From positions 1 through 63,481 of the forward strand of contig CAIQQJ010000019.1 in the NCBI GenBank assembly GCA_903873905.1: a stretch of DNA of 63,481 nt, read 5' to 3'. The DNA is from an uncultured Flavobacteriales bacterium (lineage in GTDB: Bacteria; Bacteroidota; Bacteroidia; Palsa-965). Positions within the stretch are counted from its first letter, which is position 1; each line of letters begins with the position of its first letter. Positions 1 through 63,481 of this stretch are shown piece after piece. A program made the position numbers and the translations under genes. The notes below the pieces were generated by a model, which made no database searches, had not been told where the DNA came from, and worked only from the letters and a program-made list of their open reading frames with translations.

Positions 1-222
1 CGTATCGAAGGCGACAAAGTTGACATTTCAGTTCTTTCATTTATTATTTTTCCAATGTAATAGAGAGACAACATTGTCAGACTGAGTAGCCGACGAAGGG
101 GGCGTATCGAAGGCGACAAGGTTTCCATTTCAGTACTTTCAACTATTATTTTTCTAATGTAATAGAGAGACAACATTGTCAGACTGAGTAGCCGACGAAG
201 GAGGCGTATCGAAGGCGACAAA
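1..222. repeat. 102-bp tandem repeat, two units plus start of a third
   Basis: A unit beginning CGTATCGAAGGCGACAA starts at 1, 103 and 205, so the period is 102 bp. The first two units agree over almost their whole length, with differences mainly near 18-24 and 38-42 of the unit. Each unit ends with TTGTCAGACTGAG followed by TAGCCGACGAAGG, which resembles a dispersed intergenic repeat common in Bacteroidota. TTGTC at the start of that block can pair with GACAA in the next unit, and GACAACATTGTC is itself a small palindrome. The array probably continues to the left of the window. Bases 223-266 hold nothing else recognisable. Confidence 0.85.
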
Positions 223-266
223 CAAATTTTAAATCCACTAGCATACAATTCCGCATCTTTACGTAA

Positions 267-1058
267 ATGATTTTCACTGATCAACTAGGCCGCAAAATAA
301 TTCTGGAGAAAATTCCTCAGCGAATTATTTCTCTTGTCCCTTCACAAACGGAATTATTGTTTGATTTGGGATTAGAAGAAGAAGTTGTTGGCATCACCAA
401 ATTCTGCATTCATCCTGACTCATGGTTTCATTCCAAAACAAGAATCGGAGGAACCAAACAATTTGATTTTGAAAAAATAAAATCGCTTCAACCCGATTTG
501 ATCATCGGGAATAAAGAAGAAAACGATAAAGAGCAGATTGAAGAGTTGATGAAGAATTTCACCGTTTGGATGAGTGACATAAAAACCCTAGCAGATGCCT
601 GCAAAATGATTTGTGAGATTGGGGAATTAGTTGGAAAAAAGGAGAAATCGAAATCATTATCGAATGAAATTGAATTGGGATTTTCTGTTTTTCAGGAAAA
701 AATAAAATCATTTCCAAAAAAGCGAGTGGCCTATTTCATTTGGAAAAACCCTTGGATGGTGGCGGGTAAAGAAAATTTCATTGACGAAATGTTAGGGGTT
801 TGTGGATTGGAAAATGTTTTTTTAAATCTTGAAGGGCGCTATCCTGAAATCAGCTTGACTGATTTATCAGAGGCAAATCCTGAAGTAATTCTACTTTCCT
901 CTGAACCTTATCCCTTCAAGGAAAAACATATGGAGGAATTAAAAGCGGTTTGTCCGAATGCTAAAATCCTTCTTGTTGACGGGGAAATGTTTTCTTGGTA
1001 TGGCACTAGATTATTAAAGTCACCAAGTTACTTTCAGTCAATCGTTGAAGCTTCATAG
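267..1058 (+). CDS. Helical-backbone metal/cobalamin-type substrate-binding protein
   Basis: A 263-residue protein of the periplasmic-binding family used by siderophore and cobalamin ABC importers (BtuF/FhuD type, PF01497-like). The first lobe opens with RIISLVPSQTELLFDLG near residues 19-35 and VVGITKFCIHP just after. A long helix-rich linker sits near residues 100-150, and the second lobe contains WMVAGKENFIDEMLGVCG and EVILLSSEPYPF. There is no signal peptide or lipobox cysteine, so it may be cytoplasmic or exported in another way. Leaderless versions of about 260 residues are common in Bacteroidota. No permease or ATPase gene is adjacent, so the ligand is not settled by context. The family call is firm; cobalamin is only the most usual annotation. 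Confidence 0.75.
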   Translation: MIFTDQLGRKIILEKIPQRIISLVPSQTELLFDLGLEEEVVGITKFCIHPDSWFHSKTRIGGTKQFDFEKIKSLQPDLIIGNKEENDKEQIEELMKNFTVWMSDIKTLADACKMICEIGELVGKKEKSKSLSNEIELGFSVFQEKIKSFPKKRVAYFIWKNPWMVAGKENFIDEMLGVCGLENVFLNLEGRYPEISLTDLSEANPEVILLSSEPYPFKEKHMEELKAVCPNAKILLVDGEMFSWYGTRLLKSPSYFQSIVEAS

Positions 1059-1068
1059 ATGGCCATAA

Positions 1069-1147
1069 GGGTGATTGGGAAACAAAGATTTGAAAAGTCA
1101 ATACGATAAAAACCAGTAACCAATTTCCAATTTCCAATCACCTTTTT
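1069..1147 (+). terminator. Long-loop hairpin with U-tract, built from TTGGAAA words
   Basis: GGTGATTGGGAAA at 1070-1082 pairs with TTTCCAATCACC at 1131-1142, twelve base pairs with one bulged G. The 3' arm is followed by TTTTT. The 3' side holds three iterations of the word CCAATTT (1120-1140). It follows the stop codon at 1058, so it may terminate the upstream gene. The loop of about 48 nt is long for a classical terminator. Confidence 0.6.
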
Positions 1148-1163
1148 CCTTCTCGGGATTTGC

Positions 1164-1171
1164 TACCTTTA
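1164..1171 (+). promoter_or_regulatory. Candidate -7 promoter element
   Basis: TACCTTTA lies 21 bp before the ATG of the phospholipase gene and differs from the Bacteroidota -7 consensus TAnnTTTG only in its last base. No TTG at the expected -33 distance was found, so support is weak. Confidence 0.25.
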
Positions 1172-1192
1172 CGATAACGCTCATATCCAAAT

Positions 1193-3550
1193 ATGTTTCG
1201 GCTAAATTCAATTCTCTTTTTTGTTTTTTGTTTTTGCGGTTTAGCAAATGCCCAAACCATTGACCGTGCACCTGTTCAAGTTGGGCCGATTCAAGTTGGA
1301 GAAAAAGTTGGCGTAGTGTTAAGTGGTGGTGGTGCTTCTGGCCTTGCGCATATTGGAGTTTTGAAAGCGCTTGAAGAAAATAATATCCCCATCGATTATA
1401 TCTGTGGCACTTCCATGGGTGCGCTCATTGGTTGTCTTTATTCAGAAGGATATACGCCAACTGAAATTGAAAAACTGGTGGAGTCGGAAGAATTTCTTAG
1501 TTGGGCGACGGGCATTGTTCAGCCCAACAACATTTATTATTTCAAGAAAAAAGAAGATAATGCTTCATGGATCACCTTTAAATTGAATTTGGATACTGCC
1601 ATTTCTTCCAATCTTCCTACCAATGTAATTTCCCCTGTTCAATTGGATTTCGCTTTAATGGAGCGAACAGCTGGTGCGGCTGCAGCTGCAAATTACAATT
1701 TCGATAGTCTATTTATTCCCTTCCGTTGTGTTGCTTCAGATGTTGCTTCAAAACAATCTGTCATTTTTAAAAATGGAGATCTTGGTGAAGCATTGCGTGC
1801 ATCAATGGCATATCCGTTTTATTTAAAACCTATTCGCGTTGATGGAAAACTTTTGTACGATGGTGGTTTGTACAATAATTTTCCATCGGATGTTATGTAT
1901 GCCGACTTCTATCCTGATTTTATAATTGGAAGTAATGTTGCCTCTGAATTCAAAAATCCAGATGAGGATAATTTGATTTCTCAAATTCGTGCGATGTTAA
2001 CCAGCAAAACTGATTTCGATCCAAGGTGTGAAAATGGAATTGTTATCGAACCGAACGCAAATTGGTTGGGCTTGTTTGATTTCGAAAACACACAACGGAT
2101 TATTGATAGTGGATATGTCGCAACAATTAGAAAAATTGAAAACATTAAACTTTCCATTATCAGAAGAAGTGATCCTGCACAATTGGCAGCTGCTCGTGCG
2201 GCATTCATTGCTAAAGAGCCGAAAATTGTTTTTGAGAAAATTGACATTGATGGAAGTGGAATGAAAAAAAGACAGGTTGCATATGTGAGTCAATTGCTTA
2301 CCCATCGTGACCAATTTGTAGAATTGGAAAAATTGAAGCCTGGATATTTCCGACTTGCAGCGGATGATAAAATCAAATCCATTTTTCCAACTGCGCGTTT
2401 TAATAAATCGACAGGCTATTATGATTTGAAACTGGTCATCAAGAAAGAAAAAAATGTCGCCACAGAATTTGGTGGTGTTTTTTCGAATCGGCCAATCAAC
2501 ATGGGGTTTATTGGATTCCGATATAACATTCTGAATAATCCTTCCATCAGCATGTCGGCGAATGTATATTTCGGAAAACTTTATAGCTCAGCACAACTTC
2601 GCACGCGCATTGATTTTCCATTCAGACTTCCTTTTTATCTTGAGCCAATGGTCACTTGGAGTCGCTTCGATTATTTCAGAAGTAGCTCTGCATTTTTTCA
2701 AGACACAAAACCACCTTTCCTGATTAACATTGAACGTTTTGGCGAAATGGATGCAGGATTCCCAATAAAAAACAAAGGACGATTTGTAATCGGTTCTGGA
2801 TTCGGATTCAATCGTAATTTATATTACCAGACAGAAAACTTCACTTCCGTTGATACAGTGGACAGAACAGATTTCAATTTGTTGACTACACACATTTTGT
2901 ATGAACGAAATACTTTAAACAGAAAACAATTCGCCTCCGCAGGAACGTATTTTGCTTTCCGCGCAAGATTTGTTCAAGGAGAAGAATTCTATGACCCAGG
3001 AACAACCGCAATTGTAAATAACAATTTCAGAAGCATTCATAATTGGCTAATTCTTCGAATGACTTACGATTCGTATTTTAAAGAACGTGGTCGATGGAGA
3101 CTTGGATTTTATGCGGAAGTTTGTTATTCAACACAACCCTTTTTTCACAACTACACCTCAACCATGTTGAGTTGTCCCGCATTTGAACCAACACCAGAAA
3201 GCAAAACATTTTTCATTCCTGCTTTCCGCGCGCATCAATTTGCAGGAGCTGGATTAAAAAGCATTTTCGTAATTGTAAAAAACATTGACTTCAGAATTGA
3301 AGGTTATCTCTTTGCACCTTACCAAAAAATTATTCAGAATCCTGATTTTACAGCCTCATTTGCTGCGCCACCCTCTTTCAATTTCCAATATTTCAAAACA
3401 CTTTCTACAATGGATATGGCTGCTTTGGTTTGGCATTCCCCACTTGGGCCAATGAGTGTGAGTATTAATTATTACAGTCCGCAAAAACAACCTTTCAGCA
3501 TTCTCTTCAATTTCGGTTACATTATCTTCAATAGGAAAACGTTGGAATGA
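1193..3550 (+). CDS. Patatin-like phospholipase with C-terminal outer-membrane barrel
   Basis: A 785-residue protein with a signal peptide ending around ANAQ (residues 18-21). The patatin domain has the oxyanion loop GGGASG (45-50), the nucleophile elbow GTSMG with Ser74, and the catalytic Asp in DGG (Asp223), so the Ser-Asp dyad is intact. After about residue 340 there is a POTRA-like stretch, then an extended strand-rich region to the C-terminus (YYSPQKQPFSILFNFGYII) that looks like an outer-membrane barrel of the surface-antigen type. The layout resembles the PlpD / type Vd autotransporter group, which places a lipase at the cell surface or in the periplasm. It stands alone between non-coding stretches. 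The substrate is not known. Confidence 0.88.
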   Translation: MFRLNSILFFVFCFCGLANAQTIDRAPVQVGPIQVGEKVGVVLSGGGASGLAHIGVLKALEENNIPIDYICGTSMGALIGCLYSEGYTPTEIEKLVESEEFLSWATGIVQPNNIYYFKKKEDNASWITFKLNLDTAISSNLPTNVISPVQLDFALMERTAGAAAAANYNFDSLFIPFRCVASDVASKQSVIFKNGDLGEALRASMAYPFYLKPIRVDGKLLYDGGLYNNFPSDVMYADFYPDFIIGSNVASEFKNPDEDNLISQIRAMLTSKTDFDPRCENGIVIEPNANWLGLFDFENTQRIIDSGYVATIRKIENIKLSIIRRSDPAQLAAARAAFIAKEPKIVFEKIDIDGSGMKKRQVAYVSQLLTHRDQFVELEKLKPGYFRLAADDKIKSIFPTARFNKSTGYYDLKLVIKKEKNVATEFGGVFSNRPINMGFIGFRYNILNNPSISMSANVYFGKLYSSAQLRTRIDFPFRLPFYLEPMVTWSRFDYFRSSSAFFQDTKPPFLINIERFGEMDAGFPIKNKGRFVIGSGFGFNRNLYYQTENFTSVDTVDRTDFNLLTTHILYERNTLNRKQFASAGTYFAFRARFVQGEEFYDPGTTAIVNNNFRSIHNWLILRMTYDSYFKERGRWRLGFYAEVCYSTQPFFHNYTSTMLSCPAFEPTPESKTFFIPAFRAHQFAGAGLKSIFVIVKNIDFRIEGYLFAPYQKIIQNPDFTASFAAPPSFNFQYFKTLSTMDMAALVWHSPLGPMSVSINYYSPQKQPFSILFNFGYIIFNRKTLE

Positions 3551-3647
3551 TCGAATTTTCATTGGAGAAATGTCTCTGAAAACAATTCTATTTATCTTTT
3601 CCAGGTCATTGACTTTCCAAATTGAAATGTTAATATTTTCCCACTCC

Positions 3648-3679
3648 TTGCATTTATCAATTTTTTATCGCAACATTTG
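3648..3679 (+). promoter_or_regulatory. Candidate promoter for the arginine leader and operon
   Basis: TTG at 3648-3650, a 21-bp spacer and AACATTTG at 3672-3679 match the Bacteroidota form TTG-N17-23-TAnnTTTG with one mismatch in the -7 element. Transcription would begin near 3684, giving a leader of about 314 nt before the first long gene at 3998. Confidence 0.4.
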
Positions 3680-3724
3680 CACCGTTAATTCACAACACGT
3701 CTAATTTTAATTCATCAGGTGAAA

Positions 3725-3853
3725 ATGAAACACCTCTTTTACATGGCGCTAGGAAAATTCCAGCTGATGGTTCTCGGTAACCGTCTTAGCTATGTTTTGT
3801 CGACGAATGTTGTTACCTCTTTCCCAAAGAGGACTTTTAGGATAAGGATTTAA
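3725..3853 (+). CDS. Possible 42-residue arginine leader peptide
   Basis: ATG at 3725 opens 42 codons ending in TAA at 3851 and a TAG one base later in another frame. An AGGTGA stretch precedes the ATG by a few bases. The peptide ends KRTFRIRI: three of the last seven codons are arginine, all AGG (3830, 3839, 3845). It lies between a candidate promoter and the arginine operon, overlapping hairpins that could alternate. This is what a ribosome-mediated arginine attenuator would look like. No homology is recognised and translation is unproven. It could be a chance frame inside a structured RNA leader. Confidence 0.4.
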   Translation: MKHLFYMALGKFQLMVLGNRLSYVLSTNVVTSFPKRTFRIRI

Positions 3854-3861
3854 TAGTCCTT
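3762..3861 (+). promoter_or_regulatory. Structured leader with overlapping stems before arg operon
   Basis: Three candidate structures are visible. AGCT...GGTT / AACC...AGCT folds at 3762-3791. CCTCTTT at 3816-3822 pairs perfectly with AAAGAGG at 3826-3832 across a three-base loop. AGGACT at 3830-3835 can instead pair with AGTCCT at 3855-3860; it shares AGG (3830-3832) with the previous stem, so the two exclude each other. A third option is AAGGA 3844-3848 with TCCTT 3857-3861. There is no clear U-tract after them, so any attenuation would need Rho or act on translation. The rest of the 3551-3997 gap shows no gene beyond the small frame at 3725. Confidence 0.4.
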
Positions 3862-3997
3862 CGCTACTGCAGCCTTGTGCTGTCCAATTACCTTCTTAAT
3901 TTCTAAACTATCATTCCGTTCGATCGGGAAGATTTTTGTTTAACCCTTTTCATTTCACCTATGCGGTGATAATGAAAAATAAAAATGTGATTTTCCA

Positions 3998-4675
3998 ATG
4001 GAAAACAACACAATTGTGATCGTACAAATTGCAAATTCGTCGCACACTCATTACTCAGAAAAAATCTGCGAGGAAATGCAAAGTTCTGCACAAGCACGTG
4101 GAACTGGAATTGCGAAACGTTCGCCGGATTATGTCGCGCAGAAAATGTTGGAAGAAAAAGCGGTGATTGCACTTTCCTCCAATGGAGAATGGGCTGGCTT
4201 TTGCTACATCGAAACTTGGGGACACGGAAAATATGTTGCGAATTCCGGCTTGATTGTCGCACCACAATTTCGAAAAGGTGGTTTGGCAAAACGAATCAAA
4301 CAAGAAGTTTTCAATCTTTCGCGGAAGAAATATCCTGAAGCGAAAATTTTTGGACTGACCACTGGACTTGCAGTAATGAAGATCAATTCGGAATTAGGTT
4401 ACGAACCTGTTACGTATTCGGAATTGACAGATGACGATGCGTTCTGGAATGGATGTAAGAGCTGTATCAATTATGAAATTCTATTGAGCAAAGAGCGTAA
4501 AAATTGTTTGTGCACCGCCATGCTTATCGATCCCTTGGCTGCCAAAATAGATTCAAAAACTTCACCGGAAGAAAACTTCAGGCGAAAATCAAAATTGTAT
4601 GAACGTTTTTTGCGATTGAAAAAACATGTTCTACTTCGCTCCAAAAAAATCAAATCAAGTATTCCTCTTTTTTAA
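3998..4675 (+). CDS. GNAT N-acyltransferase, candidate first enzyme of arginine pathway
   Basis: A 225-residue GNAT-fold protein. The acyl-CoA binding signature RKGGLA lies at residues 92-97, preceded by the strand ANSGLIVAPQF, and the fold continues to KINSELGYEPV. A basic tail of about 70 residues follows the GNAT core. It is the first gene of the arginine operon, with its stop 10 bp before the ATG of argG. Bacteroidota generally lack recognisable ArgA or ArgJ, and a GNAT often sits here, so the likely job is acylation of glutamate. Given the succinyl signature in ArgF', succinyl-CoA is a reasonable substrate guess, but nothing in this protein shows that directly. Confidence 0.75.
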   Translation: MENNTIVIVQIANSSHTHYSEKICEEMQSSAQARGTGIAKRSPDYVAQKMLEEKAVIALSSNGEWAGFCYIETWGHGKYVANSGLIVAPQFRKGGLAKRIKQEVFNLSRKKYPEAKIFGLTTGLAVMKINSELGYEPVTYSELTDDDAFWNGCKSCINYEILLSKERKNCLCTAMLIDPLAAKIDSKTSPEENFRRKSKLYERFLRLKKHVLLRSKKIKSSIPLF

Positions 4676-4685
4676 ATCAAAGAAA

Positions 4686-5945
4686 ATGTCAAGCAAAACC
4701 AATCAACACTTCAGCCTATCAGCACATCAACAAATCATCCTAGCATTCAGTGGTGGACTCGATACGAGTTTCTGCGCCATTCATCTTGCGAAAGAGAAAG
4801 GATATGAAATTCATGCTGTAACCATCGATACAGGCGGATTCAGTAAAGAAGAATTGCAAGAAATTGAAAATCGCGCAAAATCACTTGGCGTAAAATCTTT
4901 CCTTGTGATTGACGGAGCAAAAAGATTTTATGAATCCTGTATACGCTTTATGGTTTTCGGAAATGTTTTGAAGAATGGAACATATCCACTTTCTGTAAGT
5001 GCAGAACGAGTTACACAAGCCATTCTTCTTGCCGAACATGCTAAATCTGTTGGTATCACTAAAATCGCGCACGGAAGTACAGGGGCAGGAAATGACCAAG
5101 TTCGTTTTGACATGTTGCTTGAAATTCTTTTTCCAGAAGTGGAAATCATTACGCCTATTCGTGATTTAAAACTTTCACGAGAGGAAGAGATAAATTATCT
5201 GAAGGAAAATGGTGTGCAAATGAATTTTGAAAAAGCAAAATATTCCATCAACAAAGGAATTTGGGGAACATCAGTAGGAGGAAAAGAAACACTCACTTCC
5301 AATTTACCCTTACCTGAGGAAGCTTTTCCAACACAAGTGACAAAATATGAGAATGAAACTTTGATGATTGGTTTTGAAAAAGGTGAATTGAAAACTGTGA
5401 ACGGAAAATCATTTTCCAATCCTGTTGATGCAATAAAACTTGTTCAGAAAATTGCTGGTCCGTTTGGAATTGGACGTGACATTCATGTAGGCGATACAAT
5501 TATCGGAATAAAAGGTCGCGTTGGCTTTGAAGCGGCGGCGCCGATTTTGATTATCAAGGCGCATCACGCATTGGAGAAACATGTTTTGAGTAAATGGCAA
5601 TTGTTCTGGAAAGATCAACTTTCATCTTGGTATGGAAATCAATTGCACGAAGGACAATACTTCGAACCTTTCATGCGTGATCTCGAAGCCTTGTTGGAAA
5701 ATTCACAGCAGTTTGTAACAGGAGATGTTTTTATTTCACTTCAGCCTTATCGTTTTTCCATTAACGGAATTGAGTCAGAATTTGATTTGATGAAATCGCA
5801 AGAAGGCGCATATGGTGAAATGAATAATGGTTGGACCGGCGAGGATGTAAAAGGATTTTCCAAGATTTTCGGAAACCAAGTGAAGAATTGGTACAAACTT
5901 CATCATCCGACAAAAATTAAAATTGAGGAGGAAATTGAATCATGA
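4686..5945 (+). CDS. argG: Argininosuccinate synthase
   Basis: Joins citrulline and aspartate with ATP. The pyrophosphatase loop SGGLDT lies at residues 22-27 of the 419-residue product. The later block AHGSTGAGNDQVRFD and the segment INKGIWGTSVGG are typical of ArgG. The ATG at 4686 (MSSKTNQHF) is chosen because the open frame upstream overlaps the GNAT stop and adds a 20-residue extension with no ArgG character. The last codons overlap argC by 4 bp (ATGA), pointing to coupled translation. Confidence 0.93.
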   Translation: MSSKTNQHFSLSAHQQIILAFSGGLDTSFCAIHLAKEKGYEIHAVTIDTGGFSKEELQEIENRAKSLGVKSFLVIDGAKRFYESCIRFMVFGNVLKNGTYPLSVSAERVTQAILLAEHAKSVGITKIAHGSTGAGNDQVRFDMLLEILFPEVEIITPIRDLKLSREEEINYLKENGVQMNFEKAKYSINKGIWGTSVGGKETLTSNLPLPEEAFPTQVTKYENETLMIGFEKGELKTVNGKSFSNPVDAIKLVQKIAGPFGIGRDIHVGDTIIGIKGRVGFEAAAPILIIKAHHALEKHVLSKWQLFWKDQLSSWYGNQLHEGQYFEPFMRDLEALLENSQQFVTGDVFISLQPYRFSINGIESEFDLMKSQEGAYGEMNNGWTGEDVKGFSKIFGNQVKNWYKLHHPTKIKIEEEIES

Positions 5946-6916
5946 AAAAAATGATCAAAGTCGGAATTGTTGGCGGCGCAGGATACACTGGCGGAGAATT
6001 GATTCGTTTGCTCCTACTCCATCCTAATGTGGAGATTTCATTTGTTCACAGCAGAAGTAATGCAGGGAAATTAATTTCTTCGGTTCACCATGATCTTCTG
6101 GGCGACACTTTTCTTTCGTTCACAGATCAGATCAATAAAACTGTTGATCTTGTATTTCTTTGTCTGGCCCACGGCGAATCTGCAAAATGGCTGAAAGAAA
6201 ATTCATTGCCAGAAAATATTTCCATCATCGATCTCAGTCAGGATTTTCGTTTGTCTTTCGAAGGAAATGATTTTATTTATGGCCTTCCTGAATTTCAAAA
6301 AGAAATTATCGTGAAAGCAAAACACATTGCCAACCCAGGATGTTTCGCCACTGCCATTCAACTCGCATTGCTTCCTCTGGCTGAAAAAGGTTTGTTGCAT
6401 GATGACATACAAGTTTCCGCTATCACAGGTTCAACTGGTGCTGGACAATCACTGAGTGCAACGTCGCATTACACTTGGCGGTTTGGAAATCATTCAGCTT
6501 ACAAATCATTGGAGCATCAGCATCTCGCTGAAATTGGTGAAACATTTTTGAAAATGAATCCTTCTAATTCAGGAGCGATTCACTTCATTCCACAACGTGG
6601 TTCTTTCACGCGCGGAATTTTTGCAACAATACATTTTCCTACAAATCTAAATTCACAAGAAGCAAATTCGATTTACAGTGCATTTTATTCGAATCAACCT
6701 TTCACGCACGTAAGTGAAAAAGCAATTGATCTGAAACAAGTGATCAACACGAATAAATGTTTATTGCATGTTGAAGTGATCAATGGAAGAATCGTAATTA
6801 CTTCCGCCATTGATAATCTTTTGAAAGGAGCATCCGGACAAGCCGTTCAGAATATGAATTTGATTTTCGGATTTGAAGAAACCTCTGGACTAAAACTTAA
6901 ATCACTCGCTTACTAA
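5942..6916 (+). CDS. argC: N-acetyl(succinyl)-gamma-glutamyl-phosphate reductase
   Basis: NADPH-dependent reduction of the acyl-glutamyl phosphate to the semialdehyde. The Rossmann start GIVGGAGYTGGELIRLL covers residues 8-24, and the catalytic cysteine is Cys134 in NPGCFATAI. The C-terminal region has IHFIPQRGSFTRGI, normal for the family. At 324 residues it is of usual length for the short ArgC class. It overlaps argG by 4 bp and ends one base before argD. Confidence 0.93.
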   Translation: MKKMIKVGIVGGAGYTGGELIRLLLLHPNVEISFVHSRSNAGKLISSVHHDLLGDTFLSFTDQINKTVDLVFLCLAHGESAKWLKENSLPENISIIDLSQDFRLSFEGNDFIYGLPEFQKEIIVKAKHIANPGCFATAIQLALLPLAEKGLLHDDIQVSAITGSTGAGQSLSATSHYTWRFGNHSAYKSLEHQHLAEIGETFLKMNPSNSGAIHFIPQRGSFTRGIFATIHFPTNLNSQEANSIYSAFYSNQPFTHVSEKAIDLKQVINTNKCLLHVEVINGRIVITSAIDNLLKGASGQAVQNMNLIFGFEETSGLKLKSLAY

Positions 6917-6917
6917 A

Positions 6918-8063
6918 ATGAAAACATTCAACGTATATCCCTTATTACCTGTGACTCCAGTTTCCGCAAAAGGGGCAATTGTCACAGATGAAAACGGAAT
7001 TGACTATCTCGACTTCTATGGCGGTCATGCTGTAATTTCCGTTGGACACTCACATCCACATTATGTGAATAGTCTTAAAACACAACTTGATAAAATCGCA
7101 TTTTATTCCAATGCGGTTCAAAATCCCTTGCAGGAAATCCTTGCGGAAAAACTCGGTAAGATTTCAGGTTATGAAAAACATTTCCTGTTTCTCTGCAATT
7201 CCGGAGCGGAGGCAAATGAAAACGCATTAAAACTTTCCTCTTTTCATAATGAGCGAAAGAAAATAATTGCATTCGAAGGATCCTTTCATGGTAGAACTTC
7301 TGCGGCTGTTGCTGCCACAAATGATTTGACGATTAATGCAAAAATAAATTTGCAGCATGAAGTGGAATTTATTCCCTTGAACGATTTTGGAATTGCAGAA
7401 AAGAAAATTGACGAAACGGTTTCTGCAGTTATCATTGAAGGAATTCAAGGTGTAGCGGGAGTTGTTGAACCAACAATTGAATTTCTCCAATTCATTTCAA
7501 AAAAATGCAAGGAAACTGGAACAGTTCTTATTCTAGATGAAGTACAATCAGGTTGTGGACGAACTGGTGATTTTTTTGCACATACAAAAAGTGGAATCGA
7601 AGCGGATCTTATTACCATGGCAAAAGGTTTGGGAAATGGATATCCCATTGGCGCAGTTTTAATAGCTCCTCAATTCCAAGCGAAACATGGATTGCTTGGA
7701 ACAACTTTCGGTGGAAATTATCTCGCATGCACAGCGGCGATTTCAGTTCTTGAAATTATTGAAATGGAATCATTACAAAAAAATGCCGAATTGATTGGAC
7801 ATTATCTACATTCTGAAATTTTCCAAATCCCTGGAGTGACAAAAGTTTCAGGAAGAGGTTTGATGATTGGAGTTACGCTAGAAGATAATTGTGCAGGTGT
7901 GAGAACTCAATTGCTCAATGAACATCACATTTTCACAGGATCATCTTCCTGTAAAAAAACTTTGCGCTTGTTGCCGCCCTTGAATATTACCATGCAACAA
8001 GCGGAATTATTTGTGAAAGCATTTTCTTCCGTGATGAAAAAACAATTAACCCCAGCCAACTAA
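6918..8063 (+). CDS. argD: Acyl-ornithine aminotransferase
   Basis: A class-III PLP-dependent aminotransferase of 381 residues that makes the acyl-ornithine from the semialdehyde and glutamate. The cofactor lysine is Lys236 in TMAKGLGNGYPIGAV, the PLP-contacting aspartate is Asp207 in LILDEVQSG, and NSGAEANE lies at 94-101. The ATG follows the argC stop by one base. Whether it prefers acetyl or succinyl substrates cannot be read from the sequence with confidence. Confidence 0.92.
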   Translation: MKTFNVYPLLPVTPVSAKGAIVTDENGIDYLDFYGGHAVISVGHSHPHYVNSLKTQLDKIAFYSNAVQNPLQEILAEKLGKISGYEKHFLFLCNSGAEANENALKLSSFHNERKKIIAFEGSFHGRTSAAVAATNDLTINAKINLQHEVEFIPLNDFGIAEKKIDETVSAVIIEGIQGVAGVVEPTIEFLQFISKKCKETGTVLILDEVQSGCGRTGDFFAHTKSGIEADLITMAKGLGNGYPIGAVLIAPQFQAKHGLLGTTFGGNYLACTAAISVLEIIEMESLQKNAELIGHYLHSEIFQIPGVTKVSGRGLMIGVTLEDNCAGVRTQLLNEHHIFTGSSSCKKTLRLLPPLNITMQQAELFVKAFSSVMKKQLTPAN

Positions 8064-8064
8064 A

Positions 8065-9063
8065 ATGAAATACTTCACAACTGCATACGACACTCCTGAT
8101 GTACTGCAATTAATTCAAGATGCAATTTCCCTGAAAGAAAATCCTAATAAATTTTCTGAAATTGGAAAAAATCTGACACTTGGATTGGTTTTCATGAATC
8201 CAAGTTTGCGGACACGATTGAGCACACAAAAAGCATCGCAATTGTTAGGAATGAATTCTCTTTTAGTGAATACTTCGACGGATGGTTGGACGCTTGAATT
8301 CGGCGATTCGCCAATGAACGGAACAACTGTTGAACACATCAAGGAGGCTGCAGGTGTAATGGGTGAATATTGCGATATTATCGGTGTTAGAAGTTTTCCT
8401 GGTTTAACGGATCGTGAAAAAGATGAACGAGAAGAAATTCTTTTGCAATGGATGAAACATTCCGGCAAACCAATTCTCAGTCTTGAATCAGCAACACGTC
8501 ATCCACTTCAAAGTCTTTCTGACATGATGACGATTATTGAAAATTCAAAAAAGAAAAAACCAAAAGTTGTGCTCACTTGGGCACCACACGTGAAAGCGGT
8601 TCCGCATGCAGTCGCAAATTCTTTTTCCGAATGGATGAAATTTATGGATGCAGAATTTGTCATTGCTTGTCCCGATGAAGTTCGATTGAATGAAGAATAT
8701 ACTACACATGCTACCATCACAAACAAGCAGGATGAAGCATTGGAAGGAGCGGATTTTGTATATGTGAAAAGCTGGGCCGAATGGAATAATTACGGGAAAT
8801 ATTTTTCCTCGAATGAAAATTGGCTGCTCAATCAGAAAAAACTCTCATTGACAAATGATGCAAAAATCATGCACTGTCTTCCTGTTCGTCGTGATGTGGA
8901 AATTCAGTCAGAAATTCTTGAAAGCAAAAATTCTTTGGTCATGCAACAAGCAGGCAATCGTGTTTACGCTGCACAAACTGTTTTGAAAAAAATGATTGAA
9001 AGCAATTACCCAAATCATTCGGAAAAAATCACGTCAAAGCAATTTCAAAATATAAAATCATGA
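8065..9063 (+). CDS. argF: N-succinyl(acetyl)-L-ornithine transcarbamylase
   Basis: Transfers carbamoyl to an N-acylated ornithine; 332 residues. The carbamoyl-phosphate motif FMNPSLRTR is at 43-51, HPLQ at 146-149 and HCLPVRR at 270-276. The block MNGTTVEHI (84-92) aligns with the specificity loop of this family: X. campestris acetylornithine enzyme has Glu92 there, B. fragilis succinylornithine enzyme has Pro90, and this protein has Val89. Published swaps, as I recall them, turn the acetyl enzyme into a succinyl enzyme when Glu92 becomes Val, Ala, Ser or Pro. I therefore favour succinylornithine. It overlaps argB by 4 bp. Confidence 0.92.
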   Translation: MKYFTTAYDTPDVLQLIQDAISLKENPNKFSEIGKNLTLGLVFMNPSLRTRLSTQKASQLLGMNSLLVNTSTDGWTLEFGDSPMNGTTVEHIKEAAGVMGEYCDIIGVRSFPGLTDREKDEREEILLQWMKHSGKPILSLESATRHPLQSLSDMMTIIENSKKKKPKVVLTWAPHVKAVPHAVANSFSEWMKFMDAEFVIACPDEVRLNEEYTTHATITNKQDEALEGADFVYVKSWAEWNNYGKYFSSNENWLLNQKKLSLTNDAKIMHCLPVRRDVEIQSEILESKNSLVMQQAGNRVYAAQTVLKKMIESNYPNHSEKITSKQFQNIKS

Positions 9064-9845
9064 TTACAGTTATCAAACTCGGCGGAAATATCATTGATGA
9101 TCAAATTCAATTGGAGAATTTCCTTCTGCAAGTTTCTGTTCTTCCAGGAAAAATCATTCTTGTTCATGGCGGGGGAAAACTGGCGTCAGCACTTGCTGAA
9201 AAAATGGAAATGGTTCCTGAAATGATAAATGGCCGTCGTGTTACCAATGAAGAAACGCTGAAAATCATTACGATGGTTTATGCAGGATGGATTAATAAAT
9301 CAATTGTTGCTAAACTTCAAGCGATGAATTGTAATGCACTTGGTCTTTCTGGAGTGGATGCAAATATCATTCAATCCGAAAAACGTGCGAACCATCCAAT
9401 TGATTATGGATTTGTTGGTGATCCAATTGAGAACAAAATCAATTCAGATTTTCTATTGACACTTTTGAAAAGCGGAATGCTCCCAGTAATCGCACCTGTA
9501 ACGCATGATGGGAAAGGGCAATTACTTAATACAAATGCAGATACCATTGCTGCTGTCATTGCTTCTGCATTGGGAAAAACTGAAAAAGTTCAATTGCTTT
9601 ATTGTTTTGAAAAAAATGGCGTTTTGGAAAATGTGGCCGACGAAAAAAGTGTTTTAAAAAATCTGAAGGCTGATTTGTTCGATGAATTGACTTCTTCAGG
9701 GAAAATTCATTCGGGAATGTTGCCAAAATTAAAAGCTGGATTTCAGGCAAAGAAAAACGGTGTCTCCCGAGTTGTAATTGGAAATGCTTCACACTTGGAA
9801 AACTTATCAAAAGAAAATTCATTTTGCACCAACCTCGAATTATAA
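9060..9845 (+). CDS. argB: N-acyl-L-glutamate kinase
   Basis: Phosphorylates N-acylglutamate. Amino-acid kinase fold with KLGGN at 6-10 and VHGGGK at 35-40. Nearer the C-terminus NTNADTIAAVIASALGK and SGKIHSGMLPKLKAG match the ATP-binding end of ArgB. The length of 261 residues is usual. Its ATG overlaps the argF' stop by 4 bp and argE begins at the next base after its stop. In a succinyl pathway this enzyme would act on N-succinylglutamate. Confidence 0.93.
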   Translation: MITVIKLGGNIIDDQIQLENFLLQVSVLPGKIILVHGGGKLASALAEKMEMVPEMINGRRVTNEETLKIITMVYAGWINKSIVAKLQAMNCNALGLSGVDANIIQSEKRANHPIDYGFVGDPIENKINSDFLLTLLKSGMLPVIAPVTHDGKGQLLNTNADTIAAVIASALGKTEKVQLLYCFEKNGVLENVADEKSVLKNLKADLFDELTSSGKIHSGMLPKLKAGFQAKKNGVSRVVIGNASHLENLSKENSFCTNLEL

Positions 9846-10943
9846 ATGAAACAACTCAGTCATAAAGCAATTGTCCTTTTGCAAAGCCTCATCGCTACGC
9901 CATCTTTCAGCAAGGAAGAGTTTGCTACAGCTGATATAATTGCCGCTTTTCTTGAAAATGAAAAAATAAAAACGCATCGCAAGAAAAATAACATTTGGGC
10001 TTTCAACAAAACTTTCAATTCCTCCTTGCCAACTTTATTACTCAATTCACATCATGACACTGTAAAGCCAGGTAACGATTGGACAAAAAAACCATTTGAC
10101 CCAATCATTTCTGAAGAAAAATTATTTGGACTTGGTAGTAATGATGCAGGCGGAGCATTGGTTTCTTTGCTTGCAACATTTTTACATTTCAATGAAAAAG
10201 AAATTCCTTTCAATCTTATTTTCGCCGCAAGTGCAGAAGAGGAAATTTCAGGAAAAGCTGGAATTGAATCTATTCTTTCGGAACTCGGAAAAATAGACGC
10301 TGCAATAATTGGTGAACCAACACAAATGAATTTGGCAATCGCAGAAAAGGGATTACTTGTTTTGGATTGCATTTCCATTGGCAAAACTGGTCACGCTGCT
10401 CGGGAAGAAGGAGAAAACGCCATTTATAAAGCGATGAAGGATATTGTTTGGTTTCAGACTTTCAAATTTTCTAAAATTTCAAAATGGTTGGGTGAAATAA
10501 AAATGTCGGTAACAGTAATTGAAGGGGGAAAACAGCACAATGTTATTCCGGAAAAATGTTCTTTCACCGTTGACATTCGTGTGACAGATGAATATGCTTT
10601 GGAAGAAATCCTTGAAATTGTAAAACAAAATGTTGACTGTGAAGTCACTCCTAGAAGTGTTCGTTTGAAATCATCTTTCATTTCAGAAAACCACCCGCTT
10701 GTAATTTCAGGAAAAAACATTGGAAGAAATTTATATGGTTCACCAACGCTTTCAGATCAGGCTTTGATTCCATTTCCATCAATCAAAATCGGGCCGGGCA
10801 ATTCTGCACGTTCACACACCGCTGATGAATTCATTTTCATAGAAGAAATCGAAGAAGGAATAAAACTTTACATCGAACTCCTTGAAAACTATCAAAAAGA
10901 AATTTTGACCTCAACCCAAAAATTGGAAATTGGAAATCACTAA
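9846..10943 (+). CDS. argE: M20 deacylase, acyl-citrulline/ornithine type
   Basis: A 365-residue zinc amidohydrolase of the M20 family. The metal ligands appear as SHHD (His69, Asp71), the bridging Asp100 in GSNDAGG, and the acidic pair in SAEEEISG near 129-136. A dimerisation domain occupies roughly residues 170-280. In an operon with an acyl-ornithine transcarbamylase, the natural substrate should be the acylated citrulline rather than acylornithine. It is directly joined to argB with no gap and precedes argH by 13 bp. Confidence 0.88.
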   Translation: MKQLSHKAIVLLQSLIATPSFSKEEFATADIIAAFLENEKIKTHRKKNNIWAFNKTFNSSLPTLLLNSHHDTVKPGNDWTKKPFDPIISEEKLFGLGSNDAGGALVSLLATFLHFNEKEIPFNLIFAASAEEEISGKAGIESILSELGKIDAAIIGEPTQMNLAIAEKGLLVLDCISIGKTGHAAREEGENAIYKAMKDIVWFQTFKFSKISKWLGEIKMSVTVIEGGKQHNVIPEKCSFTVDIRVTDEYALEEILEIVKQNVDCEVTPRSVRLKSSFISENHPLVISGKNIGRNLYGSPTLSDQALIPFPSIKIGPGNSARSHTADEFIFIEEIEEGIKLYIELLENYQKEILTSTQKLEIGNH

Positions 10944-10956
10944 ATTGAAAATACAA

Positions 10957-12288
10957 ATGAAACTCTGGCAAAAAGAAACAAGCACGGATAAAAAAGTTGA
11001 ATCGTTTACTGTGGGAAAAGATCGTGAATTTGATATTCTCCTTGCGGAATTCGATGTAGTTGGTTCGATCGCACATACTGAAATGTTGTGTCAATGTGAA
11101 CTTATTTCATTGAACGAAAAAAATGAAATTCACGCCGGTTTAAAAAACATACTGGCTGAAATCCATAATGGCGACTTTACCATTGAGGAAAATTGTGAAG
11201 ATGTTCATTCACAAATAGAATTCCTATTGACAAAAATGATTGGGGAAGCGGGAAAGAAAATTCACACCGCGCGTTCTCGCAATGATCAATCCTTGCTGGA
11301 CATAAAATTATTTTGCCGTAACGAAATAAAAAAAACAGTTTCCTCAACTGAAAAACTTTTTAATTCGCTCATTGAACTTTCCGATAAATACAAAAGCGAT
11401 TTATTGCCAGGTTATACTCATTTACAACTTGCGATGCCTTCTTCATTTGGATTATGGTTTGGTGCATATGCAGAAAGTTTGTGTGATGATCTGGAATTAG
11501 TACAGGCAGCCTATTCTGTTGCAGATAAAAACCCCTTAGGATCGGCTGCAGGTTACGGATCCTCTTTCCCGATCAATCGTGAATTGACAACTGAACTTTT
11601 AGGATTCAGTGGAATGAATGTCAATTCCGTTTACGCGCAAATGACTCGAGGAAAAACAGAAAAAATAGTTTCAGTTGCTTTGGCGAGTATTGCCTCAACT
11701 CTTTCAAAACTGTCCATGGATTGCACCTTATTCATGAATCAGAATTTTGGATTCATTTCTTTCCCAGACAATCTCACAACAGGAAGCAGCATCATGCCGC
11801 ACAAAAAAAATCCGGACGTTTGGGAAATTATTCGTGGAAAATGTAATCGCATCCAATCCTTGCCCAATGAATTTTCTTTATTGCTCGCAAACCTACCCTC
11901 TGGTTATCACCGTGACTTGCAATTGACCAAAGAAATTTTATTTCCAGCTTTTAGTGAACTGAACTCTTGTTTGGAGATGGCAGAATTTATGTTGAAGCAT
12001 ATTATTGTATCTGAAAAAATTCTTGACAACAAAAAATACGATTTTCTTTTTACTGTTGATTCGGTCAATAATGAAGTGAAAAAAGGAATTCCTTTTCGTG
12101 ATGCTTACCGTAATGTGGGTCAGGCGGTCGAAAATAACACTTTCCAAAAACCAATAGAATTAACCCATAATCACACAGGAAGCCTTGGAAATTCGGGAAA
12201 TTCATTAATTCTTGATCGATTTCGAAACAAAATCAATCAATTCAATTTCGAAAAAGCGGAAAATGCAATACGTCAATTGTGTATCTAA
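10957..12288 (+). CDS. argH: Argininosuccinate lyase
   Basis: Splits argininosuccinate into arginine and fumarate; the last gene of the operon. It has HTARSRNDQ, the TRGKTEKI segment and the fumarase-superfamily signature GSSIMPHKKNPD around residues 278-289. The ATG at 10957 (MKLWQKETS) is preferred because the longer frame starts inside argE and adds nine residues without family resemblance. The product is 443 residues. No terminator-like hairpin is evident in the 86 bp before the next gene. Confidence 0.92.
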   Translation: MKLWQKETSTDKKVESFTVGKDREFDILLAEFDVVGSIAHTEMLCQCELISLNEKNEIHAGLKNILAEIHNGDFTIEENCEDVHSQIEFLLTKMIGEAGKKIHTARSRNDQSLLDIKLFCRNEIKKTVSSTEKLFNSLIELSDKYKSDLLPGYTHLQLAMPSSFGLWFGAYAESLCDDLELVQAAYSVADKNPLGSAAGYGSSFPINRELTTELLGFSGMNVNSVYAQMTRGKTEKIVSVALASIASTLSKLSMDCTLFMNQNFGFISFPDNLTTGSSIMPHKKNPDVWEIIRGKCNRIQSLPNEFSLLLANLPSGYHRDLQLTKEILFPAFSELNSCLEMAEFMLKHIIVSEKILDNKKYDFLFTVDSVNNEVKKGIPFRDAYRNVGQAVENNTFQKPIELTHNHTGSLGNSGNSLILDRFRNKINQFNFEKAENAIRQLCI

Positions 12289-12323
12289 TTGCCCTCTAGG
12301 TGTTATAAGAATATAAGATTCCC

Positions 12324-12331
12324 TATCTTTA
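12324..12331 (+). promoter_or_regulatory. Candidate -7 element before T9SS surface protein
   Basis: TATCTTTA, one mismatch from TAnnTTTG, lies 43 bp before the ATG at 12375. No convincing -33 TTG was seen. Confidence 0.3.
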
Positions 12332-12374
12332 AATCGGCAATTTCAATTGTAACCCAATTAACGCTTGAAAATTC

Positions 12375-14975
12375 ATGAAAACAAAATTACTATTGGCAGC
12401 ATCATTCAGCCTTCTGTTTTTTTCTTTTGCATCAGCACAAACTCAACTGACTCCCGCACAATGGGATAATGCAAAACAAAGCGGAACATTAAATGGAAAT
12501 GAAAAAGCGGCGCAATCAATAGGCAATCAACCGTATGTAGATTACCGATTGGCTCCGAACACCCCCGTTCATCCTGCAACAAGCTCCTGTCAATGCTGGC
12601 AACAGCGTGATGCGACATGGAGTGTTGTGCCAATCAGCGGTTATTTGCCTCCCGATTATAGAAATGATGATGGTTCAACAGCAATCATAACTATTCCTTT
12701 CAACTTTTGTTTGTATGGAACAACTTGGACCCAATGTTACATCAATAACAATGGAAATATTTCTTTCGGAGCTCCCTATGGAACGTTTACGGCAACAGGT
12801 TTTCCAAATAATTCATTCACCATGGTTGCTCCATTTTGGTCAGACGTTGATACACGTGGCGGAGCAGGACTTCCTTGGTATAAAATCACACCAACGTACA
12901 TGATTGTGCAATGGGACAGTGTTGGTTATTATGGAAGTCACATTGATAAGCTTAACACTTTTCAAGTAATTATTACCAATGGATCTGATCCAATTGTTCC
13001 AGCTGGAAACGTTTCATTTTGCTACAAAGACATGCAGTGGACTACGGGTGACGCATCTAGTGGTGTTGGTGGATTCGGTGGATCTGATGCAGTTGTTGGG
13101 GCGAATTCAGGTGATGGCATAAATTATATTCAATTTGGGGAATTCAATGCTGCCGGACCAATTTACAATGGTCCTGCCGGACTTCACAGTGGAATTGATT
13201 GGCTCGATAATCAGTCGTTCACTTTTGATGCTTGTGCAAATGGTAACAACGTTCCTCCAACACCATCTGGAATTATTATTTGCGACACACTTCATCTTTG
13301 TCAAGGCGACTCTTTGCCTTTAAACGTAACTTTCTTTTCTCCTGAAGTCGCTCAAACAACGGTTATCACATTTGATACCACTGGTGTAACTGGCTTTGTT
13401 GTTGCATCTAACACACCTGGAAACACCGCAACGCTCAACTCGTATTTTGTTGGATCACCAAGCAATTCAGGTTATAATACCATTACAATTATTGCAACTG
13501 ATAATGGTTCTCCTATTGGCATTACAAATATTCCAATTGTTATTGAAGTTGGATTGCCACCTGTGACAACAGTTACACCAGACACAACTGTCTGCAGTGG
13601 ACCAGTACAATTGGTTGCAACTGGAGGAGGAACTTATGATTGGTCCCCAACAACTGGATTGAGTTGTAATACTTGTGCAAATCCAATTGCAACACCAACT
13701 ATAACTACGACCTACATTGTTACAATTACACTCGGTTGTTCAGTAAATGATACTGTAACCGTTTACGCTCCTCCAGTAATCACACTTACTCCAGACACAA
13801 CAATTTGTTCCGGAATTTCCAAGCAGCTAAATGTTTCTGGAGGAACTGCATACACTTGGTTACCAGCTACAGGTTTGAATAATCCAAATATCGCAAACCC
13901 AATTGCTACACCAACAGTAACGACCTCCTACACTGTAACTGTGATAAATGGAAGTTTCGCTTCCTGCACACGAACAGCTACAGTAACAATAACGGTTATC
14001 CCTGCACCAACAGCAGTTGCGGGAAGTGATACCACTATTTGTTTGGGAACACCTGCAAATCTTGTTGCATCGGGTGGAACAAATTACAGCTGGTCGCCAA
14101 CAACTAATTTGAGTAATGCAACCATTGCAAATCCTATAGCAACACCACCTGCAACCGCAACGTATGTTGTTACCGTTTCAAATGGTACTTGTTCCGATAA
14201 GGATACAATAATCGTTCATGTTCAAACTGCTACTGCAATAGCTGGTCCTGACACAACAATTTGCGCTGGAAATCCAGCACATTTATTGGCTACAGGAGGA
14301 GCTACTTATTCTTGGTTGCCAACTACTGGATTAAATAATCCGAACATTGCCAATCCAATTGCAACGCCAACTGTTACGACCACTTATACTTGCACAGTAA
14401 CAAATGCATTGGGATGCACGGACACGGACATTGCAACGGTAACAGTTTCCCCAACACCTATTGCAGCGTTTACTTATCTCCCCGCAATAATTTTAGCTGA
14501 CAGCACTTATTTCTTTACTGATCTTTCAACAGGAAGTGTTTCATCTTGGTATTGGTTATTCGGTGACGGAAATAATTCAACATTGCAAAACCCTTCACAT
14601 TATTACTCTTTTGCAGGAACATATCATGTATGTCTTGTAACCACTAGCAATGGCGGATGTCTTGACACAACATGTTGGGATGTAACAGTATTGCCACGTG
14701 ATATTGAGGCTCCAAACGTATTCACACCAAATGGTGATGGAACAAATGATTTACTTGAATTCAAAAACCTTAACTATTATCCGAATACCCTCTTACAAGT
14801 ATTTGATCGTTGGGGAATCTTGGTTTATGAAAACGGAAATTATCTCAACGATTGGAATGGAAAGAAAAATGGTTCCGGTGCTGACTGTGTTGATGGAACC
14901 TATTACTACATTCTTAGTGGATCGCTTCTAAAAGAATCAATGACTGGATTTGTACAATTGATTCGAGGAAAATAA
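12375..14975 (+). CDS. T9SS type B surface protein with NIDO-like, Ig-like and PKD modules
   Basis: An 866-residue exported protein. The signal peptide ends near ASAQ (residue 22). Residues about 90-235 resemble a nidogen-like (NIDO) domain (CYINNNGNISFG, MVAPFWSDVD). Four repeat modules begin near 402, 473, 550 and 624, each opening PDTTxCxG and carrying a W-P-T-T-G-L and NPIATP pattern. A PKD-like domain (FGDGNNSTLQNPSHYY) spans about 695-775. The C-terminus from 779 (APNVFTPNGDGTNDLLEF) is the gliding-motility-associated type B sorting signal. It should be secreted by T9SS and attached or released at the cell surface, perhaps in adhesion. No enzyme motif is seen. Confidence 0.88.
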   Translation: MKTKLLLAASFSLLFFSFASAQTQLTPAQWDNAKQSGTLNGNEKAAQSIGNQPYVDYRLAPNTPVHPATSSCQCWQQRDATWSVVPISGYLPPDYRNDDGSTAIITIPFNFCLYGTTWTQCYINNNGNISFGAPYGTFTATGFPNNSFTMVAPFWSDVDTRGGAGLPWYKITPTYMIVQWDSVGYYGSHIDKLNTFQVIITNGSDPIVPAGNVSFCYKDMQWTTGDASSGVGGFGGSDAVVGANSGDGINYIQFGEFNAAGPIYNGPAGLHSGIDWLDNQSFTFDACANGNNVPPTPSGIIICDTLHLCQGDSLPLNVTFFSPEVAQTTVITFDTTGVTGFVVASNTPGNTATLNSYFVGSPSNSGYNTITIIATDNGSPIGITNIPIVIEVGLPPVTTVTPDTTVCSGPVQLVATGGGTYDWSPTTGLSCNTCANPIATPTITTTYIVTITLGCSVNDTVTVYAPPVITLTPDTTICSGISKQLNVSGGTAYTWLPATGLNNPNIANPIATPTVTTSYTVTVINGSFASCTRTATVTITVIPAPTAVAGSDTTICLGTPANLVASGGTNYSWSPTTNLSNATIANPIATPPATATYVVTVSNGTCSDKDTIIVHVQTATAIAGPDTTICAGNPAHLLATGGATYSWLPTTGLNNPNIANPIATPTVTTTYTCTVTNALGCTDTDIATVTVSPTPIAAFTYLPAIILADSTYFFTDLSTGSVSSWYWLFGDGNNSTLQNPSHYYSFAGTYHVCLVTTSNGGCLDTTCWDVTVLPRDIEAPNVFTPNGDGTNDLLEFKNLNYYPNTLLQVFDRWGILVYENGNYLNDWNGKKNGSGADCVDGTYYYILSGSLLKESMTGFVQLIRGK

Positions 14976-14993
14976 ATTGAAATTGTAATAAAT

Positions 14994-15026
14994 AAAAAAA
15001 GGGAAACGAAATGTTTCCCTTTTTTT
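14994..15026 (+). terminator. Rho-independent terminator
   Basis: GGGAAAC (15001-15007) and GTTTCCC (15013-15019) form a stem with a five-base loop. It is flanked by seven As on the left and seven Ts on the right, so it can work in both directions. It follows the stop codon at 14975. Confidence 0.9.
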
Positions 15027-15125
15027 ATTTTCAAGAAATTGAATAATGACAAATTAGTTCGAGTAATTTATTCATGAACCTCACTGAGAAAACATTTCAC
15101 ACAGAACCCAATCGCCGTTTCCTTT

Positions 15126-15155
15126 ATTTTGATTTCCATTTCTAGAAATCAAAAT
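15126..15155. repeat. Perfect 11-bp hairpin downstream of DUF3467 gene
   Basis: ATTTTGATTTC at 15126-15136 and GAAATCAAAAT at 15145-15155 pair perfectly with an eight-base loop. It lies 25 bp past the stop of the minus-strand DUF3467 gene. There is no U-tract on that strand, so it may be an mRNA end or a stabilising structure rather than a standard terminator. Bases 15027-15125 show nothing else. Confidence 0.6.
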
Positions 15156-15180
15156 GTAATTGATTGCTCTCGCAAAATTA

Positions 15181-15498
15181 TTATGCTTGTCCTTTGGGTC
15201 CACCAAAATTCAATGGGTAGGCCTGAGCAAATTCTGCATCATTGATTGCACCATTGGAACTTTCAAAACGCGCAACGTTTTCTTTCAATGCCTTCATCAA
15301 ACGTTTTGCATGTTGTGGAGTCATGATAATGCGCGATTTTACTCTGGCTTTTGGAACACCTGGCATTACCTGAATAAAATCAACTACAAATTCCGAAACA
15401 GAATGTGTGATGACAGCGAAGTTGGAGTAAATTCCTGAAGCAACATCTTCATTCAGTTCAATATTCAATTGTTGCTGATTTGCATTTTCGTCTTGCAT
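15181..15498 (-). CDS. DUF3467 family protein
   Basis: A 105-residue protein with the family core YSNFAVITHSVSEFVVDFI and a following TPQHAKRLMKALKENV. It has no signal peptide or membrane segment. In Bacteroidota a DUF3467 gene commonly follows rpoC, as here, with a terminator between them. Its function is not known to me. Confidence 0.85.
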   Translation of the reverse strand: MQDENANQQQLNIELNEDVASGIYSNFAVITHSVSEFVVDFIQVMPGVPKARVKSRIIMTPQHAKRLMKALKENVARFESSNGAINDAEFAQAYPLNFGGPKGQA

Positions 15499-15656
15499 GA
15501 TTGAAAATTATTAAATGTTATTAATTTTTCTGAAATGATTATTTTAAATAGATTATCGATTACATTTTTGCTTCTTGACATTCACAAAAACCTGAATATT
15601 TTCTGCTCACTTCTACCAAGGTAACAAAAGATTTTTTTTCTTCTTGGTTATGGAAG

Positions 15657-15690
15657 CAAAAAAAAGAGTCTCGCCAAAGACGAGACTCTT
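15657..15690 (-). terminator. Rho-independent terminator of rpoC
   Basis: AAGAGTCTCG (15664-15673) pairs with CGAGACTCTT (15681-15690) around a seven-base loop. On the minus strand it is followed by a run of eight Us. It begins about 20 bp beyond the rpoC stop. Confidence 0.92.
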
Positions 15691-15709
15691 AAAGTTTAAC
15701 AAAGAATTA

Positions 15710-18700
15710 TCAAACCTCTTCTTCCATCGCTTCTCTTTTAGCAGCGAGGAGTTTTTCGTATTCTTCTTTCGATCCGACAACAAGTTTCTCGTATGAACGG
15801 TGACCTGTTCCTGCTGGAATAAGGTGACCAACAATAACGTTTTCCTTGAGTCCGTTGAGGATATCCACTTTTCCATTGACAGCAGCTTCGTTGAGCACTT
15901 TTGTCGTTTCCTGGAAGGAAGCGGCAGAAACCCAACTATTTGTTTGCAAGGAAGCACGTGTAATACCTTGAAGGATTTGAGATGAAGTAGCAGGAACCGC
16001 ATCGCGAGCTTCTACTTGTTTCTGATCCTTACGTTTCAACATCGAATTTTCATCGCGGAGTTTGCGTGCAGAAATAATTTGTCCTGCTTTCATAGTCTGA
16101 GAATCTCCCGGTTCAACGACAACTTTTTTGCCGAAGAGACGATCGTTTTCTTCCATGAAATCCGCTTTGTTTGCTAATTGTGTTTCGAGGAAAATTGTAT
16201 CACCTGGATCAACGATATCCACTTTGCGCATCATTTGACGAACGATAACTTCAAAATGTTTGTCATTGATTTTCACACCTTGCAAACGATAAACTTCTTG
16301 AACCTCATTTACAAGATATTCCTGAACAGCTGTCGGTCCTTTAATAGCGAGAATATCGCCAGGGCTGATTGAACCATCGGAAAGAGCTTCACCCGCGCGG
16401 ACAAAGTCATTTTCCTGAACAAGAATATGTTTGGATAATGGAACAAGATATGTTTTGCGTTCACCTGTGCGTGACTCAACCATCACTTCACGATTACCAC
16501 GTTTGATTTTTCCGAAGGTTACGACACCATCAATTTCAGAAACAACAGCAGGATTCGAAGGATTACGTGCTTCGAAAAGTTCGGTTACACGTGGAAGACC
16601 TCCAGTGATATCACCTTGTTTTCCAAGAGCGCGAGGAATCTTAACGAGAATTTGTCCTGGTTCAATCTTGATGTGGTCATCAACAACGATGTGCGCAGCA
16701 ACAGGAATATTGTAGTTTTTCAAAATATCCGATCCACTCATGATGCGGATAGAAGGATTTTTTGTTTTGTCTTTTGTTTCAATGATAACTTTTTCGTGGA
16801 AACCGGTTTGCTCATCGGCCTCTTCACGGAAAGTAACACCCTCTTCGATATGTTCGAATTCAAGTTTACCACCGAACTCAGAAACGATAACCGCATTGTA
16901 AGGATCCCAATCGCAAATGGTTTCGCCTTTCTTAACGGAAGCTCCGTTTTTCACAAAAAGTTGTGATCCATAAGGAACGTTACCTGTTGTCAAAACGATT
17001 TTCGTATTTACATCAATGATGCGCATCTCAGCAGAACGACCGATGACAACGTCAACAATATTTCCATCTGCATTTTTACGCTTCACTGTACGTAACTCTT
17101 CAATTTCGATAATACCATCATACTTCGCTTCCAATTTAGAAGCAGCAGCAACACTAGACGCCGTTCCACCTACGTGGAATGTACGAAGTGTAAGCTGTGT
17201 ACCAGGCTCTCCAATTGATTGAGCAGCGATAACACCAACAGCTTCACCTTGCTGAACCATTCGGCCAGATGCAAGATTACGTCCGTAACATTTAGCGCAA
17301 ACACCTTGTTTGGATTCACAAGTCAATACAGAACGAATTTCAACCGACTCAATTGCTGAGCCATCAATTCGCATTGCAAAATCTTCTGTGATTTCAGAAC
17401 CTGATTCAATAATCAAATCGCCACTTTGTGGATCATACACATCATGAACTGTTGTACGTCCAAGAATACGATCGTACAATGATTCAACAATCTCTTCATT
17501 TTTCTTAAGCGGAGTTGCGATAAGACCACGAAGTGTTCCGCAATCTTCTTCTTTAATTACAACATCCTGTGCAACGTCAACAAGACGACGTGTGAGATAA
17601 CCAGCATCAGCTGTTTTCAAAGCTGTATCGGCAAGTCCTTTACGCGCACCGTGAGTTGAAATAAAATACTCAAGAATTGAAAGACCTTCTTTGAAATTCG
17701 AGATAACCGGATTCTCGATAATCTCTCCACCCGATGAACCTGCTTTCGAAGGTTTCGCCATCAATCCACGCATTCCTCCGAGCTGTTTGATTTGCTCTTT
17801 GGATCCACGTGCTCCAGAATCCAACATCATATATACAGGATTGAACCCCTGACGATCTGATGAAAGTTGATCAAGTACACGTTTGGTAATACGATTGTTG
17901 GTGTGTGTCCAAATATCAATGATCTGATTGTAACGCTCATTGTTGGTAATGAATCCAAGATTGTAATTGGATCTCACTTCCTCCACCTGATCATTTGCTT
18001 CCTTGATCATTTTTGGCTTCTCTTCAGGAACAATGATGTCGCCAAGGTTGAATGATAATCCTCCTTTAAACGCCATCCGGAAACCAAGTTCTTTGATATC
18101 ATCAAGGAACTTCGCTGTTTTCGCCATACCTGTTTCTTTCACGATTGCACCGATGATGTCACGCAAAGATTTTTTGGTGAGCAATTCATTGATGTAACCT
18201 GCTTCAGTAGGAACAACTTTATTGAAAAGAATTCGACCAAGAGTTGTTTCAATAACTTTTGGTAAAAGTTGATCTCCTTCTTTATGATTTTGAATTTTTA
18301 CATGAACCCAAGCATGAAGTTGAACGCGACCTTCATTGTAAGCAATGATCGCTTCTTCTGCGCTGTAGAATTTCAAACCTTCACCTTTTACAGTAACTGT
18401 TGCATCTGTGCGCATGCCCTTTGTCATATAATACAACCCGAGTACCATATCCTGAGAAGGAACGGCAATCGGTGCACCATTTGCAGGGTTCAAGATATTG
18501 TGTGATGCAAGCATCAAAATTTGTGCTTCAAGAATCGCAGCATTTCCAAGTGGAACGTGCACCGCCATTTGGTCACCATCGAAATCGGCGTTGAACGCTG
18601 TACAAACGAGTGGATGCAATTGGATCGCTTTTCCTTCAATCAATTTTGGTTGGAAAGCCTGAATACCTAATCTGTGAAGTGTAGGAGCACGATTGAGCAG

Positions 18701-20005
18701 AACTGGATGTCCACGAAGTACATTCTCGAGGATATCCCAAACTACCGCATCTTTTCTGTCAACGATTTTTTTCGCTGACTTAACTGTTTTCACAATTCCG
18801 CGCTCGATGAGTTTGCGAATGATAAACGGTTTGAAAAGTTCGGCTGCCATATCTTTTGGCAAACCACACTCATGCAATTTCAATTCTGGTCCAACGACGA
18901 TTACCGAACGAGCAGAATAGTCAACACGTTTTCCGAGCAAATTCTGACGGAAACGGCCTTGTTTACCTTTCAAGGAATCAGAAAGCGATTTGAGTGCGCG
19001 ATTTGATTCTGTTTTTACTGCGTTTGATTTACGTGAGTTGTCGAACAAAGAATCGACAGCTTCCTGCAACATACGTTTCTCGTTACGGAGAATTACGTCT
19101 GGAGCTTTGATTTCAATAAGACGCTTGAGACGATTGTTACGAATGATAACACGACGATACAAATCGTTCAAATCTGAAGTTGCAAAACGTCCGCCATCCA
19201 ATGGAACGAGTGGACGAAGTTCTGGTGGAATAACAGGAACAACTTTGATGATCATCCATTCCGGACGATTCTCAACATTCTTGTTTGCCTGACGGAAAGC
19301 TTCAACAACCTGAAGACGTTTAAGTGCCTCATTTTTTCTTTGCTGTGAAGTTTCTGTATTTGCTTTGTGACGGAGATCGTAAGAAAGCTCATCCAATTTT
19401 GTACGCTGCAATAAATCATACAACGCTTCTGCACCCATACGAGCAACGAACTTATTAGGGTCCATGTCATCGAGGTGAAGATTTTCTTTTGGAAGTGTAT
19501 CTAGAATTTCAAGGTACTGTTCTTCTGTCAAGAAGTCCATGTATTGAATTCCATCATCACCTTTTATTCCGGCGTTGATTACAACATAACGCTCGTAATA
19601 AATAATCATATCGAGTTTCTTCGTTGGAAGTCCAAGAAGATATCCGATTTTATTTGGCAATGAACGGAAGTACCAAATGTGGGCAACAGGCACAGTCAAA
19701 TTGATGTGTCCCATACGCTCACGACGTACTTTTTTCTCTGTTACTTCAACACCGCAACGATCGCAAACGATTCCTTTGTAACGAATACGTTTGTATTTGC
19801 CGCAATGACATTCCCAGTCTTTCACTGGTCCGAAGATTCTCTCGCAGAACAAACCATCACGTTCAGGTTTGTAAGTACGGTAGTTGATGGTCTCCGGTTT
19901 AAGAACTTCACCGCTCGAACGTTCAAGAATGGATTCTGGAGAAGCCAAGCTGATCGTGATGGTAGAAAAGTTACTTTTTATTTTGACATCTTTTCGGAAA
20001 GACAT
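15710..20005 (-). CDS. rpoC: RNA polymerase beta-prime subunit
   Basis: A 1431-residue subunit of the core RNA polymerase. The N-terminal zinc site has Cys66, Cys68, Cys81 and Cys84, and the catalytic Mg-binding motif NADFDGD is at 472-478. A second cysteine cluster ([18 protein letters not shown]) is typical. It is 46 bp downstream of rpoB on the same strand and is followed by a strong terminator. Long open frames on the opposite strand here are shadows. Confidence 0.98.
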
Positions 20006-20051
20006 ATTGTGTTTTGTTTTCGTTCGTGAAAATAAAAACTGAATCGGTTAA

Positions 20052-23000
20052 TTAATCGAGGCTGACGTTAAGTGCGAGACCGCGGAGTTCATGCAACAAT
20101 ACATTGAATGATTCCGGAATACCAGGTGTTGGCATATTCTCACCTTTAACAATTGCTTCGTAAGCTTTTGCACGGCCTACAACATCGTCAGACTTGATTG
20201 TCAGGATTTCCTGCAAGATGTTCGCTGCACCGAATGCTTCAAGTGCCCAAACTTCCATCTCACCAAAACGCTGACCACCGAACTGTGCTTTACCACCAAG
20301 CGGTTGCTGTGTGATGAGCGAGTATGGTCCGATTGAACGTGCGTGCATTTTGTCATCAACCATGTGACCAAGTTTCAACATATAGATCACACCAACTGTA
20401 GCTGGTTGATCGAATGGTTCACCTGATCCACCATCAGTCAAGAATGTACGTCCGTAACGTGGAAGACCTGCTTGATCTGTATAAGCGTTGATTTCTTCAA
20501 TGGAAGCTCCGTCAAAAATCGGCGTACCGAATTTCAATCCGAGTTTCATTCCAGCCCAACCCAATACAGTTTCATAAATCTGTCCAAGGTTCATACGCGA
20601 TGGTACACCAAGTGGATTGAGTACAATGTCAACGGTTGATCCATCATCAAGGAACGGCATATCTTCATCACGAACAATACGTGCAACGATACCTTTGTTA
20701 CCATGACGTCCGGCCATTTTATCTCCAACTTTCAGTTTACGTTTTTTCGCGATGTAAACTTTTGCAAGCTGAACAATTCCTGCTGGCAATTCGTCTCCAA
20801 CTTGAAGCGCGAATTTCTTACGCTTATAAACTCCACCAAGATCATTGTTCTTGATGTTGAAGTTGTGAAGAACTGCTTTTACAAGATCATTTGTCTCCGC
20901 ATCGTTTGTCCACTTAGATGGATTCACGTTTGCATAATCAATTTTCTCTAGAACTTTTCCTGAGAATTTTGTTCCTTTTTCCACAACCTCTTCTTTGAGA
21001 TTGCTGAATACACCAGCAGTTGCTTTACCGCTAAGTATGGTAGACAATTTTTCTACAAGAACTGATTTCAAAGCTGCTGCTTCAACTGCTTCCTCTTTGT
21101 CAATTTTCTCAACAAGAGTTTTCTCATCTGCTTTCGCTTTTTTGTCTTTGATAGCACGAGAGAAAAGTTTTTTATCGATGATCACTCCACGAATAGAAGG
21201 TGGAACTTTCAACGAAGCATCTTTTACATCACCAGCTTTATCACCGAAGATTGCACGAAGTAATTTTTCTTCTGGAGAAGGATCTGTTTCTCCTTTCGGA
21301 GTAATTTTTCCAATAAGAATATCTCCTTCTTTCACTTCAGCACCCACACGGATCAATCCGTTTTCATCAAGGTCTTTTGTAGCCTCTTCAGAAACGTTTG
21401 GAATATCTGCAGTCAATTCTTCAAGACCACGTTTTGTATCTCGCACTTCCATCACATATTCATCAATGTGAAGGGAAGTGAAAATATCATCACGCACAAC
21501 ACGTTCGCTGATTACGATAGCATCCTCGAAGTTGTAACCTTTCCATGGCATGAATGCCACTTTCAGATTTCTTCCCAATGCCACTTCAGCATCCTTAGTT
21601 GCATAACCTTCGCAGAGAATTTGTCCGCGTTTTACTTTGTCGCCTTTCTTCACGATTGGGCGAAGATTGACACAAGTACTTTGGTTAGTCTTACGGAATT
21701 TTGTGAGTTTGTATGTTTTCAAATCGTCATCGAAACTAACGAGACGATCTTTATCTGTGCGATTGTAACGAATGGTGATTTCTGTTGCATCAGCATATTC
21801 AACAAATCCTTCACCTTCTGCTTGCCAAAGAACACGTGAGTCACGTGCAATCAATCCTTCAAGGCCTGTTCCGACAATCGGAGCTTCAGGACGAAGAAGT
21901 GGAACTGCTTGACGTTGCATGTTCGAGCCCATGAGCGCACGGTTAGCATCATCATGTTCAAGGAAAGGAATAAGTGAAGCAGCAATAGAAGCAATTTGAT
22001 TTGGAGCAACGTCCATCAACGTAATTACTTCCGGTTCTACAACAGGATAATCAGATTCATAACGAGCCTTAATTCGTTTCTCGATGAAGTTTCCTTTATC
22101 ATCCGTTTCTGCGTTCGCTTGCGCGATGGTACGCATATCCTCTTCTTCCGCTGTGAGATAAATAACAGGCTTGTTGATATCGATTTTACCATTTGTTACT
22201 GTACGGTAAGGTGTTTCGATAAAACCAAGTTTGTTGATTTTTGCATAAACGCAAAGTGAAGAAATCAAACCGATGTTTGGTCCCTCTGGAGTTTCAATTG
22301 TACAAAGACGTCCGTAGTGAGTATAGTGAACGTCACGGACTTCGAAACCAGCGCGCTCACGTGAAAGACCACCAGGCCCGAGTGCGGAGAGACGACGCTT
22401 GTGCGTGATCTCTGCCAACGGATTGGTTTGGTCCATAAACTGTGAAAGCTGATTCGTTCCGAAGAAGGAATTGATAACGGAAGAAAGTGTTTTCGCGTTG
22501 ATCAAATCTGTTGGAGTGAAAACCTCATTATCACGAACGTTCATACGTTCACGAATTGTTCTTGCCATACGCGCAAGACCAACTCCAAATTGAGAATAAA
22601 GTTGTTCGCCAACAGTTCTAACACGACGATTTGACAAGTGATCGATATCATCAACATCTGCTTTTGAGTTAATCAACTCGATCAGATATTTAATGATTGC
22701 GATGATATCATCTTTCGTAAGTACGCGTACTTCCTCAGATATTGTCGCTTTTAATTTTTTGTTAATACGATAACGTCCAACCTCACCGAGATCATAACGT
22801 TTGTCGGAGAAGAACAACTTGTCAATAATTCCACGAGCTGTTTCTTCATCTGGTGGTTCAGCATTACGAAGCTGACGGTAAATATGCTCCACGGCTTCCT
22901 TCTCAGAATTCGAAGTATCCTTTTGGAGTGTATTGTAGATGATAGAATAATCAAGATTAACGGCATCTTCTTTATGCAGAATAACCGATTTCACGTTTGC

Positions 23001-23861
23001 ATCAACGATCAAATCGACATGCTGATTTTCAAGAATTGTTTCGCGATCGATAATAACTTCGTTACGTTCGATGGAAACAACTTCACCGGTATCCTCGTCA
23101 ACAAAATCTTCCACCCATGTTTTCAAAACACGAGCAGCAAGTTTGCGACCGATAACTGCTTTTAATGCAGCTTTAGAAACCTTCACTTCATCAGCAAGAC
23201 CGAAAAGTTCAAGAATCTGCTTATCACTTTCCCAACCGATTGCGCGGAGAAGGGTTGTTACCGGTAATTTTTTCTTACGATCGATGTAAGCATACATGAC
23301 ATTATTAATGTCAGTTGCAAATTCAATCCAAGATCCTTTGAAAGGAATTACTCGGGCAGAATAAAGTTTTGTTCCGTTAGCATGACGTGATTGTCCGAAG
23401 AATACACCTGGTGAACGGTGAAGCTGGGAAACAATAACACGTTCAGCACCATTGATAACAAAAGTTGCGCGTGGAGTCATGTAAGGGATTGTTCCCAAAT
23501 AAACATCCTGCACAATGGTTTCGAAATCTTCGTGTTCTGGGTCTGTACAATACAGACGCAATTTCGCTTTAAGCGGAACACTATAAGTTAAACCACGTTC
23601 AATACACTCATCTATTGAGTAACGTGGTGGGTCAACAAAATAATCCAAGAATTCAAGGACGAAATTGTTTCTTGCATCCGTGATAGGAAAATTTTCACTG
23701 AACACTTTAAACAAACCTTCATCCTGACGGTTTTCACTAGTTGTTTCCAACTGGAAAAAATCCCTGAAAGATTTAAGTTGTATATCCAGAAAATCCGGAT
23801 AGTCAATTTGAGCTTTGCTTTTTGCAAAACTGATACGTTGCTGTTTTTTGGTCGTTTCCAA
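20052..23861 (-). CDS. rpoB: RNA polymerase beta subunit
   Basis: A 1269-residue core subunit. Recognisable blocks include the rifampicin-region segment [20 protein letters not shown] with [16 protein letters not shown] after it, and the C-terminal [20 protein letters not shown]. The ATG at 23861 opens [12 protein letters not shown]. It is separated from rplL by 111 bp containing a large hairpin that may reduce read-through, and it precedes rpoC by 46 bp. Confidence 0.98.
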
Positions 23862-23906
23862 GGCGTCGGAATTAATACGTGAACTAAAAGCAAGTAAGCA
23901 ACAAAG

Positions 23907-23950
23907 GGTTTAGATTCCGGTCTCGATTATTACGAGACGGAATCTAAACC
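23907..23950 (-). promoter_or_regulatory. Large hairpin between rplL and rpoB
   Basis: GGTTTAGATTCC (23907-23918) pairs with GGAATCTAAACC (23939-23950). After one bulged G, GTCTCG (23920-23925) pairs with CGAGAC (23933-23938), leaving a seven-base loop. The 18 bp stem lies in the 111-bp rplL-rpoB gap. On the minus strand only a weak U-rich stretch follows (CTTTGTT), so a partial terminator or processing site is more likely than a full stop. Comparable attenuation between rplL and rpoB is known in E. coli. Confidence 0.75.
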
Positions 23951-23972
23951 GAATATTCAGGCTGAATGAGAA

Positions 23973-24341
23973 TTACTTAACCTCAACTTCAGCTCCAGCG
24001 TCTTCAAGTATCTTTTTAAGAGACTCTGCATCTTCTTTGCTGATACCTTCTTTGATAGGCTTTGGAGCACCATCAACAAGATCTTTTGCTTCTTTAAGTC
24101 CAAGTCCTGTTGCGTCTTTAACCGCTTTTACAACTTGAAGCTTTTGTCCGCCAGCTGCTTTAAGAATAACGTCGAACGAAGTTTTCTCAGCAACAGCAGC
24201 AGCACCACCACCGGCAGCAACTACTACAGCAGCTGCTGCAGGTTCGATTCCATATTCATCTTTCAATACTTTTGCGAGTTCACTTACTTCTTTTACAGTA
24301 AGATTAACTAACGTTTCTGCGATTGCTTTTACGTCTGCCAT
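23973..24341 (-). CDS. rplL: Ribosomal protein bL12 (L7/L12)
   Basis: A 122-residue stalk protein of the large subunit that recruits translation factors. The N-terminal dimerisation helix is followed by an Ala/Gly/Val hinge around residues 34-50. The C-terminal domain has [12 protein letters not shown] and [19 protein letters not shown]. It is 93 bp downstream of rplJ. Confidence 0.97.
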
Positions 24342-24434
24342 TTTATTTATTTGGTTTTTGATAATTAACTAGCGTGAATGATTCCCTTTTTATTTTTGTA
24401 TTCCTTTTGAGCATTAGAATAAAAACCGAAGTAA

Positions 24435-24959
24435 TTATTCTGGAAGTTCGGATGGTGTATTGTCTTCTCCTGCAAATTTGCGCTCGCTGGATGTAAGTCC
24501 AGAAATAACATTTCGTATTGGAGATTGCAACAATCCGATGATATCGCCGATAAGCTCGTTTTTCGATTTTATCGCTGCGAGAACATCTAATTGATCGTCG
24601 CCGATATAAACACTTTGCTCTACGAATGCGCCTTTTAACACCGGTTTTTTATTTGTCATGCGGAACTCTTTTATAAGTTTCGCTGGTGCTGCGGCTGATT
24701 CGCAAAACATAATTGATGTAGAACCTTTCAATGCAGTATAAAGCGGCTTGAACTCTTCATCGTTCGTGCGCTCCATAGCTTTTTGCAAGAGAGAGTTTTT
24801 TACAACAATCAGTTTAATCTTTTGATCAAAACACTTTTTCCTCAAAGAGCTGGTCTTATCAGACGGCAACTCAGAAGTATCGGCCAGATAGAAATTCTTG
24901 TTTGTAGCAAGACGTTCAGCTAGGTCGGTGATGATTTGTGTTTTATTTTCTTTATTCAT
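24435..24959 (-). CDS. rplJ: Ribosomal protein uL10
   Basis: A 174-residue stalk base protein that anchors L7/L12 to the 50S subunit. MNKENKTQIITDLAERL opens the protein, and TSSLRKKCFDQKIKLIVVKNSLL and KPVLKGAFVEQ are typical blocks. It begins 11 bp after rplA. No L10 autoregulatory leader could be identified in that short gap. Confidence 0.95.
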   Translation of the reverse strand: MNKENKTQIITDLAERLATNKNFYLADTSELPSDKTSSLRKKCFDQKIKLIVVKNSLLQKAMERTNDEEFKPLYTALKGSTSIMFCESAAAPAKLIKEFRMTNKKPVLKGAFVEQSVYIGDDQLDVLAAIKSKNELIGDIIGLLQSPIRNVISGLTSSERKFAGEDNTPSELPE

Positions 24960-24970
24960 TTCGATGATCG

Positions 24971-25663
24971 TTAGGCAAGTGTTTTTGTTTCAACCTGAAC
25001 GCTTGGACTCATTGTGCTGGAGAGATAAATACTTCTCATGTAAGCACCTTTTGCCGAAGCCGGTTTCATCTTAAGAATCGACTGAAGGATTTCATTGGCA
25101 TTCTCAGCGAGTTTTTCAACATCAAAAGAAGCTTTACCAACAGAAGAGTGAATAATTCCTGCCTTGTCAACTTTGAAATCGATTTTTCCACCTTTGGAAT
25201 CTTTTACAGCTTTTCCCACTTCCATTGTAACCGTTCCTGTTTTAGGATTTGGCATAAGGCCGCGAGGTCCGAGAATTTTTCCGAGTGCACCAACTTTTCC
25301 CATCATAGATGGAGTGGTAATAATTACGTCAACATCTGTCCAACCTTCTTTGATTTTAGTGATAAAATCATCTCCTCCAACGAAATCAGCACCAGCAGCT
25401 TTCGCTTCGGCTTCTTTATCGGGCGTACAAATAACCAATACACGAAGAGTTTTACCTGTTCCGTGTGGAAGTGTTACAGTGCCGCGAACCATCTGATTTG
25501 CTTTCTTAGGATCAACACCCAGACGTACGCTGAGGTCAACCGAAGCATCGAATTTTGTCGTCGTAATTTCCTTGACGATCTTGGCAGCATCAACGAGAGA
25601 GTACGCTTTTGTTGCGTCATACTTCGCGATAATTGCCTTTCTTTTTTTTGTGAGCTTAGCCAT
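24971..25663 (-). CDS. rplA: Ribosomal protein uL1
   Basis: A 230-residue 50S protein of the L1 stalk. It shows the signature [14 protein letters not shown] together with [18 protein letters not shown] near the N-terminal domain. It lies between rplK (68 bp upstream) and rplJ (11 bp downstream) in the standard order. Confidence 0.97.
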
Positions 25664-25731
25664 TTGATTGGTTTATGAGGTGCAAACGTTTCTGATTTTA
25701 CAGAAACTCCCTCAGGTTAAACTTCTGAAAT

Positions 25732-26175
25732 TTACTTTGTAAGCGGATTCGTTCCCGTAACCGTGAAACCTAAACTGCGAGCAGAACCTGCCACCATGCT
25801 CATTGCTGATTCAATGGTGAAACAATTCAAGTCAGGCATTTTATTTTCCGCGATTGCGCGCACCTGATCCCATGTAACTGATCCAACTTTTTTACGATTA
25901 GATTCACCGGAACCGAGTTCAACTTTAGCAGCTTCTTTCAACTGGATAGCAACAGGGGGCTGTTTAAGGATAAATTCAAATGATTTATCATTATAAACCG
26001 TGATGATAACCGGCAGAACTTTTCCTGCTTGAGCTTGCGTACGGGCGTTAAACTGCTTACAAAACTCCATGATGTTCACACCTTTCGCACCTAAAGCAGG
26101 TCCGATTGGAGGAGACGGGTTGGCTGCGCCACCTTTGATCTGGAGTTTAATTAGAGCACTTACTTCTTTCGCCAT
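25732..26175 (-). CDS. rplK: Ribosomal protein uL11
   Basis: A 147-residue 50S protein at the GTPase-associated centre. The N-terminal [19 protein letters not shown] and the C-terminal RNA-binding domain with [17 protein letters not shown] and [10 protein letters not shown] are clear. It follows nusG by 63 bp. Confidence 0.97.
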
Positions 26176-26238
26176 TGTGATTTTTTTACTTAGTTTCTGT
26201 TATTTGTGGAAGCGCGTAACAGCGAGTCTGGATACAGG

Positions 26239-26814
26239 TTATTCTTTTTCAACCTGCATGTAATTAAGTTCAAGTGGGGTTTTGCGGCCAAAAATCTTGA
26301 CCATCACTTTGAGCTTCTTCTTCTCTTCGTTGATTTCTTCAATCACGCCTGAGAAGGTATTAAACGGTCCGTCGATCACTTTCACTGTTTCTCCTACTAC
26401 AAATGTGTTGAGCATTGTTTCCTCTGCTCCTGCCATTTCATCAACTTTTCCGAGAATGCGATTAATTTCTGATTGACGCAATGGAACAGGATCGCCAGTT
26501 TTTGAACCTAGAAATCCAATTACGCCGGTAATATTTTTCAACATATGGGGAATTTCCCCTACCAAAATACCTTCAAGCATGATATAGCCTGGGAAAATAT
26601 TTCTCTCTTTACTAACTTTTTTTCCTCCGCGGATTTGAATCACTTTCTCCATCGGGATCAAAACCTGCGCAACAAAGTCTTGCATTCCAAGACGTGAAAT
26701 CTCAGAATCGATGTATTGCTTAATCTTCTTCTCCTTACCATTTACAACACGCAATACAAACCACTTTTTTACCTGTTGCTCTTTCGTTTGTTTTGTTTGG
26801 ACTTTTGCACTCAT
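26239..26814 (-). CDS. nusG: Transcription termination/antitermination factor NusG
   Basis: A 191-residue factor that couples RNA polymerase to Rho or the ribosome. The NGN domain spans about 15-130 (WFVLRVVNGKEKKIKQYI, NIFPGYIMLEG). The KOW domain follows (VKVIDGPFNTFSGVIEEI, then YMQVEKE at the end). It lies 36 bp after secE. Confidence 0.96.
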   Translation of the reverse strand: MSAKVQTKQTKEQQVKKWFVLRVVNGKEKKIKQYIDSEISRLGMQDFVAQVLIPMEKVIQIRGGKKVSKERNIFPGYIMLEGILVGEIPHMLKNITGVIGFLGSKTGDPVPLRQSEINRILGKVDEMAGAEETMLNTFVVGETVKVIDGPFNTFSGVIEEINEEKKKLKVMVKIFGRKTPLELNYMQVEKE

Positions 26815-26850
26815 TGCCTTTGTAACTAATTGGTTTCGAAAACAAACAGA

Positions 26851-27045
26851 TTATTGGAAAAGCTGATAAATTTTTTCCATTCCCTTATTGAAAGAAAAAT
26901 CCATTGCAAAAACGACAACAGCAAAAATCAACGTCGCTATCATCACAATGATTGCACTTTCCTGAAGTTCTGTCCAAGTTGGCCAGGTAACTTTGCGAAA
27001 AAGCTCTTCGCCTACTTCTTGAATATATATCTTGACTTTATTCAT
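26851..27045 (-). CDS. secE: Preprotein translocase subunit SecE
   Basis: A 64-residue inner-membrane subunit of SecYEG. FRKVTWPTWTELQESAIIV is the conserved amphipathic segment and IVMIATLIFAVVVFAMDF the single membrane helix. The ATG at 27045 (MNKVKIYIQEV) is chosen because the longer frame runs into the tRNA-Trp gene. It begins 18 bp after the 3' end of that tRNA, so tRNA processing should release the secE mRNA. Confidence 0.95.
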   Translation of the reverse strand: MNKVKIYIQEVGEELFRKVTWPTWTELQESAIIVMIATLIFAVVVFAMDFSFNKGMEKIYQLFQ

Positions 27046-27063
27046 TGCACTATATTTTTTTTG

Positions 27064-27134
27064 CACGGGAACCTGGACTCGAACCAAGATCAACGGTTTT
27101 GGAGACCGCTATTCTACCATTGAACTATTCCCGT
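27064..27134 (-). tRNA. trnW: tRNA-Trp (anticodon CCA)
   Basis: A 71-nt cloverleaf. The acceptor ACGGGAA/TTCCCGT is fully paired, the discriminator is G, the anticodon stem GCGGT/ACCGT encloses CTCCAAA, and the T arm CTTGG/CCAGG encloses TTCGAGT. CCA is not encoded. It lies between tuf and secE. Confidence 0.97.
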
Positions 27135-27170
27135 TTTTATTTCGGTTATCGAAGTTCCTTTTGGCAGCGA

Positions 27171-27260
27171 AAGGTGTCCCCCGTTTACAGGCGGGGAACA
27201 CCTTCGATCTGCTTTGATCTTGTCTTACCTCAGCGTACGCTAAGGAGAAACAGGTACCTG
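27171..27260. repeat. Three consecutive palindromes between tuf and tRNA-Trp
   Basis: The first is AAGGTGT-C-CCCCG (27171-27183) against CGGGG-A-ACACCTT (27192-27204), 12 pairs with one mismatch. The second is an 18-bp palindrome centred on AGCGTACGCT (27228-27245). The third is the perfect 10-mer CAGGTACCTG (27251-27260), which ends one base from the tuf stop codon. None has a U-tract, so they look like mRNA processing or 3'-end stabilising structures rather than standard terminators. Confidence 0.75.
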
Positions 27261-27261
27261 A

Positions 27262-28449
27262 TTATTTAATAATTTCAATAACCTGACCAGCTCCAACGGT
27301 ACGGCCACCTTCACGAATAGCGAAACGAAGACCTTTATCCATCGCGATTGGAACAATCAATTTTACTGTGATTGTAACGTTATCACCAGGCATTACCATT
27401 TCGCGTCCTTCAGGAAGTTCAATTTCTCCAGTAACGTCTGTGGTACGGAAATAGAACTGTGGACGATATTTATTGTGGAACGGTGTATGACGACCACCTT
27501 CTTCTTTTTTAAGAACGTAGATTTCTGCTTTGAAATCATGGTGAGGTGTAATAGATCCTGGTTTCGCGATTACCATTCCACGACGGATAGCATCTTTATC
27601 GATACCACGAAGTAGAATACCAACGTTGTCTCCAGCTTCGCCTCTATCAAGAAGCTTACGGAACATCTCAACACCTGTACAGGTAGATTTGAGTTTTTCC
27701 TCTTGCATTCCGATGATTTCAACATCTTCACCAACGTTTATCACGCCAGTTTCGATACGACCTGTTGCAACTGTACCACGACCTGTGATTGTGAATACGT
27801 CCTCAACTGACATCAAGAAAGGTTTGTCTTTATCACGAGTTGGAGTTGGGATAAAAGTATCCACAGCATCCATCAATTCCATGATTTTTTCAACCCATTT
27901 CGGCTCGTTATTGAGACCGCCAAGAGCTGAACCACGGATAATTGGAGTTTTTGCTCCAGGGAATCCGTAGAATACGAGAAGGTCACGAATTTCCATCTCA
28001 ACAAGGTCAAGAAGTTCTGGATCATCAACCATGTCCACTTTATTCATGAACACAACGATTTCAGGAACACCAACTTGACGAGCAAGAAGGATATGCTCAC
28101 GTGTTTGTGGCATAGGACCATCAGTTGCAGCAACAACAAGAATAGCACCGTCCATTTGAGCAGCACCAGTAACCATGTTCTTTACATAGTCAGCGTGACC
28201 TGGACAGTCAACGTGCGCGTAGTGACGAGCAGCTGTTGAATACTCAACGTGCGAAGTATTAATTGTGATACCGCGTGCTTTCTCTTCAGGAGCGTTGTCA
28301 ATTGACGAAAAGTCACGGACTTCAGCAAGACCTTTAGATGCAAGGACCATTGTGATCGCAGCAGTAAGGGTTGTCTTGCCGTGGTCAACGTGACCTATAG
28401 TACCCACGTTCACGTGTGGTTTGGATCGGTCAAATTTCTCTTTTGCCAT
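27262..28449 (-). CDS. tuf: Elongation factor Tu
   Basis: A 395-residue GTPase that delivers aminoacyl-tRNA to the ribosome. The P-loop GHVDHGKT is at 19-26, followed by [12 protein letters not shown], the [12 protein letters not shown] switch region and NKVDMVDD for guanine recognition. It is encoded just after a cluster of four tRNA genes and before tRNA-Trp, a classic Bacteroidota order. Confidence 0.98.
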
Positions 28450-28553
28450 AGCTATGGTTTTGTTTTGTGTTGATTATTGATTGTTGTTTCGAAACGTTTA
28501 CTTTTTATGCAAATAATTATTTTCAATCTATTTTTTCCTATGCAGCTTCTGTG

Positions 28554-28625
<72 letters not shown>

Positions 28626-28693
28626 GATTATCAGGAGATGAAGAGGCTTCACAATATTTCATTTACCCCGCAGGATATTTTTGCTTTTTTATG

Positions 28694-28766
28694 AGCGGAA
28701 GACCGGGCTCGAACCGGCCACCTATAGCTTGGAAGGCTATCGCTCTACCAAATGAGCTACTTCCGC
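28694..28766 (-). tRNA. trnG: tRNA-Gly (anticodon TCC)
   Basis: A 73-nt cloverleaf. The acceptor GCGGAAG/CTTCCGC is fully paired, the anticodon stem ATAGC/GCTAT encloses CTTCCAA, and the T arm is GCCGG/CCGGT with loop TTCGAGC. CCA is not encoded. Confidence 0.96.
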
Positions 28767-28791
28767 TAAAATATTTACTCAGCGTTCAAAG

Positions 28792-28873
28792 TGGGGAGAA
28801 TAGGATTCGAACCTATGAAGACTAAGTCAACAGATTTACAGTCTGTCCTCGTTGGCCGCTTGAGTATCTCCCC
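28792..28873 (-). tRNA. trnY: tRNA-Tyr (anticodon GTA)
   Basis: An 82-nt class II tRNA with a long variable arm. The acceptor GGGGAGA/TCTCCCC is paired, the anticodon stem ACAGA/TCTGT encloses CTGTAAA, and the T loop is TTCGAAT. The discriminator is A. CCA is not encoded. Confidence 0.96.
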
Positions 28874-28934
28874 TCGAAGCCACTGATGAGGTGATTACGT
28901 AACCATCTCCTAACAATAATCTATCTACAAGTTG

Positions 28935-29007
28935 AGCCGGCGAAGGGAATCGAACCTCCGACCTGCTGATTACAAATCAGCTGCTCTACCAGCTGAGCTA
29001 CACCGGC
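28935..29007 (-). tRNA. trnT: tRNA-Thr (anticodon TGT)
   Basis: A 73-nt cloverleaf. The acceptor GCCGGTG/CGCCGGC pairs with one G-U, and the anticodon stem GCTGA/TCAGC encloses TTTGTAA. The T stem is weak: GGAGG against CCCTT gives two G-C pairs, one A-C mismatch and two G-U pairs. It is the first gene of the tRNA-tuf transcription unit. Confidence 0.94.
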
Positions 29008-29116
29008 TAATATTATTGTTAATGTTGGGAGGTTGCCGAAGCTACCATCACGCGTCATCTCCTGATTTCAAAGAACTTTCGGGCACTTTTCATTGTATGC
29101 CCCTCAAAAAGGACTG

Positions 29117-29147
29117 CAAATGTATACAATTTTGCTCACGCAACAAA
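29117..29147 (-). promoter_or_regulatory. Promoter of the tRNA-tuf unit
   Basis: On the minus strand, TTTG (29144-29147), a 19-bp spacer and TACATTTG (29117-29124) match the Bacteroidota consensus exactly. The first gene downstream is tRNA-Thr(TGT), about 110 bp away. The remaining bases of the 29008-29301 gap hold the tRNA 5' leader and the hpf terminator. Confidence 0.75.
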
Positions 29148-29259
29148 CTATGACTCTTATTTTTCAAGTTTTTTTAAGAGCTTTTGAGAATAATTTTCAA
29201 TACCTGGTCCAAATTCATATCAGTTTATCATTTAAAATAATTTTTTTTGCAAAAAAAAG

Positions 29260-29289
29260 CGACCAAAAATCAGGTCGCTCCTTCTGAGA
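29260..29289 (-). terminator. Rho-independent terminator of hpf
   Basis: AGCGACC (29268-29274) pairs with GGTCGCT (29283-29289) around an eight-base loop. A run of eight As on the plus strand to the left becomes a U-tract on the minus strand. It lies 12 bp past the hpf stop codon. Confidence 0.88.
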
Positions 29290-29301
29290 ATAGAAAAAAA
29301 A

Positions 29302-29601
29302 TTAAATCCCCTTTTGTTTTTCCTTATACCGTTTTACTTGTTTAGAAAGTGCCATTACCCCAGTATCAATAGCCTCTTCAAAAGTCTTGCATTGTCTTTT
29401 TACATACAAATCATTGCCGGGGACATTGATTTTTATTTCCGCCACCTTATTTGTTGAATTGTCTGAATTATCAAGGCGAAGGAAAATCTCACTACTGATA
29501 ATTCCGTCATAGAATTGAGAAAGTTTGGACACTTTTTCATTTGCAAAACCGAGAAGTTTGCTGTCGGCGGTAAAATGAATGGATTGAATCTGAATGTTCA
29601 T
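29302..29601 (-). CDS. hpf: Ribosome hibernation-promoting factor, short form
   Basis: A 99-residue sigma-54 modulation / RaiA-type protein that binds the 30S subunit in slow growth. MNIQIQSIHFTADSKLLGFA and the C-terminal FEEAIDTGVMALSKQVKRYK are characteristic. It lacks the C-terminal dimerisation domain of long HPF. It lies 39 bp downstream of xerC and 12 bp before a terminator, so the two are probably co-transcribed. Confidence 0.88.
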   Translation of the reverse strand: MNIQIQSIHFTADSKLLGFANEKVSKLSQFYDGIISSEIFLRLDNSDNSTNKVAEIKINVPGNDLYVKRQCKTFEEAIDTGVMALSKQVKRYKEKQKGI

Positions 29602-29640
29602 AAAAATTGTTTTTAGAAAATATAATTGATAGAGAATGAT

Positions 29641-30561
29641 TCAAGCGCGAGGGTGCGCCTTATGATAAATTGCTTTTAGTTTTTCAACTGTGTTGTGTGT
29701 ATAGATTTGCGTTGCTGAAAGATTGGCATGACCAAGTATTTCCTTAATGGCATTAAGATCAGCACCATTATTAAGCATGTGAGTAGCAAAAGTGTGGCGT
29801 AATACATGTGGGCTTTTTTTATCAATGGTTGTGACAAGGCCAAGGTAGTATTTGACACGTCCGTAAACAAATTTTTGGGCGAGTTTATTTCCTTCTTTTT
29901 TTTGCAATAAATAAATTATTCCGTCGGCAGCTGTGGGAACTTTTTCGTCCGATTTTACTTGAATGAATTGATCTATTATTTCTTTCAATTCAGTTGTAAG
30001 CGGAATGATCCTTTCTTTATTCCTTTTTCCCAACACTTTAACAGTTCCATTATTCACTTCATAATCAACCTGCTTAAGACCAGTTAATTCTGAAAGACGC
30101 ATTCCTGTTTCATACAACATTTCAATGATGAGCCTAACCATCATTGCATCATAAGGATCGGCTTCCCTTTCTTCGAAACTCTTTTTATCCAACAAATTAT
30201 TCATTTGTTTTTCCTCCACAAAAACAGGCAAACGCTTTCCTGACTTCGGGCCTTGAATTTTCAACATTGGATTAACGTTGATTTTTTCATTCCTGAGAAG
30301 AAATCGATAATAAGTTCGAAGTGTTGTGATTTTTCTATTCGTAGAACGTGGAGAAACTCCCTTGTCCATAAGGTTGGCGATCCAACTTCTGACAATTTGA
30401 AAATTTGCTTCTTCCACAGGCAAATTTTCATAGGAAATTGCGAGGTAATCGCGAAATTGAATCAGATCGGTTCTATAGGAAACAAGCGTGTGGGGGGAAT
30501 ATCGCTTTTCAAAGGCGAGATAGTCGAAAAAGGGATCTAATGAATCAGCACGTTCATTCAT
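29641..30561 (-). CDS. xerC: Tyrosine recombinase XerC-like
   Basis: A 306-residue site-specific recombinase for chromosome dimer resolution. The core SAM-like domain covers about residues 1-95. The catalytic set is complete: Arg155 in TGMRLSELTG, Lys179, His252 and Arg255 in HVLRHTF, His278 in LGHANLS and Tyr287. The ATG at 30561 (MNERADSL) is chosen over the upstream one because the longer frame begins inside a terminator hairpin. It lies in the rpsU-xerC-hpf order usual in Bacteroidota. Whether it acts as XerC or XerD at dif cannot be told here. Confidence 0.9.
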   Translation of the reverse strand: MNERADSLDPFFDYLAFEKRYSPHTLVSYRTDLIQFRDYLAISYENLPVEEANFQIVRSWIANLMDKGVSPRSTNRKITTLRTYYRFLLRNEKINVNPMLKIQGPKSGKRLPVFVEEKQMNNLLDKKSFEEREADPYDAMMVRLIIEMLYETGMRLSELTGLKQVDYEVNNGTVKVLGKRNKERIIPLTTELKEIIDQFIQVKSDEKVPTAADGIIYLLQKKEGNKLAQKFVYGRVKYYLGLVTTIDKKSPHVLRHTFATHMLNNGADLNAIKEILGHANLSATQIYTHNTVEKLKAIYHKAHPRA

Positions 30562-30570
30562 AAACACCAC

Positions 30571-30630
30571 AAAAAAAGTACACACAATTGTACGACTTTC
30601 TTCAACAGAAGTTCGAACAAATGTGTGTAC
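30571..30630 (-). terminator. Strong terminator/attenuator between rpsU and xerC
   Basis: GTACACACAATTGT (30578-30591) faces ACAAATGTGTGTAC (30617-30630), 13 of 14 bases pairing. Inside, ACTTTCT (30595-30601) pairs with AGAAGT (30607-30612) with one bulge. On the minus strand the stem is followed directly by seven Us (30571-30577). It ends 10 bp before the xerC ATG, so it should limit read-through from rpsU. Confidence 0.85.
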
Positions 30631-30669
30631 GTATGAGAATTAGCTTGAAAACTAGACTGAAAAAGAAAA

Positions 30670-30864
30670 CTATGCTTCTTCAGAAAGTATAAGAGCCTGC
30701 TTGTAGATGGCTTTCAATTTAGTTTCGCGCTTACGAATAGAAGGCTTCGTGAATTTCTGACGATCGCGCAATTCGCGGACAACGCCAGTTTTTTCAAATT
30801 TCTTCTTGAATTTTTTGAGAGCTTTTTCGATTGACTCTCCTTCTTTTACAGCAACTACGATCAT
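30670..30864 (-). CDS. rpsU: Ribosomal protein bS21
   Basis: A 64-residue basic 30S protein. It has MIVVAVKEGESIEKALKKF, followed by VRELRDRQKFTKPSIRKRE, as is standard for S21. It has its own textbook promoter upstream and a strong terminator downstream. Confidence 0.95.
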   Translation of the reverse strand: MIVVAVKEGESIEKALKKFKKKFEKTGVVRELRDRQKFTKPSIRKRETKLKAIYKQALILSEEA

Positions 30865-30898
30865 TTGATTGTTTTGTAGGTTGATTTTATTTGGGGTG

Positions 30899-30929
30899 CA
30901 AATGTAGACATCCTTGGATTAATTCCAAA
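30899..30929 (-). promoter_or_regulatory. Promoter of rpsU
   Basis: On the minus strand TTTG (30926-30929), 19 bp and TACATTTG (30899-30906) match the Bacteroidota consensus exactly. The -7 element ends 34 bp before the rpsU ATG. Confidence 0.8.
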
Positions 30930-31019
30930 ACAATAATACCTGATTTCAACAGATTCTTGTCCGAAAAGGTAAAATAACATGATTTCAGGTCTTTTTTTCC
31001 TGCAATTTGCCCACACGGT

Positions 31020-31027
31020 TACCTTTG
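31020..31027 (+). promoter_or_regulatory. -7 promoter element inside the open frame of the glycosyltransferase
   Basis: TACCTTTG is a perfect TAnnTTTG and is followed by CA, the commonest context. Transcription would start near 31032, after the ATG at 30979 but before the TTG at 31057. A -33 TTG at the right distance is lacking. Confidence 0.5.
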
Positions 31028-31056
31028 CAAGCGCAGATAAATCTGAAAATAAGAAA

Positions 31057-32217
31057 TTGGAAAAGAAAAAAATATTCATTCTTGGCCCAGCCTTTCCACT
31101 TCGCGGAGGACTTGCCACTTTTGACGAGTTGTTGTGTCGTTCCTTGAATTCGAGTGGACATGATGCAAGAATAATTTCCTTTTCGCTGCAATACCCGAAT
31201 TTTCTTTTTCCTGGAACAACCCAATTTGATACCAGCGGAAAATCTCCTGAAGGAATTACGATTGAAACAAAAATAAATTCTGTGCATCCCTTCAACTGGC
31301 TTTCAGTTGGGAATTACATCAAAAAAGAAAAACCGGATTTTATTCTGATTCGATATTGGTTGCCTTTCATGGGGCCATCGCTTGGAACCATTGCAAGACG
31401 CGCGAAGAAAAACGGAAAAACAAAAATCATTGCAATCGTCGATAATGCCATTCCACATGAAAAACGTTTTGGTGACAGAATGTTCTCTTCCTATTTCCTG
31501 AAAAGTTGTGATGGTTATTTGACCATGTCGCAAAAAGTGCTGAGTGATTTGGAACAATTCACCAATTCAGATATCAAACTTTTTACTGAACATCCGTTGT
31601 ATACTTCATTCGGGGATGCGGTGGATAAAACAAAGGCGCGTGAGTTTCTTCAACTTGATGTGAAAGGAAAATACATTTTGTTTTTTGGATTCATTCGTCG
31701 TTACAAAGGGCTTGATCTTTTATTAGAAGCACTTGCCGATGAACGTTTGGAAAATCTTGGCGTGAAATTGATTGTGGCGGGAGAATATTATGAAGACTCA
31801 AAGTATTACGATGAAATAATTGAACGCTTGCGATTGAAAAATAGAATTGAACTGCATACCAAATTCATTTCTGATGATGAGGTGAAATGGTATTTTTCCG
31901 CTTGCGATTTGGTGACACAAACCTATCATACAGCAACACAAAGTGGCGTAACAAAAATTGCTTTGCATTTCGACAAGCCTTCGCTTGTTACGAATGTTGG
32001 AGGACTTGGTGAGATAATCCTCCATGATAAATCGGGGTATGTGGTGGAGCCGAATGCGAAGGTGATTGCGGATTCGATTGTTGATTTTTATGAAAACAAG
32101 CGAGAAGAAAATTTTGTGCAAGAAACCGTTGTGCAAAAGAAAAAATATGGTTGGGATGTGATGGTGGAAAATATTGAAACTTTGTATAGACGAACTGTTG
32201 AAAGGTTGAAAGGTTGA
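31057..32217 (+). CDS. Glycosyltransferase family 4 (GT-B)
   Basis: A GT-B glycosyltransferase. The N-terminal strand KKIFILGPAFPLRGGLATF is that of GT4 enzymes, and the C-terminal domain has YILFFGFIRRYKGLDLLLEA and a donor-site region ATQSGVTKIALHFDKPSLVTNVGGLGEI. It likely adds a sugar to a surface polysaccharide or lipid. The open frame reaches back to ATG 30979, but those 26 residues look like chance coding and a -7 element sits inside them. I prefer the TTG at 31057 (386 residues). Downstream genes make an activated heptose. Its last codons run into an octamer repeat. Confidence 0.78.
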   Translation: MEKKKIFILGPAFPLRGGLATFDELLCRSLNSSGHDARIISFSLQYPNFLFPGTTQFDTSGKSPEGITIETKINSVHPFNWLSVGNYIKKEKPDFILIRYWLPFMGPSLGTIARRAKKNGKTKIIAIVDNAIPHEKRFGDRMFSSYFLKSCDGYLTMSQKVLSDLEQFTNSDIKLFTEHPLYTSFGDAVDKTKAREFLQLDVKGKYILFFGFIRRYKGLDLLLEALADERLENLGVKLIVAGEYYEDSKYYDEIIERLRLKNRIELHTKFISDDEVKWYFSACDLVTQTYHTATQSGVTKIALHFDKPSLVTNVGGLGEIILHDKSGYVVEPNAKVIADSIVDFYENKREENFVQETVVQKKKYGWDVMVENIETLYRRTVERLKG

Positions 32218-32283
32218 AAAGTTGAAAGGTTGAAAAGTTGAAAAGTTGGGAAAATGATGTGCTGATGTGCTAATGTGTTGATG
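32197..32283. repeat. Octamer word arrays after the glycosyltransferase
   Basis: Six tandem copies of GTTGAAAG/GTTGAAAA run from 32197 to about 32244 and cover the last codons and stop of the glycosyltransferase. A second array of GATGTGCT, GATGTGCT, AATGTGTT follows at 32256-32280. Both have an 8-bp period but unrelated words. There is no inverted partner nearby. Confidence 0.85.
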
Positions 32284-32314
32284 AAAAAAAAATGAAACTG
32301 AAATGATCTGAAAT

Positions 32315-32386
32315 AGCCCCGATTGTAGTGGAAAGCCTCCCAACTGTTTTGTTGGGAGACTTGAAACGGAAAGCGGGAACAGAGCC
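32315..32386 (+). repeat. Dispersed repeat, AGCCCCGATTG family
   Basis: The element runs from AGCCCCGATTGTAGTGGAAA to AAGCGGGAACAGAGCC. At its centre CTCCCAAC (32337-32344) pairs perfectly with GTTGGGAG (32351-32358). I recognise this pattern as a common intergenic element of Bacteroidota genomes of unknown role. A shorter relative lies at 63308-63349 on the other strand. Confidence 0.7.
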
Positions 32387-32428
32387 AGTGGGGAAAATAA
32401 ATGTTGTGCTACAAAAAAATATTTTCAC

Positions 32429-32452
32429 GCGGATTCAAAAGATTTCGCAGAT
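32429..32452 (+). repeat. Left copy of 24-bp direct repeat flanking the heptose cassette
   Basis: GCGGATTC-AAAA-GATTTCGCAGAT agrees with 34859-34882 at about 21 of 24 positions. The left copy ends 10 bp before hddA and the right copy begins 10 bp after hddC. Internally the unit is itself a stutter of the word GATT(T)CGCA. Confidence 0.65.
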
Positions 32453-32462
32453 TTGAATTGTT

Positions 32463-33488
32463 ATGATGATAAAAAGTAAAGCTCCTTTACGATTGGGTCT
32501 TGCGGGTGGCGGAACCGATGTTTCTCCTTATTCCGATTTATTCGGTGGCGCAATTCTAAATGCAACAATTTCCAGTTATGCGTATGCAACGATTGAACCG
32601 ACTGATAATGGTAAAATTGAATTCGTCTCGGGGCATGCGGAGAATGTGCGTGTATATGATGCGACGAATGAATTGCCGATTGATGATCGCGCGTTTGAAT
32701 TGCAGTGTGGTGTTTATAATCGAATCATTCGGCAGTTTGCGAAAAAACCACTTTCATTTCGCATGACCACTTGGATTGATGCGCCGCAAGGATCGGGCTT
32801 GGGAACTTCTTCCACTTTGGTGGTGGCCATTCTCGGCGCGTTTGTGGAATGGTTGAAATTGCCATTGGGGAAATACGACATTGCGCACATGGCTTTTGAA
32901 ATTGAGCGTATCGAAATGAAAATGGCGGGTGGAAAACAGGACCAATATGCTGCAACTTTTGGTGGTGTGAATTTTCTGGAGTTTTTGGCGAATGATAAAG
33001 TGATTGTAAATCCATTGGTGATTAAACCCGATGTGATGAATGAATTGGAGATGAACCTCCTACTCTATTTCACAGAAACAAAACGCGATTCGGCCCAAAT
33101 CATTTCTGCACAAGTGGAAAACGTGAAGAAGAACGATCTTTCAGCAATAGAAGCAACACATCAATTGAAACAACAGGCAATCTTAATGAAGGAATGTTTG
33201 TTACGTGGTGAAACCAATCGCTTTGGGGAAATCCTGAATATGGGTTGGGAACACAAGAAAAAAATGGCGGCGACCATTTCAAATACTTTGCTCGACAGCA
33301 TTTACGAAGGCGCGTTGGCTGCAGGTGCGAGTGGTGGAAAAATTTCAGGAGCTGGTGGCGGTGGATTCATGTTTTTCTATTGTCCTGGAACTACACGCTT
33401 GAAGGTTTCGAAAGCACTGGAGCAATTCGGTGGCCACTCAAAATCATTTACTTTTACCAATCAGGGATTAACCACATGGACCATATAA
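32463..33488 (+). CDS. hddA: GHMP kinase, D-glycero-D-manno-heptose-7-phosphate 1-kinase
   Basis: A 341-residue GHMP-family sugar kinase. The N-terminal strand KAPLRLGLAGGGTDVSPY, the ATP loop PQGSGLGTSS (108-117) and the C-terminal GGKISGAGGGGFMFFY are clear. The next two genes encode a sedoheptulose-7-phosphate isomerase and a sugar-nucleotidyltransferase, so it most likely phosphorylates heptose 7-phosphate at C1 on the GDP-D-alpha-D-heptose route. A fucokinase-like role is less likely. Two ATG codons sit together at 32463 and 32466. It overlaps gmhA by 13 bp. Confidence 0.85.
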   Translation: MMIKSKAPLRLGLAGGGTDVSPYSDLFGGAILNATISSYAYATIEPTDNGKIEFVSGHAENVRVYDATNELPIDDRAFELQCGVYNRIIRQFAKKPLSFRMTTWIDAPQGSGLGTSSTLVVAILGAFVEWLKLPLGKYDIAHMAFEIERIEMKMAGGKQDQYAATFGGVNFLEFLANDKVIVNPLVIKPDVMNELEMNLLLYFTETKRDSAQIISAQVENVKKNDLSAIEATHQLKQQAILMKECLLRGETNRFGEILNMGWEHKKKMAATISNTLLDSIYEGALAAGASGGKISGAGGGGFMFFYCPGTTRLKVSKALEQFGGHSKSFTFTNQGLTTWTI

Positions 33489-34063
33489 AATTCATACGCG
33501 AACGCATTGAGTCATCGGTGAAATTGAAATCTTCACTGTTAACGAATGATGCGATTTTAAATTCACTTAACCAACTCGTTGAGCAGGTTGTGATATGTTA
33601 CAACCACGGAGGAAAGGTTTTGTGGGCTGGAAATGGAGGAAGTGCCGCTGACGCACAACATTTGGCAGCGGAATTGTCAGGGAGATTTTATTATGACCGT
33701 GCGCCATTATTTTCGGAAGCCTTGCATGTCAACACTTCTTATCTCACGGCAGTTGGAAATGATTACGGATACGAATTGGTTTATTCCCGATTGACACAAG
33801 CCATGGGAAAGAAAGGTGATATTCTCATTGGACTTTCTACCTCTGGAAATTCGCCAAACGTCATCAACGCATTGGTAAAAGCAAAAGAAATGGGAATGAT
33901 CACGGCAGGTTTCACTGGAGAAAGTGGTGGAAAAATGAAACCGCATTGTGATTTTCTTGTAAATATTCCTTCAACCGATACACCGCGCATTCAGGAGTGT
34001 CACATGTTGCTGGGACATACTTTGTGTGAAATGGTGGAATTGCAAATGTTTCCGAAGAAATGA
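33476..34063 (+). CDS. gmhA: Sedoheptulose-7-phosphate isomerase
   Basis: A 195-residue SIS-domain enzyme that converts sedoheptulose 7-phosphate to heptose 7-phosphate. GNGGSAADAQH lies at 52-62, LSTSGNSPNV follows, and the C-terminal IQECHMLLGHTLCEMVE supplies GmhA active-site residues. The frame is open upstream, but the ATG at 33476 (MDHIKFIRERI) matches family starts and overlaps the hddA stop. It is separated from hddC by a terminator-like hairpin. A phosphatase (GmhB) is not in the window. Confidence 0.92.
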   Translation: MDHIKFIRERIESSVKLKSSLLTNDAILNSLNQLVEQVVICYNHGGKVLWAGNGGSAADAQHLAAELSGRFYYDRAPLFSEALHVNTSYLTAVGNDYGYELVYSRLTQAMGKKGDILIGLSTSGNSPNVINALVKAKEMGMITAGFTGESGGKMKPHCDFLVNIPSTDTPRIQECHMLLGHTLCEMVELQMFPKK

Positions 34064-34077
34064 TTACAGATTACCGG

Positions 34078-34137
34078 ATTACCAATTACCAATTGGGGGT
34101 AATCGGTAATTTGGTAATTGGTAATTGGTAATTTTTT
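34078..34137 (+). terminator. Heptamer-word hairpin with U-tract ending at the hddC start codon
   Basis: ATTACCAATTACCAA (34078-34092) pairs perfectly with TTGGTAATTGGTAAT within 34111-34132, 15 bp, and is followed by TTTTTT. The words are TTGGTAA on the 3' side (three copies) and ATTACCA on the 5' side. It looks like a full Rho-independent terminator for hddA-gmhA, yet the U-tract ends one base before the hddC ATG, leaving no room for a separate leader. Confidence 0.8.
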
Positions 34138-34848
34138 ATGATACGAGAAGCAGTCATATTAGCAGGAGGATTTGGAACACGATTGCGTTCGGTGGTTTCT
34201 GAATTGCCGAAATCATTGGCGCCGATTAATGGGAAACCTTTTTTGCATTATATTTTTCTTTACCTCAAGACTTACCGCATTGAAAAAGTGGTTTTGTCGG
34301 TGGGTTATATGTCGGAAAAAATTGAGGAGCAATTCGGGAAAAATTACCTGGGAATAAAAATCGAGTACGCATACGAGAAGGAACCATTGGGAACTGGTGG
34401 GGGAATTCGTTTGGCAATGGAAAAATGTTCCGATGCACACATTCTTGCAATGAACGGCGACACTTTTTTTGATGTGCCTCTTTTTGAATTTTTTGAAAAT
34501 CATTTGAGTGGTTCGGCCGATGCAACCTTGGCTTTGCGAAAAGTGATGGATGCTTCGCGTTATGGAACGATTCAATTGGATGGACAGCGAATTTCTGCAT
34601 TCAAGGAAAAAAATCCAGAGGTAACGGGCGAGGCTTTGATCAATGGCGGAGTTTATTTGCTTCGCAAGAAAACTTTTTTTGGAAATACGGAAGCGGGAAA
34701 AGCATTTTCCATTGAGCACGATTATTTTGCGAAACTGGCGGATAAACTCTGGTTGCAATCGTTTCCCTGCGAGAATTATTTTATTGACATTGGCATTCCG
34801 GAAGATTATGCGCGGGCGCAAAAAGAGTTTGAGAAATTTCCTTATTGA
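34138..34848 (+). CDS. hddC: Nucleotidyltransferase, D-manno-heptose-1-phosphate guanylyltransferase type
   Basis: A 236-residue sugar-1-phosphate nucleotidyltransferase. The N-terminal nucleotide loop LAGGFGTRLRS is at 8-18, PKSLAPINGKPFLHYI follows, and AMNGDTFFD carries the metal-binding Asp. In the company of hddA and gmhA it most likely makes GDP-D-glycero-alpha-D-manno-heptose for surface glycan. Nucleotide choice (GDP versus ADP) is inferred from the hddA neighbour only. Its start codon abuts a hairpin, so its expression may depend on escape from that structure. Confidence 0.82.
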   Translation: MIREAVILAGGFGTRLRSVVSELPKSLAPINGKPFLHYIFLYLKTYRIEKVVLSVGYMSEKIEEQFGKNYLGIKIEYAYEKEPLGTGGGIRLAMEKCSDAHILAMNGDTFFDVPLFEFFENHLSGSADATLALRKVMDASRYGTIQLDGQRISAFKEKNPEVTGEALINGGVYLLRKKTFFGNTEAGKAFSIEHDYFAKLADKLWLQSFPCENYFIDIGIPEDYARAQKEFEKFPY

Positions 34849-34858
34849 AATTTTGCTC

Positions 34859-34882
34859 GCAGATTCTAATGATTTCGCAGAT
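34859..34882 (+). repeat. Right copy of 24-bp direct repeat flanking the heptose cassette
   Basis: GCAGATTC-TAAT-GATTTCGCAGAT matches 32429-32452 at about 21 of 24 positions in the same orientation. The two copies are 2.4 kb apart and bracket hddA-gmhA-hddC. Confidence 0.65.
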
Positions 34883-34888
34883 AGAAAA

Positions 34889-34918
34889 AAAAAGGTTCCC
34901 ATTTCTGAGAACCTTTTT
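34889..34918. terminator. Bidirectional terminator between hddC and the subtilase gene
   Basis: AAAAAGGTTC (34889-34898) pairs with GAACCTTTTT (34909-34918), giving A and T runs on both sides. It lies between convergent genes. Directly after it (34921-34950) the heptamer words TTGGTAA TTGGTAA TTCCGTAA TCAGTAA run up to the subtilase stop codon. Confidence 0.85.
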
Positions 34919-34949
34919 CATTGGTAATTGGTAATTCCGTAATCAGTAA

Positions 34950-36596
34950 TTATTTCTTCTGCATCGATTGCGCCAATTGGAAGGCTGCATAAACGTCAAC
35001 CATTCCTCCTGTTTTACTTAGCGTTCCGAATTTCACTTTGTTCGCCTTCATTCCTTTTCCAATCATTTTCTTTTTTCCGCCTGGGCAATTTATTTTGGTA
35101 TTCGCCATTGACTTATCGGATGATTGCTCAATGATGGATTTCAATTGCGCAGCGGTCAATTCAGGAAAATAAACTTTTAGCAACGCACAACATCCTGCAC
35201 ATACAGGAGATGCCATACTTGTTCCACTTTCAGCAATATAACCACCATCCACCTTGCATGAATTAATATCCACACCAGGAGAAAAAACATCAACTTCAGT
35301 TTTTCCGAAATTACTGAATGGCGCTACAATCTTTGCACCCGTCTGCCATGAAAGTGCACCCACTTCAATCCAATTTGTTGCAATGCCACCACTTAAATAA
35401 TGATCGTTCGGATAATCCGTAATCAAATCATTATTCGCATTATCATTTCCTGCAGCGTGAACAAGAAGAACACCTTTGCTCTCTGCATATTTCACAGCCT
35501 CATCAACTGCTCCTTTATTAAAGGCATAACTTTTTCCAAAACTCATATTGATAATTTTCGCGCCATTGTCAACTGCGTAGCGAATTCCATTTGCAATATC
35601 CTTGTCACGTTCATCGCCATTTGGAACAGCACGCACTGCCATGATTTTTACAGGAGCGGCAACACCTAGAATTCCAATATTGTTGAATCGGTTTGCTGCA
35701 ATAATTCCAGCAACGTGTGTACCATGAGAAGCATCTGGACCTTTCACATCATTATTTCCATAATACTTTTCTGTTGCATCTTCATAATGATCACCAACAA
35801 TTGAACGGGAATCATATTCAAGATTCAGATTGTAATCCAACATTCCAGAAAGCTGTTTTAATCCATCTGCAATTTCAGCATGAATATCTTTCCATGATTC
35901 CTCAGAAACAATGAATTTTTTCAATTGGGAAACCAAATGTTTGTATTGTTTTGTTGCTGTTTCAGGAACAACATATGCTGCAAAATCAGCATACATTACA
36001 GTATCAATACTGCGTTGTTTTTTAATTGCATCTTTCACCATTCCCAAAGCTTGTTTGAATCCCATCAATCCACCTAACCCTTGCTTTGCTTCACCATATT
36101 TCACATCATACGCTGCTTTCAATTTCAGATACTGATCGAAATCTGCCTTTTCGCTGGGAGTAATTGCATTTGCATCTTTGCCTTTGAATCTTTTGTCGAG
36201 TGGACGAAGTAAACGTACTAATTCGAGATTGTCAAATTCTACGTTTTCTCCATTTTTTCCGCCAATAAAATTCCAACCATATACATCATCCACGTATCCG
36301 TTTTTATCATCGTCAATTCCATTGCCTGGAATTTCACGTGGATTGTGCCACATCACATCTTTTAAATCTTCATGGTTATAATCAACGCCTCCATCAAGAA
36401 CACAAACAATAACCGTATCCATTTTCATTCCTTTCGTCAATTCGGAATAGGTACGTTCCGTTCCAACGCCATGAACGTGCTCATTTGCATTAGATAGATT
36501 GAACCAATTTTCAGGTGCTTTTGCAGGTGCTGAATTTTTCTGTGCAGAAAGTGAAATACTTAGGACTGCTGCGAATACAAAAAATATTTTTTTCAT
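34950..36596 (-). CDS. Secreted subtilisin-like serine peptidase (S8)
   Basis: A 548-residue protease with signal peptide MKKIFFVFAAVLSISLSAQ. The catalytic triad is Asp68 (VLDGGVDYNHEDL), His291 (SHGTHVAG) and Ser460 (SGTSMASP), with the oxyanion Asn384 in HAAGNDN. The Asp-His spacing of about 220 residues is far longer than the 30-40 of simple subtilisins; the insert (about 110-280) is lysine-rich and helical. There is no T9SS C-terminal signal; the C-terminus is a short TGGMVDVYAAFQLAQS tail. Export past the inner membrane by Sec is expected; final location is open. Confidence 0.92.
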   Translation of the reverse strand: MKKIFFVFAAVLSISLSAQKNSAPAKAPENWFNLSNANEHVHGVGTERTYSELTKGMKMDTVIVCVLDGGVDYNHEDLKDVMWHNPREIPGNGIDDDKNGYVDDVYGWNFIGGKNGENVEFDNLELVRLLRPLDKRFKGKDANAITPSEKADFDQYLKLKAAYDVKYGEAKQGLGGLMGFKQALGMVKDAIKKQRSIDTVMYADFAAYVVPETATKQYKHLVSQLKKFIVSEESWKDIHAEIADGLKQLSGMLDYNLNLEYDSRSIVGDHYEDATEKYYGNNDVKGPDASHGTHVAGIIAANRFNNIGILGVAAPVKIMAVRAVPNGDERDKDIANGIRYAVDNGAKIINMSFGKSYAFNKGAVDEAVKYAESKGVLLVHAAGNDNANNDLITDYPNDHYLSGGIATNWIEVGALSWQTGAKIVAPFSNFGKTEVDVFSPGVDINSCKVDGGYIAESGTSMASPVCAGCCALLKVYFPELTAAQLKSIIEQSSDKSMANTKINCPGGKKKMIGKGMKANKVKFGTLSKTGGMVDVYAAFQLAQSMQKK

Positions 36597-36746
36597 TGGA
36601 TGATTTTATTGAGATACGAAATTAAGGCATAATTGCACCGTTATCAATCGGGAAAGATGAACGGAGCAATTTCGGTTTACATGGAAATATTCTTGTTTAA
36701 AAAATGTCGGATTTTAAAACCCTACATCGCCTCCTATCGACGGCGT

Positions 36747-37886
36747 TTATTTTAATATTTCTCTTGCTATTACAATTTTCTGAATTTCTGAAGTTCCCTC
36801 GCCGATCGTGCACAATTTTGAATCACGATAGAATTTTTCTGCAGGAAAATCTTTGGTGTAACCATAACCACCAAAAATCTGAACGCCTTCGGTAGAAACT
36901 CTCACTGCAACTTCTGATGCATAATATTTTGCGAAAGCAGATTCCTTGGTCATTTTCAATCCGCGATTTTTCATATCAGCGGCTTGCATGGTCAACAATT
37001 CGGCTGCTTCTATTTCTGTTGCCATATCCGCCAATTTAAATGCGATGGATTGGAAAGAAGAAATTGTTTTTCCGAATTGCTCCCGTTCTTGAGAATATTT
37101 CAAGGCTGCTTCATAAGCACCTTTTGCAATTCCAACAGATAATGCAGCAATGGAAATTCGTCCGCCATCCAGCACTTTCATTGCTTGAATAAATCCATCT
37201 CCAACTTTTCCCATCACCTGACTCTTGTGAACTCGGCAATCTGTGAAAATCAATTCAGCAGTTTCAGATGCGCGCATTCCCAATTTATTTTCTTTTTTTC
37301 CTGAAGCAAATCCTTTGGTTCCTTTTTCAATAATGAAAGAAGTCATGCCATGGGAATCTCCTTTTTCTCCTGTGCGCGCAAGGACAACAGCCACATTTCC
37401 AGAAATTGCATGGGTGATAAAATTTTTAGAACCGTTGAGCACAAAATAATCACCATCAGCAATTGCAGTAGTTAACATTCCACCAGAATCTGAACCTGTG
37501 TTTTGTTCTGTCAATCCCCAAGCACCAATCCATTCGCCTGTTGCAAGGAGTGGTAAATATTTTTTCTTCTGTTCTTCATTTCCGAATTGCAGAATATGAC
37601 CTGTACAAAGTGAATTGTGTGCGGCCATTGAAAGACCAATTGACCCGCAAATTTTCGCGAGTTCAGAAATTGCAGTTACATATTCGCAATAGCCAAAACC
37701 TGATCCACCATATTCCTGTGGAACAAGCACACCGAGTAAACCAAGTTCACCCAATTGTTTCATGCATTCGATAGGAAATTCCTGCGACTCATCCCATTCC
37801 ATCATTTTCGGGCGAATGTTTTCTTCACCGAACTTGCGGATCATTCCTGCGATCATTTGTTGGTTTTCGTTCTGGGAAAATTGCAT
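36747..37886 (-). CDS. Acyl-CoA dehydrogenase
   Basis: A 379-residue FAD flavoenzyme that oxidises acyl-CoA in fatty-acid or branched-chain degradation. GLTEQNTGSDSGGM, FITHAISGNVAVV and the C-terminal GYGYTKDFPAEKFYRD are family blocks. The catalytic Glu is Glu363 in GEGTSEIQ. Residues suggest the short/branched-chain group, but chain-length preference cannot be set. It stands alone, with 150 bp to the subtilase and about 90 bp to apt. Confidence 0.93.
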   Translation of the reverse strand: MQFSQNENQQMIAGMIRKFGEENIRPKMMEWDESQEFPIECMKQLGELGLLGVLVPQEYGGSGFGYCEYVTAISELAKICGSIGLSMAAHNSLCTGHILQFGNEEQKKKYLPLLATGEWIGAWGLTEQNTGSDSGGMLTTAIADGDYFVLNGSKNFITHAISGNVAVVLARTGEKGDSHGMTSFIIEKGTKGFASGKKENKLGMRASETAELIFTDCRVHKSQVMGKVGDGFIQAMKVLDGGRISIAALSVGIAKGAYEAALKYSQEREQFGKTISSFQSIAFKLADMATEIEAAELLTMQAADMKNRGLKMTKESAFAKYYASEVAVRVSTEGVQIFGGYGYTKDFPAEKFYRDSKLCTIGEGTSEIQKIVIAREILK

Positions 37887-37978
37887 GGTAATTATGTTTA
37901 TTTATTAAGGAGGACAAAATTAAGGTTTTTCGTCACGATTGACAGAATTAGTTCAGCGACAATCCCTGAAAGTGGAAG

Positions 37979-38500
37979 CTAATAATTCACCAAACTGACA
38001 ATATTTTCAGAATACTGTTTGAGTGGTTTTCTTCCTTGGAGAAAATCCAATTCCACAACAAATGCAAATGCTGAAACTTTTGCATTTTTCATTTCCACCA
38101 ATTTCGCAGCGGCAGCGGCAGTGCCTCCGGTGGCAAGAAGATCATCATGAATCACAACGTTCATTCCAGCTTCAACAGCATCTTCATGCATTTCAATTCG
38201 TGCAGTGCCATATTCAAGCGCATAATCAGTGCCGATAGTTTTCCAAGGAAGTTTTCCTGATTTGCGAATGGGAATGAATGGAACATTCATTCCCACTGCC
38301 AACATATATCCAAAAAGAAAACCTCGGCTTTCAACTCCGATAATTGCATCGACAGGAATTGATTTCAATCTTTCCATGAATTCCGCAATGATTTTTCTTC
38401 CCAAAACAGGATCTTTCAATAAGGGTGTTATGTCTTTGAAAAGAATGCCTGGTTTAGGAAAATCAGGAACGTTGCGAATGGCTTCTCGAATGGTATCCAT
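37979..38500 (-). CDS. apt: Adenine phosphoribosyltransferase
   Basis: A 173-residue purine salvage enzyme: adenine + PRPP to AMP. The PRPP motif VVIHDDLLATGGTA is at 115-128, and VPDFPKPGILFKDITPLL and GVESRGFLFG are typical. The ATG at 38500 (MDTIREAIRNV) is preferred; the upstream extension of 12 residues has no family resemblance. Confidence 0.95.
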   Translation of the reverse strand: MDTIREAIRNVPDFPKPGILFKDITPLLKDPVLGRKIIAEFMERLKSIPVDAIIGVESRGFLFGYMLAVGMNVPFIPIRKSGKLPWKTIGTDYALEYGTARIEMHEDAVEAGMNVVIHDDLLATGGTAAAAAKLVEMKNAKVSAFAFVVELDFLQGRKPLKQYSENIVSLVNY

Positions 38501-38561
38501 AGTTGGGAATTTTTGAATGAGGAAGATTGAGCGCAATTTTACGGACTATATTTTCATTGGC

Positions 38562-38596
38562 AAAAAAACACCCCACGATTTATGCTCGTGGGGTGT
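38562..38596 (-). terminator. Rho-independent terminator of the T9SS type A gene
   Basis: ACACCCCACGA (38568-38578) pairs with TCGTGGGGTGT (38586-38596) across a seven-base loop. Six further As on the plus-strand left side give a U-tract on the minus strand. It lies 22 bp past the stop at 38619. Confidence 0.92.
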
Positions 38597-38618
38597 AATA
38601 ATATTTTGTAACAGCACT

Positions 38619-39602
38619 TTATTCCTTTGTGAATTTCTTCACTACGAATTCATTTCCAACTCTAACTTTCATGAAATAAAATCCAGAAGCAATTCCACTG
38701 CAATCAATTTGTTGACTGATTTGAACTTGTTTCCCATTGTCTACTGAATAAACAACTTCACCTAATGCATTCAGAATTTCAATTCCAACAGGCATTTCAG
38801 AAGCCAGATTGAGCTGAACATTTACAAAGTTGTTTGCTGGATTAGGATAAACAGAAATATTCTTGATTAATTCAGCTGATTCAATTCCTGAAATTACAGT
38901 TCCGAAAATTGAAAATGGAAATCCTTGTGGAGTTGCAGAACCTGCGTCCATAACAGCTAAATATGGGTTCTGTGCTCCCAAAACTTGCATTCCGTTTCCA
39001 GTTGTTGCATTTCCAGTAATGGTAATAGGATTTGCCCATGGACCTGATGCCAACTGGCCTGTATATTGCCAATCGAGCCAATAGGTTCCTGCTGGCAAAG
39101 ACAGACTAGGTGTTCCACAAACATTTTTGAAAATTGGTCGGGTGGTTGCAGTACCTGTAGTTGATTCAAGTGTACGGTAACCATTTGTCCAAACAGATCT
39201 TCCTAGACGATTAGTTGTTGTATCTCCCCAAACAACTGTTGAGCCCGGTGCGCCCGCATTGTCATTCAACACGCGAATATTCACTGCTGTAATGGAGGAT
39301 ACTCCTGTTGAAGCGCCTGTCTGGTAGCAATAAAAATACAATGAATCAATATTCCAAGTTACACCAACTGGAACAGTAAAATCATCAGCAACACGATAAA
39401 AGGAAGTTGAAGAAGCGCCGTAACCAAAGTTGCCCATCAATAGGGAAACATCAAAGCACCAAGATTCATCTGTTCCTGAAGGGCCTGTTCCAACACTATT
39501 GAAAATTGGTCCATTCACAAGCAATTGTGCATTGGAAATAACAACCAGCATAGAGCAGGCAATTACCAATGAAATACGTTTGAGGGTAGCGTTTTTTTTC
39601 AT
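38619..39602 (-). CDS. Secreted protein with T9SS type A sorting domain
   Basis: A 327-residue exported protein. The signal peptide ends near VISNAQ (residue 26). The C-terminus from about residue 252 (SVYPNPANNFVNVQLN ... GFYFMKVRVGNEFVVKKF) is a type A (Por secretion) sorting signal. The middle (about 50-230) is a beta-rich region with DESWCFDVSLLMGNFGYG and an aromatic PGSTVVWGDTT; no catalytic motif is recognised. Cargo of the type IX system, role unknown. Confidence 0.85.
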   Translation of the reverse strand: MKKNATLKRISLVIACSMLVVISNAQLLVNGPIFNSVGTGPSGTDESWCFDVSLLMGNFGYGASSTSFYRVADDFTVPVGVTWNIDSLYFYCYQTGASTGVSSITAVNIRVLNDNAGAPGSTVVWGDTTTNRLGRSVWTNGYRTLESTTGTATTRPIFKNVCGTPSLSLPAGTYWLDWQYTGQLASGPWANPITITGNATTGNGMQVLGAQNPYLAVMDAGSATPQGFPFSIFGTVISGIESAELIKNISVYPNPANNFVNVQLNLASEMPVGIEILNALGEVVYSVDNGKQVQISQQIDCSGIASGFYFMKVRVGNEFVVKKFTKE

Positions 39603-39698
39603 TCTGATTTTTTGTTTTTAGAGGGTTAAGGTTCCGCACTAAGATAGACAAATCGAATTGGCAAATTTCGATCATTGCCAAATTCTCAAACAAATAAT

Positions 39699-40679
39699 TC
39701 AGATGGAAAGATAAGGTGCAATTCTCTGATATAAATCAACATTGATCAACACACAACCCTTGATTTCAAGAATGCTTTTGAAAATACCATGTGCCTTCCG
39801 ATAACTCACAATTGCGTTGGCGACATTCGGACTGATGTAGGGCAATTTTCTAAAATCAGAAACTTCTGCCGTATTGATATTTATTTTTCGGATGTATGTT
39901 GAATCTGCTTTCACAAAACTTTTTATTGCAGCAAATTTATCTGCATCAATTCCAAAAACTTCTGTCAATTGATTAATCGAATGATAACCTCCCAAACGCT
40001 CTCGGTAAGCAAGGATTCTTTTCGCAAATGCTGGACCGATTCCATTGACAGACATCAAATCGGAAGTGTCAGCTGTATTCAATTCAATAACAGAAGGGAA
40101 TTTTGATTTGGCCAATTTTGCAGCTGCATTTTCCTTCTTGTAATCAACATATCCCTTTGTAGAATCATTCCTCTCCGACTTTTCTGGTAAAACAATAAAT
40201 GGTTCCAATTCATTGTATCGTTCAGCCGAAATCACGAACATTTTTCTCACGTCATCTTTCGAATAAAATTTTCCACCTTTTGTTTCGTAATTTTTTATTG
40301 ATCGCGCTTGCGCAGGACTCAATCCCAAGCGTACCCAATCGTCAGCGGAAAGTCCATTTGGATTAAAATTAAAAAGTTCCTTACTGTGGAAAACAGAATG
40401 TTGCCCTGCTTCTTCAGAAACAGATGGCACATTTGAAGTTTCGTTTTCCTTTTCACTCCAATGATTTTTCTTTTCATCGAAAAGAGAATCCGAATTATTT
40501 TTTAATTGGACCGTTGCAAGAAATTTATCGAAATCTGAAAAGTTTTCCTTGGGAAGAGAAGTGAATTTTTCCTGGAGTGAAATAATCACGGTAACCATTG
40601 CAATCAAAATCAGCAAAACAATTGTTCCATTGCGTTCGCTGTCAGTGAAAGTGAAAAGTTGTTGAGCGTGTGTTTTCAT
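39699..40679 (-). CDS. ComEA-like helix-hairpin-helix membrane protein
   Basis: A 326-residue protein with an N-terminal membrane helix (TIVLLILIAMVTVIISL) and an acidic linker. Three helix-hairpin-helix modules follow: DDWVRLGLSPAQARSI, NTADTSDLMSVNGIGPAFA and NTAEVSDFRKLPYISPNVA. Such modules bind DNA without sequence specificity, as in the competence protein ComEA. Bacteroidota often have three-module versions; a role in DNA uptake is possible but unproven. The ATG at 40679 is chosen; the earlier in-frame start is a TTG overlapping a CATCTTTG -7-like element. Confidence 0.8.
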   Translation of the reverse strand: MKTHAQQLFTFTDSERNGTIVLLILIAMVTVIISLQEKFTSLPKENFSDFDKFLATVQLKNNSDSLFDEKKNHWSEKENETSNVPSVSEEAGQHSVFHSKELFNFNPNGLSADDWVRLGLSPAQARSIKNYETKGGKFYSKDDVRKMFVISAERYNELEPFIVLPEKSERNDSTKGYVDYKKENAAAKLAKSKFPSVIELNTADTSDLMSVNGIGPAFAKRILAYRERLGGYHSINQLTEVFGIDADKFAAIKSFVKADSTYIRKININTAEVSDFRKLPYISPNVANAIVSYRKAHGIFKSILEIKGCVLINVDLYQRIAPYLSI

Positions 40680-40747
40680 TTTTGAACGATGATTCAAAGA
40701 TGAAATTTATTCACGAAGAATATCGACCTATCCGTTTGTAATTGAAT

Positions 40748-40849
40748 AAATAGTTGGAAAGTTGAAAGGTTGGAAAGTTGGTTAAGTTTGGGATTTGGAA
40801 AGTTGGAAAATGCATTTCCCAGGAAAACTTTCCAAGCTTTCAACTATTT
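40748..40849. repeat. Octamer-word palindrome with one-word length difference
   Basis: The left arm AAATAGTTG-GAAAGTTG-AAAG-G-TTGGAAAGT (40748-40778) faces the right arm ACTTTCCAA-G-CTTTCAACTATTT (40827-40849). The arms match except that the left carries one extra 8-bp word (GAAAGTTG) and one mismatch. The middle holds more degenerate copies of GTTGGAAA. The right arm overlaps the stop codon of the permease gene by three bases or so. Confidence 0.85.
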
Positions 40850-42301
40850 CTTAAGCGATTTCTGAATGAAATAAATTGGAATTCCAACTGCAACAATAGC
40901 GATTCCTCCAATGGAATTTCTTGTGTCCATGAAAAGAAGATCGATGCAAATTGCTGCTGCGATCAAAATATAAATCGCAGGCAAGATTGGATAACCAAAA
41001 GCCTTGTATGGACGCAACGTTTCTGGTTCTCGTGCACGTAAAACAAAAAGTCCTGCGATGGTGACGATGTAAAACAGCATCGATGCATACGTGCAATAAA
41101 TTACCAGATCATGATAGGTTCCTGAAAAACAAAGTAAACTCGCCCAAGCACATTGAATCCATAATGCAAAAGCTGGGACGGAAAATTTATTGAGTGTGGC
41201 TGCGCGCTTGAAAAACAAATCATCTTTCGCCATCGCATAATACAATCGTGCGCCAGAAAGAATAATTCCGTTGTTGCATCCGAAAGTGGAAACCATAATC
41301 AGCAAGGCCATCATGACCGTTGCCACATTTCCGAAAATCATTGTTGCCGCTGCAGTTCCAACTCTTCCCATTTCCGCAAATTGCATTCCCTTTCCAATTA
41401 CATCAGCTGTTGGAACAATTGGATTTCCTTTCAATGGAAGCAGCGCTAGATAAGCCAAATTTGCACTGATGTATAAAATAGTAACGATGGTTGTTCCGAG
41501 AAATAAACTTTTTGGAATATTCTTTTGTGGTTCCTTGATTTCACCTGCAATGAACGTGACATTATTCCAAGCATCACTCGAAAAAATCGAATTCATGATT
41601 GTCATTCCAAAAACTGCAAATAGCAACATTCCTCCAAGTGGACGATTCAACCAAGGACCATCTTTTACAGCCTGATACGTTTGTGATGCAGAAAAAGAAT
41701 CCATGAAATTATTTCCAAAGACATGTGTTTTCAATCCGACAAACAATCCAAGAATAATCAATCCGAAAAGTGCGAGCAATTTTGCGGAAGTGAAAACTTT
41801 CTGAACTCCTGCCCCACTTTTCACTCCGAGTGTATTGATGAAGGTGAGAAAAACAATTAATGAAACAGCTAATAGTTGTTGAGCCGTTATTGAAAAGCCA
41901 CCAATGGAAAACAAAATGTTTTTTGCTGAAAAAATCGGCATCAACTCAGAAGTGTAATTCGCAAATGCCATTGCAACCGCGGCAATCACTCCCGTTTGAA
42001 TCACTGCAAAAACTGTCCAGCCGTAAAGAAAGGAAGTGAATTTTCCGAATGCGCGTTGTATGTAAACATATTGTCCACCCGCATGCGGCATCATTCCCGC
42101 GAGTTCTCCGTAACTGAGCGCCGCAATAAGAGTAATTGCACCCGTCAGCAACCATGCGAAAATCAACCATCCTGCAGAACCAAGATCGCGCGCCATATCA
42201 CTGCTGACAAGAAAAATTCCCGAGCCAATCATTGAACCTGCAACGAGTGATGTTGCATCCAATAATCCGAGTGATCTTTTTAATTCGCGTGGTTCTTCCA
42301 T
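40844..42301 (-). CDS. APC-family amino-acid permease
   Basis: A 485-residue inner-membrane transporter with about 12 membrane helices. The first helix pair carries the APC substrate motif MIGSGIFLVSS (near residues 20-30), followed by GELAGMMPHAGGQYVYIQRAFG. It resembles LAT/APC exchangers. The amino acid carried cannot be read. The upstream neighbour is another APC permease on the same strand, separated by a word-repeat region. Most likely imports amino acids by proton symport or exchange. Confidence 0.88.
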   Translation of the reverse strand: MEEPRELKRSLGLLDATSLVAGSMIGSGIFLVSSDMARDLGSAGWLIFAWLLTGAITLIAALSYGELAGMMPHAGGQYVYIQRAFGKFTSFLYGWTVFAVIQTGVIAAVAMAFANYTSELMPIFSAKNILFSIGGFSITAQQLLAVSLIVFLTFINTLGVKSGAGVQKVFTSAKLLALFGLIILGLFVGLKTHVFGNNFMDSFSASQTYQAVKDGPWLNRPLGGMLLFAVFGMTIMNSIFSSDAWNNVTFIAGEIKEPQKNIPKSLFLGTTIVTILYISANLAYLALLPLKGNPIVPTADVIGKGMQFAEMGRVGTAAATMIFGNVATVMMALLIMVSTFGCNNGIILSGARLYYAMAKDDLFFKRAATLNKFSVPAFALWIQCAWASLLCFSGTYHDLVIYCTYASMLFYIVTIAGLFVLRAREPETLRPYKAFGYPILPAIYILIAAAICIDLLFMDTRNSIGGIAIVAVGIPIYFIQKSLKK

Positions 42302-42307
42302 GGTAAT

Positions 42308-42420
42308 GGGACTAGGGAGATGAGACTAAGGTGTGGGACATGAGACGAGGGAAATGCGGCGAAAAGCGACGAGGAACGAAGGAAGAAAAATCTCGTCCCA
42401 AGTCCCTCGTCTCTCGTCAC
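42308..42420. repeat. Heptamer-word palindrome, GACGAGG type
   Basis: The left block 42308-42352 reads as degenerate heptamers (GACTAGG, GAGATGA, GACTAAG, GACATGA, GACGAGG). The right block 42391-42420 is the inverse of GACGAGA GACGAGG GACTTGG GACGAGA. GAGACGAGGGA (42342-42352) pairs perfectly with TCCCTCGTCTC (42403-42413). It fills the gap between the two permease genes. GC content is clearly higher than in the surrounding DNA. Confidence 0.85.
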
Positions 42421-42427
42421 TTTATTA

Positions 42428-43891
42428 TTATTTCATCAAACCAATTCTGCTACGGCTTCTGCTGTAAACAAAATAGATGATAAGACCAAGGATCATCCAT
42501 GCGAGCGCACTGAGTTGTGTAAGATGATCAAGAGAAATAATCATGAATCCACAAACCAACATTCCTGCAATTGGTACAAAAGGCACCAATGGTGTTCTAA
42601 ATGGACGAACTGCATTAGGATCATTTTTGCGCATGACAAGAATACCTGCACACACAATTACGAACGCCAATAATGTTCCGATACTTGTCAAATCACCTGC
42701 AATTGCTCCAGGAATAAATCCACCAAAAATTCCAACGAAGCAGAACAATATCAAATTGGATTTGTACGGTGTGCGGAATTTCGGATGTAAGTGAGAGAAT
42801 ATTTTTGGAAGCAATCCATCGTGTGACATGGAATAAAATACACGACTTTGTCCCATCAACATCACGAGAATTACAGAAGAGAATCCTGCGAGAATAGCAA
42901 CAGTAACAGCAGTCGCCAACCAACCATAACCAGCCATGTAAGTGGAAATTGCATAAGCAACAGAAGCTTCTTTTCCTTTTGCAGGATCATTGAAATCGGC
43001 CCAAGGAGCAACTCCTGTCAATACATACGAGAAAAGAATATAAAGAATCGTGCAAACCACAAGTGATCCTAAAATTCCAATTGGCATATCACGTTTTGGA
43101 TTTTTTGCTTCTTGCGCTGCAGTAGAAACGGCATCAAATCCGATGAATGCAAAAAATACAATTCCCGCACCTTTTAGAATTCCACCCCAACCATGTTGGA
43201 AGAATCCTTCATGACCTGGGAAATTTGCAGGAATAATATATGGTGTGTGATTTTCAGGTTTGATGAACTGCCAACCGATGGCGATGAAAACCAAAACAAT
43301 TGCAACTTTCAAAAACACAATGATTGCATTCACAAAAGCAGACTCTTGTGTTCCGCGAATTAGTAGAAGTGAAAGCAAAAGAAGAATAAATAATGCAGGA
43401 GCATTTACCATTCCATGTACCATTGTTCCATCCACCATTGCACTTTCAAAAGGCGAGTGACACCATTGAAATGGAATTCGCATTCCCAACAACTTATTTA
43501 AATACTCACTCCATGCAATGGAAACAGTTGCTGCACCCAACGCATACTCAAGAATAAGTGCCCAACCGATGATCCATGCAATCAATTCACCCATGGTAGT
43601 GTAAGCGTAAGTATAAGCAGAACCAGCAATCGGAATCATTGCGGCAAATTCGGCATAGCACAAACCTGCAAATGCACAACCAACAGCAGCTACAACAAAT
43701 GAAAGTGTTACAGCAGATCCTGCAGCCTCACCGGCAGCAGCAGCAGTTCGCACAAAAAGTCCAGCACCGATAATGGCACCAATTCCCAAGAAAATCAATT
43801 GCCATGAACCTAAGGTCCGTTTCAAACCTGTATCAGATTCGGCAGACTGCGCCAGCATTGATTCCAGTGATTTTTTTCTGAATAAACTCAT
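42428..43891 (-). CDS. APC-family cationic amino-acid transporter type permease
   Basis: A 487-residue membrane protein with about 12-14 helices. GAIIGAGLFVRTAAAAGEAAGSAV carries the helix I substrate motif, and GFDAVSTAAQEAKNPKRDMP and the C-terminal extra helices resemble the CAT branch (YfnA-like). Substrate is probably an amino acid, perhaps cationic or branched. The first residues (MSLFRKKSLESMLAQ) are cytoplasmic. It diverges from nhaD. Confidence 0.88.
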   Translation of the reverse strand: MSLFRKKSLESMLAQSAESDTGLKRTLGSWQLIFLGIGAIIGAGLFVRTAAAAGEAAGSAVTLSFVVAAVGCAFAGLCYAEFAAMIPIAGSAYTYAYTTMGELIAWIIGWALILEYALGAATVSIAWSEYLNKLLGMRIPFQWCHSPFESAMVDGTMVHGMVNAPALFILLLLSLLLIRGTQESAFVNAIIVFLKVAIVLVFIAIGWQFIKPENHTPYIIPANFPGHEGFFQHGWGGILKGAGIVFFAFIGFDAVSTAAQEAKNPKRDMPIGILGSLVVCTILYILFSYVLTGVAPWADFNDPAKGKEASVAYAISTYMAGYGWLATAVTVAILAGFSSVILVMLMGQSRVFYSMSHDGLLPKIFSHLHPKFRTPYKSNLILFCFVGIFGGFIPGAIAGDLTSIGTLLAFVIVCAGILVMRKNDPNAVRPFRTPLVPFVPIAGMLVCGFMIISLDHLTQLSALAWMILGLIIYFVYSRSRSRIGLMK

Positions 43892-43948
43892 GTATTTGTT
43901 TTGTTTAGTTGGAGCGAAATCGAATTACCAAATATAGACAAGAAAATA

Positions 43949-43978
43949 GATTTCAGATTACCTGATTTCAGATTACCA
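43949..43978. repeat. GATTTCA-GATTACC 15-bp word repeat
   Basis: GATTTCA GATTACCT GATTTCA GATTACCA, two 15-bp units differing only in the last base. It sits in the divergent gap between a permease and nhaD, so it cannot be the terminator of either gene. Confidence 0.85.
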
Positions 43979-44023
43979 ATGATAAGGTTTAAAATTGCAG
44001 GAAGACCGTACTTTTAGGGAAAT

Positions 44024-45298
44024 ATGCTAATCGTTTTCATTTTCATTATTGGTTATCTCGCAATTATTTTTGAGCATGCGTTAAAACTGAACAAAACAGC
44101 TTCTGCTTTATTGACAGGTGTTTTGTGTTGGACGGTTTATATTGTTTCAAACAAAGAGGTTCAGGTAAATAATGAGTTGCTTGGCCATTTGGCAAACCTC
44201 TCAGGAATTTTATTTTTCCTTTTAGGCGCAATGACAATTGTTGAGTTGATTGATGCGCATGATGGATTTGAAATGATCACTTCGCGCATTTCTACATTGA
44301 GCAGAAAAAAATTATTGGTCATCATCGGAATAATTTCCTTTTTCCTTTCTGCGGTTTTGGATAATCTCACCACTGCAATCGTGATGATGGCTGTGATTCG
44401 GAAATTGGTTGATGAAACGGAAGATCGGATGTATTATGGTGGCATGATAATCATTGCGGCAAATGCAGGTGGTGCTTGGTCACCCATTGGTGATGTCACG
44501 ACGACGATGTTGTGGGTGAATGGGCAAATTACAAGCGGAAATATTATTTTAACACTTTTTATTCCGGCACTTGTGAGTTTGTTTGTTCCACTAATATGGA
44601 TGAGTTTCAAAATGAAAGGAAATTTTTCACGTCCCGAAATTGTAGCTGAAGTGAAAAAAAATCCGACTACGAATTTTGAAAGGAAAATTGTTTTTTTCAC
44701 AGGAACAGGCGTTTTGTTTTTCGTTCCTGTTTTCAAAAACATAACCAACCTTCCTCCTTTCATGGGAATTTTATTGGGACTTGGAATTTTGTGGACAGTC
44801 ACAGAATTCATTCACAAAAAAAAGAACGATGAAGACAGATCCGATTTTTCCGTTGCAGGCGCCTTGCAACGAATAGATACCCAAAGCATACTTTTTTTCT
44901 TGGGAATATTATTGGCGATTTCCGCTTTGGAAAGCAATGGAATGCTGATCGCTCTTGCACACAAAATGGATTCCGCAATTGGGAACATCAACTTAATTAC
45001 TTTATCCATTGGTTTGTCCTCCGCCGTTATAGATAATGTTCCGTTAGTTGCAGCTGCTCAAGGAATGTATCCCTTGAGTGTTTTTCCCTGCAATCATTAT
45101 TTCTGGGAATTTCTTGCGTACTGCGCGGGAACGGGTGGCAGTATTCTCATTATTGGTTCTGCTGCAGGAATTGCCGTAATGGGAATGGAACATATTCGAT
45201 TTGGATGGTATTTGAAAAAGATTTCGTTCCCCGCATTACTCGGATATTTTGCAGGCGCTTTGGTTTATATCGCAATGGAAGCGATAATTCACCATTGA
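44024..45298 (+). CDS. nhaD: NhaD-type sodium/proton antiporter
   Basis: A 424-residue inner-membrane ion transporter with about 11 helices. The conserved LDNLTTAIVMM (around residue 111) and NAGGAWSPIGDVTTTMLW (around 146-163) are NhaD/ArsB-superfamily signatures, and a second inverted half has SSAVIDNVPLVAAAQGM. It exports Na+ (or Li+) in exchange for protons. A TACTTTTA element lies 15 bp upstream of the ATG. It is followed within 46 bp by a phosphatase gene with its own -7 element. Confidence 0.9.
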   Translation: MLIVFIFIIGYLAIIFEHALKLNKTASALLTGVLCWTVYIVSNKEVQVNNELLGHLANLSGILFFLLGAMTIVELIDAHDGFEMITSRISTLSRKKLLVIIGIISFFLSAVLDNLTTAIVMMAVIRKLVDETEDRMYYGGMIIIAANAGGAWSPIGDVTTTMLWVNGQITSGNIILTLFIPALVSLFVPLIWMSFKMKGNFSRPEIVAEVKKNPTTNFERKIVFFTGTGVLFFVPVFKNITNLPPFMGILLGLGILWTVTEFIHKKKNDEDRSDFSVAGALQRIDTQSILFFLGILLAISALESNGMLIALAHKMDSAIGNINLITLSIGLSSAVIDNVPLVAAAQGMYPLSVFPCNHYFWEFLAYCAGTGGSILIIGSAAGIAVMGMEHIRFGWYLKKISFPALLGYFAGALVYIAMEAIIHH

Positions 45299-45323
45299 AA
45301 TAGAAAACTTTCATTTGTAATTA

Positions 45324-45331
45324 TATCTTTG
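45324..45331 (+). promoter_or_regulatory. -7 promoter element before SpoIIE phosphatase gene
   Basis: TATCTTTG matches TAnnTTTG fully and lies 13 bp before the ATG at 45345. The best TTG upstream (45295-45297) is 26 bp away, a little longer than usual. Confidence 0.5.
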
Positions 45332-45344
45332 ATATAGCTAACCC

Positions 45345-47528
45345 ATGACGAAAAATAATTCCATCTCATTCTATTTTCTATTCCTTTTACTTCTGCCTTT
45401 CCATGCACTGAAGTCGCAGGATGTGAGTTTCGAATTTGACGCGAATGGAAAAATCAACCTCAATCATTCATGGAAATTTCATAATGGGGATAGTATGCAA
45501 TGGGCGTCAACATCCTTTGATGATTCAAAATGGGATACGCTGAATACAGAAATGTATATCACAAAATTACCTAAAGGAAAATTTTCAGGAAACGCTTGGT
45601 TCCGTTTACAGATTAAACCAGATTCTTCAGTCATTGCTAAAAAGGCATTTTCATTGTTGATTGATCAACAAGGGGCTTCTGAAATTTTTCTGGATGGAAA
45701 TAAAATTGCCACCTATGGAAAAATCGGCAACAATCACGACAATGAAGTTCGCTATGATCCAGGTGGAATTCCAATTGCTGTGAATTTAATTCCTGGAAAA
45801 GAACATGTTATTGCCATCCGTTATTCCAATCATGAAATGGATTATGGCTTTAACGATGATGATTTAAAAAAGGGTGGCTTTTCTGCCAAACTCGTTGACA
45901 GCAATAATTACCTGTTTTCATTTATTGAAACCAGAGATTCCATTTATTTGATCACTTTGACATTGTTTGGATTTTTTATCGCATTAGGTATTTCTCATTT
46001 GCTGATCTATCTTTTTTACCGCGCCTACAAATCAAACCTTTATTATTTCATTTTCATTTTTTTTATGAGTTGCTTTCCATTGACAATTTCACTTGAAAGT
46101 TACGTCGATGACATCCACATCAATACTTCTTTACAGCTTTTTTCCATTATAGACATTCCGCTTTTCTTCACCTCCTTCTTGACTTTTCTCTATTCCATCT
46201 TTTACGAAAAAATCCCAAAACAAATCTGGATATTTTGGGGGGTTGCGGCAATTTGCATTGCTGGACTTTTCATCAGTATTATCATTACCGTAATTTGCGT
46301 AATTCTTCTAGTCATGGGAACCTCCGTTGAGGCGATTCGCATTATTCTTATTGCCATTCGCAAAAAGAAAAATGGAGCTCGCATCATTGGATTGGGTGGA
46401 ATTTTCCTTGCCACTTTTATGATTTCACTGATCGTTTTGACAGTCATAAATGGAGGGCTTCAATTATCAGGCGGCCAAGGACAATTATTTTTGATTTTGC
46501 TTTTATTCTGCATCACTTGCCTGCCCATTTGCATGTCGATTCACCTTGCAAGGGAATTTGCACAAACCAATCGATCGCTTTCCAAACAATTAAAAGAAGT
46601 TGAAATTCTTTCCGCAAAATCCATTGAACAGGAAAAGGAAAAACAAAAATTATTGGAAACCGAAAAAGACCGTTTGGAAATTCAGGTCAACGAACGAACA
46701 TCGGAAATTTCAGAACAGAAAAAAATCATCGAAGAGAAAAACAAGGACATCACCGACAGCATTCATTACGCGAAAAAAATCCAGGATGCGATGTTGCCAG
46801 CAATTGATGTCACCAAACAACTCTTTCCGGAAAGTTTCATTCTCTTCCAACCAAAAGATATTGTCAGCGGGGATTTCTATTGGATAGCAGAAACCTCCAA
46901 CTCCGAACCCAACACTCCGAACTCAAAACTTTTTTTCATAGCAGCTGCCGACTGCACAGGTCACGGTGTTCCAGGTGCGCTAATGAGCATGACAGGAAAT
47001 AATTTTCTGAATCAAATTGTTATTGAAAGAAACAATTCGTCCACAGCTGAAATTCTAAGTGAACTGGATTTTGCCATTCGAAAATCCTTAAAACAAGAAC
47101 GTGCTGATGTGGAATCCAAAGATGGAATGGACATTGCTCTTTGTCGTTTTACAAATGATTTTTCTGAACTTTTATTCTCCGGCGCAAATCGTCCCTTGTG
47201 GATTGTTCGTGAAAATGAATTGTTGGAATTCAAGGCGGTCAAACGTTCCATTGGAGGAATTCAATCTGTCAATGCTATTCCATTCTCAGAAACAAAAATC
47301 GATTTGCAGAAAAATGATTGTATCTATATTTTCTCCGATGGATTTGCGGATCAATTCGGTGGACCTGAAGGAAAAAAATTCATGACCAAACGTTTGAAAG
47401 AATTATTGGTTTCCATCAATTCACTTTCAATGGAAGAACAGCAATTAAAATTGGAAGTGGAAATGAATGCCTGGAGAGGAGAATTGACGCAGGTGGATGA
47501 CTTGTTGGTGATTGGAATAAAAATATAG
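45345..47528 (+). CDS. Membrane sensor with 7TM region and SpoIIE/PP2C phosphatase
   Basis: A 727-residue sensor. A signal peptide is followed by a periplasmic beta-rich domain (about 25-195: SWKFHNGDSMQWASTSFDDSKWD, galactose-binding-like). Then come seven or so membrane helices (about 205-400, 7TMR-DISM-like), a coiled coil (about 405-470) ending in the linker EEKNKDITDSIHYAKKIQ, and a PP2C phosphatase domain. Phosphatase metal and core motifs are DIVSGDFYW, ADCTGHGVPGALMS, DGMDIALC and FSDGFADQFGG. It should dephosphorylate an anti-sigma-antagonist-type target in response to an outer signal; no such partner is encoded nearby. Confidence 0.87.
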   Translation: MTKNNSISFYFLFLLLLPFHALKSQDVSFEFDANGKINLNHSWKFHNGDSMQWASTSFDDSKWDTLNTEMYITKLPKGKFSGNAWFRLQIKPDSSVIAKKAFSLLIDQQGASEIFLDGNKIATYGKIGNNHDNEVRYDPGGIPIAVNLIPGKEHVIAIRYSNHEMDYGFNDDDLKKGGFSAKLVDSNNYLFSFIETRDSIYLITLTLFGFFIALGISHLLIYLFYRAYKSNLYYFIFIFFMSCFPLTISLESYVDDIHINTSLQLFSIIDIPLFFTSFLTFLYSIFYEKIPKQIWIFWGVAAICIAGLFISIIITVICVILLVMGTSVEAIRIILIAIRKKKNGARIIGLGGIFLATFMISLIVLTVINGGLQLSGGQGQLFLILLLFCITCLPICMSIHLAREFAQTNRSLSKQLKEVEILSAKSIEQEKEKQKLLETEKDRLEIQVNERTSEISEQKKIIEEKNKDITDSIHYAKKIQDAMLPAIDVTKQLFPESFILFQPKDIVSGDFYWIAETSNSEPNTPNSKLFFIAAADCTGHGVPGALMSMTGNNFLNQIVIERNNSSTAEILSELDFAIRKSLKQERADVESKDGMDIALCRFTNDFSELLFSGANRPLWIVRENELLEFKAVKRSIGGIQSVNAIPFSETKIDLQKNDCIYIFSDGFADQFGGPEGKKFMTKRLKELLVSINSLSMEEQQLKLEVEMNAWRGELTQVDDLLVIGIKI

Positions 47529-47546
47529 TTAGTAGTCAAAAAATAA

Positions 47547-49658
47547 ATGAAAAATAATTTTAGATTTTACTTTCTCGTAATTGTAATTTTGCTCCTGAAT
47601 TCAATTGTCTATTCTCAAAATTCAGCAATTGATTCCCTCAAAGCCATTTTAAAAATCTCAAAAGAGGATACCAATAAGGTAAACACACTCAATAGTCTTG
47701 CCTTGTCCCTGCAAAAGAAAACACCAGATGAGGCAATTAATTATGCACAACAATCGCTGAAACTCGCTGAAGAACTAGGATACAATAGAGGAATGTCCAA
47801 TGGATTTCATACCATGGGCTCCATTAAATATTACGCTGGAGATTATGACAAAGCACTCGAATTTCTTTTCAAGGACATTGCCATTTCCGAAAAAATGGGT
47901 GACAAAAAAGGAATTGCAACTTCCTACAACACCATTGGAAACATTCACGCGCAAAGAGGGGAATATGACCAAGCACTGGAGTTTTATCTCAAGTCACTGA
48001 CCATAAGAGAAGCGTTCGGAGATAAAAAAGGAATGGCTTCTAGCCTTGGGAATATTGGAAATATCAATTTGTTCAAAGGGGATTATGCCAAGGCACTTGA
48101 ATATTACAAAAAGGATTTGGCAATTTTCGAAGAACTGGGAGATAAAAGAGGAATGGCTGATTCCTATAACAACATCGGACTTATTTATGCCGACCAGAAA
48201 GATTATTCGAAAGCGCTTGAATATTATTTCAAAGATCTTGCATTGACACAAGAAATGGGAGACAAAGAAGAGATCGCGGATTCATATGGAAATATCGGAC
48301 AGATACATGCAAAGAAAGGCGATGTTCAAAAGGCGTTTGAATATTATCAGAAATCACTGACACTACGAAAGGAAGTTGGTGACAAAGTGGGCATGGCCGA
48401 TTCCTATAATAATATTGGGGATTTGTATATGACACAAAATCGTTTGAAGGAAGCTAAAGAACAACTATTGCATGCACTGGAAATCGCCAAAGAAATAAAT
48501 CTGAAACCAGGCATGACGAGTGCTTATTTGAGTTTATCAATTTGTGATTCTGCATCAGGAGATTTTAAATCAGCTTACGAATTTCATAAACTATATTCGC
48601 AGTTCAAAGACAGCATCTTCAATGAAGACAGCAACCAACAGATCGAGGAACTCCAAACCAAATATGATAGCGAAAAGAAACGAAAAGAAATTGAATTGCT
48701 GAATAAGGAAAAAGAAAAACAAGCGGTTGTGTCCGCTGCAGAAACTCGAAGACATCAAACCATTTTGATTTTTGTCATGTGCGGATTGGCTGGAGCGATT
48801 GTTTTTGCTGTCTTTATCTTTAGGGGATACCGCCAAAAACAAAAAGCCAATCTTGTTTTAGCCGGTAAAAATAAAATCATTGAAGAAAAAAACAAAGACA
48901 TCACTGATAGCATTAATTATGCTCGAAGAATTCAAAATGCAATTCTTGTTCCCAAAGAGGAAATATCGAAAACACTGAAAGAGTTTTTCATCCTGTACAA
49001 GCCAAAAGATATTGTAAGTGGCGATTTTTATTATTACGCTGAAGCCAACAGTAAAATAATAATCGCAGCAGTAGACTGCACAGGACATGGTATCCCTGGC
49101 GCATTCATGAGTTTGATCGGTAATGATGCACTGAATGAAATTGTAATTGAAAAACGAACAATTGTTCCTTCAGAAATTCTTGGAAAACTTCATGATAGCA
49201 TTCGATTTGCCTTGAAGCAGGAAACCTTGAAATCGGATTCCGTAGACGGAATGGACATTGCATTATGTGCACTCGACCTTCAAGACAACTCGTTGCAATT
49301 CGCCGGCGCATTGCGCAATCTTTATGTCATGCGAAAAAATGAAGGTGTATTGGAAGAAATTACCGGTGACAAAAAATCGCTCGGTGGGGAAATGTCAAAT
49401 GAGAAAAAGATTTTCACCAACCGCACAACGCAATTAAATACAGGTGATTCATTTTATATCTTTTCCGATGGATTCGCTGATCAATTCGGTGGCCCACATG
49501 GAAAAAAATTCATGATGATGCGATTCAAGGAACTTCTTGTTGGAATCAGAAATATGTCAATGGCTGAACAGGAAAAAGAATTGAATCTTGCCATTGAAAA
49601 CTGGAAGCAAAACACGGAACAGGTGGATGATATTCTTGTGATTGGAATCCGGGTTTAA
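47547..49658 (+). CDS. TPR sensor with membrane helix and SpoIIE/PP2C phosphatase
   Basis: A 703-residue protein. A signal peptide is followed by about seven 40-residue TPR units (about 50-330, repeated pattern NNIGxIYxxKxDYxKALEYY), a coiled coil, one membrane helix near 405-423 and the linker EEKNKDITDSINYARRIQ. The C-terminal phosphatase has DIVSGDFYY, AVDCTGHGIPGAFMS, DGMDIALC and FSDGFADQFGG. The TPRs should be periplasmic. It shares the same phosphatase module with the previous gene, 18 bp upstream, suggesting duplication followed by a change of sensor domain. Confidence 0.87.
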   Translation: MKNNFRFYFLVIVILLLNSIVYSQNSAIDSLKAILKISKEDTNKVNTLNSLALSLQKKTPDEAINYAQQSLKLAEELGYNRGMSNGFHTMGSIKYYAGDYDKALEFLFKDIAISEKMGDKKGIATSYNTIGNIHAQRGEYDQALEFYLKSLTIREAFGDKKGMASSLGNIGNINLFKGDYAKALEYYKKDLAIFEELGDKRGMADSYNNIGLIYADQKDYSKALEYYFKDLALTQEMGDKEEIADSYGNIGQIHAKKGDVQKAFEYYQKSLTLRKEVGDKVGMADSYNNIGDLYMTQNRLKEAKEQLLHALEIAKEINLKPGMTSAYLSLSICDSASGDFKSAYEFHKLYSQFKDSIFNEDSNQQIEELQTKYDSEKKRKEIELLNKEKEKQAVVSAAETRRHQTILIFVMCGLAGAIVFAVFIFRGYRQKQKANLVLAGKNKIIEEKNKDITDSINYARRIQNAILVPKEEISKTLKEFFILYKPKDIVSGDFYYYAEANSKIIIAAVDCTGHGIPGAFMSLIGNDALNEIVIEKRTIVPSEILGKLHDSIRFALKQETLKSDSVDGMDIALCALDLQDNSLQFAGALRNLYVMRKNEGVLEEITGDKKSLGGEMSNEKKIFTNRTTQLNTGDSFYIFSDGFADQFGGPHGKKFMMMRFKELLVGIRNMSMAEQEKELNLAIENWKQNTEQVDDILVIGIRV

Positions 49659-49856
49659 ATAATTTTGAATTTTGAATTCTAAATTATTTTTTCAATCAAA
49701 TGAATTGAAAAATTTCATCAAACTATCGAGAGAACTTACTTCCCCAACAAATTCAAATTCTCTTCGAACAGCATCAGGTTGCAGTAAAAGTGTTTTCATC
49801 TTTAAATAAATACAAACACTCAATTCAAAACTTAGAATTCAAAATTCAAAATTATT
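49658..49856. repeat. 25-bp perfect inverted repeat bracketing 149 bp
   Basis: The left arm 49658-49682 and the right arm 49832-49856 are exact inverse copies of 25 bp, each made of the heptamer word AATTTTG. The left arm begins at the stop codon of the phosphatase gene and the right arm covers the stop codon of the rmlD gene. The left arm also folds locally (AATAATTT with AAATTATT, then TTTTTT), so each can act as a terminator in a convergent pair. The 149 bp between them contain one small frame. Confidence 0.9.
49692..49799 (-). CDS. Possible 35-residue small protein
   Basis: ATG at 49799 to TGA at 49692 gives MKTLLLQPDAVRREFEF and a further 18 residues ending MKFFNSFD. It has the same strand as rmlD and starts 52 bp after its stop. 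It lies wholly between the arms of a 25-bp inverted repeat. No homology is recognised. Composition looks protein-like, but a frame of this length can occur by chance. Confidence 0.3.
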   Translation of the reverse strand: MKTLLLQPDAVRREFEFVGEVSSLDSLMKFFNSFD

Positions 49857-50790
49857 TTTTGAGCTGCTCATCCAAGATCGCCAAGCCTTCCTCAAAAGAA
49901 TGCGGATCGTATCCCAAAACTCTTTTCGCTTTCTCAATGATAAATCCCGTTCGCGCTGGACGCTTCGCAGGTTGTTTGATCGTTTCTGATTTCACTGCAG
50001 TAATCAAATCCTTATTCAATTTCCAGAAATCCGCCACACGATAAACCAATTCCAAAATACTCATTTGGTCTTTTCCACTCATGTGAAAAATTCCAGTGGC
50101 TTTTCTTTCAGCACATAAAACACAACCTTCTGCCAAATCTTCTGCCAATGTTGGTGAACGAAATTGATCATCCACCACATTTATCTTTTGCTTTCTCTCC
50201 AATGAATCTTTCGCCCACAACACAACATTAGAACGACTCATTCCATCTACAATTCCGTAAACAATAATTGTCCGCAAAATCGCCCATTTCAGAAAAGTGG
50301 ATTCCAATAATTCTTCCGCCTTCAGTTTTGTCTCTGCGTAATAACTCAATGGATTTGGTTTTGCATCCTCTGCATAAGGTCCATTCTCGCCATCAAAAAT
50401 AAAATCCGTTGAGAGCTGAATGAAATGCGTATTGACCATCGGGTTTTTTTCAGCTGCCTCATTTATTCCTTCAATCAAATATTTAACAGCGTCCACATTC
50501 AAACGTTTCGCTTCCATTCTATCCGATTCACAGGCATCAACATTGGTCATCGCCGCTGTGTTTATCAAAACATCAGGATGATATTTTACAAAAGTCGCAA
50601 TGACCTCTTCGCGATTTGTAATGTCAAGAGAAAGATAAGTGTAACCGTTTTTTTCTAGAATGCGATTTTCACCTTTCGAAGTAGCGATGATTTTCCAATC
50701 AGGAGATTTTTTATTTCGCTCCAGCAAATTGTAAATCAACTTCTGACCGAGAAGACCGTTACTGCCAGTAATTAAAATTGTCTTTTCCAT
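49852..50790 (-). CDS. RmlD-like dTDP-4-dehydrorhamnose reductase family protein
   Basis: A 312-residue extended SDR. The NAD(P) loop TGSNGLLGQKLIYNLL is at residues 8-23, the Ser of the triad falls in QLSTDFIFDG, and the YxxxK is YYAETKLKAEELL. PF04321-like RmlD fold; in rhamnose synthesis RmlD reduces dTDP-4-keto-rhamnose. No other rml gene is present, so the substrate may be a different sugar nucleotide. A hairpin lies upstream, between this gene and the K+ channel gene. Confidence 0.82.
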   Translation of the reverse strand: MEKTILITGSNGLLGQKLIYNLLERNKKSPDWKIIATSKGENRILEKNGYTYLSLDITNREEVIATFVKYHPDVLINTAAMTNVDACESDRMEAKRLNVDAVKYLIEGINEAAEKNPMVNTHFIQLSTDFIFDGENGPYAEDAKPNPLSYYAETKLKAEELLESTFLKWAILRTIIVYGIVDGMSRSNVVLWAKDSLERKQKINVVDDQFRSPTLAEDLAEGCVLCAERKATGIFHMSGKDQMSILELVYRVADFWKLNKDLITAVKSETIKQPAKRPARTGFIIEKAKRVLGYDPHSFEEGLAILDEQLKK

Positions 50791-50810
50791 AATGAGCTAT
50801 TGCCAATTTA

Positions 50811-50858
50811 ATAATTGCCAATTTCCAATTGAAAAGCAAATTGGTAATTGGCAATTAT
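50811..50858. repeat. Heptamer-word palindrome, TTGCCAA/TTGGTAA type
   Basis: ATAATTGCCAATT-T-CCAATT (50811-50830) pairs with AATTGG-T-AATTGGCAATTAT (50839-50858), 19 pairs with one T-T mismatch and an eight-base loop. It lies 17 bp past the stop of the channel gene and 21 bp before the rmlD start on the same strand. No long U-tract follows. Confidence 0.88.
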
Positions 50859-50875
50859 CAAATTTGAAATCCTTT

Positions 50876-51886
50876 TCAGGAGAGCATTGTTTTTAGTTTG
50901 AGGATTTGCTCCGGTGTTCCCAGAACAAATAACTTCCCATCAGGAATCAATTGCGTGTCGGGTGCGGGGTTGATAACAAATTCACCATTGCCAGTTTTGA
51001 AACCAACAATATTCGCGCCCGATTTATTTCTGATTTCCAAATCACGAATGGTTTTATTACGCAAAGGTTCTGGAAGATTCTCGAATGTAATTTCTTCCAA
51101 ATTAATATCCGGTCCACCTTGCCCTGTGATGTGATCAATGAATTCAATAACATCCGGTTTTAAAACCAAAGACGCCATATGCGCACCACCAATTTTATCT
51201 GGCATGATTACATTATTGGCACCTGCCGTTTTTAATTTCTTATCCGAATTATCATCCGACGCGCGTGAAATGATTGTCAATTTCGGATTGAGTGCACGTG
51301 CAGTAAGAACAATGAAAAGATTATCCGCATCCACAGGAAGTGTCGTTATCAATGCTGCTGCACGCATGATTCCCGCTTTCTCCAAAACTTCATCTTGCGT
51401 AGAATCGCCTTCAATTACCAAATCGGAATAACGATGCGTAATGGAATCAACAAGATCTTTTTTACTTTCAATAACCACAAAACGCCGATCATGTTTTTTC
51501 AGAATGTGCGCAGCCTGTTTTCCATTGCGACCAAATCCGCAAATGATAATGTGTCCTGAAAGTTTTTCTATCGCGTTCAATTTTCTCGTAGTCAAGTAAT
51601 ATTCCCTGAATTCCCCACTGAGCACGTAACTCGTCAGGGATGATACAGCAAAAGCAAATGTACCAAAACCAGTTATGATTAGGAAAATTGTGAAAATTTG
51701 TCCCGTTGGAGACAAGGGATAAACTTCCCTGAAACCAACAGTGCCAATGGTGAGGATCGTCATGTACAAAGCATCCAAAAAATCAAAACGCTTATCAATA
51801 AGCATGTACCCTGCCGTGCCAATGATGATCACCAGCAACAACATTGCTCCTGCAAAATATAGCTTACGAAAATGACGGAAAAACAT
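50876..51886 (-). CDS. Two-helix potassium channel with RCK domain
   Basis: A 336-residue K+ channel of the MthK/Kch layout: two membrane helices (about 11-29 and 62-84), a pore loop, then an RCK/TrkA-N domain (HIIICGFGRNGKQAAHIL, GxGxxG at 117-122) and a TrkA-C domain (about 250-336). The selectivity region is TIGTVGFREVYPLS; the filter TVGF is followed by Arg53 where most channels have Gly. The ATG at 51886 (MFFRHFRKLYF) is preferred to a GTG seven codons earlier. Confidence 0.88.
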   Translation of the reverse strand: MFFRHFRKLYFAGAMLLLVIIIGTAGYMLIDKRFDFLDALYMTILTIGTVGFREVYPLSPTGQIFTIFLIITGFGTFAFAVSSLTSYVLSGEFREYYLTTRKLNAIEKLSGHIIICGFGRNGKQAAHILKKHDRRFVVIESKKDLVDSITHRYSDLVIEGDSTQDEVLEKAGIMRAAALITTLPVDADNLFIVLTARALNPKLTIISRASDDNSDKKLKTAGANNVIMPDKIGGAHMASLVLKPDVIEFIDHITGQGGPDINLEEITFENLPEPLRNKTIRDLEIRNKSGANIVGFKTGNGEFVINPAPDTQLIPDGKLFVLGTPEQILKLKTMLS

Positions 51887-52030
51887 AATGCGATTTTCTG
51901 ATTGCACGAATATACGAATAACGAAAAGAGCAAGGTTTATAATTTATGAAATCCACAGAACCAAAACCCCAACTTTTGAATGACAATAAACCGACTCCTG
52001 CCGCCTTTTCGACTGCCCCATTTTTCATTA

Positions 52031-52092
52031 GGGCGTGCCCCTGCGGGTCGGGCTTTCCGCGCTACACGGTAGCTTGCTGCAATCCCTCACGC
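52031..52092 (+). repeat. Dispersed repeat, GGGCGTGCCC family
   Basis: The element runs GGGCGTGCCCCTGCGGGTCG, then GGGCTTTCCGCGCTAC, and ends with GCAATCCCTCACGC. GCGTG near the start pairs with CACGC at the end, and GCTA-CACGG-TAGC folds in the middle. I recognise this GGGCGTxCCC...GTCGGGCTxTCCGC...CACGC pattern as another common Bacteroidota intergenic repeat. It is strongly GC-rich against its surroundings. It lies in the 432-bp divergent gap between the channel and SprT genes. The rest of that gap holds short CATTCAA words near 52177-52196 and the octamer array. Confidence 0.7.
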
Positions 52093-52260
52093 AAAAAAGG
52101 AGTGAAGAATGCAGAATGATAAACTCAAAATGCAGAAATAGTTTTTCCCATTTTACGTCAGCAATCTGAGCTTTGCAATCATCATTCAACATTCAAATCT
52201 CAAGTAAGAAACACTCCAATTGTTTAATAATCCAAAAATTACACAATTCCACCCAAAAAA

Positions 52261-52292
52261 CTTTCCAACTTTTCAACTTTCCAACTTTTCAA
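52261..52292. repeat. Octamer array CTTTCCAA/CTTTTCAA before sprT-like gene
   Basis: Four exact-length units, CTTTCCAA CTTTTCAA CTTTCCAA CTTTTCAA, alternate strictly. The word is the complement of the GTTGGAAA/GTTGAAAA words at 40748 and 32197. It lies 14 bp upstream of a -7 element between divergent genes. Confidence 0.88.
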
Positions 52293-52305
52293 CTTATTTC
52301 ATCCA

Positions 52306-52313
52306 TATTTTTG
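52306..52313 (+). promoter_or_regulatory. -7 element giving a nearly leaderless transcript
   Basis: TATTTTTG, a full TAnnTTTG match, ends only 5 bp before the ATG at 52319. A start of transcription at the usual distance would place +1 at or within a base or two of the ATG. No -33 TTG is present; the octamer array occupies that place. Confidence 0.45.
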
Positions 52314-52318
52314 CATCA

Positions 52319-52939
52319 ATGAATCCGCCAACAAGAAATCAATCCATTCTTTCAAAATATATTCCCGAGGCTGCAGTTCCGCTAATCTCGGAATGGATTC
52401 TTCATTTCAATTTCAAACTCAAAATCAAAAAAAGCCGTCAAACAAAATATGGCGACTATCGTCCGCGACCAGGCTTGAATCATCTCATCACCATCAATCA
52501 GGATTTGAATCAATTTGCATTTCTACTAACGCTCGTTCATGAGATTGCACACTTGCTTACACACGAGCGCCACGGACATCACGTAAAAGCGCATGGAACA
52601 GAATGGAAAGAATCATTCAAGGAACTCATGCGACCTTTCATGCGCATAGAGGTTTTCCCAGAAGATGTACGAATTGCAATTATCGGCTACATGCAAAATC
52701 CAGCAGCATCAAGCACTTCTGATGATAATTTGTTACGCACCTTAAAACTTTATGACCAGCCGAGTGATTTTATTCATCTCGAAGAATTATCCATTCACGC
52801 GGAATTCAATTACAACGAAAGAATCTTCATCAAAGGCGAAAAAGTAAGGAAGCGTTACAAATGTTTGGAGAAAAACACCAATCACATTTATCTTTTCGCC
52901 GGACTGGCGGAAGTGAAAACAGTCGGGAGTTTGGAGTAA
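52319..52939 (+). CDS. SprT-like zinc metallopeptidase domain protein
   Basis: A 206-residue protein of the SprT/WSS-like zinc peptidase fold. The zinc motif is HEIAHLLTHERHGHHVKAHG, with a third histidine following HEIAH as SprT-like proteins show. GTEWKESFKELM follows. The ATG at 52319 (MNPPTRNQS) is chosen; the open frame to 52220 runs through the octamer repeat. In other organisms Spartan-type proteins cleave DNA-protein crosslinks; a bacterial role is uncertain. C-terminal half has no clear motif beyond a short EKVRKRYKCL segment. Confidence 0.8.
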   Translation: MNPPTRNQSILSKYIPEAAVPLISEWILHFNFKLKIKKSRQTKYGDYRPRPGLNHLITINQDLNQFAFLLTLVHEIAHLLTHERHGHHVKAHGTEWKESFKELMRPFMRIEVFPEDVRIAIIGYMQNPAASSTSDDNLLRTLKLYDQPSDFIHLEELSIHAEFNYNERIFIKGEKVRKRYKCLEKNTNHIYLFAGLAEVKTVGSLE

Positions 52940-52977
52940 GGAGTTCGGAGAACTGTGGCGCTGTGGCAAAACATTTC

Positions 52978-54387
52978 TTAGAACCGGAAATAGATAAACG
53001 GATAACTTTTTATTCCGCTGAACAACATAATGCACATCAGCATTACAAAATAAAAACTCCAACGCAAGAAAACCTTTTTTCCTCCAAGCCAATTATCAAT
53101 TCGGTTTTTTCTGATGAGTATTTCAACAGCAATAAAAATCAAGAATGGAATCAATACCCACCATTGAATGAGCAGTGGTGTTATTTTTTCCTTGGATGAA
53201 TAAATTATTGCATGGATAATTTGTTTTGCATTCGTCATGTTTTCTGCCCGAAAAAATATCCAGATAAAAGTGACGATCAAAAATGTTTTTACTCCATGAA
53301 TGAATTTCACCATTCTATTTTGAGCCATTTTTTCAATGAATGAAATTTTCATCACACCATATTCCAGCAGATAAGCCAATCCATGCAATGCTCCCCAAAT
53401 GATAAACGTGTAATTAGCGCCATGCCAAAATCCACTCAAGGCAAAAAGGAAAAGAATATTGATAATGAACCGAAACAAATTCACACGACTTCCACCCATC
53501 GGAATAAAAACATAATCACGGAACCACGAGCTCAATGAAATGTGCCAACGTTTCCAAAAATCACGAATACTTGTTGCGAAATACGGCTGCTTGAAATTAT
53601 CCATCAAATTAATTCCCATCATCTTTGCCGCGCCCAATGCAATGGTGGAGTAGCCATAAAAATCTGCGTAAATCTGCAATGAAAAAGCGATCAAGGCGGT
53701 AATGACAGAAAGTTGTGAGAATTTTTCAGGATGTTCATAAACCGCGTTGACAATTGGCGCCATATTATCTGCAATGCACATCTTCACAAACAATCCATAC
53801 AAAACCATTTTAAATCCCGCAGCAATATTTTCATAAGCATAAGGATGATTTTCACGCAACTGAACTCCCAATCGATTATAACGCTCAATTGGTCCAGCAA
53901 CCATTTGTGGAAAAAACAAAACGTAATTCGCGAAATATCCTATATGCCTTTCCGCTTTTTGTTTTCCCCTATAAACTTCAATCGTGTAACTCAAGGATTG
54001 AAAGGTGTGGAAGGAAAGTCCAATCGGCAATAAAATATCCGAAACATGCATCGACGTTTTGAAATGTGCAAAAACAGAAAAATCAATCCACGATGTAGCA
54101 AGGAAATTTGAATATTTGAAATAGCCGAGTATTCCAATATTTCCCACCACACTCAAAATCAAGAATAATTTTCGCCTAAACCCTTTTGCGTTTTCCATTT
54201 TCAATCCGCAGAAGTAGTCAATGAGAATTACCGCGAATAAAATGAGAACATAGGGCGGATAAAAAACCATATAGAAATAACAACTCGCCACAAACAACAA
54301 AATCCAGCGCGACCGATTCGGAATGAGATAATACATCCCAATCACGACTGGAAGAAAAAGGAGAAAGTTTAAAGTGTTAAAAAGCAT
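52978..54387 (-). CDS. MBOAT O-acyltransferase (AlgI-like)
   Basis: A 469-residue membrane-bound O-acyltransferase with about 10-12 helices. The signature WHISLSSWFRDY is at 281-292, and the catalytic His pair sits at His322 (GFWHGAN) and His335 (GALHGL). AlgI-type enzymes pass acyl groups across the inner membrane to acetylate a surface polysaccharide or other acceptor. It follows an SGNH-like gene on the same strand, 72 bp away, matching the usual MBOAT plus SGNH pairing. The acceptor is unknown. Confidence 0.92.
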   Translation of the reverse strand: MLFNTLNFLLFLPVVIGMYYLIPNRSRWILLFVASCYFYMVFYPPYVLILFAVILIDYFCGLKMENAKGFRRKLFLILSVVGNIGILGYFKYSNFLATSWIDFSVFAHFKTSMHVSDILLPIGLSFHTFQSLSYTIEVYRGKQKAERHIGYFANYVLFFPQMVAGPIERYNRLGVQLRENHPYAYENIAAGFKMVLYGLFVKMCIADNMAPIVNAVYEHPEKFSQLSVITALIAFSLQIYADFYGYSTIALGAAKMMGINLMDNFKQPYFATSIRDFWKRWHISLSSWFRDYVFIPMGGSRVNLFRFIINILFLFALSGFWHGANYTFIIWGALHGLAYLLEYGVMKISFIEKMAQNRMVKFIHGVKTFLIVTFIWIFFRAENMTNAKQIIHAIIYSSKEKITPLLIQWWVLIPFLIFIAVEILIRKNRIDNWLGGKKVFLRWSFYFVMLMCIMLFSGIKSYPFIYFRF

Positions 54388-54459
54388 TTATTCGTATTAG
54401 ATAATTCTTGGCAAATCTGCAATTCCTATTTCATTCCATTTTTAATTCACGCAATATTT

Positions 54460-55476
54460 TTATTTTAAATAAACAGCCGCAGTGGCAAAAACATTTCCTG
54501 CAATTCTAATTCTTCCCGATTGCACATAATGTTCCGTTGTCCAATCCTGATCACAAAACTCTTTTCCATTCACCAATTCCAGATTGTCAACTACGATTAC
54601 GCCATTCTTGTTATAACGTTGCATCAACAAATCACGGTTCTGTTTTATCAGTGAAACCAATTCCTTTCCAACTAATGAATCCGCATACTGAACATTTTCT
54701 GCGAGCAGATTAAATACGAGATGGAGATTTTTTTCTTTCGCCACTTTTACAATTTCATCAAAATCTTTAATACGAGGATTCGTCAACGTGTCAATTGAAA
54801 ATCCGTAAGTCTTGATGTAGGCACAAGTCAAATCACGGGTTTTCGGTTGGTCAAAAAGTTTGCTGAAAATTGCACCATCCCAATCTTTTACATTTTTGTA
54901 GGGGAAATTTTCCGGAACAATTATCGGATCATGTTTCCAATGATGCGCTCTTTCTTTGTTTCTCAGATATTCCACTTTGTCGTCATAAGCTGAAAATGAA
55001 ATCATCAATTTTTTTATGATCGCAGGCAATTGCGCATACATCACATTTGCGCGCATCAAGGGCGTTTCCAATTTGGAATTGATCCAATCCGCATCGAAAG
55101 AACGAAGATTCATGGTGACAATAATCGTTTTCACTTTTGAATCGGGGCGAATGTTTTTTATTAATTCGAGATAAGTTTTTGCATGAATTGCTGCATGCTG
55201 AATGGTTCCCAAACTTTTATTTTTCAATTGATCCGCAATCAATTCACTGATCGATTTTTTGCAGGTATCATAATAGCCGGTAGTGGCATTGGAAGATTCA
55301 GCAAAATAAATAATGTCATTTACATTTTGGAGGCTGTCCAATTCCAAAAGCATTTTCGCATCTGTCTCGATGAGATCATCCTTGTAAAACCATTTGGAGT
55401 AAATGATATTGGAAAGGAATAAACTCACAACGAGCAAAACACCTAGCGCCGCAAATTTTATTCCTGTTTGTTTCAT
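54460..55476 (-). CDS. SGNH-hydrolase-like exported protein, partner of MBOAT
   Basis: A 338-residue protein anchored by an N-terminal membrane helix (about 7-26). The segment YFAESSNATTGYYD (nucleophile candidate Ser61 or Ser62) and the C-terminal DQDWTTEHYVQSG (Asp311, His316) look like the first and last blocks of an SGNH/GDSL hydrolase such as AlgJ/AlgX or DltD. The middle block TIIVTMNLRSFDAD could supply Asn. Next to an MBOAT gene it most likely finishes transfer of the acyl group in the periplasm. I do not recognise a specific family, so the call rests on motifs plus context. Confidence 0.6.
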   Translation of the reverse strand: MKQTGIKFAALGVLLVVSLFLSNIIYSKWFYKDDLIETDAKMLLELDSLQNVNDIIYFAESSNATTGYYDTCKKSISELIADQLKNKSLGTIQHAAIHAKTYLELIKNIRPDSKVKTIIVTMNLRSFDADWINSKLETPLMRANVMYAQLPAIIKKLMISFSAYDDKVEYLRNKERAHHWKHDPIIVPENFPYKNVKDWDGAIFSKLFDQPKTRDLTCAYIKTYGFSIDTLTNPRIKDFDEIVKVAKEKNLHLVFNLLAENVQYADSLVGKELVSLIKQNRDLLMQRYNKNGVIVVDNLELVNGKEFCDQDWTTEHYVQSGRIRIAGNVFATAAVYLK

Positions 55477-55498
55477 CTTTCTAAATGTGAATTGAAAA

Positions 55499-56833
55499 TT
55501 ATATCAAACCCCTTGCCTTCAATTCCAAATATTTATTAATTGTATTAACTGTCAAATTCTGTGGCGAAGTATAAACTGCATGAATGGCATATTTCTCCAA
55601 TTCCTTCACAATTAATTTTTTCTCATAGGTAAATTTCTCTGCGATGGTCTGATAATAAATTTCCTGCATTGATTCCGGTTTCTTGTCGAGGAACGCGCGC
55701 AATTCTGTATTCTCAAAAAATATCACCACCAACAAATGATCTTTCGCCAACCGTCTGAAATATTGCAATTGCCTTTGCATACTCGAAAGCGTTTCGAAAT
55801 TCGTAAATAACAAAAGCAAACTTCGCTGGGTAATTCTTTGTTTGATCGTTGCATATAGTTTTCCGTAATCAGATTCCTGATAACCGGTTTTTGCTCCAAA
55901 CAAAACTTCCATGATGTTGTGCATCTGCAAACCTTTTCGCTCTGCCGCTAAAACCTTGTGCACTTTACTCGAAAAAGTAACAAGACCCGCTTTGTCATAT
56001 TTCAACATCGCGATATTTGAAATCACCAAACTTGCATTGATGGCATAATCCAACAAAGTCATTTCCTCGAATGGCATTTTCATTACACGCCCCATATCAA
56101 TGAGCGCATAAACCTGTTGCGACTTTTCATCCTGATAGGTATTCACCATCAATCGTCCTCGACGCGCAGTTGCTTTCCAATTCACCGTGCGCGGATCGTC
56201 ACCTGCAACATAATCCTTGATTACATCAAACTCCCTGTTCTGTCCAACACGACGAATCTTTTTTATTCCCGCTTCATTCAATCGATTTGAAATAGCAAGC
56301 AATTCATAACGGCGCATCTGAATGAAGGAAGGATACACCGGAACCATTTGATCATTGTCAAATTTATAACGGCGTTGCAGCAATCCCAAAACGGATTTCA
56401 CAAAAACATTCACTGCACCGAAAACATACTCACCACGTTTCACAGGACGAACTCTGTAGGTAAGTAATTTTGATTTGAAAGGAGCAATCGTAGCTTTGAA
56501 ACGGAGATCACGCGCTTGAAACTGAACGGGCAATTCATCAATGATGGAAAGGAAAACCGGAAAAGGATATTTATTTTCCAATTGAATCCGAATATCATTC
56601 AAATCTCCATTCGACAATTTCTCCATCATGTCACGTCGCGCAAAAATTCCATTGCGTCTGCTCCACAACAAAAGCAAATCAGCAGCAATGATGCAAGGGA
56701 AAACCAAAGTGGAAATTTTCGCAATGTTAAAGAGCAAAGGATAAAAATATGCGACAAGGCAAAGCGTTGCCAAGAGTCCGCATACAATGAAGAAGCGACT
56801 GGAAAAATAAAACGAACGGAAAAAACGAAGCAT
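55499..56833 (-). CDS. DUF58 domain protein
   Basis: A 444-residue protein with two N-terminal membrane helices (about 15-55), a beta-sandwich region and the DUF58 core DYVAGDDPRTVNWKATARRG at 207-226, followed by a von Willebrand A-like fold (VYALIDMGRVMKMPF). It works with a MoxR ATPase, whose stop codon lies four bases upstream. The ATG at 56833 is chosen over a TTG directly before it. The role is unknown; in related clusters it is linked to envelope or stress functions. Confidence 0.88.
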   Translation of the reverse strand: MLRFFRSFYFSSRFFIVCGLLATLCLVAYFYPLLFNIAKISTLVFPCIIAADLLLLWSRRNGIFARRDMMEKLSNGDLNDIRIQLENKYPFPVFLSIIDELPVQFQARDLRFKATIAPFKSKLLTYRVRPVKRGEYVFGAVNVFVKSVLGLLQRRYKFDNDQMVPVYPSFIQMRRYELLAISNRLNEAGIKKIRRVGQNREFDVIKDYVAGDDPRTVNWKATARRGRLMVNTYQDEKSQQVYALIDMGRVMKMPFEEMTLLDYAINASLVISNIAMLKYDKAGLVTFSSKVHKVLAAERKGLQMHNIMEVLFGAKTGYQESDYGKLYATIKQRITQRSLLLLFTNFETLSSMQRQLQYFRRLAKDHLLVVIFFENTELRAFLDKKPESMQEIYYQTIAEKFTYEKKLIVKELEKYAIHAVYTSPQNLTVNTINKYLELKARGLI

Positions 56834-56837
56834 CAAT

Positions 56838-57815
56838 TTATCTAGGAATTTCTACTTGTTGTATGATTTGACGAACAACATCTTTTGAAGTTTGTCCTTC
56901 CATTTCTTTTTCAGGCGTTAGCATCACACGATGTTGCAAAACTGCTGGTGCTACTTCACGAATATCATCGGGCGTAACAAAATCTCTTCCTCGCATCGCA
57001 GCAATCGCTTTGGATGAAGTGAGAATTGCCAATGAAGCACGCGGTGAAGCGCCAAGGTACAATGCGCTGTTATTTCTTGTTTGTCCAACAATCTGCGCAA
57101 TGTATCCCAACAAATTTGGTTCGATATGCAAACTATAAACCTTCTCGCGATAACCTTTTAATTCTTCAGCGGAAATTACTGGTTTCACACTATCAAGATC
57201 CAATGAATTTTTTCTCGAATGCCAATCCGAAAGAATTTTTGTTTCATTCGCCAATGTCGGATAATCAACATCGATCTTAAAAAGGAAACGATCCAATTGC
57301 GCTTCTGGCAAACGATAAGTTCCTTCTTGCTCAACAGGATTCTGCGTTCCTACAACCATAAATGGAACTTCAAGCTTGTAAGTTTTTCCATCCACAGTCA
57401 CCTGACGCTCTTCCATGGATTCAAAAAGCGCAGATTGTGTTTTTGCAGGAGCACGATTGATTTCATCAATGAGAACAATGTTTGAAAAAATCGGCCCTGG
57501 ACGAAATTCAAATTCATTCGATTTCAAACTGAACACACTTGTTCCCACAACATCCGATGGCATCAAATCGGGTGTGAATTGAATTCGGGAAAATTTCACA
57601 GACACCGTTCGTGCAAGTAATTTCGCCGTCAATGTTTTCGCAACACCAGGAACGCCTTCGATTAGAACGTGTCCATCCGAAAGCAATGCAGCAATCAGCA
57701 AATCGATTGTGCGTTCTTGTCCGACAATTATTTTTCCTATTTCAGCGCGAACGTTTGCAACTGCCTGTTGTAAATCATCGAGATTAATTCGGTTGACATA
57801 AGTTTCTTGTTCCAT
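56838..57815 (-). CDS. MoxR-family AAA+ ATPase
   Basis: A 325-residue chaperone-type ATPase. Walker A is GVPGVAKT at 54-61, Walker B VLIDEIN at 114-120, and sensor 1 falls in VVGTQNPVEQEGTY. A C-terminal lid with LGASPRASLAILTSSKA completes the MoxR form. It is encoded between DUF4350 (155 bp upstream, with a hairpin in the gap) and DUF58 (overlapping or nearly so), and probably assembles or activates the von Willebrand-type partner. Confidence 0.93.
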   Translation of the reverse strand: MEQETYVNRINLDDLQQAVANVRAEIGKIIVGQERTIDLLIAALLSDGHVLIEGVPGVAKTLTAKLLARTVSVKFSRIQFTPDLMPSDVVGTSVFSLKSNEFEFRPGPIFSNIVLIDEINRAPAKTQSALFESMEERQVTVDGKTYKLEVPFMVVGTQNPVEQEGTYRLPEAQLDRFLFKIDVDYPTLANETKILSDWHSRKNSLDLDSVKPVISAEELKGYREKVYSLHIEPNLLGYIAQIVGQTRNNSALYLGASPRASLAILTSSKAIAAMRGRDFVTPDDIREVAPAVLQHRVMLTPEKEMEGQTSKDVVRQIIQQVEIPR

Positions 57816-57879
57816 GGAATTCTTATTTATTGAGTGAGTTTTTTTTCTATTAAACTTTTGTTGTGCACCAATTTTGACG

Positions 57880-57928
57880 TTTGACAGTTGATGTTTGATT
57901 TGTTTTCAATCCAACATCAACTATCAAA
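57880..57928. repeat. Heptamer-word palindrome, TTTGATG type
   Basis: TTTGACAGTTGATGTT (57880-57895) pairs with AACATCAACTATCAAA (57913-57928), 15 of 16 positions. The flanks carry the word TTTGACG / TTTGATT on the left and ATCAAAC on the right. It fills the gap between DUF4350 and moxR on the same strand. Confidence 0.85.
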
Positions 57929-57970
57929 AATCAAACATTTGTTCGAACCGAGAATTTTTTTCATATAATG

Positions 57971-59194
57971 TTATCGTTTACTGCGTTTATTAAATTCCCA
58001 TATGAGTTTATCTAGATTTTTCAAGTCCTTCTCTCCGCATCCTTGTGAATTTCGCAAATAATCCACTGTTGCAAAAAGATGTCTTACTTGATCTTTTGGT
58101 GTGCCGGAAAGATTTTCCATCCTTTCCAAAAATTTATCGTCGAAAATATTCGTCTGTGTAAAAAATCTCGAACGAATTGATTCAAGGAAATAATTAATCT
58201 TCTTGCGGACAATATCTGCATGGTTCCCTTGGTTGTAATATAATACACCCACTTGTTCAACAAACTCTAAAGTGGAATTGGAAGGTGGAACAACTATTGG
58301 AACAGGACGTTGACGGCGCTTGCCACCGAAGAACAAACCAATCAATCCCGCAATAACGACAATGAGATATCCCAATTTCAACGCGGGTTCAGAGAGCAGA
58401 TAACGACGTGAATCCTTGTTCTCAATTCGCCCAACTTTATAGTGTTCATCAAAATAAGTCGGTCGATCTTGCAAATAAGAAAGACAACGGAAAAGATATT
58501 TTGAAGTCGATCGGTCGGCTGCGTAATAATTTCCGAACGCATCTGGAAGCGTATGCAAGAGAAATTTCCCTTTACCAAAACTTACACTTACATAATTCGC
58601 CAAATTTTCTGAACCCGTTCCGAGGACGATAGTCTTGTTGGTATCGAGTTTTGTAAAAATCACAGAATAGGTTGTATGATCGAAACTCGCATTTTTCGAA
58701 AGATGAAGATTTGGATTGACAAGATTTGCTTCTGCAAATGCAGATCCACTATTCACAGCGCCACTGAAAGTACTTATGGAATCTTGATGAATATCGTACA
58801 TCAAAGGATCACCCACATCAATTTTCAATGTATCAGCAAGTGCCCCAAAGTTTCTTGCTGAAATAAAAACAGTATTGCCGGAAGAAACAAATTTGCAAAG
58901 TTGTGTCACATCCTGTTTGGAAGGTGCGAAATCCGTATTGACAAAAACGTAATTCTCATTGATGTGTGCGCCTTCCGATAATTTTTGATAAACAGTTAGA
59001 TCAACATCCTCCACTTTTGAACTCAGCATATTCTCAATGAAATCCTTCGCCACATAACAACCAAATGGAGATTTTGACGCTCCCGTATAATTCTCATCCC
59101 AATCAATTTGTTTCTGCGACGCTTCTTGTGAAACACGGTAAAGAAACACCACGACCAGTAGCAGAACAATATAATATGGCCAATTTTTTTTCAC
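57971..59194 (-). CDS. DUF4350 domain membrane protein
   Basis: A 407-residue protein with an N-terminal membrane helix (about 7-22), a periplasmic domain with KSPFGCYVAKDFIENML and YVFVNTDFAPSKQDV (DUF4350-like, related to GATase-type folds), and a second membrane helix near 270-288 (YLIVVIAGLIGLFFGG). A cytoplasmic tail of about 120 residues follows. The start is GTG at 59194; no ATG is available nearby. It belongs to the MoxR/DUF58 cluster. Function unknown. Confidence 0.8.
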   Translation of the reverse strand: MKKNWPYYIVLLLVVVFLYRVSQEASQKQIDWDENYTGASKSPFGCYVAKDFIENMLSSKVEDVDLTVYQKLSEGAHINENYVFVNTDFAPSKQDVTQLCKFVSSGNTVFISARNFGALADTLKIDVGDPLMYDIHQDSISTFSGAVNSGSAFAEANLVNPNLHLSKNASFDHTTYSVIFTKLDTNKTIVLGTGSENLANYVSVSFGKGKFLLHTLPDAFGNYYAADRSTSKYLFRCLSYLQDRPTYFDEHYKVGRIENKDSRRYLLSEPALKLGYLIVVIAGLIGLFFGGKRRQRPVPIVVPPSNSTLEFVEQVGVLYYNQGNHADIVRKKINYFLESIRSRFFTQTNIFDDKFLERMENLSGTPKDQVRHLFATVDYLRNSQGCGEKDLKNLDKLIWEFNKRSKR

Positions 59195-59240
59195 AGAATA
59201 TTTTCTTTTCTCGATTTTATTCTACTCAATCTTTTCTTTT

Positions 59241-59307
59241 CAAACAAAAAGTCGGCAGTCAGCGATCGGCAGTCAAATAAAATGACAGCAGATCGCTGAC
59301 TGCCGAC
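59241..59307 (-). terminator. 17-bp hairpin with U-tract after DUF4129 gene
   Basis: GTCGGCAGTCAGCGATC (59251-59267) pairs perfectly with GATCGCTGACTGCCGAC (59291-59307). The word CGGCAGTC occurs twice on the left. On the minus strand the stem is followed by TTTTTGTTTG. It lies five bases past the stop at 59312, so it should terminate or attenuate the operon before DUF4350. Confidence 0.85.
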
Positions 59308-59311
59308 CAAC

Positions 59312-60079
59312 CTAGTCACTGATATCTTTGTAAAGCATGGAAAACTTTTCTTCCGCATTTTTGTACGAAGACTCATCAACAGGAAATTCTCCATACCAGA
59401 TGTAATCGTAAACTTTACTCACATCTCCGAAATCCTGCTGGTATTTTGATCCACTCAATTCATAATAATAATCACTGTTTGTTTTGTCGATTTGCCAACG
59501 TAAAAGTTCTTTATCCGAAAATGTTTTTAAGGTTCGTAAAAACCAGAGTCGAATTGCAAGTCGGAAATCCTTTTTTGAAATCGCTTCCAGAATTTGTTGT
59601 TCGTAATTGATGTTGTGAATGTCTACATCTTCCAATGTGGCGTTTGGACTTTCCTTTCTTCTGGTTTTTCCTGCAAAGATTGTACTTACACCCGAATTTG
59701 TGACTTTGAGAATAACCAGAACAATTATGGTAACGATAATCAGAATCCACAAAATGTTCCAAGGATTAAAGGATTGATTATGATTGCCATTTTGAAAACT
59801 GTCAAGAACTTTTTCCCAGAATCCATTCCACATACGATCAAAAACATTCGGCTCCTGTTTTGATTTTACTTTATCTTGATCATATTTCCATGACTCATCG
59901 GAAAAATAATTTTCTTGGGAATTCTTTGACGGTTCACGTGGTGTAATGGAAGAAGAATCAAGTTGAATGTTTTTTTTGACTTCCGGATTTGCACATAGCC
60001 TTAATGAACCGGAGATTATCAAAATCACGGTCAATAAAAAACGCAAACGGTTTTTAATAGGTGTATTCAACACTTTCAT
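59312..60079 (-). CDS. DUF4129-like membrane protein
   Basis: A 255-residue protein with an N-terminal signal or membrane helix (about 10-28), a polar linker, a second helix (about 106-125, ILWILIIVTIIVLVIL) and a C-terminal cytoplasmic domain. AIRLWFLRTLKTFSDK followed by DYIWYGEFPVDE fits the DUF4129 pattern. It overlaps the previous gene by 26 bp. It is usually found with MoxR, DUF58 and DUF4350. Function unknown. Confidence 0.75.
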   Translation of the reverse strand: MKVLNTPIKNRLRFLLTVILIISGSLRLCANPEVKKNIQLDSSSITPREPSKNSQENYFSDESWKYDQDKVKSKQEPNVFDRMWNGFWEKVLDSFQNGNHNQSFNPWNILWILIIVTIIVLVILKVTNSGVSTIFAGKTRRKESPNATLEDVDIHNINYEQQILEAISKKDFRLAIRLWFLRTLKTFSDKELLRWQIDKTNSDYYYELSGSKYQQDFGDVSKVYDYIWYGEFPVDESSYKNAEEKFSMLYKDISD

Positions 60080-61028
60080 CCTCTTGTTTACTGCCGATCA
60101 TCTCGACAATTTTTTTTGTGCCTTCGCCATCAATTTTTTCCTTTGTTCCAAAAAATTGCAGTGCAACCGTTACACAAAAAACACTATTAATAATTGTTTT
60201 CGCGAATTCTCCCAATGAGAGTAAAGCCGTTTCCAGCAATTTCATATTCGCCGACTTATCCGACATCTCCAATGTGGAAAGTTGTGCAATCATCGCAATG
60301 ATTTGTGCGGGCATGGAAATGGCAGTTCCAACAATATAAAGTATTAGCCACATGCAAAAACAAATCATCCATGTCGACCACCAGTTACCTGAAAACATTT
60401 TCCCTGCAATTCCCATTGCCTTAAAAACATTTGCATTGTCATTTGCCGTTCGCGCGAAAAAAACTGAAAATATATAATACCAAAATGGGAAACGAATTAA
60501 TATATAAGCAAGCCATCCCGCAAAAATCATCAGGATCGCCGCGCCAATTGAAACTTGTGCAAGTCCATAAATGAGATAACCCAAAACAGTTGAGATCAAT
60601 GCAACAGAAAAAAACATCACAACGAATGCAAGCAGGTTTCCTAAAAAATCCTTCAATACAGAACGTGTCACATCATTGACCGTAAATTTTCCTTGCCCTT
60701 TTTCACGATACACTTTTACAAAATGACTCACTACAATTGCTGTAACCAATCCATTAATTCCCCAGCGAATTTGTGTGTAAATCTGAGTCAGGGCGATATA
60801 AGAACCAAACTTGCTGAACTCTGGCGTTTCGCCGGTTGCAATCAAATTCACTTGAAAAAACATGTTCAAGGTGCAAGTCAATAACGCAATCGGTCCAACG
60901 AGAAAAAGAATCGTTTTAAAAAACACGGAAAAATTTTCACGAATAAATCTTCGGGTCTCACCGAAAATTTTTCCGAAATTTCTCACCCGTTCAAACCTTA
61001 ATGGCGCTTGCGCTTCGCTCATATTCAT
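60054..61028 (-). CDS. Multi-pass membrane protein of the MoxR cluster
   Basis: A 324-residue protein with about six membrane helices (for example FVVMFFSVALISTVLGYLIYGL and LMIFAGWLAYILIRFPFWYY) and a charged C-terminal end. No catalytic motif is recognised. The layout resembles membrane domains found with glycerophosphodiesterases, but that is only a shape likeness. ATG codons at 61028 and 61022 are both possible; the start overlaps the end of the spoIIM-like gene. It overlaps DUF4129 by 26 bp. Confidence 0.7.
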   Translation of the reverse strand: MNMSEAQAPLRFERVRNFGKIFGETRRFIRENFSVFFKTILFLVGPIALLTCTLNMFFQVNLIATGETPEFSKFGSYIALTQIYTQIRWGINGLVTAIVVSHFVKVYREKGQGKFTVNDVTRSVLKDFLGNLLAFVVMFFSVALISTVLGYLIYGLAQVSIGAAILMIFAGWLAYILIRFPFWYYIFSVFFARTANDNANVFKAMGIAGKMFSGNWWSTWMICFCMWLILYIVGTAISMPAQIIAMIAQLSTLEMSDKSANMKLLETALLSLGEFAKTIINSVFCVTVALQFFGTKEKIDGEGTKKIVEMIGSKQEDESVEYTY

Positions 61029-62298
61029 CAATTTTCCCTGAACCTTTTCTGGCTATTGTTAAATCCTCCTCCACTACTTTTCCGCGACCAAGGAATGCAA
61101 ATAGGATACTTGCAATTCCAGCACAAAAACAAATAGCAAAGAAAATATAAGTTGCTCCTTCAGCAATATTATGCGTCACATAACCCATTATCAATCCGAT
61201 CGAAGGAAGCAGAAGGAGAAGTAATCCCAATAATAACAGGAATGCAAATCGTGGTGTGACGGTAACTTTTGAAAATAATTTTGTTCCGAGAAACATTAAA
61301 ACAGGAACCGGTCCCAATAAATAAAGCAGCAAGGGCGGATTTTTTTTGAATTTCCCATCAGCGAAAAATGGCCAGATGATAAAATACCAGATCATGAAAA
61401 AGAGCGAGCCAAAAATAATTGTCATGCGTGCATAATCATTCATCTCTGTATAACGCGTTACAAATCCTTCAAAAAATGCAGCGAGAAAAAAGAAAGGAAT
61501 TAATCCAACACCAATTTTCAAAGCTTCCCTCGCTCCACGCATAAACGAAACACCTCGCGGCCACGCACCCGGAAACCACAGTCCATTTCCCAATGCCATT
61601 CCTGCAGCCCCCGCCACAACGATGCACCAAATTTCAATCACACCATGAATCCACACGGTAAGAAATGCTTCATGCGCGAATCCATGTGCACTCAGAAAAT
61701 AAAAAAAAGTTCCGAGCATCACACCATTCCTGAATTGAAAAAATGCAACACCAAGCCAACCAAAAATTCCTGCAACAATACAAACCAATGCAACAAGAGA
61801 ATTGTTCATCGCTATTCCCAAAAACATGACGAAATGATTTTCCGATTTGTAAACAGCAAGCGGATCGCCTTTCTTCATGCTCTCAAGCGTATTATCCACA
61901 TAGGAATCTGGAAGAATTACGCGCACAAAACTTTCATCATGTTTTGCAGAAATTGCACCGAGCCAAACAGAAAAACCGAAAATCAAAAACGTGATCAACA
62001 AATTCAAACGGTGTTTCGCCATCGTTCTTGGAATCTCATGTGTCCAAAAGGTTATCAGGCGAGAACGTTTTTCTTTTTTGTTTTTATAAATCTCTTGATG
62101 AATTTGCGCAGCTAGACCGTTGAGATATTTTTCTGTATTTGATCCCGGATAAAAAGTATGCGCCCACGACAAATCATCAGTGATCCTAATAAAAAGATCA
62201 GCCAATGCATCAGGATTTTGTCCCTCATTCGAGTTCAGTAATTTCTCGAATTGCTGCCACTTTTCGTGGTTCTGTTTTAGGAAGGTGATTTCCTTCAT
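60991..62298 (-). CDS. SpoIIM (DUF95) family membrane protein
   Basis: A 435-residue membrane protein with about 7-8 helices. The N-terminal cytoplasmic segment (WQQFEKLLNSNEGQNPDALAD) is followed by a first helix near 98-115 and the family block VALVCIVAGIFGWLGVAFFQFRNG with HGVIEIWCIVVAGAAGMALG. It is first in the cluster and divergent from the RDD gene. In Bacillus, SpoIIM is part of engulfment machinery; here the family is a general envelope protein of unknown role. Confidence 0.85.
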   Translation of the reverse strand: MKEITFLKQNHEKWQQFEKLLNSNEGQNPDALADLFIRITDDLSWAHTFYPGSNTEKYLNGLAAQIHQEIYKNKKEKRSRLITFWTHEIPRTMAKHRLNLLITFLIFGFSVWLGAISAKHDESFVRVILPDSYVDNTLESMKKGDPLAVYKSENHFVMFLGIAMNNSLVALVCIVAGIFGWLGVAFFQFRNGVMLGTFFYFLSAHGFAHEAFLTVWIHGVIEIWCIVVAGAAGMALGNGLWFPGAWPRGVSFMRGAREALKIGVGLIPFFFLAAFFEGFVTRYTEMNDYARMTIIFGSLFFMIWYFIIWPFFADGKFKKNPPLLLYLLGPVPVLMFLGTKLFSKVTVTPRFAFLLLLGLLLLLLPSIGLIMGYVTHNIAEGATYIFFAICFCAGIASILFAFLGRGKVVEEDLTIARKGSGKIDEYERSASAIKV

Positions 62299-62319
62299 AC
62301 GTGGATAGCGAAGTTAGGG

Positions 62320-62444
62320 AAAAGTGGCAAGTGACAAGTGAGAAGTGGCAGGTGAAAAAAATAATTTCATTTTAATTTTCCACTCCCACATTTCTTACAT
62401 TAGCGCTGTATAAAGCATATTTCCCCTTGTCACCTGTCACTTTT
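62320..62444. repeat. Heptamer-word palindrome, AGTGACA type, in a divergent gap
   Basis: The left block holds AGTGGCA AGTGACA AGTGAGA AGTGGCA GGTGAAA (62323-62357). AAAAGTGGCAAGTGACAAG (62320-62338) pairs with CTTGTCACCTGTCACTTTT (62426-62444) with two mismatches. Five Ts follow the right arm, six bases before the RDD start codon. Both flanking genes are transcribed away from it, so it is not an ordinary terminator of either. Confidence 0.88.
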
Positions 62445-62450
62445 TAAAAG

Positions 62451-63206
62451 ATGTCTGATTCAGCCAGAGTTTTAACTACACAAAACGTTGCCATCAATTA
62501 TGAAGTGGCCAACATTGGTGAACGTTTGCTCGCGCGCTTGCTCGATCTTGTTTTTTTTGCGGTGTACATGCTTATCGGCTATCTCATTATGGGACAAGTT
62601 GTGAAAGGATTGGATTTTGAAAAAGCCGCACAGTACAGCATGGTCATTTCTCTTCTCATTCCAATCCCAGTTCTCACCTATACATTGTGGTGCGAACCGC
62701 TTTTCAACGGACGCACAATTGGAAAATTAATTCTCGGATTGAAAGTGGTGAAGACCAATGGAACACCTGCCGGCATTGGCGATTCGGCCTATCGCTGGGT
62801 GATGCGTTTGTTTGAAGGAGAAGGTGGATTATTCACATGCCTTGCATTGCCCGTTGCTATCATCAGTGGAAAAGGTCAACGTATTGGTGATATGATTGCA
62901 GGAACAATGGTCATTCGCACAAAACAAAAAGCGGTTTTACGAAACACAATCATTCAGCAAATCAATCCTCTTTACAAAGTTGTATTTCCACAAGTCTCCA
63001 ATCTGAATGACCGCGATATGAATATCATTCGCGATGTGATGCAACAAGCTTTTGAAACTAGCAATTATTCCTTGCTCGAATATTTAGGACACAAAGTAAA
63101 AACAGTGATGGGCGTTTTTCCTCCGCCGCAACAATTGCCAACCATGCATTTTCTCAATATCGTATTGGCCGATTATGCGCATTATAATTTCGAAGGAAGA
63201 GTTTAA
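62451..63206 (+). CDS. RDD family membrane protein
   Basis: A 251-residue protein with the RDD signature ERLLARLLDLVFFAVYMLIG near the N-terminus, two more membrane segments (about 62-80) and the block GRTIGKLILGLKVVK. The C-terminal 90 residues are cytoplasmic. It is divergent from the SpoIIM-like gene and is usually found beside it in Bacteroidota. Family members are often annotated as transporter-like, but the activity here is unknown. Confidence 0.87.
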   Translation: MSDSARVLTTQNVAINYEVANIGERLLARLLDLVFFAVYMLIGYLIMGQVVKGLDFEKAAQYSMVISLLIPIPVLTYTLWCEPLFNGRTIGKLILGLKVVKTNGTPAGIGDSAYRWVMRLFEGEGGLFTCLALPVAIISGKGQRIGDMIAGTMVIRTKQKAVLRNTIIQQINPLYKVVFPQVSNLNDRDMNIIRDVMQQAFETSNYSLLEYLGHKVKTVMGVFPPPQQLPTMHFLNIVLADYAHYNFEGRV

Positions 63207-63307
63207 TCGACTCGCCCAAAATTCTTGCGCACATTTCCAATTTTTCAAATACCAATTTCCTTCTTGTTTTTTTCTGGAGCGCAGCAAAACGCAATGAAGT
63301 TTCTTTG

Positions 63308-63349
63308 TTCCTGCTGTCCGGTCGGCGGAGCTCCCTACCATCAGGGCTA
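63308..63349 (-). repeat. Short dispersed repeat related to the AGCCCCGATTG family
   Basis: On the minus strand it reads AGCCCTGATGGTAGGGAG, then CTCCGCCGACC and GGACAGCAGGAAC. The start AGCCC-GAT-GTAG and the end AGC(A/G)GGAAC parallel the element at 32315-32386, which has a different central stem. It lies in the 255 bp after the RDD gene; the rest of that region shows only AT-rich sequence and a terminator. Confidence 0.5.
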
Positions 63350-63395
63350 GGAAATTTTCACCAATGCATTAAAGTTTCTTCGTCAAATTCACAAT

Positions 63396-63430
63396 AAAAA
63401 ACTCCCGAATACATTACAGTATTCGGGAGT
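63396..63430 (-). terminator. Terminator of a minus-strand gene running off the window
   Basis: ACTCCCGAATAC (63401-63412) pairs perfectly with GTATTCGGGAGT (63419-63430). On the minus strand it is followed by a run of Us (plus-strand As 63396-63400). It lies about 30 bp past a possible stop codon at 63461. Confidence 0.85.
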
Positions 63431-63460
63431 AAAAAGTTTCAATTGAAAATTGGAAATCCT

Positions 63461-63481
63461 TTAGATTTTTATCTCATCCTC
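63461..63481 (-). CDS. Possible C-terminal end of a truncated gene
   Basis: The minus strand reads ...EDEIKI then TAA at 63461. Only six codons are inside the window. The terminator just downstream supports a real gene ending here; the product cannot be identified. Confidence 0.35.
   Translation of the reverse strand, partial: EDEIKI

What the first reader, a model, noticed from the sequence alone, without database searches (positions are those of the whole stretch)
3684..3997. Possible arginine attenuator with a leader peptide ending in AGG codons
A 42-codon frame with a ribosome-site-like AGGTGA ends KRTFRIRI, with three AGG arginine codons in the last seven. It overlaps two mutually exclusive stems (3816-3832 and 3830-3860), and a candidate promoter stands 46 bp upstream. 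It precedes a complete arginine operon. This fits ribosome-mediated attenuation, which I do not know to be described for arginine in Bacteroidota. The lack of a U-tract means the mechanism, if real, is not the textbook one.
Basis: partly seen in the sequence, partly recalled or inferred. Interest (0 to 1): 0.68.

Follow-up and report, generated by a model that had tools for sequence, protein, structure and literature searches.

The report
Arginine-sensing leader peptide across Bacteroidota
Just before an eight-gene set for making arginine, this bacterium encodes a tiny 42-residue peptide whose last codons are arginine, and the same kind of peptide sits in front of the same genes across much of its phylum, mostly where the usual arginine repressor is missing, so it very probably works as an arginine sensor read by the ribosome.

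Summary
The leader ORF is real and is the main result. It lies at 3725-3853 and ends ..KRTFRIRI*, with three AGG codons, a codon that is rare in this window. All five same-family relatives with the operon have a 42-45 codon ORF in the same place ending in Arg, written with different codons. Across Bacteroidia, 108 of 168 loci have such an ORF with at least 3 Arg in its last 9 codons (shuffles: 5.4-5.8). No other amino acid and not the reverse strand shows this. Arg codons crowd the last nine positions, above all the penultimate one, and favour rare CGA. ArgR is absent from this genome and from 377 of 396 class genomes; where argR precedes the operon the leader is nearly always missing (1/14 vs 68/120). 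An arginine leader-peptide attenuator is strongly supported.

There is a U-tract (3934-3941), but after a weak hairpin. The same family carries textbook his attenuators with strong terminators (7/7); arg leaders almost never do (7/128). The conserved RNA feature is a hairpin about 15-45 nt after the stop. Mechanism is inferred: stop-proximal stalling that controls termination (perhaps by Rho) or folding downstream. No description for arginine biosynthesis was found in the papers searched.

The parts
3648..3681 (+). candidate promoter: TTG (3648-3650) and -7-like ACATTTG (3674-3680)
   Evidence: sequence; -7-like elements enriched upstream of 128 leaders and seen at the same place in most relatives
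3717..3735 (+). small hairpin AGGTG-AAAATGAAA-CACCT with the leader start codon in its loop
   Evidence: sequence; same in L005 and L007, not in L003, L004, L006
3725..3853 (+). leader peptide ORF, 42 aa, MKHLFYMALGKFQLMVLGNRLSYVLSTNVVTSFPKRTFRIRI
   Evidence: conserved small frame with Arg tail in relatives
3830..3847 (+). sensor codons: AGG 3830-3832, AGG 3839-3841, AGG 3845-3847 (penultimate)
   Evidence: Arg at the penultimate codon in 74% of 128 leaders and enriched in codons 1-9 from the stop; AGG is 3 of 124 Arg codons in 11 neighbouring ORFs
   Evidence: present, but no better than shuffles
   Evidence: present, but no better than shuffles
3869..3883 (+). downstream-of-stop hairpin (CAGC-CTTGT-GCTG)
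   Evidence: folding excess at this distance from the stop in 128 leaders; in 17 leaders the hairpin here has a UACGY loop, 0.74 expected
3910..3941 (+). weak terminator-like hairpin ATCATTCCGTTCGATCGGGAAGAT followed by TTTTGTTT
   Evidence: -6.5 kcal/mol
3947..3979 (+). strong hairpin just upstream of the first gene, function unknown
   Evidence: window folding z about -6.5; other hairpins at a similar place in L004, L005, L007 by eye
3998..4675 (+). first gene of the operon, GNAT-family acetyltransferase
4686..12288 (+). argG, argC, argD, argF', argB, argE/dapE-type, argH

Best explanation
Shown by sequence comparison: a translated leader ORF whose last nine codons are selected to encode arginine precedes the arg operon in this family, in many other Bacteroidia families and in at least one further class of the phylum. 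Inferred: it is the arginine sensor of the operon. When charged tRNA-Arg is plentiful the ribosome runs through the Arg codons, ends at the stop and leaves; RNA after the stop is then exposed and transcription ends before the first gene, more likely with the help of Rho or another factor than at a classic terminator. [quoted passage not shown] Sensing of arginine by codons: likely. The off-switch: open.
For: Conserved ORF and Arg tail in all 5 family relatives. 108/168 loci with at least 3 Arg in the last 9 codons vs 5.4-5.8 in shuffles, 6 on the reverse strand, no other amino acid. Arg codons swap between AGR and CGN while Arg stays. In Pedobacter-type leaders the tail shows third-position excess (184/243/595 changes at codon positions 1/2/3; 367 synonymous vs 147 not), so it is translated. 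Arg frequency is 0.74 at the penultimate codon, 0.57 at the eighth from the end, about 0.02-0.14 beyond the tenth; CGA 33% vs 9% in the first gene. ArgR absent here and in 377/396 class genomes; leader at 1/14 ArgR+ vs 68/120 ArgR- loci, p 3.9e-4. Hairpin after the stop. Rho present. C over G excess between stop and first gene (0.168 vs 0.038). The same family has His-codon leaders on hisG.
Against: No expression data. No shared terminator or antiterminator. The C over G excess is not confined to the stretch after the stop, so the Rho step is weakly supported. Relatedness was only partly corrected for, and the ORF was chosen by its Arg count, which inflates position figures though not the comparison with shuffles. 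About a third of loci lack a clear leader by this criterion. ArgR+ genomes are concentrated in a few families.
Confidence: 0.72

Rival explanations
1. Textbook transcription attenuation: stalling favours an antiterminator over an intrinsic terminator before the first gene.
For: Weak hairpin plus TTTTGTTT at 3910-3941; a good terminator in relative L004 (-14.2 kcal/mol, TTTTT); terminator-like sites somewhat enriched (23/128 vs 6.3 in shuffles, 12/130 in control intergenic regions).
Against: Only 7/128 arg leaders have a canonical terminator of -8 kcal/mol or better, while 7/7 his leaders of the same family do. With Arg at the penultimate codon, stalled and terminating ribosomes differ by only a few nucleotides, which leaves little room for a position-based switch.
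Confidence: 0.2
2. Translational control: the stalled ribosome opens a structure that hides the start of the first gene, as in inducible erm genes.
For: Strong hairpin at 3947-3979 just before the first gene; in Pedobacter-type leaders a hairpin covers the start codon.
Against: Start regions are no less accessible than those of control genes (0.479 vs 0.501 unpaired, p 0.16).
Confidence: 0.15
3. Arrest peptide: the nascent chain with free arginine stalls the ribosome, as in the fungal arginine attenuator peptide or SpeFL/TnaC.
For: Peptide of about 40-45 residues, clade-specific conserved motifs, stall site at the end of the ORF.
Against: Peptide sequence differs almost completely between clades apart from Arg; very short leaders (15-25 codons) occur; rare Arg codons are favoured, which fits tRNA charging.
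Confidence: 0.08
4. Ligand-binding RNA (arginine riboswitch); the ORF is incidental.
For: Strongly conserved RNA after the stop in one clade.
Against: Arg tail enrichment on one strand only and for Arg only; synonymous changes in the tail; no Rfam match; no shared RNA core.
Confidence: 0.03

Closest known systems
Amino-acid leader-peptide attenuators of biosynthetic operons (trp, his, ilv, leu, thr, phe)
   Same: Small ORF with codons for the operon's end product before the operon; the same family has such a his leader
   Different: Product is arginine; sensor codons at the very end of the ORF; no canonical terminator in most leaders
Salmonella speF leader orf34 / SpeFL (PMC6386406)
   Same: Leader ORF with rare Arg codons, response to arginine shortage, hairpin just downstream of the stop, Rho-dependent termination
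   Different: Controls ornithine decarboxylase; Arg codons 12-13 matter and the one next to the stop did not; conserved peptide domain; unrelated sequence
Staphylococcus aureus rbfL (PMC13009471)
   Same: Leader ORF with rare Arg codons that senses arginine limitation
   Different: Stalling represses translation of the next gene, a biofilm regulator
Leader-peptide clues in Flavobacterium psychrophilum (PMC9723704)
   Same: Same phylum; leader-peptide attenuation proposed for amino-acid operons
   Different: Main text does not name arginine; supplements could not be read
ArgR repressor; arginine T-box of Firmicutes
   Same: Control of arginine genes by arginine or tRNA-Arg charging
   Different: ArgR is a DNA-binding protein, absent here; no T-box match in Rfam

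Membership tests
leader-peptide (ribosome-mediated) attenuator | small translated ORF upstream of the operon | tested here: met
   conserved frame, third-position excess in the tail
leader-peptide (ribosome-mediated) attenuator | codons for the operon's end product enriched in the ORF | tested here: met
   Arg only, 108/168 vs 5.4-5.8
leader-peptide (ribosome-mediated) attenuator, classic intrinsic-terminator type | intrinsic terminator before the first gene | tested here: not met
   7/128 canonical vs 7/7 for his leaders; window only -6.5 kcal/mol
leader-peptide (ribosome-mediated) attenuator, classic intrinsic-terminator type | mutually exclusive antiterminator/terminator stems | tested here: inconclusive
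leader-peptide (ribosome-mediated) attenuator | expression rises when the amino acid is short | not testable with these tools
   needs reporter or RNA data
arginine riboswitch or other known RNA family | match to a described RNA family | tested here: not met
   Rfam, window and 11 relatives
ArgR regulon | ArgR protein in the genome | tested here: not met
   PF01316 absent from G000 and family
SpeFL / arrest peptides | conserved peptide sequence needed for arrest | tested here: not met
   only Arg is shared between clades

The most novel reading that the evidence does not exclude
A phylum-wide arginine attenuator that takes the place of ArgR and works without an intrinsic terminator: a ribosome stalled on stop-adjacent Arg codons shields the RNA after the stop from a termination factor, with a downstream-of-stop hairpin (often with a UACGY loop) at a fixed distance as part of the device.
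Probability: 0.35. Interest if true: 0.75.

Novelty: new variant of a known kind. Interest (0 to 1): 0.62.

Why it matters
It names a likely answer to how a large bacterial phylum, which mostly lacks ArgR, controls arginine synthesis, and it offers many natural variants of one sensor. It also puts two attenuators side by side in the same genomes, a textbook one for histidine and a different-looking one for arginine, which makes the question of non-classical attenuation directly testable.

Tried and rejected
Rfam search of window and relatives: no leader match. Start-codon sequestration as the general rule: not supported. Intrinsic terminator as the general rule: not supported. Pairing of the UACGY loop with RNA near the stop: seen by eye in one clade, not general. 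RNAalifold on clade alignments gave little except in one highly similar clade. Leader search before homoserine dehydrogenase genes: nothing found. First look at L003-L007 was on the wrong strand, corrected; a first his terminator scan used the wrong stretch, corrected. The likely closest older survey (Lopatovskaya, Seliverstov and Lyubetsky 2010) is not held, so novelty for arginine is not certain.

Full report
What is there. The window lies on contig C19 of a 3.93 Mb genome estimated as complete. A leader ORF at 3725-3853 encodes MKHLFYMALGKFQLMVLGNRLSYVLSTNVVTSFPKRTFRIRI and ends 144 nt before a GNAT acetyltransferase gene that heads argG, argC, argD, argF', argB, an argE/dapE-type gene and argH. 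A promoter-like element stands about 45 nt upstream of its ATG (sequence).

Is the ORF more than chance? Six of twelve genomes of the family hold the first gene. All five relatives have an ORF of 42-45 codons at the same place, ending PRRFYRSRI*, SRRRPMFRSRI*, IRRCYFHRI*, LRRCLFTPRP* or PIRRFHIRP*. The penultimate codon is Arg in all six members and is written AGG, AGG, CGC, CGT, CGT and AGA. A class-wide search found the first gene in 140 of 396 genomes, and further loci came from named genomes and from cut-out regions. In 168 loci, 108 have an ORF of 15-75 codons ending 60-230 nt upstream with at least 3 Arg in its last nine codons; dinucleotide shuffles give 5.8. Repeated for all amino acids, only Arg stands out (108 vs 5.4; reverse strand 6; with at least 4 Arg, 32 vs 0.7). 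At least one such locus was found in 19 of 28 labelled families. Leaders with Arg tails also occur in another class of the phylum, for example MQKSLAHRIERPTTRRIPRRR* (L241) and MQFTLAHNIVRIPTPRFPRRR* (L250).

Nature of the signal. In 128 non-duplicate leaders Arg is found at the penultimate codon in 74%, at the eighth codon from the end in 57%, and is near background beyond the tenth. ORFs were picked by Arg count in the last nine codons, so the level is inflated, but not the preference for positions two and eight. Tail codons favour CGA (33% vs 9% in the first gene) and mildly AGG; in the window AGG makes up 3 of 124 Arg codons in eleven ORFs but 3 of 4 in the leader. In Pedobacter-type leaders the tail shows the substitution pattern of a translated, conserved peptide (184, 243 and 595 changes at codon positions 1, 2 and 3; 367 synonymous vs 147 other single changes), while the rest of the peptide is much looser. 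So selection acts on encoding Arg, not on one nucleotide sequence.

ArgR. The repressor family is found in 19 of 396 class genomes and not in this family. In the ArgR genomes examined argR lies directly in front of the first gene, where the leader would be. A leader with at least 3 tail Arg is seen at 1 of 14 ArgR+ and 68 of 120 ArgR- loci (p = 3.9e-4; with at least 2 Arg: 2/14 vs 88/120, p = 2.6e-5). The ArgR genomes cluster in a few families, so this is a strong pattern and not a count of independent events.

RNA structure. Averaged over 128 leaders, folding excess over shuffles peaks inside the ORF (110 to 70 nt before its end) and just after the stop (from -2 to +38 and from +16 to +56). 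In 17 leaders from at least nine families a hairpin after the stop has the loop UACGY (0.74 expected), with the loop starting 23-28 nt after the stop in 14 of them and with differing stem sequences; in the window the hairpin at 3869-3883 has the loop CUUGU.

Terminators. The window has a weak hairpin with TTTTGTTT, so the U-tract is not wholly absent. Canonical terminators occur in 7 of 128 arg leaders. As an internal control, the hisG genes of the same family are preceded by His-rich leaders (MKTTSHTHHHVCTPIR in the window's own genome) and a strong terminator in 7 of 7 cases, -13.4 to -20.6 kcal/mol. The arg leader therefore does not share the his design. Start codons of the first gene are not unusually hidden. 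The stretch between stop and first gene is richer in C than G (0.168 vs 0.038 in control regions) and Rho is present, which permits but does not prove Rho-dependent termination; the same excess is also seen upstream of the ORF.

Mechanism. Shown: a conserved, translated leader with Arg codons next to its stop, tied to the arg operon and largely exclusive with ArgR. Inferred: stalling at these codons when tRNA-Arg is uncharged turns the operon on. Open: whether the off state is Rho-dependent termination, weak intrinsic termination, RNA decay or blocked translation. The closest worked-out parallel is Salmonella speF, where Arg codons in a leader ORF, a hairpin just downstream of its stop and Rho act together, though there the stop-adjacent Arg codon was not needed.

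Known or new. Leader-peptide attenuation is a classic kind. Clues for it in amino-acid operons of a flavobacterium were reported without naming arginine in the main text. A survey of Actinobacteria found no RNA element for arginine genes and mentions T-boxes for arginine elsewhere. Ten literature searches found no arginine biosynthesis leader peptide in Bacteroidota; a 2010 survey and supplements could not be read. I file it as a new variant: it meets the ORF and codon features, fails the terminator feature, and differs in amino acid and codon placement.

Noticed in passing
G000:C82 (locus L261) and L260, L262-L266: The family's hisG genes have textbook His-rich leader peptides with strong terminators just upstream.
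   Followed up: partly
window 3947-3979: A very stable hairpin 19 nt upstream of the first arg gene, without a U-tract; hairpins of unrelated sequence stand at a similar place in L004, L005 and L007.
   Followed up: no
L014, L015, L036, L086, L120, L123, L143, L145, L149, L003, L005 and others, 23-28 nt after the leader stop: Hairpins with a UACGY pentaloop at a fixed distance from the stop codon; role unknown.
   Followed up: partly
L041, L042, L051, L054, L062, L058, L040 (Sediminibacterium and relatives), around the leader stop: About 50 nt around the leader stop are almost invariant, with CUGAUAGG (holding the stop) complementary to CCUAUCAG, possibly a pseudoknot with GUUGC/GCAAC.
   Followed up: partly
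L023, L025, L101 and Chitinophagaceae leaders such as L046, L049: A long U-run inside the leader ORF (encoding Val-Phe-Phe) looks complementary to the A-rich start region of the ORF; may limit leader translation.
   Followed up: no
window 3998-4675: First gene of the operon is a GNAT acetyltransferase without an NCBIfam match; a candidate for the missing first step (N-acetylglutamate or N-succinylglutamate synthesis).
   Followed up: no
window 32311-32384 (+): Flavo-1 RNA (RF01705), an RNA motif of unknown function.
   Followed up: no
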